Shown: positions 1 to 64,000 of the stretch, in pieces | How the letters are laid out: every line of letters starts with the position of its first letter | Numbering within the stretch: position 1 is the stretch's first letter | Origin: Zopfochytrium polystomum | Lineage: Eukaryota; Chytridiomycota; Chytridiomycetes; Chytridiales; Chytridiaceae | Assembly (NCBI GenBank): GCA_025765615.1 | Contig: JAIVFJ010000020.1 | Coordinates: forward strand, 372,001-436,000 | Direction of reading: 5' to 3' | Length of the DNA: 64,000 nucleotides | Translations under genes and position numbers: made by a program | The notes under the pieces: model-generated | Told to the model about the DNA's origin: nothing | Databases searched by the model: none | Seen by the model: only the letters and a program-made list of their open reading frames with translations

Positions 1-270
1 TGCAGCTGCTGCTTGCCTGTTGTGTTATTGGCAGAAGAGGCGGCGGCGGCGGCGGTGGAGAGAGCGATTGCAGAAGAGGAGGAGGAGGAGGAAGTGGTGG
101 TGGCGGGGGCAGTGGTAGTAGTAGTTGTAGTAGTCGTAGCGAGTGGTAGTTGTTGTTGCTTTCTGCCTGTAGTTGTGCTAGTGCTGCTGCTCATGACGGT
201 TGACGTGTTTCCTCAATCCATGGAGGCGCTTGGAACGGGTTTCGAAATCGGGCGCTCCGGTCTCGGTCTG

Positions 271-306
<36 letters not shown>

Positions 307-503
307 TTTTGGGTTTCTTCTCGCTCGCTCGACTTTCTCACTCTCTTTCTCTCTCTTTCTCTCTCTCTCCCCCTCTCTCACTCTCTCACTCTCTCACTCT
401 TTTTCTCTCTCACACTCCCGCTCTCTAATATATCTCCTTCGCTCTCACTCACTCACTCTCACTCACTCTCTCTCCTCTCTCTCTCTCTCTCTCGCTCTCT
501 CAC

Positions 504-553
<50 letters not shown>

Positions 554-754
554 TCTCTCTCGACCCCAGAAGCCGATTCTCCCTTATTTTGCAACCAGCA
601 ACACTCTTCACTGTTGCTACGGCGACGGCGACAAGCCCCTGCAGGGCTTTGGAGCCGTCAAAGAGCAACGCCGCACCGCCCTTGCCGCGCCCCAGACGAC
701 GACGGCGACGAAATTTCTCCAACACTGCTACTATAATACCCAATTTACACAAGT
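1..754. repeat. Low-complexity DNA with CT microsatellite
   Basis: No gene is seen here. A poly-T run lies at about 272-305. A long CT-rich microsatellite with interspersed CACT/CTCA units runs from about 330 to 565. The long open frames across it encode only Ser/Leu or Arg/Glu repeats and are composition artefacts. The block lies just downstream of the NSRP1-like gene's stop codon, so it may include its 3' UTR. Confidence 0.85.
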
Positions 755-2264
755 TTATTCGCTATCCGACTCGTCCTGTTTGGACTGCTGCTGGGCCTTA
801 CGCGCGAGATACCGCGCACGAGCGTCCATGACCGTTTCCTCCGTGGCCTTTTTCGCCATCTTCGCGGCGACCGCGGCCAACTCTTCCTCCTTCCTCTTTG
901 CCGCTTTCGCCTCCTCCTCTGCCTTTTGCAGCAGCACCTCCTCCAACATGCGCGCGCTCTGCGCCTCCCGGACCCTCCGCGCCTCGGCCTCTCTCCTCCG
1001 CCGCGCCGCCTCCTCCTGCTGGCTCTTGCGCGCCTCCATCCGCGCCTTCTCCTCCTCCTCTTTTTCCTCTTGCAGGCTCTTGAGCTTGGTGCGGCTGACG
1101 TTCAGCCCGCGCGTCAGCAACCCGCGCTTGTCGACAATCTCCATCGAGTCGTTCAGCTTGACCTCGCCGGACCGGATCGCGGCTTGCAGCCGCTCCCGCT
1201 GCTCCTCCTCCTCTTCCTTTTGCCGTCGCTCGCGCTCGCGCGCGGCTTGAGCGATCTGCTCGGGCGTCAGTTTGGTCGCGCTGCCACGGTCGTTCGCGTC
1301 AAGCAGCTGCCGGTAAAACAGGGTCATGTCGCCTCCCTGCAACGCCGCTTTTGTTTGTTAATTAGTAAAACAACGAAGTGGGGGATCAGTTACAAAAATA
1401 CGTTGGAAACGTTCAGTTACCTTCTCGCATCCTCTCCTCCTCCTCCCTCCGCTTCAGGTCGGCCATCTTCTCCTTGTACGCCTCGGTCACAAACGCCTCC
1501 TTGTCGCCAAACGCGTCTCCCTCCGCCTCGCGCTCCCGCTGCGCCTTGCGCTCGTCCGCCCTCTCTAGCTCAATCTTTCGCTTCGCCGACGCCGCAATCA
1601 GGCTCTCCACGTACCGCGCCTTCTTCTTAACCGCTCCCCCCCCTCCACCCGCGTCACTCCCAGCGCCGCCGGTCCCGCCGGCCTCGTCGTCGCCAAGATC
1701 CCGCCGCCGCCGCGCCGCCGCCTCCGTCTCCTTCATCGCGTCGTACACCCCGTCGTAGTCAAACACCGTCGGGTCCTCCGCCAGCGCCACCGCGTGCTGC
1801 CGCTGCACCTTGAACGACGACGCCACCGCCGCCTGCACCTGCCGCACCTCGCGGTTCGTCCGCGTCCGCGCGCGGGCGAGCGCCGCTGCGGCGGCAGCCG
1901 AGGCCGACGAAGACCCGTCTGTCGTCAGCTCCGTGATCGCTTCAGAGTCGTCGTCGGCCCGTCGCCGCTGGGCCGATCGCCCGCTGCCGCCGCCGGGCTT
2001 CATCCACGGCGGCGCGTCGGCGTCGGCGTCGTCGTCGTCGTCGGCGGCGGAGGCCGCAAAGACGTCTGCGGCGCGGCCCTTGCGCTTCAAGGAGAAGCCG
2101 AGCGGCGCCGCCGAGGATTTGGGGGTCCCACTGTCCCCCGTGGAGGCGGCGGCGGCGGTGGAGAACGCATTTGGCGCCGCCTTTGAGGCCGGGAGGACGA
2201 GGCCAAACTTTTTTGGCGCCGGCGGGTGCTGTTGATGCTGCTGCTGCGCGGACGATGAGGACAT
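755..2264 (-). CDS. NSRP1: NSRP1-like nuclear speckle splicing regulator
   Basis: Two exons, 2264-1421 and 1332-755, are joined by an 88-bp GT-AG intron whose phase closes exactly. The predicted protein is about 472 aa. Near the N-terminus is KFGLVLP, the hallmark opening of NSRP1/CCDC55. A DUF2040-type core follows, with the motif DPTVFDYDGVYDAM, a charged coiled coil, and in exon 2 the conserved segment DMTLFYRQLLDANDR. The rest of exon 2 is Glu/Arg/Lys-rich coiled coil ending in an acidic tail. In animals the family is a nuclear speckle protein that modulates splice-site choice; the same role here is inferred. The start is the first ATG of the long frame. The product could also be listed simply as a DUF2040 protein. 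Confidence 0.85.
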
Positions 2265-2560
2265 TCCTGCCCCCTGTTATTCCACTTTTTTTGTTTGACA
2301 AGGAACGGATTTTTTGAAACTTGGGAATTTGGGTTTATAATAAAAGATATGGGAAGGCTACACCTTACCACCTCGCCTGTGAGGATATTTGTAATCCAGC
2401 ACCCCAGAGGGAAGCTGGATTAAACTTAATTAAACTTTATTTTTGCAACTTTTGCATTGCTGATGCAATTATTGATCCAGCAAGATAGAAAGAGTATCCA
2501 ATCTTTGATCTTCTGCCAACCTTTGTTGGAACCCTGGACTCTCCCAGAGTGATGACACCC
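2265..2560. other. Intergenic spacer upstream of NSRP1-like gene
   Basis: AT-rich spacer at the transition from the GC-rich gene to the mobile-element island. No coding potential or defined element is visible. It should contain the NSRP1-like promoter. Confidence 0.5.
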
Positions 2561-2795
2561 TGTTGTAAACAGTCTACTCTGAGTGAGTGAGTGGAAGGAG
2601 TGAATGAAGTGGAGATGTGTGTTTGTGGGTGGTCCTTCTCCCCAACTTGGAGAGAAAGAGAAAAACTCTGTTTTGAATTATTGATACATAATGATGATAT
2701 ACACGCTGTAATAGTTGCTTGGCAAGCGTGACCGGCACAGGGTAAAAACCTCTCCTATATTATCTGCTTGAGCAGAGGAGGAGGAAAACTGTTGA
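2561..2795. repeat. Dispersed repeat, copy A
   Basis: About 235 bp similar in the same orientation to 16,837-17,040. Shared blocks include GGAAGGAGT.AATGAAGTGG, GGTGGTCCTTCTC, AACCTCTCCTAT and CTGCTTGAGC followed by GAGGAGGAGGAAAA. No protein is encoded. Family unknown; it could be a short non-autonomous element. Confidence 0.6.
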
Positions 2796-2967
2796 CACCG
2801 GGTCTGTTCCACTTAATACTCGGAGTATTTGTCATCAGCGCAAGCCAGCGCCCAGGTCTGCATTGGCAGTGGCTCGCTCTCCAATGGGCATTGTGAGAAC
2901 AATAACTGACAGTCACAATAGGTTCAGGTCTGTCTTGTGCCCTTTGCTGCTAACCATTCAGTTCTGC

Positions 2968-4455
2968 CTAACACCTGTCACATGGAAAACCCTTCACCAT
3001 GAGGCCAGCCACATTTTTCACACGTGACAGAGCCACAAACGTGAGCCCAGTTGTTTGTTTTTTGGAGCCAATGTCAACATAAGCAGAAGCATGTGTTTGC
3101 CCTTGACTCTTGTGAATTGTCAAGGCATAGGCCAGCCTCAAGGGCAACTGTGTACGTGTTCCTCCATTAGTGCCATCAACTGATATTGGAGAGATAGCCA
3201 CATATTAACACCGTCAAAAGAGGAACCAGGAGCAGCATATTGGTCCATTTCAACCACCACAAACAGCGGCATTGCAGCATTGTCAGATCCAAAAACTATA
3301 TCTTGGACAGTACCAAGTGCACCATTTGTAAGCCCAACACGCTTTCACATATTTGATGTTAGGGCAACCCTTGCCCCAATGGCAATGTAAATGAAGTTCT
3401 CCAAGTTTTGAAAGTCCTTGGAATCCTTACTTCTTGCATCTTCAGGATTATTGAGTGCAGTTACCCAAACAATTGGAGAGCAAAGCTGCTGCAGCTGGGC
3501 GCGGTTATACTCCTCAACTGCGTATTGTGAAGAATAAATGCAGTGAATCCCAAAATTGGTTTTGGTAAATCTCACGTGCACCAGCCCTTTCATAACTGCA
3601 GTTGTTCTTTAGAAATCTCCAGTGATCTTTTGTCATGATGCCATTGCACAATGCCCTCAAGAGGTCAACAAAAGTTGCTTGGTTTGGGTCATGGCCAACA
3701 ACCTGCTGATGATGGATTGTTGTGAGGCGTGCAGTCTTGTTGAAAAGTTTATAGGAATGATAACCAGCCTTTCCTTGGTCTGTTTTTGCACTAGCACCAT
3801 TAAATAATGGAGTACCTCCAACTGGAGGTATCTGAGCCAAGTTCCCCACCAACAGGATAGAAAGGCCCCTGTCAGGAGCAGGGCAGGACAGGACAAGGCA
3901 GACAAGGAACTGAGAGGAGTGATGATTGTATTGGAAACAATAATTCACTTGAGGGATGGGACAGGTCCCCCATCTCCCTTTTATACCTTTTGAGAGTGTT
4001 CCTTGTCAAGACTCAAAGAAAGTTCCAGAAAGAGCAATTAGTAATACAATGATACCAATGATACCAATGACAACAAGACAAGTCAGGAAAGCAAAGAAGG
4101 TTCCAGAAGGTTCCACAAGGTTCCATGAAGGAATGTTCTAGAAGGTACCAGAGGTTTCCAGAGGGTGATTCATAACACCCCCGAATGGCACATCTGGCTT
4201 AACAAATGCCTGCCTCAAGCGTGAGTCCATCTTGCCCATGATTTCGCAGCTGATTATTGAGTATTCATCCACAATGAGCAGCCTCACATTGCGAAAACCT
4301 GCTGAAGATTTCCAAGCGGTTTTCCTGAGATCAAGCCACCCTGTTGAAGTTGCAGTGTAGAAGGCGACGTTGCAAGAAGGTTGAAGGGTTGAGGAACTGA
4401 GGCTTGAATTGAGAACTTGCACAAGGGAGCGAGCGTAGCAAGCGACCAAGGGCAA
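2968..4455 (-). pseudogene. Helitron Pif1-like helicase fragments
   Basis: Fragments in several frames show superfamily 1B (Pif1/RecD) motifs. A Walker B-like LLIVDEYSIIS lies near 4290. LLVGNLAQIPPVGG follows, split from the upstream part by a solo LTR. At about 3350-3420 is IYIAIGARVALTSNM, followed by an in-frame TGA. The C-terminal motif YALTIHKSQGQT and VALSRVKNV lie at 3020-3140. At least one stop and several frame changes make it non-functional. No Walker A was confidently found. Confidence 0.8.
3870..4177 (-). mobile_element. Solo LTR inside the Helitron helicase
   Basis: A 308-bp block, nearly identical in inverted orientation to 10,357-10,664. Read on the minus strand it begins TGTTATGAATCACC, contains a TATA box (GGTATAAAAGGG) and ends TCCTGACA, giving canonical TG...CA ends. 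The flanks are GGGGG and GGGGC on the minus strand, consistent with a 5-bp target duplication carrying one mutation. Removing the block rejoins helicase coding sequence (FGG/LSILLVG). It is called a solo LTR because no internal region adjoins it. Confidence 0.75.
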
Positions 4456-4477
4456 GTGGGTAAAGAGAGCTTGTTTT

Positions 4478-6360
4478 TAGACATGTGAGACTATACTCAC
4501 TCCTTTGACCCTGGAATCTGGGCCCTAGAATGAGGGAAAGCAAATAATAGGCTAAAACAACTTTATTGGGCTGTTGTCTAGGGGGTGTTTCAACCCTACT
4601 ACTTGCCTAGTCTGTGAAGTATCCCTACTGATCTGTCTAACAGGGGTCTCAAACACAAAGAATGAACACTCAGAGGGACAATCCTCTGAGGGATTGGTGC
4701 TGGAGCACCAATTACTTGCGTGGCTGCGGGCTGATGCGAGGGGAAACAGAAGGGCACTCCTGAGGGCGCAACACAACCGCAGAATAAAGAGAGAAGAGGG
4801 AAATGGGGGTTTTTATCTCAGGAACCTAATGTCAAACACAACAGGAGCAGTTAATAGCGACGGGACCGACAGGGCGTGACCTAGCACCCCTTGTTGCAGA
4901 TGGTGCTGCAGGAGCCCTCGTCGTCGCCAGCAACGGAGGGGAGAGAGAGAAGGGAGTGGACTATGTAGGGGTCGGAAGGTTGCCAGCAGGGAACTCGAAC
5001 GTGGAAACACCTGCAATCGTACATGCACCCTGCCAGGCTGCATCAGCACAATCACTCAACCAACGGGCTTTATCACATCGCACTCGTACTCACACATCTC
5101 ACTCTCACAGCAATAGGACTGAGGCAGGCACTCGTAGATTGAACTCTCAGGTGTTGGGGGCCGCACCGAGCGTGGCCACCAACACCCTCATGGGGACAGG
5201 AAGGTTGGGGACGACGACGTCGTCGTCACCACCACCACCACTGTCGTCGCAGCAGGTGAGTGCCTGTGATCCTCACTCCAACACAGAGCCGGCAATGTCA
5301 CACAGTTGCTGGTGGGGCCAGCTGCATTCCCCACCCACGGCCCCTTAAGAGGAGCCCCACGATGGGACCATGTACACACCTGGGTGTGTACCATCTCTCA
5401 CTACCCTCACCTTTGTGAGCCAGATGGATTTGAAGGAACTCTGTATTGGTGCCAAAGGACAGAAATCAGATTGAAGAAAAAAAGAAAAAAGAGAAATGGC
5501 CCAAAAACAGAGAGAGAGAAAATTGAGAAGTCAACCCCCTGACTTGGAGCATCCACCACAAATGCTCGAAGTCCCCCCAACCCTATGCGTGTATGTACAA
5601 GTGCCGAAAATAAATAATAAATTAGGCGGGCTTGGGGTGCAGCCTGTCAGGCACCCCATCCCTAGGCAGTTGGACAGTCTCTGTTAGTCACCGAAAAAGA
5701 AAATATGTTGAGAAAACCCTGGCGCAATGGAAACTGTTAAGACGAAAGTAGTAAAAACAGGCCCAATAATAAAGACGGGTTAGCTGCAAATACACTTTGA
5801 TAACGCCTTGGAAACTAAAGAACCGGGAGCAATAATAGGGGTCCCGATCCTTGCAGTTTTATGACAGGTACGCTTGTTTTTGCGAATAAAATCCCTAGAC
5901 TTTATCACTGAGACCTCGGTGTAGTCTCACAGACAGGGACTGGCAAATTGGAGTGAGAGTCTTTTTTTCAATAAGAAAACTCTTCCCAATTTATACTCCT
6001 GCAGGGAGTTTGACCAGTTTTCCTGTTTTGCCTGTCTGAACAAGTTGCAAACTGCTTCAGACAGGACTTTGCTCTGGGGAGGTGTTGAAACACAGAGGGA
6101 GGGCGATTTGAAATATTCAGAGCATTTCAAATCAACCAAGCTCTGTGTGGAGCCCAGTGTGCAAGCACTGGTCTCCCCACAGAGATGGGAAAATGATTTG
6201 AAATCTTCAGGAGCATTTCAAATCAACCAAGGTCTGTCCAGAGGTCTGTGTCCAGTGACCAGTCTTCCCACAGAGGAAAGTTGATTTGAAATCATCAGGG
6301 GCATTTCAAATCAACCAGTCCCTGGTTCAACATTGGTTCAGACAAAAGTCAGGTGACCTG
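4478..6360. other. Unassigned sequence within the mobile-element island
   Basis: About 1.9 kb between the helicase and Rep parts of the Helitron. Frames are short and do not resemble a known family. A small GT-rich microsatellite-like patch and CGT/ACC repeats lie near 5205-5245, and three hairpin repeats lie at 6105-6312. It may be an old insertion or diverged Helitron linker. Confidence 0.4.
6105..6312. repeat. Three spaced copies of a hairpin repeat
   Basis: GATTTGAAAT followed about 10 bases later by its complement ATTTCAAATC occurs at 6105-6133, 6195-6224 and 6283-6312, spaced 90 and 88 bp apart. Each copy is followed by AACCA. The stems are perfect 10-bp inverted repeats. The intervening sequences share CTCTGTG and CCCACAGAG words, so the period is a degenerate tandem unit of about 89 bp. 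Confidence 0.75.
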
Positions 6361-6369
6361 GAGCTGCTG

Positions 6370-8433
6370 TGGGCTGCCCCAGTTCAACATCTCTTCCCTG
6401 TCTTGCAGCTTCATTTTGGTTGTCGCCCTTTTTTCTAATTCAGCTGCCAGGAAATGGCCCATTTCACAAATTCGCTTTAGGACATCATTGCCGCGGTGCC
6501 CCTCACAAGAGCCTAGCTGGGAAAGCATGGGGGGTCTGGGTATCCGTCATTCAGGGGCCCAGGGTTCAAGTCACGACACCAGCTGTTGAAGGCAACAAGA
6601 AAGAGTACGGTCTTGAATCACAAGGAGTGGTGCGGTGGAGATGCCTGACGACCCTGTAAGTCTGTAGTGCTTGGGGTGGGTTTGCTGAGGTGCTACCTGG
6701 ACGTAGTCTATAACAGTTCACCGTTGATGGCGATTTCTCTTCCTGTCGGCCCTTCAGGGCTGGAACAATATAAAATAAAAAAATAAAAAAACATCATTGC
6801 CACAGTGCAAAAGGAAATTCTTCCAGTCCTCTTCAGCTACTTCCAAGTTTCTGAGCTGCTGAAAAGATGCTTCATGCCATGGCTTGTACTTGGCTAGTTG
6901 CTGCCGGCAGTATTTCTTCTGAGCATCAGTTCCCTCCTTGCTTGGCTGATGTTTTGGAGTAAACACAACAACTACTTTCTGAGAGATCTCACTACTTCTT
7001 TCATCAAGAGCTCCTTTCTTGACCTTATGCCCAATGCAAAAATCTAACAAGCTCATGTTGGCATACAGAGCATTCATATCTCTTTTCATGTACAGTTTGA
7101 GCAATGTTGAGCCTGCAGCAGTGATTTCAGCAGGGGCATCAGCAGCTTGCCTCATCACATCAAATCGCTCAGAGTCAAAGTTGATGCTGATATGGACAAA
7201 CTCCAATGAGAAGCTGACGTGCTTGCCTCCAGAAAGGAGTCTGAATGTTTCACCTCCACCAATGTCCCTGTGCTCCAGTGTTCACAGCATTATGGAGCGA
7301 AGATCAGTAGAGGGGTCTTTATCATCTCCTGCTCTTTGAACAACTGCATTGAATATGCTGTTGATATTTCTGCTGCACTTTTCAGCCTTGGATGCATACT
7401 TGACCATATATTCAAACACAGCCCTTACATCAATAATAATTTGGAGGTCCACATCTCCTCTCCAATAGTGAAGCTGTAGAGGATAATGTGGATTCATAAA
7501 TGGATCATTTCTCCTGAGAACAATTTTTGCAGTGACATTTCCAGAAACTTCTTCAAAAATTATGTGAGTGCTCTGACATGCAGAGCAGGGAAATCCAAAT
7601 CTACACCCATCCTGCCTCTCTGAATAGCAGTATCCATTAGGCCTACAGACATGCCACTGCACACAGTTGCACAATTCTTCATAATCCTTGGCCATTTCTT
7701 CAGCTTGATCAAGTATCCCTGAAATATCAACAGATGATGAATGGGGATTTGGAACAGTGCCAGTTGGATTCTGCACAGCCTGTCGTGGATTGTAGGCAGA
7801 GATGAGTGTGTCCACATAGTGGCAGACTCTTCTCTCAGCTGTCGTCCCTGCTTCAACAAGTTCACGCAGACTTTCTGGATCAAGATTTCTCCACTTCCAG
7901 TGCTTCTGGATTGGTCAGTTTCTTGGCAGCTTCCCTTCCAGTCCACACTTTGCCGCATAGGTTCACAAGGCCAGGATAATTTGAAAGCTTGACAGCACCA
8001 TGAGCATGAACTGTTGTGCGTGCCTGCCACTCATATCTGTGCCAAATCCAATCATTCTTCAAGGTTTTTGAAAAAAAGCGTTGACAAATGCTTCAAGGTG
8101 CTCTGTGAAATACCAATTCACAAGGTGTTGGCACTGAGAAACTTGCAAAGCCCTTTCTGCAGGGGATGCAAGAAGCCCTGCTGGCAGCAAGCGATGCAAA
8201 TCTGGAAGATGATTGTCTGCATAGCTGAAAGTGAAGAAAGCAGTTGCTGCACCCTTCTGCTGAAAAGCAGCTTCCAACTCTTGCCACCTGTTATACCAGT
8301 AGCTGTCAGAACCAGTAATATTGCCAGCATAAGCAGTTATTCTACGCATGATTCCAGCCTTAGCCTCTTCAGCTTCCAATGCTGCCTGAAGCTCATCTAG
8401 AGACATTGCCTCATCTCCTGGGTTGTGCTGCAA
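6370..8433 (-). pseudogene. Helitron Rep (HUH nuclease) and linker fragments
   Basis: Minus-strand fragments in order: a Helitron-like N-terminal domain (LYLQHNPGDEA, then FFTFSYADNHLPDLHRLLP, about 8060-8445); the HUH segment WHRYEWQARTTVHAHG with the HxH signature (about 7960-8040); a cysteine-bearing region (CRPNGYCYSERQDGCRFGFP); the two-tyrosine-type segment FEYMVKYASKAEK (about 7370-7420); and a linker ending KKYCRQQLAKYKPW (about 6870-6920). Beyond the SINE the frame continues coherently (GNDVLKRICEMGHFLAAELE, 6480 downward). Frame changes between the fragments mark it as dead. Confidence 0.8.
6500..6790 (+). mobile_element. tRNA-derived SINE with target-site duplication
   Basis: A ~290-bp insertion splits Helitron coding sequence. 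It is flanked by an 18-base direct repeat (ACATCATTGCC.C.GTGC at 6482-6499 and 6791-6808, two mismatches). Near the 5' end it carries an A-box-like TAGCTGGGAAAGCATGG (6514) and a B box GGTTCAAGTCA (6563-6573). It ends in an A-rich tail of AAATAAAAAAATAAAAAA type (6770-6790). Internal RNA polymerase III boxes, an A-rich tail and a long target duplication are the defining marks of LINE-mobilised SINEs. The tRNA of origin was not identified. Confidence 0.8.
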
Positions 8434-8455
8434 ATAAAGGGAAGCTTGTCCAAGG

Positions 8456-9157
8456 CCACTTCAGGATGTTGTTGTAATTTTCCTTCCGCCAACAGCACAT
8501 CATCCATGTTCTACTATTATTGAGGAACGACGGGGCTGGTTCGGCCTGCTTGAGGGTTTGTGTCGTGTCCACTTCAAGCGCGATCTCCACAACCCTCTCG
8601 CTCTCCCTCTCGAGTCTCGACTACCCCCACCCAAGGGTTAGGAAAGCAACAAACCGTCGCCTTCGCTGGGACAGCTCTCCCTCGCCACTGGTGCGAGCCG
8701 CGCTGAGATCCAACGGAGCAGCGGCGCGATCGCCGAAGAGGGCTGCACACTCCAGATACAGCAGCGCAAGGGCGTGCGGGTCAAGGACGGTGGCACGCCA
8801 TCGTCGGGGGCGTAGTGAAGGGACAGCCACGGCCAGTGGTACGGACCTGTGGAGCCGAGGTCGAAGTCGAGGGTGCGGTCGGAAAGAAAGAGGCCGACAG
8901 CGAGGGCGAGGCGGGAGCCGCGGCTGGTGCTGCTGACCACGACAGCCAGAGGCTTGGATGGTCCAGGGCGGCCACGGAGAGAATGGTCCGGCGATGGCCC
9001 CAGCCTGGTCAGTCAAAGGAGAAGATGCGGACCACGGTGATTCAGCAATGGAAGAACTCAGTGCGAGCAGAGCGACGAACTGTCAGTCATAATGTTGGCA
9101 TCCGAGTCATCCATCACGTGAGGGAGACACTGTGACGCATGCTAGCTCAAGGAGCTG
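8456..9157. other. GC-rich stretch, no assignable gene
   Basis: Overlapping Arg/Ser/Pro-rich frames occur on both strands (for example 8638-8940 minus and 8520-8936 plus). None has a recognisable domain or clear splice structure. It may be remains of a host gene or of the element next to it. Confidence 0.3.
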
Positions 9158-9345
9158 GAGAAGAGCAGGGAAGACTCAACAGCCATCAACTTCCAAAGAG
9201 CTGGCGCGCCAACAAGCTTTGCAACTGAAGAGAAGCAACAGCTGGAGCGTTATATCATGATGATGGTGGAACTGGGCGGTGGCATGACGAAGCGAGACGT
9301 ACTTGCGGCTGTGATGCACGTTGTGAGAGCCTGCCTTCCTGCCAA
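9158..9345 (+). pseudogene. Pogo/CENP-B-like helix-turn-helix remnant
   Basis: A ~60-codon frame on the plus strand reads FQRAGAPTSFATEEKQQLE, then a segment with GGGMTKRDVLAAVMHVV. This matches the spacing of the second HTH (CENP-B-type) in pogo/Tigger/DDE_1 transposases, where T..EE..L..W/Y is followed by G.P.T..DV. No intact DDE domain was found downstream; a few frames to 9,960 are Gln/Glu-rich. The call rests on one motif. Confidence 0.4.
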
Positions 9346-9890
9346 TCATCAGTCGGAAACAACAATCTCTGGCACCACACCAAAGTTGGTTGCTGCAGCT
9401 TCCAGGTATAGACGACTTCCACAACCAAATCAAGGTATTAATCGCGCAAAGTGACAGGTCGGTGCAGGATCTGGACCCGCATATCGCCCAGCGTCAGTCG
9501 TCAGAAGAGCTTGCTCTGCAGAACCTTCTTGTGCGCCAACAACAAGAACACACTTCTTCTATACCTTGTCCACCACTTGCAGCTATCGCCAACAGAGCAC
9601 CAGTAGTCGGGGATGGTCGCCCTCAAGGAGAGGAGTCAGGCCCTGCCAATGTCAGCATGCCAGAGGCCTTGTAGAAGGAGAAAGAAACCGGGGACAGCAT
9701 CAGAGCAGAAAGGAAAGAAGCCTTGGTGGAACGGTCGTACACCCATGCAACCATGGCGAGGACAGCAAGTGCTGCTTCTGCCACAACATTCCCCACTTCA
9801 AGCCCATTCATATCAGAAATGCTGAGTGGCACAAGCTGGCAGGCCACAGCATATACTCCAAGGAGGGAGCAGAGTCAGAGACTGGATGCG

Positions 9891-10182
9891 CACCGCAACA
9901 TCAAGGAGTTGGAGAGGAATCTGACAACTCCAAAGAATCCGCAGAGGGAAGAGTAGGTTGTACTCATTGTATTCTGTGCCAGTTTTATTTTGGTAATGGT
10001 GTCCAAATTTCAGATTCCTCAAAAACATTTTTAGTTATTATTCTATCATTGAGGAACGCAAAATTTGAGCACCATTAGCGAAAAAAGAACTGCCACAGAA
10101 CACAATGAGTACAACTTACTCTTCCCACTGCGGATTCTTTGGAGTCGACAGATGCCCCTCCAACTCCTTGATCTTGGGGTGC
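9891..10182. repeat. Long near-perfect palindrome
   Basis: The 91-bp segment 9891-9981 is about 90% identical to the reverse complement of 10,092-10,182. Weaker complementarity continues inward on both sides (CAGTT.T.TTTT..TAATGGTG), leaving only a short spacer. The whole 290 bp could fold into one hairpin. It follows the pogo-like remnant and may be an inverted duplication of that element's end. Confidence 0.75.
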
Positions 10183-10356
10183 ACTGTCAGCGGAAAATAA
10201 GGGTCTTGTGGCGGCGTTGTGGTTCTTCATTTTCCTGTGCTTGCGGCGACGGCACAAGCTGTAGTTTGGAGTAGCTTTGTCTCTCTCAGAATCAGTGCAA
10301 GGGGAGGCCTTGAGTGTCCGGTGGTGGGCGGTTCAACCCTCTTGAGCAAGGGCTGC

Positions 10357-10664
10357 TGTTATGAATCACCCTCTGGAAACCTCTGGAACCTTCTAGAACA
10401 TTCCTTCATGGAACCTTGTGGAACCTTCTGGAACCTTCTTTGCTTTCCTGACTTGTCTTGCTGTCATTGGTATCATTGGTATCATTGTATTACTAATTGC
10501 TCTTTCTGGAACTTTCTTTGAGTCTTGACAAGGAACACTCTCAAAAGGTATAAAAGGGGGATGGGGGACCTGTCCCATCCCTCAAGTGAATTATTGTTTC
10601 CAATACAATCATCACTCCTCTCAGTTCCTTGTCTGCCTTGCCCTGTCCTGCCATGTTCCTGACA
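10357..10664 (+). mobile_element. Solo LTR with 5-bp target duplication
   Basis: A 308-bp block beginning TGTTATGAATCACC and ending TCCTGACA, with a TATA box GGTATAAAAGGG at about 10,548. It is flanked by identical GCTGC on both sides (10,352-10,356 and 10,665-10,669). Its partner copy lies inverted at 3870-4177. TG...CA ends, a TATA box, a 5-bp duplication and no internal domain make this a solo LTR, presumably left by LTR-LTR recombination. Confidence 0.85.
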
Positions 10665-10889
10665 GCTGCCTACTCTGCTTGGACTGAACAGACAGCCGAC
10701 CAGAAACAGAACAAGAACTATCCGCCTCACCTGTGAGGAATACCTTGCAAGGCCTAAACTGTGTGAGACACAAGTTTCACGAGTGGCACGAAAACATTTT
10801 CACAGTGCATCCAGACTCTGAGCTCTCTTCTTGGATTATATGTTTTGGCGTGCCAGCTGGTGAAAAAAAAAACCCCCCTTAATTGTTAA

Positions 10890-11804
10890 GGGGGTACAAA
10901 AGTTTACAGGCACTCCTCAAAATTTATATTCTAGGTCCACAGATTCATTTAGGCAGACTCTGTCAATTTGCACGAAATGTTATGAAGCTTAGTATGCATT
11001 TAAGCCAGCTACATGCTGCATCAAAATGAATGCTGTAGAGGTGGGGCAAGAGTAGTTTTTTGCTGAGTCCACATGAAATTTCGGAAAATGGGAGAATAAC
11101 TCACATTGCTCTATCTGGATTGAGATAGAACAGTATACGAAGATGTGACTGATCAATATTGCAAGAAATTGGTGAGTAATTATGATGAAGTTGCGCATTC
11201 GTGCCAAAAATGATTTCCCAAACCAAGGTGTGCTCATAAAGTTATCATCAGCTCACAAGTTGGATGGCAGAAAAATTATGTGACTTGAAAACCCTTGTTC
11301 AAGACAAAGTTCTCTTGCTTCAAATCTTGTGCATAGAGGCATATTATGTCTGGGAACAATCTTAGAAGCTGCAACAAGCCATTGATAAGGGCAATCTACA
11401 ACAGAGCGAGTTCAAAAATTTTTTAGTTTTTGGAACAAACAAATCATCTGAGGGAATGGCCATTCATTGCTGCCACTAATTTTTTCTCCAATCCTCTGTC
11501 GACCTAAAAGAATGTTAAGTAAGTTGTGATCAAGTTATACCCCAGCAGTCACCACTTGACATTGATTTGCACCAGTTTCTCCACACTGCAAGTTTCTCCT
11601 CAAAGTTTTGCAGTTTTACACATTAACACAAAATATTAAATGCTTCAGGCCTTCACATGCGGTTCGCTTTCTGCAGCATAATGCCTTACACTTCTTATTA
11701 GAGCACACCAAGTTTGATTATAAAAGGTTGAGAATTGGTGCCTAAGTGACTTATGCAAGCTGACCTTCAAATTTTAGGGGTGTCAGGAAACTTTTGTCCC
11801 CTCC
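10890..11804. mobile_element. Non-autonomous TIR element, copy 1
   Basis: About 915 bp with terminal inverted repeats of roughly 35 bp. The left end is GGGGGT-ACAAAAGTTT-A.AGGCACTCCT-AAAATTT type and the right end reads the same on the other strand (GGAGGGG-ACAAAAGTTT-CCTGACACCCCT-AAAATTT). No transposase is encoded. A second element with the same ends and internal sequence starts about 8 bp further on. The superfamily was not determined; target duplications are unclear because the two copies abut. Confidence 0.7.
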
Positions 11805-11811
11805 CTGCACG

Positions 11812-12727
11812 GTGGGGGGGATAAAATTTCCCGAGCACCCCTCAAAATTTAATGTGTGGGTCAAGATATTCATTTAGGCAGGCTCCGCCAATAGGCAAAA
11901 AAATCGTCAGGAAACTTGGTATGCATTTAGAAGAGTGGAAACCCTACATGCTGCATTTGAAGAGCTGCGGCAAGTGGAGTTTTCTTGCGTGGCTCCACCC
12001 GAAATTTCGGAAAATGGAAGAATAATTTGCGTTGCTCAAAATGGACTGAAATTGAACACGTGAGGATAGTTTAACTGCTCAAAATTGTTAGAACTTGGCG
12101 ATTCATTACCATGAAGGTGCGCGTTCCTGCGAGAAAGGAGCTTCCGAAAACAAAATTCATCAGCACATGAGTTGGAAGGCAAAAACAGAAAAAACCCCCA
12201 TTTCAGTTAAAACCTCTTATTTATCACTTAGAAAATTAAAGGGTTCCATTATTCCTTGCCCCCATCCATTAAATGCTGGATCTAGCCCCCATTTGTCTTT
12301 TCAATGTTTCTTATCGAATGTCCTTTCCTGGACGAGGAAATGCCGCCGACACGAGTCCTGCCAATGCTGCAGGCTGCCACTATCAAACGGCTGCCTCTTT
12401 GCTGAGTGATGGCTGCAGCGGCGGCAGTGGTGCAGGCGATGGGGGTGATGGAAGCGGTGGGTGGCGGGGGGAGTGGCCGCTGCACGAGGAGCACATCTTT
12501 GCTGGATAATGGAAACAGGGTCGAGATCCAACACCCAATGAATGGGGGCTAGAAACAATGGAAGCTTATTAAATTAACTGGACCATTCTGTGGCAGTCCC
12601 CTTTTTGTGCAGCATAGTGCTTTACACTTTTACTTGAATCATACCAAGTCTGTTTGAGAATTGGCAGAGTCACTCACGCGATCTGACCTTCAAATTTTTT
12701 GAGGGGAGCCCTGAAACTTTTTCCCCT
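11812..12727. mobile_element. Non-autonomous TIR element, copy 2
   Basis: About 915 bp, a direct diverged copy of 10,890-11,804. Shared internal blocks include CATTTAGGCAG, GGTATGCATTTA, CATGCTGCAT, GAAATTTCGGAAAATGG and CTTACACTT/CCAAG near the right end. The termini are GGGGGGATAAAATTTCCCGAG on the left and the complement of GGGGAAAAAGTTTCAGGG on the right. The middle (about 12,276-12,556) differs from copy 1, is more GC-rich and is itself bounded by inverted TCTAGCCCCCATT / AATGGGGGCTAGA, which suggests a nested small element. Confidence 0.7.
12276..12556. repeat. Possible nested insertion with inverted ends
   Basis: A segment more GC-rich than its surroundings, bounded by TCTAGCCCCCATT and its reverse complement AATGGGGGCTAGA. 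It replaces the corresponding interior of TIR copy 1. Open frames in it are short and Gly/Ser-rich. Its ends are not flanked by an obvious target duplication. Confidence 0.35.
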
Positions 12728-13592
12728 GCGCAATGTCTCATACACGGAGAATAGAATTTCACAGGGGTGTTGGACCTGGTTTTGTGGGGGGTCCTTATTG
12801 CTCGTCTTAAACAGTAAGCATATCTATCAGACGGGAAGGGGTTCACAGGCACGGGTGTTTCTGATCCCAAAATGAAACTTAGAGAAACAAGAATTCCACG
12901 CACCGTTAGGATTTGGGACAGCGTGGACCTTCGGCTGATCCTGCGAGGGTGGGAGTCAGACCGGACCCCACAAGCCGCATTTCTGTTCCTTTTTTCTTTT
13001 TTCTTTTTCCTTCCTTCGAGATCTTACGTTGGAGGTGGGACAGCGCGAAAACTGCGCTTTGTCGCCCTGGGCTTCCCGTCGCTGCGTGAAGGTAAAGGGG
13101 AATTCAGAATCGAAGCGGTCTCTTGAAACGACAAATGATATGAGAAGAAAAAGGACGAACGGGAGGGGAGGGGGGAGGGAGCGGCTTATTTGCAGTTGAA
13201 ACCGGGAAAAGGGGGAAGAAAAGGAAGGTGGACGAGGTAAGAAATCGAAGACCGAGGCCGAGGGGGAAGGGGGGAAGTGGAAGAGGAACCCATACAGGAA
13301 GACCCAGTGTCTTTTTCACAAGAAAGAGAAGCATGAGAAATTGGGAGCAGAGTAAAAAAAGAAAACAGAGACGAACGGCGCTCGATAGAGATGTCACCCC
13401 AACAAACCAACGGTTTCTAGATTACACATAGAATAAAGCGGGGGGAGGGGGGTGGGGGAGAAATGGCGGACGACGGAAAACACCGTCAAAGGGGAGGGGG
13501 GGGACGCAGAAAGCCCGACTTTACGGAATGGCTTGTTCTGGCCCAAACGGTTTCAAACATTTCCCCCCCCACCCAGGTCCTCTGGCTGATTT
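12728..13592. other. Spacer downstream of the Gln-rich gene
   Basis: No convincing gene. The sequence is purine-rich on the plus strand from 13,140 (GGGGAGGGGG tracts), and short frames have no domain. It presumably includes the 3' UTR of the minus-strand gene that ends at 13,593. Confidence 0.5.
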
Positions 13593-16054
13593 CTACCACC
13601 CATTCGCAGCAGCCGCATCCTCCGCCCGCGACAGCTTCGCCATCGCCGCATCGTACCCGCCGCCGCCGTAGCCACCAGGGCTGCCATAGATACCTCCAGC
13701 GCTGCCGGCAAGCGTCGGCGTCTGTGGACCCGCAGCCGCCGCCGCCGCCGCGGTCGACAGCACCGTCATTCGGCGGTGCGGTTGCAGCGCCATCTGCACC
13801 GACTGGTGCATCTGCTTTTGTTGCACCAAAGCGTCCATCGGCACCACCCCGGCGGCAGCGTGCTGCTGCTGCTGCTGCTGCTGCAGCTGGTGCTGGAGCT
13901 GCAGCTGCTGCTGGAACGGGAACGGGTGCGGCTGTTGTTGTTGCTGCTGCTGCTGCTGCTGCAGGGCGGGGAATTGCGAGGTTTGCTGCTGGAGGTACCG
14001 ATGGTGCGAGTGCGGCGACGCGTCCTGCGCGGCGGCGGCGGCGGCAAAGTGCGGCTGATGTGAGGAAGGGTAAAGCGATGGGGAGTGGTAGGAGGCGGAC
14101 GAAGACGACGATAGTACTTGTGGAGAAAAGTTTGGTGGTGCAGAATTAGAGCCTTGGTGTGGCATCCCTGGCGGTGGCACCTGCGGCATTTTGTACTTGA
14201 CTTGTGGCGAGCTCGGCTGGAAGGCCGGTGGGAACCTTTGCGGCGAGGGAGATACTGGAATGAAGGCTGGAGCGCCACCACCGAGCCCCGGGGTGCTGGC
14301 GGACGAGTACGGTGACGCCGAGTCGGAGGGCAAAGCGGCCCAGCCGCCTTGACCAGACTTTGAGGTGTACTCCATGTCCTGCTGCCCCTTGCTATCTGCT
14401 GCCGATGGAGTGCTGCCGCCACGGGTGCGGTTGAAAATGGATGATATTGTGGAGGAGGCAGCGGAAGCACCCTTTTGCAAAGTTTTCGACGTCGCGGCGA
14501 CGACGGGGGCCAGCAGGGACGGGCGTGGGCCTCCTTGGGTCGTGGGCATGCTGAACGCGTTAGCATCCCATTCCTCTGGGGCACCTCGAGACGGGAACGC
14601 ACTAGAGACAGAATGGCTGCGATCGAGGCGAGCCGAATTGCGATTACTGGCTGAGCTTTTCGCCTGGTCTGTGAAACGTCTTGCCAATGACCCATCCGCA
14701 TTCCAGCCTTGCATGACGGGGACAGGGGGGTGGCGGAGATGGGTCGCGGGGTTGCCTATTTTGATTCTGGCTTGCGCTGCTGCTCCGTCTACGGAGGTCC
14801 AGTTGGCGCTGAATCTCGTGGATAGGAATGGTTCGCACGGTCGAGCTGGTGCTGAGAAGGGTGGGTCCAGTTATGTCGCCAATGTTTCTCATCTTGGTCG
14901 GTGCTACGTGATCCGGAGTGACAAACGACGCAACTCCACCGCCGCCGCCGCCGCCAAAACCAGACCAGGCGCTAGGATCGTCGCCTGCCGACGAGCGGGA
15001 AGGTCTCGGATTAGGGTCTAGGAGCGCGGCAATGTCCACGGCAGCAGGGGCTGGGCCTAACGCCACAGCTCCGACGTTATCAACACCGACGCCACGTCGC
15101 TCATGAATGGAGGGCTCTCGCTGCGCGAGCATTGGCGACATCTTCTGTTGAGGAGTGAACGTCTTGGGCTTTGGCGGAGCGAACGTATTTACATTTAATG
15201 GTCCCTGTGGAGGAAGGCGGGGTTGTGCGATCGGAGAGGACGGAAGATCTTGGAAGGAGGAGTCAAGCGAGAGTTGGCGGCGTCTGGAGAGGTCTCGCAA
15301 GTGCTGCGGTGGCGGAGCGGACGGCGGTGGGGGGATCGAGAGGACAGGGACATCGCCCAATCTCCGGTCCGACATTGGCGTCGCGGTGTTGTATCTTCCT
15401 GGGATTGGGGATCCCGGGAGCGAACGACTCGATACCGGCAATGCGCCCGCCGACGAGTATGGGTTGAAGCTCTGTGGGATGACTCCTTGTTGCGCTCCGT
15501 GCACAACGACAGGGGTGGTGGGGGTAGATGCGGAAGCCGAGGTGAAGGACGATGCGGCGGGAAACATAGCGGGGGACCCAGGTTGCTGCTGCTGCATTTG
15601 CTGCTGTTGGAGGTGCTGTTGGTGCTGTTGCGCTGTTGTTGTTGCTGTTGTTGCTGTTGTTGTTGTTGTTGTTGGCTGCTGCGGATCAGGAGGGAGGGAG
15701 AGGGCAGCAAGAGCGGCGGCCTGGCGCTCGATGATCTTGCGGACGACGTCCTCGGCGCGCGGGGTCCGCAGCGCCGGCGACGACGGCGACGACGGGGGGG
15801 GGAGGGGCGGCGGCGGTGGTGGAGGTGGTGGTGGCGGTGGCGGCAGCAGATGCAGATGCATATGACGATGATGCTGATGCTGATGCTGATGCTGATGCTA
15901 AAGACGACGACGATGATGATGACGATGACGACGATGACAAAGAGGAAGAGGCGGCGGCGACGGCAAAGAAGGGCATGGCGGTCGCCGCCGTCGGCGTCAA
16001 GGACGATGATGACGGGGTTGACGGGGTTGACGGCGAGGACGAGGACGCTGCCAT
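13593..16054 (-). CDS. Gln/Pro/Ser-rich low-complexity protein, unrecognised
   Basis: Three overlapping minus-strand frames appear to form one protein of about 820 aa. The start is best placed at the ATG at 16,054 (MAASSSSPSTPSTP), since the 15,861 ATG opens directly into polyproline. One frame change falls in a C9 run near 15,800 and another in a C6 run near 14,735; removing one C from each joins the frames. Recognisable ordered segments are few: PRAEDVVRKIIERQAAALAA near the N-terminus, and MRNIGDITGPTLL followed by HEIQRQLDLRRR. The C-terminal third has glutamine and alanine runs (CTG/CAG repeats near 13,860-13,970). No catalytic domain is seen. The composition suits a nuclear regulator, but that is only a guess. 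Confidence 0.6.
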
Positions 16055-16514
16055 TTTTTGTGATTTTTTTTTCTTTGTTTGTTTGTCTGTTTGGTTGTTG
16101 GTTGGTTGGTTGGTGAAGGGGGAGTGGGTGTGAAGAGTGAATGAAGAAAGCACGCACTTCACGGTGGAGGAGGGGGCTGCGAGGAGAGACAGACGGACAG
16201 GCAGACAGACAAGTCACCGATGACAGACAGAGAGACACCCACAGACAGACAGACAGACAGACAGTCAGACAGACAGACGGCTCCGAGGCAGACAGGCTTG
16301 TCGTTGTGGCAGAAAACGAGAAAACGGAGGGGTGAGGGGAGGGGGACGGAGCCAATGAGCATCATCCCCCGAAGCCAGCGCGAGAGACAGAAATCAGGCG
16401 CAATGGAACGAACGCTTCAATTCCCAGCATGAAAACAGCTGTAAACGCAGCCATTTTTCTCCTTTTGCGGACGCCGCTGCCGGCATCATCTGTCGCCGTG
16501 CCTGTGCGTGTGAA

Positions 16515-16546
<32 letters not shown>

Positions 16547-16836
16547 ACAGACAAACACGCCAAGTCACATTGAAATTTTCGTGATGAAGGTGCGGAAGCC
16601 ATGCATCCCAGCCGGCCGCAGACACAACGGAGACCCTCCTTCGTTTCGAAGTTCATTTCGGGGAAAGAGGCTTCCGACAGGCTTTTGGACAGCCCCGCCG
16701 CAACGAAAAAAAAGGGGGAAAAAAAAAAATAATTCATGGACATATTAATATCGAGCGAAAGGGTGAAGAGTGAGAGAGAGATAGACAGAGACAGAGAGAG
16801 AGACAGAGAAATTTGTTTTCGATGTTAATCATGTGT
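16055..16836. repeat. Simple repeats upstream of the Gln-rich gene
   Basis: The 5' flank of the minus-strand gene. It contains a (ACAG)n/(CAGA)n microsatellite at about 16,185-16,285, a (GT)n run at 16,517-16,541 and an AGAGAC-rich patch at 16,770-16,812. No gene is visible. Confidence 0.7.
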
Positions 16837-17040
16837 GGTGGAAGCAGTCTCTGCGTGAGGGAGTGGAACTGTGGAAGGAGTCAATGAAGTGGAGGTGTGC
16901 GTTTGTGGATGGTCCTTCTCACACTGGACAATTGATACATGATATGCACCCTAAAAATAGTCACTAGGCGAGCATGACTGGTGCAGGCCAAAACCTCTCC
17001 TATACCATCTGCTTGAGCTGAGGAGGAGGAAAATTGGAAC
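16837..17040. repeat. Dispersed repeat, copy B
   Basis: Same orientation and same block order as 2,561-2,795 (GGAAGGAGT.AATGAAGTGG, GGTCCTTCTCAC, AAAACCTCTCCTAT, GCTTGAGCTGAGGAGGAGG). It ends six bases before the gypsy LTR, so the retrotransposon may have inserted into or beside it. Confidence 0.6.
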
Positions 17041-17046
17041 AAACAC

Positions 17047-17366
17047 TGTGGAAGTCTCGGCGGGACTACCTACACCTGGCGGACGATGGGCGTGCGACCC
17101 CAGGTCTAACGTACGCGAGTTGAGGCAGTGATGACGACGACGGAGGACGAAACAGCGGTGGCACGGGAGTGGCGGAAGACGGAAGCGGGCCAGCACGGGC
17201 AGCACAAACAACGACCTTGTTCACGGGACCACTCAATGCAAACAAAGACAGAAAAGAGAGGAAAGAATATCGACAGCAAACTGGGACACAAGACCCTTCA
17301 ACAGGACCCTAAAAGAGGGAAATAGCCACTGAAGGGTGAACAAGGGAAGCAGCCGAAGCTTCCACA
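17047..17366 (-). repeat. 3' LTR of the gypsy element
   Basis: 320 bp with perfect 8-bp terminal inverted repeats TGTGGAAG...CTTCCACA. Compared with the other LTR it has one extra A (near 17,261) and one extra C (near 17,280). A clear polypurine tract next to its internal edge was not recognised. Confidence 0.93.
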
Positions 17367-17403
17367 TCTGGCAAACCCCAGAGCGGAGCGAAAGCCAGTG
17401 CCC

Positions 17404-18461
17404 TCACTGGTCACCCTCAAGGTCCAGCGCAAGAATGTCTGCGTCCAACAGCGCCGCTGGAAGCGCATCACCAGCCGCCAAGTCCTCCCTCTTCCTATAA
17501 AGCCGTACACGAGACCCCTGGATAGGTCGTCGAAGTGCAGAGCCATCCATCTCCGCCAGATAGTACGAGTTCGGCCCAACCTCCGTAACCCAAAACGGTC
17601 CAAAATACCTCCACTCGAGCTTTCCACCCATCGTGTTGTCCAACTTTGACTCCCGAACGATCACCAAGTCGCCTTCGTCAATGACCTCGGAAGTAGGCCG
17701 CATACGATGTTCCTGGTTGAACTGCTCAGCACGCTTCTCTCTTGCAGCAGCAATGCGCCGGCGGGCAAGTTCTACAAGCTCGTCCGTTCGTTCCAGCATC
17801 TCAATGCGCTTTGCAAGGAGCTCTGCTGACGTCATTCTGGCCCACCGCACAGATGACATCGTCTCGACAAAGTGTTCCACAGGGAGGACTGGGTCCTGAC
17901 AAAAGACCAACTGATAGGGGCTGAAACCTGTTGTAGCTGACGTGGTGCAGCGAGATGCATACAAAGCTGCAGGGATGTGAAGATGCCACTGGTTTGGGCT
18001 GTCCTTGCAAGACTTGGCAATCGCATCAACAATCGGCTTGTTGGCCCTCTCGACCTTCCCGTTTGCCTGTTGACCATATGCCATTGTCACTCGAACATGG
18101 AAACCCATACGCTTCGCCACGTTCTCCAGCTCCTGTCCATCCAGCTCACCACCATCAATCACAATCTCACGTGGAATCCCAAACCGCCCAAAGACCTTGC
18201 GTACAAGCGTTCGCACAATAGGTTCCGCCGTCTTCTGCTTAAAGGCTGCTGCCTCCACCCATCCTGAGATCTCGTCCACAAACAATGCCAAATATCGCCA
18301 AGGTCCAGACATCGTCACCAAATCCACATGCCACCTCTGGAACAGCGTCGCATGCAAGGACCCAGGTTGAACCTCGAGAGGCTCAAAGTACCGTGTCGGG
18401 TTGTACAATTCCATTGCGTTGCCACTGAAGCCCAACAACTCGTCGGAGCTGGCCTTTCAAC
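17404..18461 (-). pseudogene. Integrase (DDE core, zinc finger missing)
   Basis: The frame is shifted relative to the upstream pol frame and overlaps its end (18,383-18,461), with no ATG at its start. It encodes the rve core: WHVDLVTM (first Asp), VIDGGELDG (second Asp) and YGQQANGKVERAN (Glu), then a C-terminal region with WRYFGPFWVTEVGPNSYYL, typical of the gypsy GPY/F module. The HHCC zinc-binding domain that should lie between RNase H and the core is absent: pol ends FRRLKGQLRRVV and the integrase frame resumes at ELYNPTRYFEPLEVQ. A ~50-residue deletion with frame change is inferred. The catalytic core itself looks intact. Confidence 0.8.
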
Positions 18462-21400
18462 CGACGGAAGAGCAAACCACCCTCGAGTAAGTAAGAACTC
18501 GCCATGCGACGGACAGCGGCAGCCTCCACTGCAGGTAGACCACGAACAGAACCAGTCGCGAGCAGCCGATACACGTGCACCAACCGTCCTGAATAGCCCA
18601 AAGCATCCACCATTGCATCCACATCTCCTCGGTCAACTCCCAAAGGGCTCGAATCCGCCACACCTGGCACTTGCACAAAGGCCACGACAGGAACATGATC
18701 CGAACATCGTACCCACTCTATATGGTCTGCATCGACAACAGTCACAGACTTCGAAACGAAAATGGCATCGAAACGAAAACCCCAGTTGCTGCGTCGATCA
18801 GGGCGCCACCACGTAGTGTACGAAACTCGCAAAGGGTGAATCGCACGGAAGCAATCAGTGAACTCCGAAGAAAGGTCTGCAAACCATGAACGTTCCTCGG
18901 GGAGAAAGCCAGACGTAATCAGTCCGAGGAGTGAAGGGTGAATGTCGAGGTCAGTAGAGGAAACATTCCAATCAGCGCCAACAAGTAATGTCAAGCCAAG
19001 CCGTCGTAGGTCGCGCAATCGGTCCAAAAGAGCCTGACAGAATCGAAGCTTGTAAGGAATGCGGTGCTCGCGTCCACGAACAGCTGCTGGGCAATAAACT
19101 GACACCAGGACTGTTCCACCAAAGCGAACCTCGATATAGCGACCCTCCATCTCAGACTCACTCCAGCCTGGGAAACAATGGAGGACACTGTCTGGGGTAT
19201 CACATCCAAACACACCACGCCGCACCAAAATCCCAATTCCATTCCGGCCAATCTCTGCAGGAACCTCCGAAGGGAATGGGACATCCCAACCATTGTGTGA
19301 CTGGAGAAAGTCAAAGCCAGCCACCTTCGAGAATGCAGTCCGCGCCAGTCGAGTCTCTTGGAGAAAGACTATATCGTATGAAAGGGCAAGAGCAGCGAAA
19401 TCGGCAGACTGACGTACAGCAGACCTGACTGAGTTCACGTTCCATGACATCACAGTGAGTCCACGCTGCAAGGAAAGACCAAGGACTTCATCAACATGAT
19501 CCTCCAAATTGTCACCGTTGTTGGAATCCTCCCCATCACTGTCCAACTCACTCTTTCGACTCAGCGCATCAGCAACCACGTTATGCGTCCCCTTGATGTG
19601 TCGGATCGAAATGGGGTTGTACGACCGAATTGCAAGAAGCCAACGTTGTGTTGTTGCATCCAGTGTGTCAGGTTTCGCAATAGCACCGAGAAGTGCCCGA
19701 GCGTCTGTCTCCAGAACAAACTCAGCACCATGAACATGCTGATGAGCAGCCTGAAGCGCCCTCAACGTCGCCAACACCTCACGCTTGTGCTGGTCATAAC
19801 GTCGCTCCACTTTGTTGAACCGCCCTGACAAGAAGAGAACTGCATACCGTCCCGAACCCTCGTCATCATCCTGCCCCAACCACGCACCCCACCCAGTTGG
19901 TGAACCATCAACAGTCACATACAACGTCTTCGTGTAGTCGGCGTCGCGAAGCACAGGGTCTGATGAGATCGCCTCAGCAAGGTCCTTCTTCGCCACTTCA
20001 ATCGCGTCAAGATGATTCTCGATGTGGACACCACGCTTCATGACCGTATACAGAGGGTCTGCACGCTCTGCAAACCGAGGAACGTACTGCCGGAAAAACG
20101 TGGCTAGGCCAGAAAACGATCGGACATCTTTGACTGACTTCAACGCACCCCACTGAAGCAACTTCTTCGACTTCGCCCAGCCAGGGGATCGACCTTTGTC
20201 ACTGACGTGGTGACCAAGGATATCTGCCTCCCGTACACAAAACCTCGACTTCGTTCCTGACAGCGTCACCCCACACTCCACCACACGATCCAGGACACGG
20301 CCAATAAGTTGGATATGCTCCACCACAAAAGCACGACAGCCAAACTTGTCAACAGAACGGTCTGCATGGCGAACCTTCGGACCCTTCAGCACATAATCGT
20401 CCAAGTACGGATGGCAGTGAAGTGGAATGAACGGCTGCAAAATCTTCACTGACGCTCGCTGAGCAATGGAAACTGAATTTGTCCACCCCTGCGGCAACGT
20501 GACCATTCGCATCAGCCCAAGTGGTGTCTCAATCGCAGTCAGATCACGGCTGGCTGGGTTGAGAAGGAACTGGTCATAGAACGAATGGCAATCCAAGGGT
20601 GAGTAAATAGCGCATCCAGTGTATTCTTCCACGATGTCGTTAATGCGTGGCGGAATGTTAGCATCGCGAATGGTGACTCTGTTCAGTGGCTGTAGATCCT
20701 GAATGAAGCGAATTCCTCCATCCTTCTTTGGAACTACGAAAAACGACGCAGAGTACGGACCAAAACACGGCTCCATGATCCCAGCATCCAACTTTGCCTG
20801 AAGAAACTCGATAATCTTAGCCAACTGAGCGTACGGGATCTTCCGCGGCCGAAACTTCCACGGAGTATGCTCGATAGTGTTGATGACAATGGGCTCGCAA
20901 ATCTCCGGCCTCACCATCCCACGCTCCTCCAGCATGAATGAAAACGCCTCCGGAGTTGACCTTAACGTATCTCGTAGCAGCTGCTGCTCCGAGACTGATA
21001 GCCAATCAGCGTCCGAGCAAAGTAGATCCATCCGCTCATCTGTCAGCGCTGCCAAAGCCTCCTCGCGCGTACGACGTTGTCGAGGCCCCCGCCAAGCTGC
21101 AGGAGCTGACCCGTCAAGCGGAGCCAAGGCAGGCCGGACCTTCCGAGCAACTGGCTTGTACATCGTTTGAACATCAACTTCGCGATATCCAGCACTGCCT
21201 ATCGACTCTCCCATCACCTCCGCATAGCACGCCCGAAGCAAATCGAAATCTGCGGGGCAGTCGACAACTCCATTGCGTTGTAACTGCAGTCGCAATCCCC
21301 AACACATCCTCTGTCGATCGGCTCCTTGAAATCTCCAGCACTGAATCGATGCGCTCGCCAGGGCCAAGCTTCCCTGCACGCCGCAATCGACAAGAAAGTC

Positions 21401-21475
21401 CACGTACAGGTTGATGCGACGTCGCTGTCCAACCTCCAAGATCACTGACAACACCAAGCTCCGACGACAAAACAT
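18383..21475 (-). CDS. pol: Pol: reverse transcriptase, RNase H, EEP endonuclease
   Basis: One uninterrupted frame of 1030 codons. Residues ~190-410 are RT: FFVVPKKDGGIRFIQDLQPL, SPLDCHSFYDQFLL, and the catalytic YLDDYVLKG at residue 357. Residues ~530-655 are RNase H (VTVDGSPTGWGAWLGQ, KREVLATLRAL, ETDARALLGAI, HIKGTHNVVADALSR). After an acidic linker, residues ~674-940 form a complete exonuclease-endonuclease-phosphatase domain of the ExoIII/APE1 type: VMSWNVNSVR, IVFLQET, GRYIEVRF, LVSVYCPAA, LLVGADWNVS, RFDAIFVSKS and CSDHVPVVAFV supply the Asn, Glu, Tyr, Asp/Asn, Asp and Asp-His catalytic set. The C-terminus leads toward integrase but breaks. Such endonucleases belong to non-LTR elements; here one sits inside an LTR polyprotein. 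The first ATG may not be the true start, since pol is usually cleaved from a longer precursor. Confidence 0.92.
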   Translation of the reverse strand: MFCRRSLVLSVILEVGQRRRINLYVDFLVDCGVQGSLALASASIQCWRFQGADRQRMCWGLRLQLQRNGVVDCPADFDLLRACYAEVMGESIGSAGYREVDVQTMYKPVARKVRPALAPLDGSAPAAWRGPRQRRTREEALAALTDERMDLLCSDADWLSVSEQQLLRDTLRSTPEAFSFMLEERGMVRPEICEPIVINTIEHTPWKFRPRKIPYAQLAKIIEFLQAKLDAGIMEPCFGPYSASFFVVPKKDGGIRFIQDLQPLNRVTIRDANIPPRINDIVEEYTGCAIYSPLDCHSFYDQFLLNPASRDLTAIETPLGLMRMVTLPQGWTNSVSIAQRASVKILQPFIPLHCHPYLDDYVLKGPKVRHADRSVDKFGCRAFVVEHIQLIGRVLDRVVECGVTLSGTKSRFCVREADILGHHVSDKGRSPGWAKSKKLLQWGALKSVKDVRSFSGLATFFRQYVPRFAERADPLYTVMKRGVHIENHLDAIEVAKKDLAEAISSDPVLRDADYTKTLYVTVDGSPTGWGAWLGQDDDEGSGRYAVLFLSGRFNKVERRYDQHKREVLATLRALQAAHQHVHGAEFVLETDARALLGAIAKPDTLDATTQRWLLAIRSYNPISIRHIKGTHNVVADALSRKSELDSDGEDSNNGDNLEDHVDEVLGLSLQRGLTVMSWNVNSVRSAVRQSADFAALALSYDIVFLQETRLARTAFSKVAGFDFLQSHNGWDVPFPSEVPAEIGRNGIGILVRRGVFGCDTPDSVLHCFPGWSESEMEGRYIEVRFGGTVLVSVYCPAAVRGREHRIPYKLRFCQALLDRLRDLRRLGLTLLVGADWNVSSTDLDIHPSLLGLITSGFLPEERSWFADLSSEFTDCFRAIHPLRVSYTTWWRPDRRSNWGFRFDAIFVSKSVTVVDADHIEWVRCSDHVPVVAFVQVPGVADSSPLGVDRGDVDAMVDALGYSGRLVHVYRLLATGSVRGLPAVEAAAVRRMASSYLLEGGLLFRRLKGQLRRVVGLQWQRNGIVQPDTVL

Positions 21476-22376
21476 CCGTCCAGTTTGTCTCCTCCCAATC
21501 CAACTGATCCGTCATCGTAATAAATCAGCGCCGACCAAGGCCTATCGAAAACGTGAGGGAAACGAGAAAGGGCGGTGGCAAACCAGTCAAAAGCTGTCGC
21601 GGAGGTGGCAAACCAGTTCGAAACCTTCGGGGTCGGCGATAAAGCCGCAGATCTGATGCGGTCACAGCTGCCACCCCCAGCTGGGAAAGGGAGAGCGATG
21701 CCCCGCGGGGTCTGGGACGCTCCAGGCCCGAAAATGAGGATATGAAGTGGTGTACGCGATGAACTGCTCCCAGTCGTTGCAGGCAGATGCAACGACACGA
21801 CTCTCAGCGACGGCAGTGACGACAGCGATGCAGCGACGACAGCGCGGCGGCGGTGCGGCGACGGGGCAGCTCGGCGGAGCGACAATGGCACGGCAACGAC
21901 ACCGTAGCAGCGACGACGAAACGGTGGCGACCGCGGAAACAGCGGGCGGCGCAGCAGCGGCGGCGGGAGAGCAGAAGAGAGCACGGGACTGTTACTGAGA
22001 CAAACGACCAAACAAAAGGGGGGGAAAAATCAAACAATTCCCGAAACAATTCCGCTCCTGCACCCGTGAAATCCGCCTCTTCCAGCGAAAAATGGTGCAA
22101 GAGAAAAAAAACCATAAAGGTGAACACGACGGAACGGTGAACGCGAAACGTGGTCCCCAAGCAGTTGGTCCTGCAAGAAAACCCAAGAATCAAACACCAC
22201 GACCAGTTCACTCGAAGTCGGGAAGGAGTGAAAAAGAGGGAACCAGTGGAACCGGAGTGCCCGGAGGAAACCACTAACCCTTCGAGCAACATAGAAAAGG
22301 AACAGAAGAGAACATAGGGGAGAAAAAACATTCTAAGGGAAACCCACGTGGGCAGAAAAGAAAGCACTGCATAAGC
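21476..22376. other. Internal gypsy spacer without a coherent frame
   Basis: About 0.9 kb between the protease remnant and the RT frame. Overlapping minus-strand frames are Arg/Ser/Pro-rich and do not match a retroelement domain. A short frame from 21,515 (MTDQLDWEETNWTDV) may be the original start of the downstream product in another frame. This could be an untranslated spacer or a decayed linker. Confidence 0.4.
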
Positions 22377-22800
22377 TCAATGTGCCTCTTCAGTTGCAAC
22401 CTCACTTGGCACTCGCTTATATCCTCGCGTTCTTACCAGAGCACGATGACCTGGGTTAAGAGGAGAGGTCATCTGAAACCAAAGTGTATCGCCTTCACGA
22501 ATGAACTGTCCATGCACATAGTCAATGAAATTCTGTCCGAGAAGAAGTTCGGAACGGAGTCCGCTGGTCCGACTGTGACGGAACAATGAAGCAGTGAAGA
22601 TAACCCCGTACACCCTGGATATCGAAAGGCACAGCCTGCCAGACGGGTGAGCTCACGGGTCTCCCCATGCACTGATCCTCATACGGATAGGGTATGATCC
22701 AGTCGAACAGGAGTCCTGAATAGCGTCGAAAATAGAGTCAGGACACCACACTGACCTGCGAACCAGAGTCGATGAGTGAGTCAATCACTGTCAGCTGCGT
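22377..22800 (-). pseudogene. Retropepsin-like protease, interrupted
   Basis: Directly downstream of gag in a different frame is VIDSLIDSGSQVSVVS, the aspartic protease active site (DSG) with the usual hydrophobic flanks, followed at once by an in-frame TGA. After a further frame change near 22,615 comes LLLGQNFIDYVHGQFI, the C-terminal strand motif (LG..FI) of retropepsins. As sequenced it cannot be read through without two shifts, though the gag-to-protease step itself could be a programmed frameshift. Confidence 0.75.
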
Positions 22801-25212
22801 CGTGCCCTGGACCAAGGACAATGGTTGGAGCACGCGGGCAGATAGAAACAACTGGGCTGCCACCCAGTGGTAGTGATTTCGAGGGCATGGTGGTGGTCAT
22901 CTGCAGCTTGCTTCATACAAAAGACTGAACTGACTCCGGCCCGAGCAACAGCAGCCTCCACCTCCACTGCACGGTCGATTGACTCGACCACCCCGTAGAA
23001 ACCACATTCAATTGGCGCCTTTGATTCAACCACTGCGGCTGACTCCAACACCGTTGGAGCTGGGCCTGTCACAGCCTGCATACGACCCCCGAGCTGCTTG
23101 TGTGCAAGAGTCCTTACGCCTGGTGAAATGGCAAGGACCTCTCGAAGCGTCAAGGTGAGGGTGCCATCAAGCACCTGTTCGAAAATCTTTGCATAGTCCT
23201 CATCTCCTCCAGCAAGCGGAAAGACTCTGATCTGCTTCGCCTTCTCCTTCTTCTCTCCGTCAATCTCCATCGTCTTCTCCTTTTGCGCCTTCGTCTTCTT
23301 CCGTGACGAGCTGGGTGGAGCTGGGTCGGGTGGAAGACCTGGCACTGGCAAGCCATGGGGAGCCACCACAGGAGGCTGAAGATGAGGAAGCGGGCGGAAC
23401 ACAGGTGCGGCGGGGGCAGGTGTGAATGACGGATCTGGTGCAGCTGGCGCAGCAACAGCTGCAGGCTGTGGGAGTACCGATGATCGTGGCCCGAAGCTCG
23501 CCCCTCCACTTGAACCCTTCACCTTCTTGGGAACAACTGACTCCTCCCCACTTGCTGGCGGCCAAGCCACATCCAGATCCCGTGCACGCTTTGCCATGAG
23601 AGAGTCCACATGTTTCGGCAAAAGTCGTCGCTCCAATACCCCTTGCACAATGTCCGCCGCTCTGAATGAAAGGCCTACTGGGTCAATGGAAAGAGAGGCA
23701 AGATAGTCGAGAACTTCCAACTTCCCAATATCCTGGTCGGCCTCAAAAGTTGCGGAGAACACGTCAGGCGTTACACCGAGGAGTGGGAACGAGCTTCCTG
23801 CAGCCTCATCTGCCTCACTCGCATCGCTGCTGTCCCCATCGTCAAACACAATGAGAGTGCTTCCGTCAAGCGGAAGTGCTGACACTTCGTACATGTGCGA
23901 CGCAACTGCTGGTGGAGGGGCAACAACATCAATAGGCCGCCCAAGCTGACGCATACGATCCCGAACCACCTTCCGAGCGCCATGGATAGGGTCACCAGGA
24001 ACCTCATCGCCCATCCCCCTTCGCCCGTTATCCCCAATCCTGACCCAATGAATCCTCTTCGTTCGTCTGTTCAACACCACTTCAGCACCTGCCACCTCGT
24101 CGTCCTGCAATGCATCACAGTTTGCACGATGATGCCCACGCTCCATGCAATACCAGCAGCGTACTTGCGACACGTCAATAGCATCCACGTCGGCAACCTC
24201 AAACACTGTCGAAACTGTCGGTACCTTCGGGACGTTCTGATGTTGGATATACTGCTGCATTGCAATGGTGAGGTCGCGAAACATCTTTGTTAGGTCAGCG
24301 ACTTCGGCCTGAGAAGCCGCCGGGTGTCTGGGAGGCGGCAGCTGCGGAGGAACAAATGAAGGCAGAGCAAAAGACGGCAAGGGCTGCGGCGGCGCCAGCA
24401 CAGACGGAACAACAGGAGCGGAAAAGGTCGGCGCCAAAGGGACTGTCGCACTCGGCATGTACGGGTAGAAAGCCGGGTTCTCCCGTGTCGGACCAGAGTG
24501 CCGTAAGTTCAGAAAGGCGCCGAAAGCTCGCTTCAGCTCGTCGAGCGTGATGTCCTCCGTCGTCGTCAGGAGTCCGTTGAAGGCCACCCCAGGGGGAGCA
24601 GCAGTCATGGACGCAGTCGGCACTACAGGAGATGACGCTCCGCTAGTGGCTCCCGAGCCTGCAGCTGCAGCTGCTGCACGTGACGCTGCTGCCTGTACAG
24701 CCGCCATCGATCGCATGTTGGCCACGTTCTGGCACACTGACGTGTACGTAAAAGGGTCCATCGCACTAAGGAAGAGCCGGACAAGGTCGGAGTCCGTATA
24801 ATGGGAGGGGTTCGCCATCTCCGACCGCATCCTCTCCAAATTGCCAATGGCGCCTTCCCAAATCGGAGCCCAAGTCGGAGCGGCTCGAAGCGTTATAACG
24901 AAGCGCTGGATGTCTTCATAAGTCGTCGGTGGCGACATGTGTCGGTACGCTGCAAGGACAGCCTCGCGCAAACCCTCGACTGTCAATGTCGCCGTCCTGG
25001 TCACGCCACGCCTGTGCAACCTGCTGCGCATGCGAATGCTCAGGGAAAGCAGCGTCGATGATATAGCGAACGACCTCTGGTTCGCGATACTGGGCTGCCG
25101 TCGCGGCCATCCTCCCGACGTACAACCTCAACTGTTTTCCCCACTCTCTCACATGACGCTCATCAAACACCGGGACCCCATGCTGAGTAAACTGGATCGG
25201 AGTACCCGCCAT
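22791..25212 (-). pseudogene. gag: Gag with CCHC zinc knuckle, one frame change
   Basis: Begins at the ATG at 25,212 (MAGTPIQFTQHGVPVFDE). The frame must shift once near 25,000, where QVAQAWRDQDGDI in one frame continues as VEGLREAVLAAYRHM in the next. The remaining ~730 residues are open. They include an alpha-helical capsid-like region, an Ala/Pro-rich stretch, and a single zinc knuckle CWYCMERGHHRANC (CX2CX4HX4C). The protein binds element RNA and assembles particles in this family. The frame closes in protease-overlapping sequence at 22,791. Confidence 0.8.
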
Positions 25213-25462
25213 CCTGGCAGATCTGCGCACCTGCGGCGATGGGGGCTGGGTCCAAAAACGTGAGGGTGTGACAGATGGGTCCCGTCGTGGCGCCTTGCTG
25301 TGTCAGCTCGCTGTCGCTGTGTCGACTCCCTGTCTACTGGTCGCCTCGCTCTGTTGGCTCGCAGGTCAGGACTCGTCGGCTTCCTGTCTCCGTGTCGTCC
25401 TCTGCGTCGTCCGCTGTGTCGAGATCTCGCTGTTTGCTCACTCTGTCGGCTCGTTCAGGTTG

Positions 25463-25497
25463 CGACCTTGTCGCAACCCAAAACCTGGCACGCTCGA
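25463..25497 (-). other. Hairpin next to the 5' LTR (primer-binding zone)
   Basis: Immediately inside the 5' LTR the minus strand reads GGTTGCGAC-AAG-GTCGCAACC, a perfect 9-bp inverted repeat with a 3-base loop. A standard tRNA primer-binding site beginning TGG directly at the LTR edge is not seen. The hairpin sits where priming should occur, but its role is unknown. Confidence 0.5.
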
Positions 25498-25815
25498 TGT
25501 GGAAGTCTCGGCGGGACTACCTACACCTGGCGGACGATGGGCGTGCGACCCCAGGTCTAACGTACGCGAGTTGAGGCAGTGATGACGACGACGGAGGACG
25601 AAACAGCGGTGGCACGGGAGTGGCGGAAGACGGAAGCGGGCCAGCACGGGCAGCACAAACAACGACCTTGTTCACGGGACCACTCAATGCAAACAAAGAC
25701 AGAAAAGAGAGGAAGAATATCGACAGCAAATGGGACACAAGACCCTTCAACAGGACCCTAAAAGAGGGAAATAGCCACTGAAGGGTGAACAAGGGAAGCA
25801 GCCGAAGCTTCCACA
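25498..25815 (-). repeat. 5' LTR of the gypsy element
   Basis: 318 bp, identical to 17,047-17,366 apart from two one-base deletions. Ends are TGTGGAAG...CTTCCACA. A canonical TATA box is not evident. Confidence 0.93.
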
Positions 25816-28260
25816 ACACACTTTTTAGTCCGCCAGTCTGGGTAAAAACCAACTTCCCACACCGCGAGCCCCATGTACATGCAGGGAGCTCCTCTAATAC
25901 CAAAACCTAGCTTTTGGTTCATGTACCCTCGAATTTCTGTGGTTGACCAAGCAGGCGCCATGCACGCACGCAGCCCAGACCCCACACAGGGAGTCCAATT
26001 ACAAACTAGAACGTATGCACGACTTGCGGTCACAGCAAGGAAGCAAAGGTCCTCCCGAGGACTTGCTAAAAAGCACACAAACTCACCTCACAAATGGGCA
26101 AAAGCATAACACTGGCAGGGATTTGTCCCTTGTTGTCTGTCTTTGAGTGTCATCTCTGATGGGCTCTGTCGCCCACACTGGCAAACCTGTGTGAGATCTC
26201 CTCTTCATCTTCAGGGGCTCATCTATAGTCTAGTGGCAAAAGGGAGAAGACTAGTCTTTAAGATGGGAAGATAGTCGTTTAATAGCTTCGCACTTTGCAA
26301 CGCACCAGAATTCCCATACACTCTGTTAAAAGACAAGGTACTCACTGCCCTCGTCGTATTTCAAATCAAAATTACGACACAAAACCGCCATGCAATAATC
26401 ACCCTGCGCGCAGCGACCAGAACAGGAGCGGGGCGTTCTTTGCGGTGGGCGTTGATGGCCGTTGTCTGTCAAACAGAGCACTTGCCAAATGAGGAAAGAG
26501 CCTTGTGAGACTGTGCTCTCTAACTCCTCACCTAGGGCTATAGGTGGAAACTAGAGCATGGACCTAAATACCAATCCTGACTAATGAAAAGGGGCAAAAG
26601 GAGGGTGTCTAGGGGCACTAGACAGGAAAGTATATTTGGAGTCTTAAAAAGCCCAAGAAAAACACAAATAAATCTCTAACACAAAAGAGGGGTTTCTCAC
26701 ACCAAAGCATGAAACAGACACAATCACAAAAGAAAGCATAATCCTCTGGTGCAAGACACAGAAGGGTTTCATCTGGGGCACAAGGCCAAAGCCAAGTTAG
26801 ACCAGAGACAGAACCGACTTGATCGGTAAGACCGACTGAATCGGTAAGGGGAGTGGCAAGCCACTACAACCCATCAAAAGAAACAACAAAAGAAATAAAC
26901 AACAAGTCAAACCCTGAGTTGGAGGGGGTTGGAGAGACAAAGGGCAGACACAAGGAACAGTTAGTGTGCAGAGGTGCCTGTTGAACCAAATCAGAACTGT
27001 TTTCCACTTAACAGAACCAGGCACAACTTGTCTCACTCCAAGGAGAGTGTTCCAACTCAATCCAAGGAAGAGGGTGCAACCAGGGTGGGAGACAGTGGGA
27101 CTCTTCTTGCTCCATCCTACCAGGAGACAGACCTCTGCCTCACCAGGCCAGAGAGAATAACCTGTCTTAGAAGCAAGGAAGGTCAATACCCACTCCCACA
27201 CACAAGGAAGACACCAAAGACAACCACAGGTATTAGCATGAAAGGAAGAGGGTCTGAACCCAGCGAACCAGGCCCACCAAAGGCCAAAGGAACCATCACC
27301 AGGGACAGAGAGGAATACCAGAGAGACCATACCACCACATAATACCTGACCAGCCAACTCATTCATATCACCTTGAGAGACCTGGATTTGAAGTGATGTA
27401 TTGACAGGAACCGGCGAGGCACTACCACAGTTTTACCCTCCCACCGTCCATCATCAAGTAGCTCCTACCCCAGACCAGCCTAAACAGTATGTGCAGAATG
27501 GTGAGGTGCACTGGGACTTGAACCCAGCACACTGCCATAAATGGCCAAGAGAACCAATTCTCCTGTCACACACCAGGGGACTGCCACCCCCAGCTCATAC
27601 ACACAGTCAGAGAAGGAATAAGGGCAGGCAAGAAGACTTCAGGTACAGGTTCTAAGGGGCAACAAGAATGGGGGTGGGCTGCTTAAATAGGAGAGGGTTG
27701 GAATCAGCAGGGTGAAGGAAGAAGGAAGGGAAAAGAGGGGAAAACATATACAAAAGAACAAAACAATAAATAAAACAACAAAGAAGAGAGAGGAGGAGTG
27801 AGTCACCAAACAATGGGGCTGAGCCATCAAACAAGGAAGACAGCTCAGAAAATCATGGAGCATTTCTTGGCATCAGCTGCCAAGAAAGATGGAGGAGATG
27901 GAGAGAGCTGGTTGGTGCAAAGAGGAAGACAGTCACTCACAGCCACAAAAGAAAAGAGAGACACACACAGAGACAACAAACAAACAAATAAATAAAAGAT
28001 AAAACAGTAAAAACAGGAAAAACAGGATAAACTACTAATTGAAAAAATAAGTAAAAATCATCAATAAAGAAAGGAGAAAAAACCCTATGATCTCATACCC
28101 TTTCATGAGGCCTTTCATCATGGTAGCTTATGATGCAGCTCTGTGTTAGCTCTGTGTACACCTGGACTCTGTACTTCTACCCACTGAAGCACATCATCCG
28201 AATCCATTTCCAAAAGTGAGGGGAGCAAGGCTTAGTCATTGTGCAGAACTTAGCATTTCT
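25816..28260. other. Gene-poor, AC/AG-rich DNA
   Basis: No frame longer than ~190 codons and no recognised domain. The text is rich in short A-rich words (for example AAACAACAAAAGAAATAAAC near 26,880 and 27,960-28,060) and tRNA-like promoter fragments (near 26,225 and 27,511). It is probably accumulated old non-coding elements. Confidence 0.5.
27505..27600 (-). repeat. tRNA-like T-arm/B-box relic
   Basis: On the minus strand CTGGG-TTCAAGT-CCCAG (27,511-27,527) makes a perfect 5-bp T-arm with a 7-base loop and contains a B box GGTTCAAGTCC. It is followed by TGCACCTCACC, like a tRNA acceptor 3' strand. The 5' half does not fold into a good D-arm or acceptor stem, so a SINE head or tRNA relic is more likely than a functional tRNA. 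Confidence 0.5.
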
Positions 28261-28284
28261 GCATCATTCAGTCAGTGACTGCCA

Positions 28285-28355
28285 GCATGTCTCGAACTTA
28301 GCACCTTTCCCATTGAAGGGAGCGCTCTACACCACTGAGCTAGAGGGCCTCTGGC
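28285..28355 (-). repeat. tRNA-like A/B-box sequence (SINE head or tRNA relic)
   Basis: On the minus strand TCTAGCTCAGTGGTGTAGAG is a textbook tRNA A box and D-arm (GCTC...GAGC pairing). AAGTTCGAGACAT follows 35 bases on as a B box. The anticodon stem (TCCC...GGGA) is only 4 bp and the T-arm and acceptor stems do not pair, so a working tRNA is unlikely. Confidence 0.55.
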
Positions 28356-28999
28356 CAGTAGTGCAGAGCGGCCTGAGCCATTCGGCCTGCAACTTAGTGC
28401 GTAATAATAACATGAATAATATACATGGCCGCGGCTAAGAGACAGTCCAAATCTCAGTGGTTCAGCTTGCAGGGACAATAATAACCCATGAAAATAATAA
28501 GAAATGGGGTCCAGCCATGTTACGTCACTTTTGTGAAACGTTGTTTGGTCGAGTCAAATTGATAATCCTCACAAGTTATCAGTTAAAAAAGCGGGGTATA
28601 CTCTTTTTATTTGAGGTCGCAGGCTCAACAGCCTGTCGTCCTCACAGCCTCCCGAAATGGAAAGCGACATGGCAATGGCGCAAGACCTCGCAGCGAAATT
28701 TCGATCCACCTTCAGTCTTTGGACCTGACCTTTTCGAATCGTAGCAATCAGAAAATTTTTTAAGTAAAAGTGCGAATCCATCCGAATTATCAGGGGCATT
28801 TTGTGGTTGAACCTCATCATGGCCAAATGAGCTATTTTTTTCTCGAAATCAAACCGGGCCAAATATGTGGCGATGAATGGCAACTACAACGGCCTATGCG
28901 ATCCTCTACATCTCTGAAGGCTCATCCCATAGTCTAGTGGATACGTGGGGAAAGGACAAGTCATCAATGATGAGGAACTCGTTAGGGCCCTGGTGTTGG

Positions 29000-29811
29000 T
29001 GTTATTACTGTTGGTGATTGCACCTGGCATGTCAGAAGGGCACCAACAGACTTGAGTCGGCGTGGAGCGATAAAGCTTGTTTAGAGCGTGAGCCCTTTTC
29101 TTGTTAAGAGCGAAGCGCCCTTTGTTGCCAAAGTAGATGGAGAGCCAATGCTCTCAGACAGATTGGTCTTGTTTAGAGTACAGAGCACACCCTTTTCTTG
29201 TCAGAGCGAAGTGCCCTATACGAATGAGGTATCGACCCAAGGTAGAACTTGAAGAGCTTTGCAGGTCAAGGTAGAGGGTATGGTGACTCAGATAAGAATA
29301 ATGATTTTTGTTTGTTGTATTCGAGGGTAGAGAGAGAGAGCAGGCAGATGTGATCAGGATCTGGGATGATGCTTCTCTGGAGCTGCTGGAGCTCCCCCTT
29401 TTTATACCGCAGGTGGTCTCAGGAATCAGACTTTGGTGATAGCCTTTTAGCTCTGAGAGATAGAGAGTTTAGACTTTGAGGAGTCAGGAGGCAGGCATGA
29501 CATCATTGTTGCATCACACTGATTTGGCCAGAACCTCCATGGAGTTATGTGTGCAAAGAAGTAAGTCAGGCTCCCTGTCAAGCTCCTGTAATCATTCCTA
29601 TCAAATTGCAAGAGTGAAGCACACTGATGTGGTCTACCCAGACTGGGGATTGAAACCACCTCAAAGCACTCGTACAGTGTCAGTGATTGCGAAAAGTGTA
29701 GGTAATGTGTGCAAACTCCAACAATTACTACTCTCCATATATGCTCTTACAGCACAGATATACCAATCAATAATTGCCATGAGTCAATGCTGACTCACGA
29801 GTTCCATAACA
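29000..29811 (-). mobile_element. LTR-like block
   Basis: 812 bp bounded by TGTTAT and ATAACA. On the minus strand it has a strong TATA box (GGTATAAAAAGGGGGAGC near 29,400) followed by CA-rich leader-like sequence. It contains an internal ~90-bp duplication (CTTGTTTAGAG...CCCTTTTCTTGT...AGAGCGAAG at 29,079 and 29,168). No clear target duplication was found, so the exact ends are uncertain. Confidence 0.4.
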
Positions 29812-30613
29812 ACCATAGACAGAATGTAGAGACAAGTTCCCACAGGAATGAATCATGGATGCCATGGGAATGAGATGCCAGGGTTAAGCCCTGGAGTGCC
29901 CATACAGGACAGGGTGGTATCTGACATACCGACTTGATGTGGAAGATGCGACAGGCTTGCCTTGAAGAAAAGAGAACCCTGATAATGAAGTTGTGCTCAA
30001 AAGAGGGGCCGATTACTGTGAGTAACAAAGAAAGCTTGGCCTACTCTACTCTGGCCTCTCTAAGGTCTCATCTCAATGGACCCAACCCAACTTGGTCTTC
30101 ACACACTCTTGCTTTGGGAGAAGGTACTCACACAGATTGGTCTACTCTGCACTTGCCTGAGGAAATGCTCACAGGGTAATGTGCAGGGTTAGGGTTACTG
30201 TGCTGCGAGCCCACGAGGGGATATCCTTGGGTAACAGAGGAGGTTTGCGACTGCAGGGGACATTTTTTTTGTTTGGAGGGTTTCAACAAAATCTGCGCGT
30301 TCTTTCTGTAAATTGACACATCATGCACGTTTTTTGACCGCATCACGCGTGTTGAAAACGCCCCTCGTTTTTTAAAAGACTGAAGTGAAAAGTCTCAAGG
30401 GAGCGACTGATCAAATTGCATACAGTTCGGCACATGTTGCTGAGCTAGGCGAGCAAGCGGGAAAAAAAGAAGACGAAGAAGACGACGAAGAAGAATGCCA
30501 TGGCCTTACAGAGTGCGCGGGGACTGTCGCCAATACCAAATAAATGACGACAAGGGTCGAGCGAAGCTCGGCGGAGACAGAAAAAGGATTTGGTTTCTAG
30601 GGGCCGCAAAAGT
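29812..30613. other. Non-coding spacer
   Basis: Short frames only, no element recognised. Confidence 0.5.
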
Positions 30614-31330
30614 TCAGCTCGATAAACTAACAGGAACAGGAAAATTATTAAGATGATTTTGCGGAAGAACGCGGAAAAAAAAAGCGAAAGGTGGACGTCC
30701 ATATGGACCACACGGCGCCGACGCCTCGCTCGATGTTGGCCAGAGCGACGTCGTTGGTGCGGTGAGCAGTGTGAGGACGACGGAGAGGAGGATACCGACG
30801 CAGCCGGCGAGCAGGCTGAGGACGACCTGCCAGATGTCGTCGCTCATGAGCAGGCGGCCGTGCTCGGGGTCATAGGCCAGGAAGGTGCCCACTCGATCGA
30901 AGTAATTTGTTGTAAAGGTGCGCGTTTGAAAAAGGATGGAGCTTCGGCAGAAGAGCGGTCGGGGTCCGTTGACTTGAAAAGTGCAAGCCTCCTTTGCATT
31001 TTCGGCACCCCTGCTCTACCTTTTCTTTTACTTTGTAGAATTTGTGATACCGTCAGAAGTGACCAATTCAATTTCAGAGTAAAGCAACAACGACAAAGAG
31101 ACCCACCGGCTTGATGCGTTCTCGTTCGCGTTCGTGTTCGCGGCCGGACAGGCACCGCATTGACATTGGCATTGGCATCCGTTTGCGGAGTAGGAGTAAT
31201 CTTTCGTAGCGCCAACCGCCGGCACGTAGGCGTCTTGCCAGCTGGGCGAGGGTGCGGCGGCGTCGTCAGAGCCTGGGGCAGTCCAGAACTGGGGCGTTGT
31301 GCCGAAAAACGATGCCGGAGCACTTGGCAC
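30614..31330 (-). CDS. Possible two-exon membrane protein, unrecognised
   Basis: Exon 1 from the ATG at 31,330 reads MPSAPASFFGTTPQF and has a CQCQCQCGAC and Asn-Ala repeat segment. A donor at GCCG|GTGGGT can be joined in phase to an acceptor near 30,947. The second exon reads TTNYFDRVGTFLAYDPEHG, then MSDDIWQVVLSLLAGCVG and a hydrophobic stretch of ~22 residues that could span a membrane. Past 30,750 two frames compete (one reads TNDVALANIERGVGAVWSIW), so the 3' end may contain a frame error. No family is recognised. Confidence 0.35.
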
Positions 31331-31715
31331 GGTGGCACCATTTGTCTAACATTGGCGCTGAAGACCCACAGACCAAGCCGACAGTGCCACCGCGTGGCAC
31401 CGCCACGCACACTCGGCAAAGGAAGAATGGCCGTGTCAGCAAGTTAGTTAAGTTGAGGACCATCTTTGGAATCGCTTTCAGGCTCCAACGCCTTTCCTTG
31501 GGTTTGATTCTTGCTCCCAGCCTTGCGCGGCAGCAGGTTTTCTGAGCGGTAGGTACTTCTTTTGTGTTGCGTCTATTATTGCAGCAACGTAGAAACACAC
31601 ACAATAAGAAAAAAAAAAAAAAAAAAAAAAAAGGAAGAATAAAAGCCAACAAACTAAATACAATAAATTGACCTCCTTTACCCAACCCCCTCCCCCCCAA
31701 ACCCTCTAACTTCAA
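31331..31715. other. Spacer with poly-A run
   Basis: Contains an A run at about 31,612-31,632 and C-rich sequence just downstream of the RRP8 stop codon. No gene seen. Confidence 0.5.
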
Positions 31716-31854
31716 TCACCGCCGTTTGTAGATGCAAGGCTTCAAGAGGGGTACCTTCTCTGCGGCGGTGCTCTCTAGCACCTCGTTCAACAACGCCATT
31801 ATTCGGGTCGATTTGGTGAACTCAAAGAGAACAAACATTTTGTTTCGGGTGTCC

Positions 31855-31893
<39 letters not shown>

Positions 31894-33588
31894 GTGAGTG
31901 AGTGAGTGAGTGAGAGTGAGAGAGATAGAGAGAAAGCAGGAGTTAGAGAGTTGAAGGACGTCAAGAAAAGGAAACGAGTAAGCATCTCAGCCCTCTATCT
32001 TCTCCACAGCCTCGCGTCCCACCTTGGCCACAAACTTGAAGCCGATCCTTTCAACCGCCTTGATGAACCGATCCAAATCCGAGAACCGGCTAACCACCTC
32101 TGCGATCTTGAGTTGTCCCCTGCAAACGCACGACGCGGAGGGCGACACAATGAATACCGAGAGCAGCCGGGCACGCCGGGGGGTAATGGGAAAAGCCGCG
32201 AACGAACGCCATAGAGAAGGAAAAGAATCGGGTTAGAGAGAAAAAAAATTCAAAAAAAAAAAAAACACGGATCAAGGCTCCGCAGTAAACCCGCAACGCG
32301 CCGCTCACCCCATCTTCAAAATCCTCCACGCCTCGACCAAAAACTCCAAAAAGTTTGTCCCCATCAGCGACAGGCAAAACACGGCCACGTCGACCTTCGC
32401 GTCCCCGAGCGGCACCCGCCGAATGTCGCACGCCACCACCCGCTCGTTTGGGCTCGCAAGGTCGAACGAGTGCACCCGGAATCGCTCGCGCTCCGGCGTG
32501 TTGCAAGCGTGCAGCGCCGCCGCGAGCGCCGCCTCCCCGCACCCGAGGTCCGCGATCGTCAGCGGACCAGTGGACGTTGTCGGTGGCGTGTTGCCGAGCG
32601 TCTGGATGTAGTGGTCGACGGGGTTCGACGGCCAGGATTCGACTTGCGCGCGGAAGCCTTGGTGGTACTTTTGGGAGGGAGAATCAAAGACGTGAGCACA
32701 GAGCGGGTTCATGCCTTACGAAACTACTAAAAGATCCAATCAAATTACAATCTCAAACGTCTCCGGCTCCTCCGCAAACATCTTGACCGCCTCCTTGCTC
32801 GGCCGCGTGTAAAGCGCCTCGTTGATCATGCGGAACCGCCCGCCCGCGAGCGCCTTCCGCATCTTCTCCTGGAGCGGCGTCAGTTGCGCCATGCCCGCCG
32901 CCGCCGATGTTGCGGCCGTCGTCGTCGGAACTTCTCCCTGTGGTTGCTGTGCGTCTGTCCGTTTCAGGCGGGAAGCAGGTTGCTGCTGCTGCCTGTGCGC
33001 GGGGGATGCCGTCGTCTTCGTCGTCGTCGTCTTTGGAAGGTTCGCGCGTGTCGGCGCCGTTGTTGCACTCGATGCAGTCGACGCAGGCGACGGCCGTGGC
33101 AGCTTTGGCGCCTGGTCCCGGGATTTGGTCTTTAACAGGGCCTGCTCGTGGAAAAGGTGTTAGTTGTTGAGAAGTGGTGGTGGTGATAGTGGGAGGGGTA
33201 ATGCGCAGGCACTCTGAAGCAAGCATGCAAGCAAGCAAGCAGCCGCGGCCCGGTGGGTAGTGGGAGTGAGGGCGACGCCTTTGGCACCAACCTTTTTGAG
33301 CAGATCGAGCTTTTTGCTGCTGCCGCCGCGGCTGCTGGTGGTGGTGGTAGTGGTGGTGGTGGTGATGCTGGTAGTGGTGGAGGCGGTGGTGGTATCGAGC
33401 TTCGACTTCTTGGCCGCCGTCGCCGCCGCCGCCGCCGTCCTTGTCGTTGTCGTTGTCGAGCCCGCGGCGGCTTCTTCCACCGCGGATGCACCTCGCGCCG
33501 TCGCCGCCGTTGCCGTCGAGGCCTTTGCCGAGAAGTTGCTGCTGCTGCTGCTGCTGCTGTTGCTGCCTGATGCCGCCTTGCGCTTCAT
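31716..33588 (-). CDS. RRP8: Rrp8-like rRNA adenine-N1 methyltransferase
   Basis: Five exons (33588-33292, 33141-32749, 32667-32309, 32119-32023, 31853-31716) close in phase to 427 aa. Exon 1 and half of exon 2 are a low-complexity Ser/Thr/Ala-rich N-terminus with a Lys patch. The Rrp8 domain starts at MAQLTPLQEKMRKALAGGRF and continues YHQGFRAQVESWPSNPVD, IADLGCGEAALA (SAM-binding motif I), VHSFDLASPNERVVACD, and VAVFCLSLMGTNFLEFLVEA. The end is NKMFVLFEFTK...LLKPCIYKRR, the family C-terminus. In yeast Rrp8 makes m1A in 25S rRNA in the nucleolus; the same function is expected. It diverges from the Dma1-like gene, 678 bp away. Confidence 0.93.
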
Positions 33589-34266
33589 GTCTGAAGGTAG
33601 AGGACTGAGTGCCAATCTGCCTGCTTGCGATGGACGGGGACGATGCAAAGGTCTTAAGCTCTGGTTTGACTTGCGGTGGCCAGAGAGGGGAAGAGGGAAA
33701 AGAGAGAAAAGAAGAAAAAAGGAAAGGTGAAGTGAGAAACGGAAAAAGAAAGAAACAAAGAAAGAAAGAAAGAAAGAAAGAAAGCAGCACAAACTCACAA
33801 TAATAAATACCAAAATTGTCCAAGATTTGGAACTGGCGGGGTTTGTCGAAAACGCTCTAGAACCAACCAACCAACCAACCCAACCAACCAACCCATCCAT
33901 CCATCCATCCACCCTCCACATACAGTAACAGAGAACACACACTGCAACACATACGAGAGTAGCACACAATCAACAAAATCAATCATCATCGTCATCATTT
34001 CATTCATTATCCCGAGACGTTTGCAAGAGCTCGCCTGCTAAAAATAACACCACCACACTCGCGAGCAGCCTGCACCAGCCAGCCAGCAGCAGCCAGCAGC
34101 AAGCAGCACCTCCTCGCCTCGCTGCACTGCCGCCGCAACTGACCTTACCTAAACACACAGAGAACCCCTTCTCGCTGTTTCGAACTCCCATTGCCCAGCC
34201 CCCCAACTCCATCACCCACCGCCAAACAAACAAACAAGCAAACTATATCCCAACAGCTACCAACTG
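33589..34266. promoter_or_regulatory. Divergent promoter region, RRP8 / Dma1-like
   Basis: The interval between two oppositely oriented start codons. It contains a GAAA-type run near 33,745-33,785 and AACC/CATC repeats near 33,860-33,910. No TATA box or specific operator was identified. Confidence 0.5.
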
Positions 34267-35178
34267 ATGGCCGACGTAGCCCTGCGCCCTGGGGCCGCCG
34301 CCGCCTCCGCTAACGCCGCTCGCCCCTCCTCCTCCTCCTCCTCTTCCTCCTCCTCCGCCGTCGCCCTCGGCGCAGCCTCCTCCCCGCTCGCGCTCAAGGT
34401 CCTCTTCGAGTCGTACCACGACCCGGCGAGACCCACGCCGCCCGCCGCCTTCGACCCGACCGACCGCGAGCTCTTTGAAGGCACCGTCCTCAAAATCGGC
34501 CGCAAGGTCCGCGTCGGCGACGCCGCTGACCCACCGCCTGCGCCCGCCTCCGTAACGTCCCCCGTCACAGTCGTCACCGACGCGCCGCCGCTGTCGTCGC
34601 CAACGGCCGCTGACTACCCGCCGCCAACATCGTCAGTCGCAGATACCAGCAGCAGCCCCACCGGCCTCCGCGTCCTCGGCGGCGGCGGCGGCGGCCACGC
34701 TTCAGCATCAGCTGCTTCAGCTGCTGCTACAGTAGCCCCGGCCCCCATGGTCGCCGCAAACTCGGCCCTGACCCCCATCGCGTCGCCGAGCCCCATCCGC
34801 GCGAGCGCCGCCACCGACGGCGGCGCCGTCGCCGCCGACGACGACCTCCTCCTGCGCGCCGCGACGCCGACCCCGGGCTCCGTGTCGTCGGCGGGTTCGA
34901 GTGCGGCGGGTACGGCGGCGGCAAAGGACCTGCTGCAGCTGCCGCCGCTGCCGGGCGGCGGCAGCAAGGTTGTCGAGTCGCTGTGGTTCAAGAGCAAGGT
35001 TGTCAGCCGCGCGCACGCGGAGATCTGGCTCAAGGACGGGCAGGTAAATAAGAGCAGAAACAGAAACAGAGAGAGAGAGAGGGGGGGAGAGGGAGAGAGT
35101 GAGTGAGTGAGTGAGTGAGTGAGTGAGTGAGTGAGTGAGTGAGTGAGAGGGAGAGAGTGAGGGAGAGAGTGAGAGAGC

Positions 35179-35215
<37 letters not shown>

Positions 35216-36648
35216 AGATATTATTCCTATTCGACGGCTCGCTCGTCCTATTTGGTTTAACCGCTCAACTCATTCCTCTTCGAAAAAAAAAACCCCCGAA
35301 AACAACTTAGTTATACCTGAAGGACGCCGGCAGCTCGTCGGGCACGTTCCTGAACAACATGCGGCTGAGCCCGTCCGGCAAAATGAGCCGACCGTACCCG
35401 CTTCGCGACGGCGACGTCATCCAGCTGGGCATGGACTACCAGGGACGGCCCGAGGGTGAGTGCGAGAGTGTGGAGAATTTTATGATTTTTTTCCCCTTCC
35501 CTTTACTCTGTTTCTGACCGCGAACAAACTACACACACGCACGCACGCAATATAGACATTTTCAAGTGCATCGTGTTCAAAGTGACGCTGATTTCGGGCA
35601 ACGCGATCATGCAGCGGAAAAAGGAGAACCCGGCACGGTAAGAAGAATAAGAAACAAAAAAAAAAAAGAAAAAAAAGAAAACACTTGCTCGCGCCTACTT
35701 AACACTCTCTTGTTTCCCCTCTCCCCGAACTATTTACAAAACTCACTCAACACACACAACACCAATCCAACTCCCACAAACCTTAAAAAAAAAAAAAAAA
35801 AAAGCTTCCGCCAAGCTCTCCGCATGCTCCTCAACGCCACAAACCCCTTCTCCACCGCCGCCCCCTCCGCCGCCCCGGCGCTACACGTCCACCTCCACAA
35901 CCCAAACCCCTTCCCCACCACCACCACCGCACCTCCCGCCCTCCAAACCCCCACCACTTCCACCATCACCCCAACCACCACCACAACCGCATCCGCATCC
36001 GCAGCCGCAGCCGCCGCCCAAGCCCAAGCCCAATCCGTCGACTGCTGCATCTGCCTCTGCACCATCGGCCCCTACCAAGCCCTCTTCCTCTCCCCTTGCT
36101 CCCACTGCTACCACTACAAATGCATCAGAAACCTCCTCGAGTCCACACACATGTTCCAGTGCCCCATGTGCAGGCAGGTCGCGAACCTCGACGCGTCCGT
36201 GTCGATGGAGAGCTTGTTTGATGCTGCGGCGGCCGCGGCGGCGGCCGGCGGCGGCGGGGCGGGAGAGGGGGGGAGGAGGGGGTCGGCGGCGGCGGGGGAG
36301 GACGAGGACGAGGAGGACGAGGACGACGAGGTGGTGCTGGCGATGGCGGCGGTGGATGCGGCGACGGGGTGGGGGGCTGGCGGCGGGCCCGCTGGGGCGG
36401 GGACGGGGGGCACGGGGGCGAATGGCGAGGAGGAGGAAGGCGCGGAGGAGGAGGGGGACGAGGAGGACAAGGAGCCGCCCGTCATGAACGAGGAGGAGCG
36501 CGCGGACGTGTCGCTCGGGAACTTGGCGCGGCGCGGGCGTGGCGCGGCGGCGGCTGGGGGTGGGGCGGCCGGGACGGCCGGAGCGGCGGGTGACGCCGAG
36601 GGACCGGCTGTGCAAGGGGCGGGGGCGCGGACGACGCGCGGGCGGTGA
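34267..36648 (+). CDS. Dma1-like FHA-RING E3 ubiquitin ligase
   Basis: Four exons (34267-35043, 35311-35455, 35556-35637, 35805-36648) close in phase to 615 aa. A long Ala/Ser-rich N-terminus precedes a forkhead-associated domain: LKIGRKVRV, FKSKVVSRAHAEIWLKDGQ, then LKDAGSSSGTFLNN and RDGDVIQLGMDYQG. A RING-HC finger follows after a His/Thr-rich linker (CCICLCTIGPYQ, CSHCYHYKC, CPMCRQ). The C-terminus is acidic and Gly-rich. FHA plus RING is the Dma1/Dma2/Chfr arrangement; those ligases bind phosphothreonine targets and restrain mitotic exit and septation, which is inferred here. The third intron ends in a run of about 18 A's directly before the AG. Confidence 0.9.
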
Positions 36649-37097
36649 GGAGTTTTTGGATGATGCCCCCCCCCGGCCGGTCTTCGTGATGGTTGCTTGA
36701 TGAAAGTTTTGTTCTTCGCGTTTTGCTTTTTTTCTCTGTCTCTCGCTTTCTTCTCACTCGCTCCCTTTTTTCACCCCCGAGCTTCCCTGCAGTCTTTTCG
36801 ATTCTTCCTCCTGTTCTCTCGAAGTCGTCTTTCTTCCCCCCTCTCCTTTTTCTCGGCTCCTCTCCTCTATCGTTTTTCCTTCAATCCAGCAAGTGCTTTT
36901 TTCCTTTTGCCCCTCGGCTCGCAGTGAGAAACAGCATTCCCCGCCTCCCGCCTATCCCGTTCAATTTTTCGTACCAACAAAGAACGGTTTTCTTTTTTTT
37001 TTTTTTTTTTTTTTTTTTTTGTATTGCCCACTTCCCCCTCACCTCCTAATCTCTTTTTCAGTCCCAGGCCGCGATGGGCCTCCACCAATACTCTCTG
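36649..37097. other. Convergent 3' spacer
   Basis: Pyrimidine-rich sequence with a T run at about 36,991-37,020, between the Dma1-like stop codon and the stop codon of the ferredoxin fusion. It probably holds both 3' UTRs. Confidence 0.6.
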
Positions 37098-39438
37098 TCA
37101 GTTGCTTTTTCCCGGCAGAGTCAGAACCATCCCCTCCATGGTCGAAGCGTCGGCGATCAGCTGGCACGATAGACGCGAACTGGGGGAGGAAGGAGGAAGG
37201 AGGAAGGAGAGGGAGCAAGGCCGACAGTAGATATGACCGTCAGATAATCTTCGGTGGCAAGAGATAAACCTCCCTCCCCCCGCAAAAAAAAGTGCAGCTA
37301 CCACTCACAGGTCTTGTCTCCCGACTGCGTACTCCAGCATATCCTCCTCCGCGTCCGACGCGGGCTTCAGGCGGTCAAAGTGCTCCTTGTCGACTGCGCG
37401 GCGCGCCAAAAAAGAACAACGCGGTCGCAGCAACGTAGTCGTGTGGGAACCGGACAAAAGAAAAGAGAGCCAGATCGAGGCAAGGGGTCAGCGGGGAAGA
37501 ATGCAGAAATAGATTGCGAGAGGCGAAAAGAGCAAAGGAGGGTGCAAACGTAGTTGTTGCCTTCACTCCCACAATTCTTACCAATCACATGGCACGTGGC
37601 GCACTCGAGGTGCCCGTCGCACACCCCTTCGATCGTCGGGAGCTCGTGCTTCTTTGCAAACTCCATCAACTTGACGCCCTCCGGCACTCTGTACTCCTTC
37701 TTGGTCCCGTCCGGCAGCACAAACGCGATCCCAACCGTCGCTGCACCACCGTCGTCGCCGTCGCCGCCGCCGCTCCCCTCCCGCACCGCAGCCGCCGTCG
37801 ATGCCGATGCCGATGCCGCGCCCCGGCGCTCGCCACCAAGCAACGACGCCGTCACGTCGCTCTTGCTGCTTCCTCCGTCGCGGTACGGCCCGACGCCGCC
37901 GACGCCGTCCGCCCCGGGCGCCGGGTTGTCAAACAGCTCAGCCTCGACCTCGCCGACCCGCCGCCCGTCGTCCAGCACCATCGCGACCGTCACAAACTGC
38001 GGCAGCTGCCGCGCGGCCGCCGCGCGCGTCTGCGCCGCCGCCGTCAGCGTGTGCCGCCCGCGCCACCGCGGCCAGTGCACCCGCGGCGACGTGGTCGACC
38101 CGCCCCCGGCGGCGACGGCGGCGTCCAGCAGCGCGGGGACGTCGGCGGCGCGGAGGTTGCCGTACCAGTCGCCCGAGGGGTAGATGCTGTGTGTAGTAGT
38201 TTTTGTTTTTCGAATTTGGTTTTTTGGAAAAGGAGGAGTAGAAAGTGAAGCGAGTGGGCGGGTGCTGTCATGATCGAATAATGTAACAAGGGATTGCGTG
38301 CTTATTACATTGCGTTGGCGGCGAATGCGTGGCCGCCGACGTGGGTGGACTTGTGAACCTTGACCGAGGCGGCGAGTCCGCGCTTCTCGATTTCATCGAC
38401 AAAGGCTTTGTACACGGTCGTGCCGTGCTCTCCACAACGACAGTCGACCGCCTTTGTGGGAAGGTAAATGACCAAGGGCCAATGCGTGAAGCAGCAATTC
38501 AGAAAAAAGGGACGTTCTCGGGCAGCGAAATGCGGACAACGACGGGCCCGGCGCCAACAAACTCACATTGTGCGTGCAGACCACCACGTGGGTTTCTCCC
38601 TGCAAATAGTCCACGGGCAGCGGCTGCACCGTCGCGGGCGCCAACCCGCCCTTGACTTTCCCCCTCGCAACTATTATTGCGAGCTTCTCCGCGTCCTCTG
38701 GCGCGACCTGGCGGATCCGAACCATGTTTGGAAAGAGCAGCACGTCGCGTCGAGCGCTGTCGGACGCCGTTGGCGCCGGCGAAGAGGAGGAGGAGGAGGA
38801 GGAGGACGAAGTGGAGGAGGAGGAGGAGGAGGAGCCCGCGGACTCGGCCGAGTCGGCCGAGGCGCCGATGGTGACCTTGACTTTGCTCACGAGAGAGGCG
38901 GTCTTGGAAAAGGCGGCGGCAAAGGGGCTGTCCTCGACGTGCGTCTTGGTCCACTTTGCATCGGCGTCTAGTTTATTTTATTTTTTTTTTTTTGTGGGAG
39001 TGTGAGTGTACTTGTGTGAGTGTGTGTGTGTGTTTGTCAGGTGCCCGATTTCCTCCTTCCGCAGCACGATCGCCCGCCTGCGTCGCGTACCGTCCGCCCG
39101 CGCGTCGCGTTTGGCTAGCAGCCCCGCCGCTCACACATACCTCCATTGTCCTCGACGATCAGCAGGTGCTGATCGTACGGCTTGACGCTTCCGACAAAGC
39201 CGTCGGGCAGACCGCCGGGTGTGGAAGTGGTGGTGGTGGTGGTTGGGACTGGGATTGCGGCAGCGGGAGGGGGAGGGCTGCGCATGGCTGGCGCAGCGTG
39301 CAGCTGGCGGCGGGGGTGGTGGTGGTGGTAGTGGTGGTTGTGGTGGGCGATGGCGAGTGTTGGAGCGAGGCTGCGGTTATGCCCAAGAAATGCGGTGGCG
39401 ACGGCGGCGGCGGCGGAGGGGAGGCGCCGGGGAATCAT
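37098..39438 (-). CDS. Aim32/Apd1-like ferredoxin fused to adrenodoxin-type ferredoxin
   Basis: Six exons (39438-39141, 38967-38567, 38451-38309, 38186-37582, 37393-37309, 37179-37098) close exactly to 537 aa. The N-terminus MIPRRLPSAAAAVATAFLG is Arg/Ala/Ser-rich and acid-free, like a mitochondrial presequence. A thioredoxin-fold sucrase/ferredoxin-like domain follows (HLLIVEDNGDADAKW, HVVVCTHNAVDCRCGEHG, THVGGHAFAANAIIYPSGDW), with the Cys and H-x3-H ligands of Aim32/Apd1 [2Fe-2S] proteins. After an Ala/Ser linker comes a plant-type ferredoxin domain (IAFVLPDGTKKEYRVPEG, CDGHLECATCHVI, EDMLEYA, SRLSCQL), with four cluster cysteines as in Yah1/adrenodoxin. Adrenodoxins serve Fe-S cluster assembly; Aim32 acts in mitochondrial thiol quality control. 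Having both in one chain is unusual. All introns have standard GT-AG borders. Confidence 0.88.
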
Positions 39439-40169
39439 CGTTTGGGTTGTGTGGGGTGCGCCGTGTGTTGTTTTCTTCACAACACGGGCGAAACGAACCC
39501 TTGAACCACAAATGCTGCGCTGCTCACATTTGTCACGTACATACATACAACACGTATATGCTCTCTCGGCCGGTGTGTACGCGCTAATAGCACGCTTATA
39601 GAGAAGAAGTATTTTCAATTAGTCAGTCTTCTGTCGAGCGAGCGAGTACTTGTTGTTACTTGTTGCGACCGGTTGATAAAGGAAGGCTCCTTCTTCTACC
39701 TCGAGCATCACCACCCTCTTTCTGCAAACGCCTTGTTGTTTGTGTGTTCAAAAAACAACCACGCCGATGTTCTGCGTCGAGCGCGGTCCCAGCAGCACCC
39801 AGCACGCGGCTGGCTTCACGCGGTGCAACTCTCGGGATCCTCTCTCTACTGCTCTCCCGCCCTCCCGCTCTCGCCACCCAGAAACTGAGTCACGTGTGTT
39901 TCGGGTCAGCGTCCAACTGCATGGCGGCCTCAAGCAGCGCCGGCTGCGTCGACGTGTGAACTTGGGTGAGAGAGAGAGAGAGACAGACAGAGCAGAGAGA
40001 GAGAGTGTGTGTGTGTGTGCGAGTGTGCGTGAGAGAGAGATCTAGAGACAGAGACAGAGAGAGCGAGAGACAGAGAGAGAGAGAGAGAATGAGTGAGGAG
40101 AAGGAAAAAAAAAAGAAAAAGGGGGAAGGGAAAAGGAAATCTTTCTGGAGGTGAGGGCGAGGGAGGGAG

Positions 40170-40222
<53 letters not shown>

Positions 40223-40776
40223 ACAGAGAGGGCTGACACGGCCACACCACACGCACGCCGCCTGACTGCCGCTTGAGTGGCTGGTTGGAGGGGCATCCTC
40301 AAACGCGCGACGGACGGATCTGCCACCACGGACGGCCTGCTTCCATTCCTCCATCACATATACCTCCCCCCACCCGCATCCTCATTCCCATCATCCCCTG
40401 CCCCTTGACCCGTATCCGCAAAGCACATTGAGATTCGGTGGAATAGTGGCAGTAATGTTTCTCAGGTCGCAAAGCCGATGGCGAAGCCCAGATGATCCCA
40501 CCCTCCTCCAGACCTGCACTGCTTTATCGCGCGCGCTGGACCTCGAGTCAGTAACAGGCTTATGGAGAGCGCGAAATGGCTGATGGAGCACAAACAGCAT
40601 CCTTCCTCTGCTGAGCATCACCTGACTCACTGCTGATCTATGACCAACATTAAATGAACCTTGGCGTTTTGGCCACACAGAATTCTGTCCGCTTCGTAAT
40701 CTTGTTCGCAGCGAGAGAGCACACCGACAAAGGAAAAAAAAAAAAAAAAACACGCACAAAACCCCCAGCAAGCAAA
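39439..40776. repeat. Divergent intergenic region with GA microsatellites
   Basis: Lies between the start codons of the ferredoxin fusion (minus) and the Def1-like gene (plus). (GA)n tracts run at 39,966-40,095 and 40,168-40,222, with a GT run at 40,006-40,018. No gene is supported; the long antisense Ser/Leu frames are repeat artefacts. An A run lies shortly before the Def1-like ATG. Confidence 0.65.
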
Positions 40777-43546
40777 ATGGCGACCAAGTCGGCTCACCGT
40801 AAAGGGGGGCTCGAGGATGCGAATGGCGACGGCTTCGATCAAAGCACCGAATACCCCACTCAGCTCGCCAGACTGATGGAACTATTTAGTCCGGAATGGT
40901 CAGAAATGGATCTCATTGCTGCACTCGAGGAAGTGCGGGGCGATCTCGAGGATGCGATTAATCGAATCTCGGAAGGTTAGAGTGTGGTCGCTTTACTTTG
41001 AAAATTGAAGGCTGCTTGGTGCAGGGACTGCGGCGAGATGGAACACCAGCGGGGGGAAGAAGGGGAAGAAGAAGGACGCGGTGAAGCCTTCGACGAGTTC
41101 ATACGACGCATCCCCGGCTCCACGAGAGCCGCGCGGCCAGCGCCCACACACCGAAACGTACGAGCGACCTGCCCGTGGAAGTATGTAGTACAGCCTTCTT
41201 GTTTTTCCTCCTTACTCCCCACTAATTGGTCCCCCTCTGCTGTATTGCAGCTGGAAGAGGAGGTCGAGGTGGCGGTCGTGGCGGTCGAGGCGGTCGGACG
41301 GGTGGAGGCTCAAACGTGTACCCTCGCCCTCCCCGCCCACAGAACGGTTTTGAAACCGCCGAAGCCAGGGCAGCGGCAGCTGCGTCGGGAAACGGAGCCA
41401 CCGATGCCTCCGTTGACTGGAGCACAACCGCTGCTAACGGCGAGTGGGGCAGTGCTCCCGCCGCGACGCCAGCACCCGAACCAGCCCCTAAATCGGAGGC
41501 AAACGTGCCATCTGTGGCGAAGTCTCCAGAGCCATCCCCTCCTCGACCTAATTCTCGGCAAGGAGCGGCAAACAAGGCCCCTACGAACTTTAGCGCGAAA
41601 GCGAAGGCAGCAGCACCTGTCACTGCGAGTGTCCCCTCCACCCCAGCAAGCAAACCAGCCACGTCGTGGGCTCAGCTGTTCAAAAACGTGAGTAGTCTGC
41701 TTCCAGAGAATTATCGTTTACTCAAAGCACCCTTGAAACCGTTACCCGAAAGGCCGGATCCTCCCAAGCCCACTGTCCCACCACCTAAAATCGAAGAACC
41801 CACTCAAACTATCCCGACTCCGAAAGAACCCGCTCCGGCACCAACCCCGACCCCAGCTCCTACCCCTGCTCCCGTCCCTGTTCCCAGGCAAAAGTCACCG
41901 TCAAGGTCGCCCAGTCCGGCCAAAAAGCCTCTTGAATCTCCGAAAATCGCACCCCAAGCTCCCGCACCTGCTTCACCGGCAGCAGCCCCAGCTCCTCCCG
42001 TCGCAGCTTCACCTTCACCAAAAGCGAAGCCCATACCCTCTCCGATACCAACACCGAAACCCGCCGAACCGGCTGTTAAAGAGACTGTGGTTGAGCCACG
42101 TTCTCCGATTGCACCTCCCGCAACGGCCGAAACCGCTCCGAAACCCTCGTTTGCCCCTGGTTCTGCACCGCCTGGCCTTCAACAGCAGAAACCGAGACCT
42201 CCAGCTGTTCGCAAGCTAAATCAGGATGCACCAGTGATAATGCCGAATTCGATGACCCCAATTCAATCCACACTTCGATTTGGCCAGTTTGGAGCTCAGC
42301 CTGTTGAGGCTGAAGAAAAAGAAGTCGCTCCTCCATCTGTAACCGCTGCCGCCCCGGCTCCCCCTCCCGCCGTCCCTGCACCCCAGCCAAACACTCCACA
42401 GGCAGCCAGCCCGGCAGCGCCAAGCCCCGCTCAGCAGCCTGTCCAGAGCCAGAGGTATTCAACCACTTAACACCAATTTAAGTATCTACTGAGACTGACT
42501 GATGATGCGAATCAACTAGACCCGTTCAGCCGCCGGCTCAGCCGCAGCAGCACACGCAGCTTCCACCGTCAGGCCCCACCAGCCTAAGCACCTCGTCGGC
42601 GAATCCACACGCTGCTCCCGGCCTTCAGCAGGTCAACCAGCGTATTCCTACAGCGATTCCACAAGCCCCTGTTATTCAAGTGAGTTGTATCAACTTTTAG
42701 GCTGTCGCAAGTTGAGAACCCTAAAACTGGTTGGGTCAGCCACCTCAAATGATGGGACACCTTGGTCTTCCTTCTGAATACGGCAGCTTTTACGGCGGAG
42801 ACCCACAGCAAGCGCAAGTTCGAGGGATGGGCTATTTCGGTGGCGACCCTTCTCAATTCGGTCAGTCTCAGGCAGGTCTCGTTCCAAAATACGGCGTAGA
42901 CTACGGAATCAACGCGATTCAGTCGCAACCGCATCAGACAAATCAACCCCAGGCCGCTCAACAGAGCCAACCCGCCCAACAGGGTGGAACCCAGACTCCT
43001 CCACAGCAAGCGATTGGCGTTCAACAGAGCCAACAACAGGCTGTTCCTGTACCAGCCCAGCAGCAAGGATACGCCGTTCCGTACGGTTTCTACCACCCAT
43101 ACTACTACCAAAACGTTGGGTACTCCTCCCCTGGCTACGGTCAACCTTTTGTTGGAAAGTCGCTCTACCCCGCATACGCTTCTGCCGGCTCCGCCGGTCA
43201 ACAGGGTCAGCAGGGTCAGCAGCAACTCCAACCAAACCTTGGTGTCGGTCTTGGCTCTGCTGCGACTGGCGTAGGGAACAGCGCCGTTGGCGGAGCCTCC
43301 GGCATCGGCGCAGGAGTCCCTAAAGGCAGTGCCGGTCTGGGATCTTCTGGGGTTGTTGGAAGTCACCAAGGGTACGCGTACGGTGGCCAGCCGCAGCTAT
43401 ACCAGCAAAGCATGTCTTACGATGATCTTGGTAGTGGCCTTGCTGCAATGGGAATCGGTTCGGGCGGTGGGGGAGTGATGGACTACGGCTCTGGGAACAA
43501 GACTGGCGGGTTAACCGCCGGTGGCCCTGGTTCCTTTGGCCTCCAG

Positions 43547-43584
<38 letters not shown>

Positions 43585-44193
43585 GCAGCAGCAGCAAAGC
43601 CAGGGCCAAGGCGCAGGCAATCAGCAACAAGGCCAATCGCAGAGCCAGGGCTTTTCCTCTTTTGGCCTCGCACAGGGTCCTCAGGTTGGTGGACATCATG
43701 GAGGCCCCGGATTGCCCAAAGGCAACCCGAGCGTCCAGGTGTGCGGAGCGTTCGATTTTTCACAATTAGTTTTCTGGTTTTTTTTTTTTGTTTTGTTGAA
43801 GTTCTCTCCCGTTTTCCCTCTCAGAACGGTCGTGGCCCTCGCGGGTACGAATCCCACAGCAAGTACCAGGGAGGTGGCGGCGGCGGCGGTCCCGCTGGCA
43901 TACAGCAAAGCCAAGGTCAAGGACAGTCGCTCGGTGTGATGCAGTCACAAGCTGGCGCCGCGGCCGGCGGCAACGGCCTGCAAGGAGCAGCTGGGGGCGT
44001 TGGAGGCGTTGTCGGTGGTGGTGTCGCGAGCAACAATCCGGGCCTGAGCTCGTCCTACTATAACCAGCATCACATTCAAGGTATGCACCCTCAGTACCAG
44101 GGCTACCCCTACCAGATGAACCAAGGGTACCAGAACCCGAACATGGGTTACGGACGGCAGCAGGGCCAGTACTGGACCGGCGGACAGTCTTGA
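40777..44193 (+). CDS. Def1-like CUE-domain, Gln-rich protein
   Basis: Six exons (40777-40975, 41025-41180, 41251-42454, 42520-42679, 42740-43738, 43825-44193) close in phase to 1028 aa. Residues ~26-67 are a CUE-type helical domain (YPTQLARLMELFSPEWSEMD, then LIAALEEVRGDLEDAINRI). A Lys-rich patch (SGGKKGKKKD), an RGG segment ([19 protein letters not shown]) and a long Pro/Ala-rich region follow. The C-terminal half is Gln/Gly/Tyr-rich with VPYGFYHPYYYQN, YSSPGYGQPF and a poly-Gln run of about 17. CUE plus a long Gln-rich tail is the Def1 layout; yeast Def1 promotes ubiquitination of stalled RNA polymerase II and is processed by removal of the tail. The RGG box is also reminiscent of UBAP2/Lingerer RNA-binding proteins. 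Orthology is likely, not certain. Confidence 0.8.
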
Positions 44194-45097
44194 CACCCAC
44201 AAGAGAGGGAGACAGCTGCTTCTTTGCGGGATGAACATGGATGGAGATGATGATTGCGTCGATGATTATGGAGAGTTGGTGGCTTTTGCAGTCTCACACC
44301 ATTATGCTTCCTGTACCATTTTTGAACTCCAAACCCCCCTCCTCTCCCCCTTTTCCACAGTCCATTACTTTTATTTCGTGTCTCTCCTCTTTCCTGCAGT
44401 GTCCGGCATTCCACATTCCCTTCCCTTCCTTTTCTACTTGCTCTCTCATTCAATAATTTTTTCTCCACAATCTTTGTTGCTGCTTTGTGGTTGTTCCCTC
44501 CTGAATTTTCGACTACTGTGAAGACCGCCCTCCCCGAAACAAAAAAAAAAGTAAAAAAAAAATAAACCTGAGGCAAGGAGGAACTGAGCTTTTCTGTCAC
44601 GAGAGATACCTCAACGGTGGGTTGCGGAGCCGTTCATCTCGAGCGTGTTCGAAAAGCGGCCCTTTGACAAGGAAAGAAACAGTGCTTCGGACAAATTTTG
44701 ATCGGCGTCCCCAGAGCCGTTGCAGTTGGCCCCTCCACCATTTAACGAACGCCATGACAGCCGGTGCGTTGCGCGTGCAGCCCTACTTCTTCCCGTTCCA
44801 CTCCACCCTGGCCCCGTTTTCCTGCGACGGCTCGCCAATCGATGCGCACGGATATATTGATCATCACTGCACAAAATCTCGGATTGGGAGATCCTACACA
44901 CAAGTAAAATTCCCTGCACGTCTCGCTTGACGCCCAGCTTGCCTGAAACCAGAACCCACCCCGATCGCGAAGCGCGTTGGAGCTGGCGACTTTTCCGAAA
45001 CTTGAAATACGACCCGCCCGTAATTCAGCAAAGCAATCGCTCTCTTCCTCCCAATCTATCGCAACCCCCTTCCAAATGGGACGATTCGCTAACTTAA
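44194..45097. other. Spacer between Def1-like and RBBP4
   Basis: Tandem genes on the plus strand. The 3' part of the first has T-rich and C-rich stretches, and A runs lie at 44,540-44,563. A 366-codon minus-strand frame overlapping 44,742-45,842 is antisense to RBBP4 exons and is not supported. Confidence 0.6.
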
Positions 45098-47362
<2,265 letters not shown>

Positions 47363-47718
47363 AGGGCGGGACGCTGGCCGCATGTGGTTGTTTCTTTGGC
47401 GGTCGCGCCTGCTGCACCGCCGTCGACTGTTGAGCTGTTCCCTGCCATCCCCTCCCACACCCACACTACTATGCAGTACACCAGTAAAAACCCGTGTATT
47501 GTATAGTCGCCGCTATACTCGTGCTTCACGAAACGACTTGGTTCCCTCCCTCCCCCCAATCCATCCAACCGCCCGCACCAACCAAACTGCACAACTGGGA
47601 GCCGTACTCTGCGTCTCTTTTTTTTTTTCTTTTCTTTGTTTAACACTTTTTCTTCGCGTTGCTTTAAATAAAACCCTACCCCCGAAGTCCTCGCGTCTCG
47701 TTTCATCTCAACCCGCGC

Positions 47719-47755
<37 letters not shown>

Positions 47756-48813
47756 ATCGACTCAAATCATTTTTCACAGAGTAGCAGAGCACCGACAACC
47801 TCCTCTTGCCCTCTCCCGCTACTGGCACGCCGGCTATCACACGGTAGGCCCAACACCGCTCGCTGAGAGTCCTGTTTCAAGGCTACATAGACTCGTTTGT
47901 GACCAAGGAGCCAAACAGCTGTTTCATTATCTCAAAAAAAAAAAAAAATAAAATAATTAATGGTTCTTATTGCCCTTCAGTAGTTACAAGACTAAAAATG
48001 AAGTCTACATAGTGGTCGGAGGAAAGAAAAAAAAAAAAATTATGAGAAAGACCGGGGAATCAATTCTTTTTTTTTTTTTTTTTCCCCAAAAAAAAAGGGG
48101 TCATACTTTCATTTTTCATTGCAGTCTTTGCACTGGTCCACCTCATGGTTGAAAAAAAGAAAAAGCGTGTCGCTTAGCGGGAATGGCTTCATTGTTCTTG
48201 CAACAAACTCTTTCGCCTGGACGGCGTGCAACAAAATTGCGAAACGACCGCATGGTGGGCAGTATTGAGGCCCGTCTGAACTCGGAGAATCACCCGGGCC
48301 CGTGTACCGCGCGGTGGCATCAACCATTAAAGAGCTACAGGACGAAGGAAAATAGACGCAATGGTTTGGTCGGTTGTGGTGGTGGTGGCGTGTCCTTTTT
48401 TTTTGTATTACGTGGAAGTGTAGCGGAAAATGGTAAATCGGAGGGGCGGGCAAGAAAACGATACATGTGAATGAAAGGTGGGAAGGAGCGGAGAAAAGTA
48501 CAAAATGTAAACTGTTTCGTAGAGGGGGGGAAGGGGGCGGTGTAAGGGCGAGATTTAAGCGCGGGTTGCTGAAGGTTTTCTTCCTCTCTTTTTTTTTCCT
48601 TTTCTCTTTTTTTTTCTAAGAGGACTGATTTTTTTTTTTCTTTTGGTGGAGGCAACAGTGGGGGAGGACCGTTTACCTCTCTTTTGGGTGAAAAAGAAAA
48701 GTGAAGGAAAGAAGATGGGAAAGGAGTGAGAAAAGGTTGGCCCGGGGGATACTTGGAGGGAAGGAGAGGAACGTGCAAAGTATGCAAGCAGGACGGGGGG
48801 GTGGGGAGGGTCT
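47363..48813. other. Convergent spacer with homopolymer runs
   Basis: Lies between the RBBP4 stop codon and that of the RhoGEF gene. It contains a (CA)n run at 47,721-47,749 and A or T runs at 47,934, 48,028, 48,070 and 48,627. No gene seen. Confidence 0.65.
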
Positions 48814-51800
48814 CTAGTCGGCGGCCATAGCGTCGTCGTCATCTTCGTCGTTGTGGTCGACCAAGCCGCCGCCACCGCCGCCAAAAGCGGACGACCAGCC
48901 GCCGCCGGATTCGAAGACGACGACTTGCGACGGCGGGATGTCTTAGTTTGTGTTTGGTATTTTTTTTTTTTTTTTTTTTTTTGTTTGTTTGTTGGAATAA
49001 GGGTGCAGGGGGGTTAGAGGCGACGAACACGTTTGGGGGATGGCAGTATCCTTACTGTAGAAACACGCGTCGCAGGCGTGCGTCTTGGGGGATTTGGAGC
49101 TGCATCCGAGGCAGACGGTGCGGTTGCAGTCCGGGCAGTAACGCTGGGGTGGGAGAATTGGTGGGTTCGGTTATTATCCCTCAGGTGATGGGGATGTAGA
49201 ATAGCAAGAAAAGAAAAACTTATACGGGAGTACGTGTGGGAGATCGCACCTTGGGGTTGGTCAAGCCGAGACTGTCTCCGCATAGACTGCATCTTTCGTA
49301 GTTCTGAACGGGGGGGGGGGCGGGGGGGGCGATGGTGCGGGGTTTGTAAGCTGATAAGGACACGGAACGAAACAAAAAAGAAGATAGAGTCCAGGGCAGC
49401 GCCGCTCACCCATAGCACACTCGCGCGAGACAACGAGAGGGTACTTGTTGTGGAAAGCACGGAGCTGCGGTCGCGTCTTCTTTCGAACGGCTCTGTGCTC
49501 TCTGGACGGTTGACTGAAAGGCATGTTTGGGTTAGACAAACAGCGGCAGGGTGGTCGGTCCGCCGTGAAGAATACGCACGGGAGAGAGCAGACAGAGGGG
49601 GAGAAGCTGGCTTCAGGACGCCGTCGTTGAGGATTGCTTCGAAGCACGTGTCGCAGGCGCGAGCAACCTGCCGCGGCTTGTCCTTGAACGCAGGTATGAC
49701 GAAGGACTGCCAGTTCAACGGATTTTTTTGGTTAATAGACGAAAAGGAGCGTCTAGATAGAAAGGGCGTGGAACCTTGGACGAGCAGGACGAGCAAACGA
49801 TTCCACCGCATTTTCTGCAATGGTGCTGCGGTTGGGGGTCGGAGGGGAGGCCGGATAAATGGGTTTTTAGAGCGTTGCTTTCCCACTTTGTGTGGTGTAG
49901 ACAACAGCATTACCCGCCGCCGCAGCAAAGTGAACTCGCCAGAGCAGAGTTTGCAGTTGGACCTTTCCTGGTTCGGAACCTGACGGAGGAGATATAAGCG
50001 CATGAGGTGTAAAACCTGATTAAAGAAAAAACCCACCCAAACCGGTGCTTGGAAAAAGTCGCTCTCTCCGACTACCGCTATACGAGAGAGAAAGAATGAA
50101 GAAATAGGTTACTCCATGGGACTGTGTTGGAAAAACCAAACGACATTCTCACAAGTTCTCAGGCTTCGACGGCACTCCTCCAACTCTGCAATAACAGACT
50201 GAATGGCTCTCATCCACTTTGCCTTTTCCGCAGGAGAATCTATTCGTGAAAATATTCCACCGTCAGCAAACGATTTGTTCCATTCATTTTCATGCCCGTG
50301 GCCCCGTACCACGCCTCATTTGGCAACACTCACCTACAAACACTGAGAAGGATTTCTGGTGACCAATGATCTGGAAAGTGTTGGAGTACGCTGCGTGCAG
50401 ATTTAGCCACTTCTGACGCTGAGACACACAGAGTCGTGCCACCCACATTCTGAATCAGGAACGTCAGCCACACTGCATCGATCCAAGTAGATCTTTTGCT
50501 TGTAGTAGAAAAGAGGGCTGTCGTCTCCGCCAAACTTGGTGGATATCGGCCTATGATGAAATTGCGGTAAGAGTGCATATTCGGGCAAAAATTAACATTC
50601 ACGGAACTGACCTCGCATAGATAAGGATGTCAGTGAACAAAATGAGCTGCCGGACTTGGTTCGAACTTCGGCAAATCTACAAATTTGAAATACTATCGGC
50701 TTACTTGAAATTTCCACTTTGCGATCAAGATTCTAACCGCACCTTTGTCACTGGACCACTGCGGACTAATCTCCGACCCGGCATCAGAAGCACCTGCGAA
50801 ATATGACTCAGCACCTTTTAATTACAAGGAAGCAAGATTTGCACCCACCTCGTTAAAACCGACAAGAGATCTGACGTTGGAAAAAGAAAATGGTTACCAT
50901 CTGGACACCTAACGCCTTGCGCACCTTTGAATATTCAGCATTTCGAGAAACATTTCGTGTAAGCGGACTTTCTCGTTCATCTGCGAAGCAACTGAAAGAG
51001 TTGGGCGGCGTTATTTCAAAGCAATGAAACAAAGTCATCGGCAGAGCACTAACCCTGCGAGACGATGTTGACAGCCTTGTTCAGCTTCTCAAAATCAGGA
51101 TGCTCTGGGTCCGTGTACTTCATCAGTTCCTAGTTTGTTTTTCTTGGAGTCAGTCACCGATATCTCGCGCAAAAGCCAACAAGATGAGAAGTGAGAGTGA
51201 CAGCAAAAAAAAATGCGAACCTCGAGAAGCATCTTATACCGAGGGATTCGCTGAATGGGCTCAAGCAGAAAGGCGTCGAGCCGCAAGCCCCCGCATTCAG
51301 GAAGCCGCGCCATATCCTTCAAGAATCGCTCAAACGCCGGTCTTTTGCTCATCTTGTCGGATATCACCGCCAAAGCTTTGCTGAAGTTGGCGTAGTATGT
51401 GGAGTACATCTTGAGAAACGGTGCCTGCCAGGGAAGTTATTCAAATTTTGTTTGTTTGTTTGTTTTTGTTTTGGTTTTTTTTTTTTTTTTGAACGCATGT
51501 GTCAGTGTCGGAGCACAAACCCATTCACTCGAGTCTCGCGCTGGGCATGAAAATTCAAAGGAGAGAGTGGGGGGAGGAAGAGCAAGTACAAGCTTCATAA
51601 AGATTTCCCCAAGACATGACGTGGCCGGATTCCAGTGCCGGCTCTCGATTTTGTCGCGCAGCAGCTCCAGCAGCATGGCGTTTACCGGCATGATGTCCTC
51701 GATGTTGGAGAATATCTCGTCAATGGCTTTCTTGTCCAGGATTTCGCCCGTCCGGCCGACTGCGGAGCGCAGTCGTGGGAGAAAGACCTGAGTTTTTGTT

Positions 51801-52216
51801 GGGAGAGGAACAGCGCGATGAGTTGTCGCGTGGGCAAACGTGCTTGTTCGGACAGGCAGGCAAACAAACAATTGCAGAAATAAAAACCTTTTGAATGACG
51901 ATCAGCACTCTATTGTAATGCTTTTCCGTCGACAAAATTTCCTTCGCGGCATGATCCCTTTTAGCTGGAGTCCGCATTAACCATTGTTCACAATCGCTTC
52001 GCTTGGAAAACACTGCACCCCTACACCCCCACCCACCCAGTCCCTTACCCAGCCTTCGAAGCTGCGCTTCGTCCAACATAATGGGTGGAGACAACGGTGG
52101 CGGTTCGTCCATCATCTCATCGTCGGGATCCTCCCCGATGGCCAACCGGGCGACCATTCTGCCGATCGGCGGTGCAACAGTCTCGAACTCCTCCTTCGGA
52201 AGGCTGTCGAACCTCG
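48814..52216 (-). CDS. Rho GEF with DH, PH and two FYVE-type fingers (5' end open)
   Basis: Twenty exons from 52216-52049 down to 48941-48814 join in phase (about 627 codons); upstream exons are unresolved. DH domain: KRDHAAKEILSTEKHYNRVL, then DKKAIDEIFSNIEDI, and LLEPIQRIPRYKMLLEELMK (51,221-52,012). PH domain: PGRRLVRSGPV, VRQLILFTDILIYA, KAKWMRAIQSVIAELEE (50,153-50,793). FYVE finger 1: NCKLCSGEFTLLRRRHHCRK, CGGIVCSSCSSK, ACDTCF, including the phosphoinositide-binding RRRHHCRK motif. After a Ser/Arg linker a second finger with four CxxC pairs (RCSLCGDSLG, RYCPDCNRTVCLGC, ACDACF) precedes an acidic tail. DH-PH-FYVE is the FGD layout: activation of Cdc42/Rho GTPases at PI3P or PIP membranes. 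The usual second PH of FGD proteins is replaced by the second finger. One exon is 22 nt. Confidence 0.88.
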
Positions 52217-53627
52217 CTGTGGAGTCGCAGCCGATTGCAAGGGGGGGCAGCGGGAAGAAGCAAAGAACAAAGGTACAAAAGTGGGAGACATCACAGTTAG
52301 AAAGCAAGTCGGGACAAAGAGGGGGGTTAGGTCCAACTTGCCGGTGTCCAGAGGCTCCGACGTAACCCCGACCACGGCGGGAGAGGTGAGGAATGCAAAC
52401 ATATGCGTGAGGGTAGGTGAGCTGCAATCGAACGGGCGTTGGGGTTAAAGGAGTGCCACCGAACGCTGCTGCAGGTGTGTGACCTCGGGGATGGGAGAGC
52501 GAAACGCTTCGTCCGGCGAGCGGGCCGCAAAAAAGATTGGAGGGAGGGAGAACCTCGACTTGCTTTCTCCGGGGGTCGCCTCAGAGAGACCCAACGCTTT
52601 GCTGTCCTCGTGGGGTTCGCTGCAAAGAAAGCCTCCCCCCTTGTCGGCTCCGCAGTCGTTGCGTCGGGGTAAGTGTTTCCGATGGCTGACTGGGTGACGC
52701 CAAAAAAAAGCCCGTTTGTCACCAAAAAAAAAAAAAAAAAGCGGTCGAAGAGGGTCCTGGATTGAAAGACTTACCACCCCCGACGCGTGTAACCGCCGAG
52801 CCCACTGCCGTTCCGCCTTTTGTCCGCCCGCCTGCCCCCCTCCGCAGCCGACTCTTATTCGGTGCGCAGCACGCGCACTTGGGGCAAACTTCCCCTGGTT
52901 CAGGCCCGACCGACCTACCGACCTACCGACCGACCAACCGACCGACCGACGCCCGGCGCCTGGGATTCAGCAGTAGGTGTGTGCGCGTGCGGGGTCCTTG
53001 CTGGTTCCTCCGGCCTCACTCAACACCTGGCACCACGGCCGCCGCCGCCGCCGCGTCGCCGCGCTCGCACACAACACCCGTCCCGCACCCCACCCTGGCT
53101 GGCCCCCCCCTTCCTGGGCCTGCTGGGCCTGCTGCCTGGCTGGCTGGCTGGCTGGCTGGCTGCGTTTGCTGGGTGCCGGTGAAGGGGTAGTGGGCTGCTC
53201 CGTGGGGCGAGAGAGAGTGGGACCTGCTGGTCGTCGGTGGGGGTGGGAGCGCGCGGCTCGCTTTCTTTCTTTTATTTATTGGTTTTTGCATCTGTCTCCC
53301 TGCGCACGCGTCTGTCTCTCTTTCTGTCTCTCTGTCCCTCTCCCAATCTCGAGGGCGCGGGCCCTTCCATCTCTGTCTTTCCGTGTCGCTTCCTTCTCCC
53401 AGAATGGAGATTTCCATCTCCACGCTTGACCTGCTTGTCCACCCGTTCATTCCCCGCGGCTCTTCAGAGGTAAATATCGGGCATAGTGAATATTTATACG
53501 CACCACAAACACGGAGAACATACAGTATGCACTTTGATTGATCACTCTTTTTGTTTCCGTTTCTTTGCCTCCCACAGGGCGGCATCGCGTTACCCTCCTC
53601 TTCCACCTCCACCTCCACCGTCCGTCC
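52217..53627. other. Unresolved 5' part of the RhoGEF gene and spacer
   Basis: The first resolved GEF exon needs an upstream exon ending in phase 1. Open minus-strand stretches at 52,445-52,777 and 52,330-52,402 are candidates, but no splice set closes convincingly. A (CCGA/CCTA)n microsatellite lies at 52,907-52,951 and (TGGC)n at 53,138-53,162. Confidence 0.45.
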
Positions 53628-56231
53628 CTACTTTGTCGCCTGCCTCGCCAGCGCAAAGTTCGACCCGACCGGCCCCACCACCTCAAACTCGAGCGCAAAC
53701 GAAACCTCCCCGCCCGCGGGCACGTCGCACACGTACTCCATGTTGCCGCTCTTCTCGCCGCCCGCGTACCCCGCCCACCGCGCCACTACCCCCGTCCGCG
53801 ACCGCCACCTCGCCGCGCACCGCCTCGCCGCTGGCCGCAACCAGCTTCGGCTGCCGCAGCACCACCCGCATCCCCGTCGCCTCCGCGTCCAGCACCGGAA
53901 GCGACTCCTTGACGTGCAGCCGCGGAACTGCGCTGCGCCCGCGGTTCTTGACCGTGAACTGCGTCTCGTACTGCTTCGTCTCCACCCGCGCTGCGTACGC
54001 CGACGCCGGTGCGGGGAGCGTCTTGACCGTGTCGCGGTGGTGGATGCGAAGGGACGGGTCCACGCCGAGCGAGCAGCTGAAGTAGTCGTTCAGGTTCACG
54101 TGCTGACGTGTTGTGTGTGTGCGTGTGTGCGTTTCACGCGTGGAATTGGTGTTAGCGACGGCAAGGAGAGGTCCCGAACAAAAAAGTGAAAAAGAGATAA
54201 ACAAAAGGCACCTTGATTTCGGACGAATTGACAAAATCGTCATCCAAGAAAATGCTTACGGGACCGGCGAACAGCTGGTATCCCGACGTGTTCCGAACTT
54301 GACACTGCGGATTTGAGAAAGGCGGGACAATTCAAAAAAAAAGGGCGACCAGGAATTTAAAGGCAATATGTCTGAACAAACCTCCATAAACACCACTCCG
54401 GGCGACACGTGAGGCACAGCAAACCAGCGGACGAGCGACTCGCACTTGAACGACGCGATGGTGACCTTGTGCGTCGAATCATCGCTCGCAATGGTGGAAG
54501 CGCCCTCGATCTTGAACACGCCGCCGACGGCCTTGTCGGTGAGCACCGTGGCGGGGGTCTCAAACTCCACCAGCTCCACCGGCGCAGGTTCCTGGGCGCC
54601 CGCCTCGTCTTCGACGAAATCAAATTCATCCGCTGCTGGCACTGCCCCCGCATCCCGCGACTCGCCTCCTGCGGTCGGTCCACTTCCAAACAGCGGCGTT
54701 GCTTCCGTTGCCGGTGCCGCTGCTGAAACCGCCGGTGCTCCAAACGAAAAGGACGGTGCTGCCGCGGGTGGTGCCGCGGCGGCGCCGAACACACCACCCG
54801 TGGAGCCAAAGCCGCCGCCGGTGGATCCGAACGCGCCGCTGCTTGAGCCAAATGCATTTGTAGAGGGCTGAGCGGCCGGCTGTGCGTTCTGAGCCGCACC
54901 TCCAAAAGCGCCTCCCCCGCCAAAACCAAACCCAGCCCGGGGAGCTTGGTTCACGTTGCTATTGGAGGACCCGAACAACCCTTGGTGCTGCTGCACCACC
55001 ACCGTCGTCGACTGCACCGCCTGCTTCTGCGCAAAGGTGCCCTTCGCCTGAACGTTGACGCGGGCGTGGCGCGGTACGCCCGTGGTCTTGGTCGTCGTGA
55101 CCGTCGACAGGGCCAGCGCGCAGTTGTTCCAGTCCTCTCCCGTCGTCTGCGAAATGACGGCCTTGAAGCTAATGTCGACCGCGCGCGTCGGCTTGCCGTC
55201 GACGGTCGAGACGCGCATGTCGTACGTTGGAGACAACCGGATCGACGGGCTGACGCAGCAGTACACCATGTCGAGCTTGACGGTGGTCGCCTCCTGCGCG
55301 TGGAGCACCGCCGACACGCGCACGGTGCACTGGCTGCGGTTGGACACCCGCCGGCTGTTCTTGCGGTTGTACTCGTTGATCTTTTGGTCCACCTGCGCAA
55401 TCTCCTCGTCCAGTTTGAGAAGTCTGTCGGCCATGGCGTTGCCGCGGCCGTCGAGAAGGTCGACAAACTGGAGAATGTCGTCGATTTTGGATTTGTCGGC
55501 CTTGATCGAAGATCCAAAGTCCAGGACCGCCTTGATCTGACTCTTGAGGACGCTCTTTTTCGAAAGCAGCTGAGCGTGCTCGGCCTCCAGCTACGCATTC
55601 GAGTTTTGCGAAATCACGCCTGGTTAGTTTCGTGCAGAAAAACCAAGAGAAAAAAAGAAGAAAAAACAAAAAAAAAAAAAAAAAAAAAGGCTTGTGCGCT
55701 TCACCTCTTTCAGCTCCTGCGACTTTTCGGAGGGCCCTAGTTCGAATCCACCGATGGATTCTGGGGGATGATAGATGACGTCGGAGATCACGACGGGACG
55801 CACGCCCTTTCCGCGGACGCGCAAGCGATCTCTGTCCATGCATGAAGGCTGGGGATGGGCGTTGTTGGTCAGGGGGAATAGAAAAACAAGTCTAAGCGGG
55901 CTTCTTCTCTGCACACACACACTCGCTGCTTCGCTCCGACCACAGCTGCTGACGCACACACGGACGCACCGGACACACGCACTCAGACACACGCACGCAC
56001 ACTCACCCTCACGGATGCTCACAAGCAGACACAGACACTAAAGGCTCTCACCAGGTTTGAAACTTCGACGCGGGTGGTTCCAGGGGCCAGCTGGAGGGGA
56101 AAGGAGCGCGTGACGACCGCGCTGCCCTCGGGAAAGACGGTGACGGCGGCGACGTTGGTGTCGCGCGCGTCGAGCTCGATGACGGTTACGGGGGCGGCGG
56201 CGGCGGCGGCGGTGGCGGCGGTGGCGGACAT
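53628..56231 (-). CDS. DUF4139/DUF4140 protein with FG-rich insert
   Basis: Five exons (56231-56052, 55848-55705, 55590-54382, 54304-54212, 54102-53628), about 700 aa. The N-terminus has the DUF4140 signature (VTVFPEGSAVVTRSF, then PGTTRVEVSNL and MDRDRLRVRGKG). A coiled coil follows (LEAEHAQLLSKKSVLKSQIK), then the DUF4139 beta domain (SPSIRLSPTYDMRVST, ISQTTGEDWNNCALALST). A ~110-residue Phe-Gly-rich insert (FGSTGGGFGSTGG, FSFGAP) splits DUF4139. The C-terminal part resumes with YQLFAGPVSIFLDDDFV, FSCSLGVDPSLRI and ends FALARQATK. In the last exon a G5 run at about 53,790 breaks the frame; with four G's it reads on to the stop codon. Function of the family is unknown (the bacterial name mucoidy inhibitor A is historical). 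Confidence 0.87.
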
Positions 56232-57360
56232 TGACGGGCGATTTGAGCGAGTTTCAAAGTATTATTATGAATTTCTATATTTATTTAGGGTGTCGGCTCC
56301 GCAGTCCGTGTTGTGACTGCGGAACAACGACCACTCCTTTGGTGGCTGCGCCATTCAGCACAGCTTCCCCAGAATTTCTGTTTTTTCTTCTGCGCACAAA
56401 TAAATACGAGACCGGCAAACCGCACGTTTCGTTTGCCGGTCGTTGTTGGAGCCCGTAAGGACCGACGGCGGAGACAAAATTGAGGATCCCTTTTTTCACC
56501 TTCGTCATAAATACGAAGGGGCGAAAGAAGCGTTGGATTCCCTCGGTTGTGCTGGCGAGAACGGCCACCACCCCAACCCCTCTCTCCCCCCCTTTCAGTG
56601 TGCTGACTGTGCTCCACCCAACCGGTCAAATATTGAGTTTCAAAAATCACACAAAGGGAATTGAAGTTAGAATATTCGCAACACTAGAATTCTCTCTTTT
56701 GCATAGTTGAATGACGGCCCATTGAAACCCTTCAAGACTGCCCATGTGCTGTGTCCTAGTCGCTGAGTTAGCAAATGCAGTTGATTCACGTCGACGACCA
56801 AAACGACTCGGCGCATCCCATCCCCGAGGCTCCTATTGCTTCTCCTCAATAAAACAATGACCGAAGAAAGCGAACAAAGAGAGAGAACGCACGGTTTCGG
56901 TGTATGTACCGTAACTCAGCTCAAATTGCTCCGGTGACTTGATGAAAGCCGCCCGGGAGTTAGCGGGCCTTCGGGCAAGCGATAAATTCCTTTGCAGGGT
57001 TTTAGCCAATTTTTTCTGCTGAACGTCCGGTGCGGTTTGCTTGACAAGGGAGGTTTGGTTCAATCCAAGCAAACAATCAGACGGATTCGAAAAGTTAGGA
57101 GATTTCAAAGTCCGCCCTTGAAGCCACACATCCCCACTTCCTCCTCCTTTCTCCAACGACGACCACAAACACCCACCGACGCCGCCGCAAGCGAGGACTG
57201 AAGCTCGCTCCCACAGCCGGATCACTCCTTACGCAGTCTCAAATCGCACTCTGCGCTGGCTGCAAGGCTTCTTCAATCCACTACAGAACTAAGCGAGGGG
57301 AGGGCGGCGGCCGCCCCAGCAACTCCCTCACCTCACGCACATCGCGCCCACAACAAGAAA
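56232..57360. promoter_or_regulatory. Divergent intergenic region, DUF4139 / BIR1
   Basis: 1.1 kb between opposed start codons. No reliable gene; a weak inverted repeat CCGCAGTC...GACTGCGG lies at about 56,298-56,322. It should contain both promoters. Confidence 0.5.
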
Positions 57361-57635
57361 ATGGGGGGCCACGCGGCGCAGTACCAGATCCGGAGCGTGC
57401 GGGTGGATTCGTTTAAATCTGCAAAGAAGAGGAAGACTCTTACACAAGCGAGGAAGGTATACCCTTGGGTGGCTGTGGTTATGCCGAGCGTGGCCAGTCA
57501 GTCAGTCGATCAATTAGTGCAAGGGGGGTGGGGTGGGCTGCATCGCGTCCACCCGCGATCCCAGCAAAAATGCCCTTCTTGTTGCCCATCTCACCACCTT
57601 CAAATCTGTCGTGCACTCCACTCCTCCAATGAAAA

Positions 57636-57670
<35 letters not shown>

Positions 57671-59801
57671 ACCCCCACCCCATCCACCAACCCCTCTCAA
57701 ATCAGACCGAACTCGCCGACGCTGGATTCTTCTTTGCTCCGACCGACGCCAACCCGGACGCCGTAAAGTGCTTCCTCTGCGGCGCCTGTATCGAGGACTG
57801 GCAAGCCATCGTCAAAGACCCGCTGGCCGCTCACGAGCAGGAGGCTCCGTCCTGCCCCCTTGTCCTCGTACGCTGCTTTGGCAAGCGATGGGCCCACGAG
57901 TACGAACAGATTGAAGCGGCGGCGGCGGCGGCGGCCAAACCGTTGGGACGGCGGACCGGACGCCAGGCTGCGGGCAAGCAGCAGAAAGCAGCGGCCGCGG
58001 AGGACGAGCCGGCGCGGGGGAACTTCCAGGAACTGCTGCAGTCGCGGTTTCAGCCGTTTGACGAGATCATGGTCAAGGCTAGAGAAGATACTTTTGCGGT
58101 GGGCTGGCCGCACCGCGGGCGGAAAGGGTGGCTCTGCACAACGAAAATGGTGAGTAGTTGTGGGCTCGTCGTTGTGTTGTAGCCGAAGAAGCCGAGTTGA
58201 CGAAAAGCTGCTGCAACAACAACAACAACAACAGATGGCAGAGTCAGGTTTTGTTTACACCCCCACTGAGAACGAGAACGACCATGCTGAATGCCCTTAC
58301 TGCCATCTGTGCTTGGACGGCTGGGAGGAGGGTGATGATCCAATGTGAGTTGGAGGGCCTGCTCTTTCTCGTTTAAAACTGACTTCCTGCAATCAAAATG
58401 TCGCTGGATACAAAAGTTTCGAGCACAAGCGACGAAGCGAAACTGCATCGTGTTTAGAGTCCAAGCGGTTCTGCACGCAGGATTTTCGGTGAGTATCTCA
58501 GCTCGAAGTAAATGTATTTCCTGAAGCGCTTTATGATTAGGGGGCATCTTCATCCTCTACGAGCCCCTTCGCGAGCGATTCGACGTCGAAAGAAGCGTTG
58601 CAGGCGAATACCGTCAGCGATTCGGATCCGTTGGTCGAGAGCGAACTCGAAATCGAGACGGAAAAACCAAAGAAAACAGTCCGAACAGTGAGAACTAGGA
58701 GAGGTGCAGCGAAGGAAGTCGCCCCGGATGACGGGACCTTGGCAGAAAAAGCGTTTTCGTACACAAGCCGAAGAAGCCCCCAAAAGGACAACTCGATCGA
58801 CGAAAGCAAAGGCGACTGCAGCCACAAATCCACCGTCAAATTCCCACGCGGAGAAGCAGACGCCAGCGACGATGGTTGAAATCGAGACAGCAGAGCCAGG
58901 CGATCAACCAAACGACGACATTATTGATGAAGGTCCGAAGCCAAAGGGAAGGACTCGCAAACCTCCGGCTCAAAAATCGACGACTACGGTAAAACGGCTC
59001 AGAACACGCAAGGCCCAGCCAGAGCTTGAGAAACCGGTTGAGGACCCTGCGCCCCCGTTAATAGCCGACCCAGTGGAACCCCCACCTTTGGTGCAGACTA
59101 ACGCAGATCTCGTGCCAAATCCAGCCAGAGACGTGCCTCTCATGGCAGACAGGTTCGCCGTTTCGTCTAGCCCCAACGACGAAGCCAAAATTGCAAAAAT
59201 CGACTTGAAAAAAGTCGACGCATCGATCTCGCGGCAGAACCAGAACGCACCCCATGAACCGAAAGAATTGCCTGCATCCTCTTTGACTGACGCGACATCA
59301 CATTCATTACCTGCTGCACCCGTCAAAAGATCCGAGAACGAGCCAGCACCGAAGGGAGTGCAGTTTACCGAGCCGGAACCCGCACCGGCATTGCGTCCAA
59401 GGGAGCAAGCTCGGACGAAGGCAGCCTCTGCCTTCCCAACCGCAATAGACCCGTCCGCGACGCCGCAAGCGATGCCGTACACGCAGCTGCCGGGTTTTGA
59501 GGACGACGTGGGGCGGGTGGTCTCGCAGTGGAAGCCGCACGACGAGCCGGCGCTGGACTTTGGGGCGATGCTGTCGGAGATGCTTGCAGGCCCGGACAGC
59601 GCGGCCGACGTGCTGAGCCAGAAGCTGGGGCTGTTTCGGCTGGAGCATTTGACGGCCGAAGAGCGCAAAATGAGCGTCGGGGACTATTTGCGCGAGGTCG
59701 TGCAGAGGCAGCGCGCACGGCTGCTGCGCGAAAAGGAGAGGATGCGCGCCGCGCTTGTCGCCGAGTCGGACCGGCTGAAGCGGCGGATCGAGGCGCTGTA
59801 G
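57361..59801 (+). CDS. BIR1: Bir1/survivin-like BIR protein
   Basis: Exons 57361-57456, 57706-58149, 58235-58344, 58417-58488 and about 58564-59801. BIR 1: LADAGFFFAPTDANPDAVKC, CFLCGACIEDWQ, HEQEAPSCPL. BIR 2, split over exons 3 and 4: MAESGFVYTPTENENDHAEC, CPYCHLCLDGWEEGDDPIFE, HKRRSETASC, keeping C-x2-C-x16-H-x8-C. A long basic/acidic disordered tail (RTVRTRRGAAKEV, KPKGRTRKPPAQK) follows, then a C-terminal coiled coil (MSVGDYLREVVQRQRARLL). Two BIRs with a long tail and no RING is the layout of fungal Bir1/Cut17, a chromosomal passenger subunit with Aurora and INCENP. The last exon needs a one-base correction in an A5 run near 58,745. Intron 1 contains a ~32-base A run. Confidence 0.85.
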
Positions 59802-60072
59802 ATTGTGAAGTGAAGGGCTTTCACTCTCTTGCACGCGCAGCTACTCTTTTTTTGCGGGGGGCGCGGGCTGGGGAGTTGTTGGGTGGTGCTGATGTGTGGT
59901 TTTTGTTTCCTTTTTTTTTTTCTTTTTTTTGCCCTTGTGTATTTATTTGACTTAGGCCCGCGTTCGATTTGAGGAAAGAAAGGCGCCCGCGTTCCTTACT
60001 TCCCCCGTTGTTATTCGATCTTTTCCCGCCTGCTGTTCTGCAATTGTGCTCTTGCTCTCTTTCTTGCCCGCA

Positions 60073-60156
<84 letters not shown>

Positions 60157-60808
60157 TTTTGTTCTTCTCCCCTTTCTCCACCGCTTGTCAAGCTGTTTGT
60201 ACTCGTTCGCAGGGTTCGCGCTTCTCCATGCCCGACCCCCCAAACTTTCCACTCCCACTCGGCGACTTTTTTTTTGCCCTGATTGATCTGCAACCTTTTC
60301 GCCTCCTCGAGTCCTGGCTTGGCCTTGCCCCCCCACTTCCACAATCTCTCACCGTTCCCGCCCGCTGTTGTTGTATAATGCGCAAAATTATTGAAAGTAT
60401 TTCAAATAAAGAAGAAAAAAATGAGAAGAGGGTGGGCGAGGTCGCGTGGGTGGGGGTATGGCGATGATTCCTTCCAATCAAATGGTTTGAGAATGAATAT
60501 TTCGAGTCCTTTCTCGCTTGGGTGGCCCACCCCCCATGCTTGGCCTCAACTCACCTCCTCTTCCCCTTCTCATTTGCTTGCCCGCTACTGACTGACTGCT
60601 GCCCGAATGTCCCATATCATCGTCATCATCATCGTATCGTTCAAATCATCCAACAAAGGCGCCCAGAAGAAGGTATTTATTCGCTGGCGCGCCGAAGGGT
60701 GAAAGGGGAAAGAAGAAGAAGCAAGAAATCAACTGAAGACCAAAGAAAAGAGAGAGAAAAAAAAAAAAAAAAAAAAAAAAAAAAGGAAGAACACGCCGAT
60801 CTGTCGCC
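59802..60808. repeat. Spacer with long CT microsatellite
   Basis: Lies between BIR1 and MetRS, both plus. A (CT)n tract of about 75 bp runs at 60,077-60,152. An A run of about 28 sits at 60,757-60,784, just before the MetRS ATG. The Ser/Leu frames across the CT tract are artefacts. Confidence 0.75.
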
Positions 60809-63800
60809 ATGAAACTCGACGCAATCATCTCGTCCGCTGCGCAGCGCACCACTGCCGCCGGTGGCAGCACTGCCTCGCCCCCCCCGACCGCCGCCGCCGC
60901 CGCCCCATCGGCCGCGCAATCTTCATCATCGTCGTCGTCGTCGTCGTCGTCGTCGTCGGCGCCGTCATCGGCCTCCGATCCGGCAAGCACGTTCGACCCG
61001 GCCGTCACCATCACCCTCGATCACCACACGCGCAAGATGTGAGAGAGAGTCTGGGGGGGGGGAGTTGGGTGGATGGGAGGAGTGAGAGAGAGAGAGAGAG
61101 AGAGAGCGCGAGACGGATAGTGGCTGAAGCGGGTAGCTGTGCGGGGAGGTGGGGGTTGGGGGGTTTGGTCATCATGGGTACGTTTGCGATTCCACTCACG
61201 CGTCGTTTTCTCCCCTCCACTCCCAGTCTTCCAAGGGACGGCGAGAAGAACGTTCTCATCACCAGCGCATTACCGTGAGCAGAAACTTTCTTTGTCTTCA
61301 CCTCGTCCTCCCCAGCCCTGAATGCTGGAATCGACTGACCACCTCCCCCGAAATCGCACAACAGATATGTCAACAACATTCCCCACCTTGGCAACATCAT
61401 TGGCTGCGTCCTCAGCGCTGACGTTTACGCACGGTATTGTACACTCCACTCTGGATTTCCGTCAAACGCACTAGCTCTCATACTCTCGTTCTTGTCTTGA
61501 TTGGGGGCAAAAAAGGTATTGCCGCTTGAGGGGTTACAACACGCTCTTCATTTGCGGAACGGACGAGTACGGAACGGCAACAGAGACCAAAGCGCTGGAG
61601 GAAGGGTTGACGTGCCAGCAGATTTGCGACAAGTACCACGAGCATCACAAGAACACGTATGACTGGTTCAACGTCGACTTTGACCACTTTGGACGCACAA
61701 CTACACCCAAACAGACGGAGTAAGAACACAAACTTTCTCTTTTTTTTCCGACCCCCGTTGCGATTCTCTACGAAATGCCACCTCGTGTCTGATTCATACT
61801 GCGCAGAATCACGCAGGACATTTTCTTAAAGCTCGACCGCGCGGGAAAGACAGAGGAGCAGTCGATGACCCAGCTGTACTGCGAAAAGCACCAATCGTAA
61901 GTCGCTGACACCAATGCCCGCGTTTTCCCCCCCCCATCGAGTTTAAATCCTGGAATACCGCTCATCCTCTTTTCGGATGCAGATTCTTGGCGGATCGATT
62001 TGTTTACGGAGTCTGCCCACGCTGCAAATACGATGATGCTCGCGGGGACCAATGCGATTCGTGCGGAAACCTGCTCAACGCGATAGAACTGATAAATCCC
62101 CGATGCAAACTTGACGGCGCCACACCTATTCCGAAGGAGTCTGTGCACCAGTTTTTGAACTTGACCGATCTTCAGCCCGAGGTTGAGGCGTGGGCGAACA
62201 AATCGAGCTTTGAAGGTATTTGCTTCAAATTTCCTTCTTTCGCAACGTGAATCATCTCACGCAGAAAAACCCACCCTTTTTTCCCCCTAAAGGCAAATGG
62301 TCTTCAAACTCGATTAACATTACAAACTCGTGGCTGAAAGAGGGATTAAAACCGAGATGCATCACCCGCGACCTGAAATGGGGTGTTCCAGTTCCGAAAG
62401 CAGGATACGATAGCAAGGTCTTTACGTGTGGTTTGACGCGCCAATTGGGTAGGAATCACACGAAACGTTGTATGGTCATGGAATTTTCCTTTTCTAACCG
62501 AAATCACAACCCTCTCACCTGCCCCATCCAGCTATTTGTCCATCACGGCAACTTACACTCCCGAGTGGGAAAAGTGGTGGAAGAATCCCGAAAACGTCCG
62601 TCTTTACCAGTTCATGGGCAAGGACAACGTTCCTTTCCACACTGTCTTGTTCCCTTCTTCGTTGATGGGAACGGGCGAGTCGTGGACTCTGCTGCATCAC
62701 CCTTTCCACGACAGGTACGTTTCAGGGATGGTAGGCGAAGGGGGCGGTTTTCTTGATTCCAGCTTTGTGTGCTGACGCTGATTGTTTGGGCAGAGTATTT
62801 GCAGTACGAGGACAAGAAGTTTTCAAAGTCTCGGGGTATCGGAGTCTTTGGAAACAACGTGGCCGAATCTCAGATTCCATGCGACGTCTGGAGATACTAC
62901 CTCCTCTCGAATCGGCCAGAGTCGGCGGACACCCACTTTGGCTGGGAAGCGTTCCTGACGGCAAACAACTCGGAGCTTCTTGCGAACCTCGGAAACCTCG
63001 TCAACCGCGTGATGAAGTTTGCCACAGCGCGCTACAACCGCGTCGTGCCCGCCCACCCGCATTCCACCTTTTCCGACGACGTTGACCGGGCCTTTGTCGA
63101 AAAGGTCAACACGCTCCTCGTGCAGTACCTCGACAACATGGAGTCGGCCAAGTCTCTCTCCGCGCCGGCCTGCGCACAGCCATGGAGATTTCCTCGGCGG
63201 CGAACGGGTACCTGCAAGAAAACCGGCTCGACAACAAGCTGTTTGACTCGCGGCGCGACCGCTGCGACGCCGTCATCAACCTCGGCGTGAACGTCTGCTA
63301 CCTCCTCTCCTCGCTCGTCGCCCCTTCCTCCCCGTCACCAGCCAGGGCATCCTGCGCCAGCTGAGCCTCCCTGTGCGCCGCATCACGGACACGTGGAGCG
63401 GGCGCGACGTCCGCGGCGGACACGCCCTCGGCAAGGCCGAGTACCTGTTTGCCGAGATCAAGCTGGAGCGCGCCGCGGAGCTGCGGGCAAAGTACTCTTG
63501 GCAGCCAAGCGACCGACGCGGCTGCAACGGCGGCGGCTGCGGCGGGCAAGGGCGGCAAGGCGGCAAAGGGCGGCAAGAGCAAGGACAAGGACAAGGCGGG
63601 TGTGGTGCGGCCGCCGCTCCGGCGCTGCTGAGCCAGGCGCCGGCGGGCGTCGAGAAGACGGCGGCGATCGCGGCGCTCGAGGCGGCGGTCAAGGAGCGGG
63701 CCGAGGCGGTGCGCAAGCTCAAGGCCGACAAGGCAGCCAAGGACGACGTGGTTGCGGCCGTCGCGGAGCTCAACGCGGCAAAGGAGAAGCTGACGAGGGA

Positions 63801-63834
63801 GGTCGAGGCCGCGTTGGCGGCCGTCAAGATTTGA
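60809..63834 (+). CDS. MES1: Cytosolic methionyl-tRNA synthetase
   Basis: Nine exons: 60809-61038, 61227-61274, 61365-61433, 61516-61719, 61807-61896, 61983-62215, 62293-62448, 62532-62714 and 62794-63834. A Ser/Ala-rich leader precedes the class I core ([20 protein letters not shown], with HLGN as the HIGH box; [16 protein letters not shown]). The zinc-binding insert has [19 protein letters not shown]. Further on are [33 protein letters not shown] and the KMSKS-type loop [15 protein letters not shown]. An anticodon-binding helical domain and a C-terminal WHEP domain ([20 protein letters not shown]) complete it. The sequence needs a T added near 62,421, a C removed near 62,701, a CT removed near 63,155 and a T added near 63,325, and a compensating pair near 63,500-63,620. 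The protein is otherwise conserved throughout, so it is annotated as a gene rather than a pseudogene. Confidence 0.9.
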
Positions 63835-64000
63835 GTTTTTTGAGTTGCGAGGGAGTGGGGGGTTTGGGCGGAGGTGCCTGGGTTGGTCCGGAACGTGTGC
63901 CCTCCGGTTTTGAACGACATTTTTTGTTTGCTTCCTTTTCGTGTTGCCCATCACCCCAACACTTTTTTCCATCATCTTTTCAAGTGTTTTTACTATTCTG
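63835..64000. other. Downstream flank of MetRS
   Basis: T-rich 3' UTR-like sequence to the end of the window; no further gene starts here. Confidence 0.6.

Follow-up and report, generated by a model that had tools for sequence, protein, structure and literature searches.

LTR retrotransposons are, to our knowledge, thought to need as enzymes only reverse transcriptase (RT), RNase H (RH), protease and integrase (IN). LINE elements, by contrast, have neither LTRs nor integrase, and their APE-type endonucleases drive target-primed insertion without an integrase.

Several LTR elements with a further enzyme are described in the papers cited here. dUTPases occur in the bdelloid elements Juno, Vesta and TelKA, in retroviruses and in fungal elements (PMC5408684, PMC2774666), and a DEDDy-type exonuclease is encoded as ORF3 of bdelloid LTR elements (PMC5408684). 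In KnitGypsy-Dnmt3 of the charophyte Klebsormidium nitens, a methyltransferase domain lies in the Gypsy pol frame with its key residues kept and Ka/Ks<0.2 (PMC5890265), while orchid Gypsy elements carry a captured host enzyme, an AlkB/2-ODD RNA demethylase, the activity of which was tested in vitro, in an ORF of its own (PMC9289625). In the Kuafuorterviruses, Exo_endo_phos domains are "only present sporadically" and may be host-derived (PMC11673190). The Ty3/gypsy element of Zopfochytrium polystomum analyzed here likewise appears to have captured a cellular enzyme, an endonuclease-exonuclease-phosphatase (EEP) domain. Unlike the dUTPases, which are nucleotide hydrolases, this domain belongs to the ExoIII/APE1 nuclease family. 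It shares with the DEDDy enzyme the character of a captured nuclease, common to unrelated element types, but differs from it in fold and in lying inside the pol polyprotein rather than in a separate ORF3. In contrast to the sporadic domains of the Kuafuorterviruses, an animal lineage, it is conserved, selected and found at set places in two Ty3/gypsy clades. No description of an EEP in fungal Ty3/gypsy pol was recognized in the literature covered, with subscription papers and most preprints outside its scope. New beyond the initial annotation of this DNA are an EEP-before-RT arrangement, a second, distant Ty3/gypsy clade with an EEP and the replacement of AP-recognition positions.

The window, that is, the whole 64,000-nucleotide stretch analyzed, contains the element with the following features:

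17047..25815, minus strand: Ty3/gypsy LTR retrotransposon, 8769 bp, with 4-bp flanks ACAC at 17043-17046 and 25816-25819
25498..25815, minus strand: 5' LTR, 318 bp, TGTGGAAG...CTTCCACA
22791..25031, minus strand: gag ORF, 746 aa, CCHC knuckle by eye (CWYCMERGHHRANC)
22400..22800, minus strand: protease region, broken in this copy into pieces that lie in different frames; DSGSQ motif by eye
18383..21475, minus strand: pol ORF (RT-RNase H-EEP), 1030 aa, from the ORF listing and Pfam
20204..20734, minus strand: reverse transcriptase, pol residues 248-424, YLDD at 357-360
19619..19939, minus strand: RNase H, pol residues 513-619
18674..19456, minus strand: ExoIII/APE1-type EEP domain, pol residues 674-934
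18405..18440, minus strand: zinc-module lesion, H2C2 absent and frame changed relative to the copy C104
17404..18438, minus strand: ORF with the integrase core, 344 aa; rve covers ORF residues 34-120, and D, D and E were read in WHVDL, VIDGGE and GKVERAN
17047..17366, minus strand: 3' LTR, 320 bp, with only two one-base gaps against the 5' LTR

The LTRs are identical in 318 of 320 alignment columns, with zero substitutions, and their termini are TG..CA (TGTGG..CCACA). The target duplication ACAC lies in a CA-rich flank and is weak alone; that of the copy C55 is CCGT. By its LTRs, gypsy-type RT and RH, RT-RH-IN order and 4-bp duplications, the element is Ty3/gypsy. The gag ORF matched DUF4100 below the profile cut-off. 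Neither a primer site starting TGG beside the 5' LTR nor a self-priming match of at least 8 bases in the LTR was found in the window element; a missing TGG site is a variable feature and was not used against Ty3/gypsy membership. This copy is defective, with its zinc module gone and its protease frames broken.

The initial annotation had described a single 1,030-codon frame encoding RT, RNase H and EEP, and this proved correct; the frame, for which that annotation named no strand, lies on the minus strand. Specifically, Pfam profiles matched at pol residues 248-424 (RVT_1, 58.7 bits, cut-off 29.6), 513-619 (RT_RNaseH, 69.8 bits, cut-off 24.8) and 676-927 (Exo_endo_phos, profile positions 1-225, 60.9 bits, cut-off 24.5, E 2e-16), and the EEP motifs it had read, SWNVNSVR, FLQET, GRYIEVRF, VYCPAA, GADWNVS, RFDAIFVSK and CSDHVPVV, were all found in the pol ORF. 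Under a simple base-composition model, an equally long stop-free stretch would arise by chance with a probability of ∼3e-5 over the EEP part and ∼8e-18 over the entire frame. The NCBIfam profile TIGR00633 (xth) matched residues 674-933 with 127.7 bits (cut-off 99.05); thus, profiles over their cut-offs cover 674-934 of the segment 674-940 assigned earlier to the EEP superfamily. Two truncated sequences, P0005 with 94.8 bits and P0009 with 95.7, fall just short of the TIGR00633 cut-off. The DDE integrase core that had been placed after the EEP does follow it, yet outside the 1,030-codon frame, in an ORF of its own (rve, 36.3 bits, cut-off 32.6).

An ExoIII/APE1 rather than a LINE type is indicated for the EEP by its profile score, its PDB matches, its fold and the best tree. 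All 56 of the 56 PDB sequence matches at E<=10 are ExoIII, APE or Crc, and by fold the domain is nearest to AP endonucleases and to Mth212, which its PDB title calls a DNA uridine endonuclease. The putative LINE endonucleases of the same genome score ∼60 bits against xth, under its cut-off, and two of them stand apart from the gypsy EEPs in the best tree, on their own 100/100 branch. The clade-A EEPs form one clade with 100/100 support in two EEP trees. Of the cellular or LINE-derived capture proposed initially, the cellular type is thus upheld by the xth and PDB matches; a LINE origin is disfavored by the PDB matches, xth scores and best tree but formally not rejected, with a single clade of all mobile EEPs at AU p 0.44. 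The window lineage has evidently acquired an entire nuclease domain of the ExoIII/APE1 family, and the source was of cellular type. A single EEP clade of A and B, with 70/93 support, is neither shown nor rejected, which is compatible both with two captures and with one capture plus exchange. In the second EEP tree, the EEPs lying before RT (N-type) are not one clade, with mid-type EEPs nested at 84/76 and 89/89; a single N-type clade is not rejected (AU p 0.38). The rows of this tree include 10 of 80 prokaryote and 1 of 8 viral loci, with C136 missing, those of the earlier tree 33 of 80 and 3 of 8, and a further comparison set 24 of 80 and 2 of 8. The RT/RH comparison used 70 of the 80 matching proteins, without 10 short sequences, P0042 included; other comparison sets comprised 45 of 64 sequences (length limits) and 31 chosen rows. 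In a whole-pol structure prediction the EEP was unfolded (pLDDT <50 from residue 642 onward), which is probably explained by a failure to align relatives that have the EEP in front. LINE endonucleases were absent among the 50 structure matches listed, which was not used as evidence.

The EEP segment is not a one-off of the window copy. On another contig of the same 80-Mb genome, an uninterrupted 1,435-aa frame of C104 runs through RT, RH, EEP, H2C2 and the IN region; the EEP is also present in C241 and C153, both decayed, and in C55, C79 and C143, three nearly identical copies in which it lies in front of RT. The exception is C88, where one deletion removed the EEP plus ∼60% of the integrase ORF. 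Another Ty3/gypsy clade of this genome, distant from the first (C40, C77 and kin), has the EEP between RNase H and integrase. Relatives are also present in Obelidium mucronatum and Chytriomyces confervae. No LTR pair of at least 80 bp was seen in a 9.9-kb stretch around C104. No relative emerged from viral contigs, scanned with P0004 as well as the gypsy EEP alignment, or from genome contigs, scanned with the alignment. The EEP is absent from 10 of 10 loci checked in the genome's largest gypsy family, whose scored RT matches score alike (150 of 150 among the matches listed; 886 candidates), and therefore brings no general advantage.

The catalytic residues had been read as retained, and indeed eight positions, which we take to be N68, E96, Y171, D210, N212, D283, D308 and H309 in APE1 numbering, are kept in the EEP at an overall identity of 36-45%. 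At the AP-recognition positions N174, F266 and W280, of which the second may also hold another aromatic residue, the window EEP has A, T and F. N174 and W280 are replaced in all 13 gypsy EEPs compared (13/13), and the F266 position is Thr in 8/8 clade-A EEPs; C103, the probable host APE1, has N and W at the N174 and W280 positions. The putative LINE endonucleases of the same genome have A at N174 and S at W280. LINE APE-type enzymes likewise combine an EEP fold and a kept catalytic center with changed AP-recognition positions. Compared with AP endonuclease family 1 (ExoIII/APE1), the EEP has the same profile, fold and catalytic residues but replaced AP-recognition positions and a fusion to RT-RH and integrase. 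We file it as a divergent ExoIII/APE1 member by fold and profile, and presumably not an AP endonuclease by function. N174 is found in 13 of 14 cellular enzymes in the second EEP tree (crude count: N 61, S 11, other 13), and PDB titles include product complexes of APE1 N174A, N174D and N174Q with abasic DNA; therefore, loss of N174 alone need not stop AP cleavage. The W280 replacements, Phe, Met or Leu, are still bulky. The prokaryote loci were picked by patterns containing the W280, Y284 and H215 positions, which inflates conservation there; W at 280 is also found in C103, 8ka3 and 5j8n, none chosen by those patterns.

On balance, we favor the reading that the EEP was captured and is kept by selection as an accessory nuclease, which has probably lost its AP specificity and works beside a normal integrase, its substrate being inferred. 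It would be freed by polyprotein cleavage, act as a Mg2+ phosphodiesterase and be packed in the virus-like particle together with RT and integrase. Most likely it would cut or trim ordinary or primer/end-containing DNA rather than AP sites, given a retained catalytic center and the replacement of N174 and W280, to which clade A adds that of F266. The step served may well be processing of the reverse-transcription product, by primer or flap removal and 3'-end trimming that would leave clean ends for integrase, although we put this somewhat below an even chance. Damage repair of cDNA is a weaker candidate, nicking of chromosomal or cDNA strands to aid insertion is improbable, and other steps are still more so. 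Repair gains a little weight at the expense of nicking from the retention of R177 in clade A and from the incomplete conservation of N174 among cellular enzymes. More tentatively, Ty3/gypsy elements may have taken up ExoIII/APE1 enzymes at least twice, in two distant lineages of one genome, and turned them, in parallel to LINE endonucleases, into a non-AP-specific nuclease or nickase for insertion or cDNA maturation, with the position in pol shifting within one lineage. A selected pol nuclease in two distant lineages and two places would indicate that some LTR elements fare better at a DNA-processing step when they bring their own enzyme, and would blur the textbook divide between LTR elements using integrase and LINEs using APE.

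dUTPase protects retroviral cDNA, and the EEP could serve a related end if it were still an AP endonuclease, or a uridine endonuclease as Mth212, that clears abasic or uracil lesions from element cDNA. The TIGR00633 score and nearest folds are consistent with such a role, as is R177, which is reported to stabilize the flipped-out AP site and is kept in 7/8 clade-A EEPs. Its location between RH and IN, or before RT, also resembles the variable dUTPase positions in LTR elements (PMC5408684). The replaced recognition positions, set against the N and W of C103, nevertheless make this unlikely.

We likewise regard as doubtful a LINE-like nickase that opens chromosomal DNA for a second, target-primed or nick-assisted insertion route. 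The kept catalytic core and changed AP-recognition positions are indeed what the putative LINE endonucleases of this genome show, but both insertions that were inspected carry complete LTR ends with TG..CA and are flanked by 4-bp duplications. These are integrase-type, so a second integration route is not needed. Moreover, D, D, E can still be read in C104 and C55, and H2C2 is over its cut-off in C104, C40, C77, C55 and P0042 and kept in 4/4 N-type proteins; the rve match exceeds its cut-off in C40 and C77 but not in C104 (28.2 vs. 32.6), and none was reported in C55. The Pfam search reported no H2C2 in the window copy, and a search for duplicated sequence at its lesion gave only 17 bp at 21264-21280, matching at 94%, which were attributed to chance. 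Replacement of integrase by the EEP was rejected, since integrase parts are kept in these elements.

That the EEP is a functionless passenger hitchhiking in pol is very improbable. The loss of the EEP in C88, with most of IN, and the decay of C153 and C241 would fit a passenger, but dN/dS between the window and C104 EEPs is 0.063, pN is lower than in the adjoining linkers, the catalytic positions are kept despite overall divergence and recent near-identical copies carry the domain. Its amino-acid change between these two copies is like that of integrase and more than that of RT. Judged from these comparisons, purifying selection on the EEP is clear, in agreement with the selected function argued initially, and the kept key residues in two distant families suggest that it does a real job in the life cycle.

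Finally, although frame breaks lie near the EEP in the window copy, an assembly artefact, a one-off insertion or a cellular gene nested in this copy alone can be dismissed, as the same domain order is found in C104 and in the Obelidium mucronatum relative, and the clade-A EEPs form a single fully supported clade.

The pol ORF of the window element encodes an ExoIII/APE1-type endonuclease-exonuclease-phosphatase (EEP) domain at residues 674-934. The element is composed as follows:

25498-25815 and 17047-17366: 5′ and 3′ LTRs bounding an LTR element of 8769 bp
Upstream of pol: gag ORF with a CCHC knuckle
21475 down to 18383, minus strand: pol ORF, 1030 aa
Residues 248-424 of the 1030-aa frame: RT (Pfam)
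Residues 513-619 of the 1030-aa frame: RNase H (Pfam)
Residues 676-927 of the 1030-aa frame: Exo_endo_phos (Pfam)
18438-17404: integrase core, in a frame other than that of RT-RNase H-EEP

The initial annotation had read RT, RNase H and EEP in one 1030-codon frame, followed by a DDE integrase core; Pfam bears out the first three in that frame, and the integrase core falls in the separate one. The LTRs show 0 substitutions and two one-base gaps, and the element has TG..CA termini with ACAC on either flank, a duplication that is weak evidence by itself because the flank is CA-rich. The protease of this copy is legible, but frames are broken, and the integrase zinc module (H2C2) is missing from a Pfam scan of the element. 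Within 17047-25815, neither a TGG primer site past the 5′ LTR nor a clear polypurine tract ahead of the 3′ LTR was seen. Elsewhere in the window, host-like ORFs at 1413-2264 (-), 35566-36648 (+) and 54256-55434 (-) gave NSRP1_N, RING finger and DUF4139 matches.

A search of the same genome (80.16 Mb, 761 contigs) revealed further copies of this Ty3/gypsy lineage, clade A. The copy on C104, 80% identical to the window, is a single open frame of 1435 aa ordered RT-RH-EEP-H2C2-IN; its match to the Pfam integrase core (rve) is below cut-off, with D, D and E legible. The C241 copy (99.1% identical) extends through the EEP with shifted frames to the contig end, and C153 holds a decayed relative with the EEP downstream of RT. 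Three elements (C55, C79 and C143; 99.98-100% identical to one another across 8.3-8.6 kb) have the order EEP-RT-RH-H2C2-IN, which we term N-type, as opposed to the mid-type of the window and C104. Their frames are 1416 aa in C55 and C143 and 1235 aa in C79, where the IN match shifts frame. At C55 the two LTRs (1976 and 1977 bp) align with 0 mismatches and the duplication reads CCGT; the Pfam scan of this element did not report rve. The initial annotation had allowed for a one-off insertion, with other copies lacking the EEP. The domain is present in all six of these copies; C88 (98.5% identity over 5.1 kb) has lost it together with ~60% of the IN ORF, and about 130 bp of different sequence occupies the junction.

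Relatives were also found in other organisms. The EEP-region search gave 4 matches among 7994 scored candidates, two of which, P0005 (Chytriomyces confervae) and P0004, carry RT, RNase H, EEP and H2C2; a second search (3 matches among 947 candidates) added P0008 and P0009. All four are N-type, with the EEP ahead of RT. The EEP lacks its initial 30-40 residues in P0005 and P0009, and scores marginally below the Pfam cut-off in P0009. Another protein, P0006 (591 aa), joins an ExoIII-type domain to the palm and thumb of a DNA polymerase beta, and is possibly a one-protein base-excision repair enzyme. The RT-region search returned 78 proteins, including P0042 from Obelidium mucronatum, like C. confervae a member of the Chytriomycetaceae. 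Its gap-ridden gene model has the window's order (RT fragment-RNase H-EEP-H2C2-IN); H2C2 is its sole Pfam match over cut-off, and its EEP was assigned by BLAST and by a profile of the remaining gypsy EEPs (184 bits). Among 75 proteins (P0010-P0084) that profile matched P0042 alone; some of the 75 are partial, so an EEP in a separate ORF is possible for some. Seven Riccia sorocarpa proteins without EEP (P0010, P0011, P0013, P0015, P0018, P0021 and P0024) are among the window's closest RT relatives (41-44% identity); horizontal transfer is one possible cause, and foreign DNA within the assembly of this liverwort is another.

An EEP between RNase H and integrase also occurs in a second, distant Ty3/gypsy clade of this genome, clade B, at loci L107, L135, L138 and L140 (C40, C61 and C24) and L144 (C77). 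Its EEPs are 27-36% identical to that of the window, and the order is RT-RH-linker-EEP-H2C2-IN. Both C40, which has a DSGS protease-like motif upstream, and C61 have open frames of 3741 aa, so gag through integrase may be one frame there. The ExoIII/APE1 family profile (TIGR00633) gave 141 matches, 31 of them over cut-off; by EEP likeness 25 belong to the clade B group, five to the window group and one (C103) is the probable host APE1. Frames were read for 8 of the 25 clade B-group loci. In seven (C40, C61, C13, C8, C24, C259 and C77) the EEP shares its frame with RNase H and/or integrase; at the eighth, C49:72599, EEP is the sole domain of a 253-aa piece. Near-identical EEPs occur in this group, five at 99-100% in one subfamily and five at 97-100% in another. 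The scored RT matches were filled by the genome's largest gypsy family, which is near-uniform, occupies at least 150 places and often has a 1255-aa open frame; none of 10 loci examined in it carries an EEP.

In the RT tree, a 100/100 branch separates clades A and B; elements of plants, fish and fungi that have no EEP, and the EEP-less family of this genome, lie on the clade B side. Within clade A, the N-type (100/99) and mid-type (100/100) clades stand apart; supports of 91/68 (RT), 99/88 (IN) and 83/74 (RT+IN) make the unity of the EEP carriers likely, not firm. In all three trees their nearest neighbor is P0014, with no EEP in its ORF. In the EEP tree, the clade A EEPs form one clade (100/100) and the clade B EEPs another (99/99), joined at 70/93, a value compatible with a common source or with none. 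Mid-type EEPs nest weakly within N-type, and the opposite was not rejected (AU p 0.38). Taken together, these trees suggest that the EEP most likely entered clade A once and then changed place within pol, and that clade B obtained its EEP through another capture or through exchange. In the EEP tree, both clades are nested among prokaryote-type ExoIII, away from the probable host APE1 (92/95), although we regard this placement as not firm. The tree includes two putative LINE endonucleases, whose PDB matches comprise L1 ORF2 chains as well as ExoIII/APE1. They are members of a repeated EEP-type family (C12:535990-536760 and at least 150 further places, near-identical at most of these places) that probably belongs to LINEs.

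The initial annotation had also called for dN/dS. Between the window and C104, RT gave 0.050, RNase H 0.085, EEP 0.063 and IN 0.086, ratios that are rough because dS is 1.3-2.3 and highest in the EEP. The corresponding pN values were 0.072, 0.106, 0.132 and 0.131, with the linkers flanking the EEP above it (0.225 and 0.176). Between C40 and C24, pN was 0.097 for RT-RH, 0.141 for EEP and 0.094 for H2C2-IN, with linkers at 0.299 and 0.261. With the four N-type proteins from other organisms, the window's EEP shares 36-45% identity, its RT 38-54%, its RNase H 32-43% and its IN 32-36%. These comparisons point to clear purifying selection on the EEP, at about the level of integrase or somewhat weaker.

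APE1 residue numbers were mapped onto the EEPs through alignment. Consistent with the claim that catalytic residues are retained, all eight catalytic positions (N68, E96, Y171, D210, N212, D283, D308 and H309) are kept across the gypsy EEPs, apart from unfilled cells and from N68 in P0042, whose model is gappy. In all 13 gypsy EEPs compared, the N174 position is A or S and the W280 position is F, M or L; these positions are N and W in the probable host APE1 and A and S in the putative LINE endonucleases. The F266 position is T in 8/8 clade A EEPs and W in clade B. APE1 Trp280 is reported to displace the helix, promoting flipping of the abasic sugar, and L1-EN, with Ser at this position, is reported not to cut abasic sites (PMC8565326). 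Given the retained catalytic positions, the replacements at N174 and W280 and the L1-EN precedent, we infer that the gypsy EEPs kept the cutting center and lost the AP-site lock, as LINE endonucleases did. Some observations count against this: R177, named in that source for AP-site stabilizing, is retained in 7 of 8 clade A EEPs, N174 varies among some cellular enzymes, and PDB titles list product complexes of APE1 N174 variants with abasic DNA.

Because the integrase parts of C104 and C55 are intact and the two insertions examined have integrase-type ends, the EEP with its predicted cutting center may best be seen as an accessory nuclease. Its first-choice candidate substrate would be cDNA ends or primers, for their maturation; repair would be the second choice as a role and nicking the third.

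Our literature search recognized no report of an EEP within a fungal Ty3/gypsy pol in this arrangement. Enzyme capture by LTR elements is already known. Published cases are dUTPase at variable positions and a DEDDy exonuclease in bdelloid LTR elements (PMC5408684), a Gypsy pol containing a DNA methyltransferase (PMC5890265) and an orchid Gypsy with an RNA demethylase (PMC9289625). Exo_endo_phos domains have been described as sporadic in Kuafuorterviruses (PMC11673190); a fungal screen, in the part seen, assigns Exo_endo_phos to the LINE order (PMC10799480).
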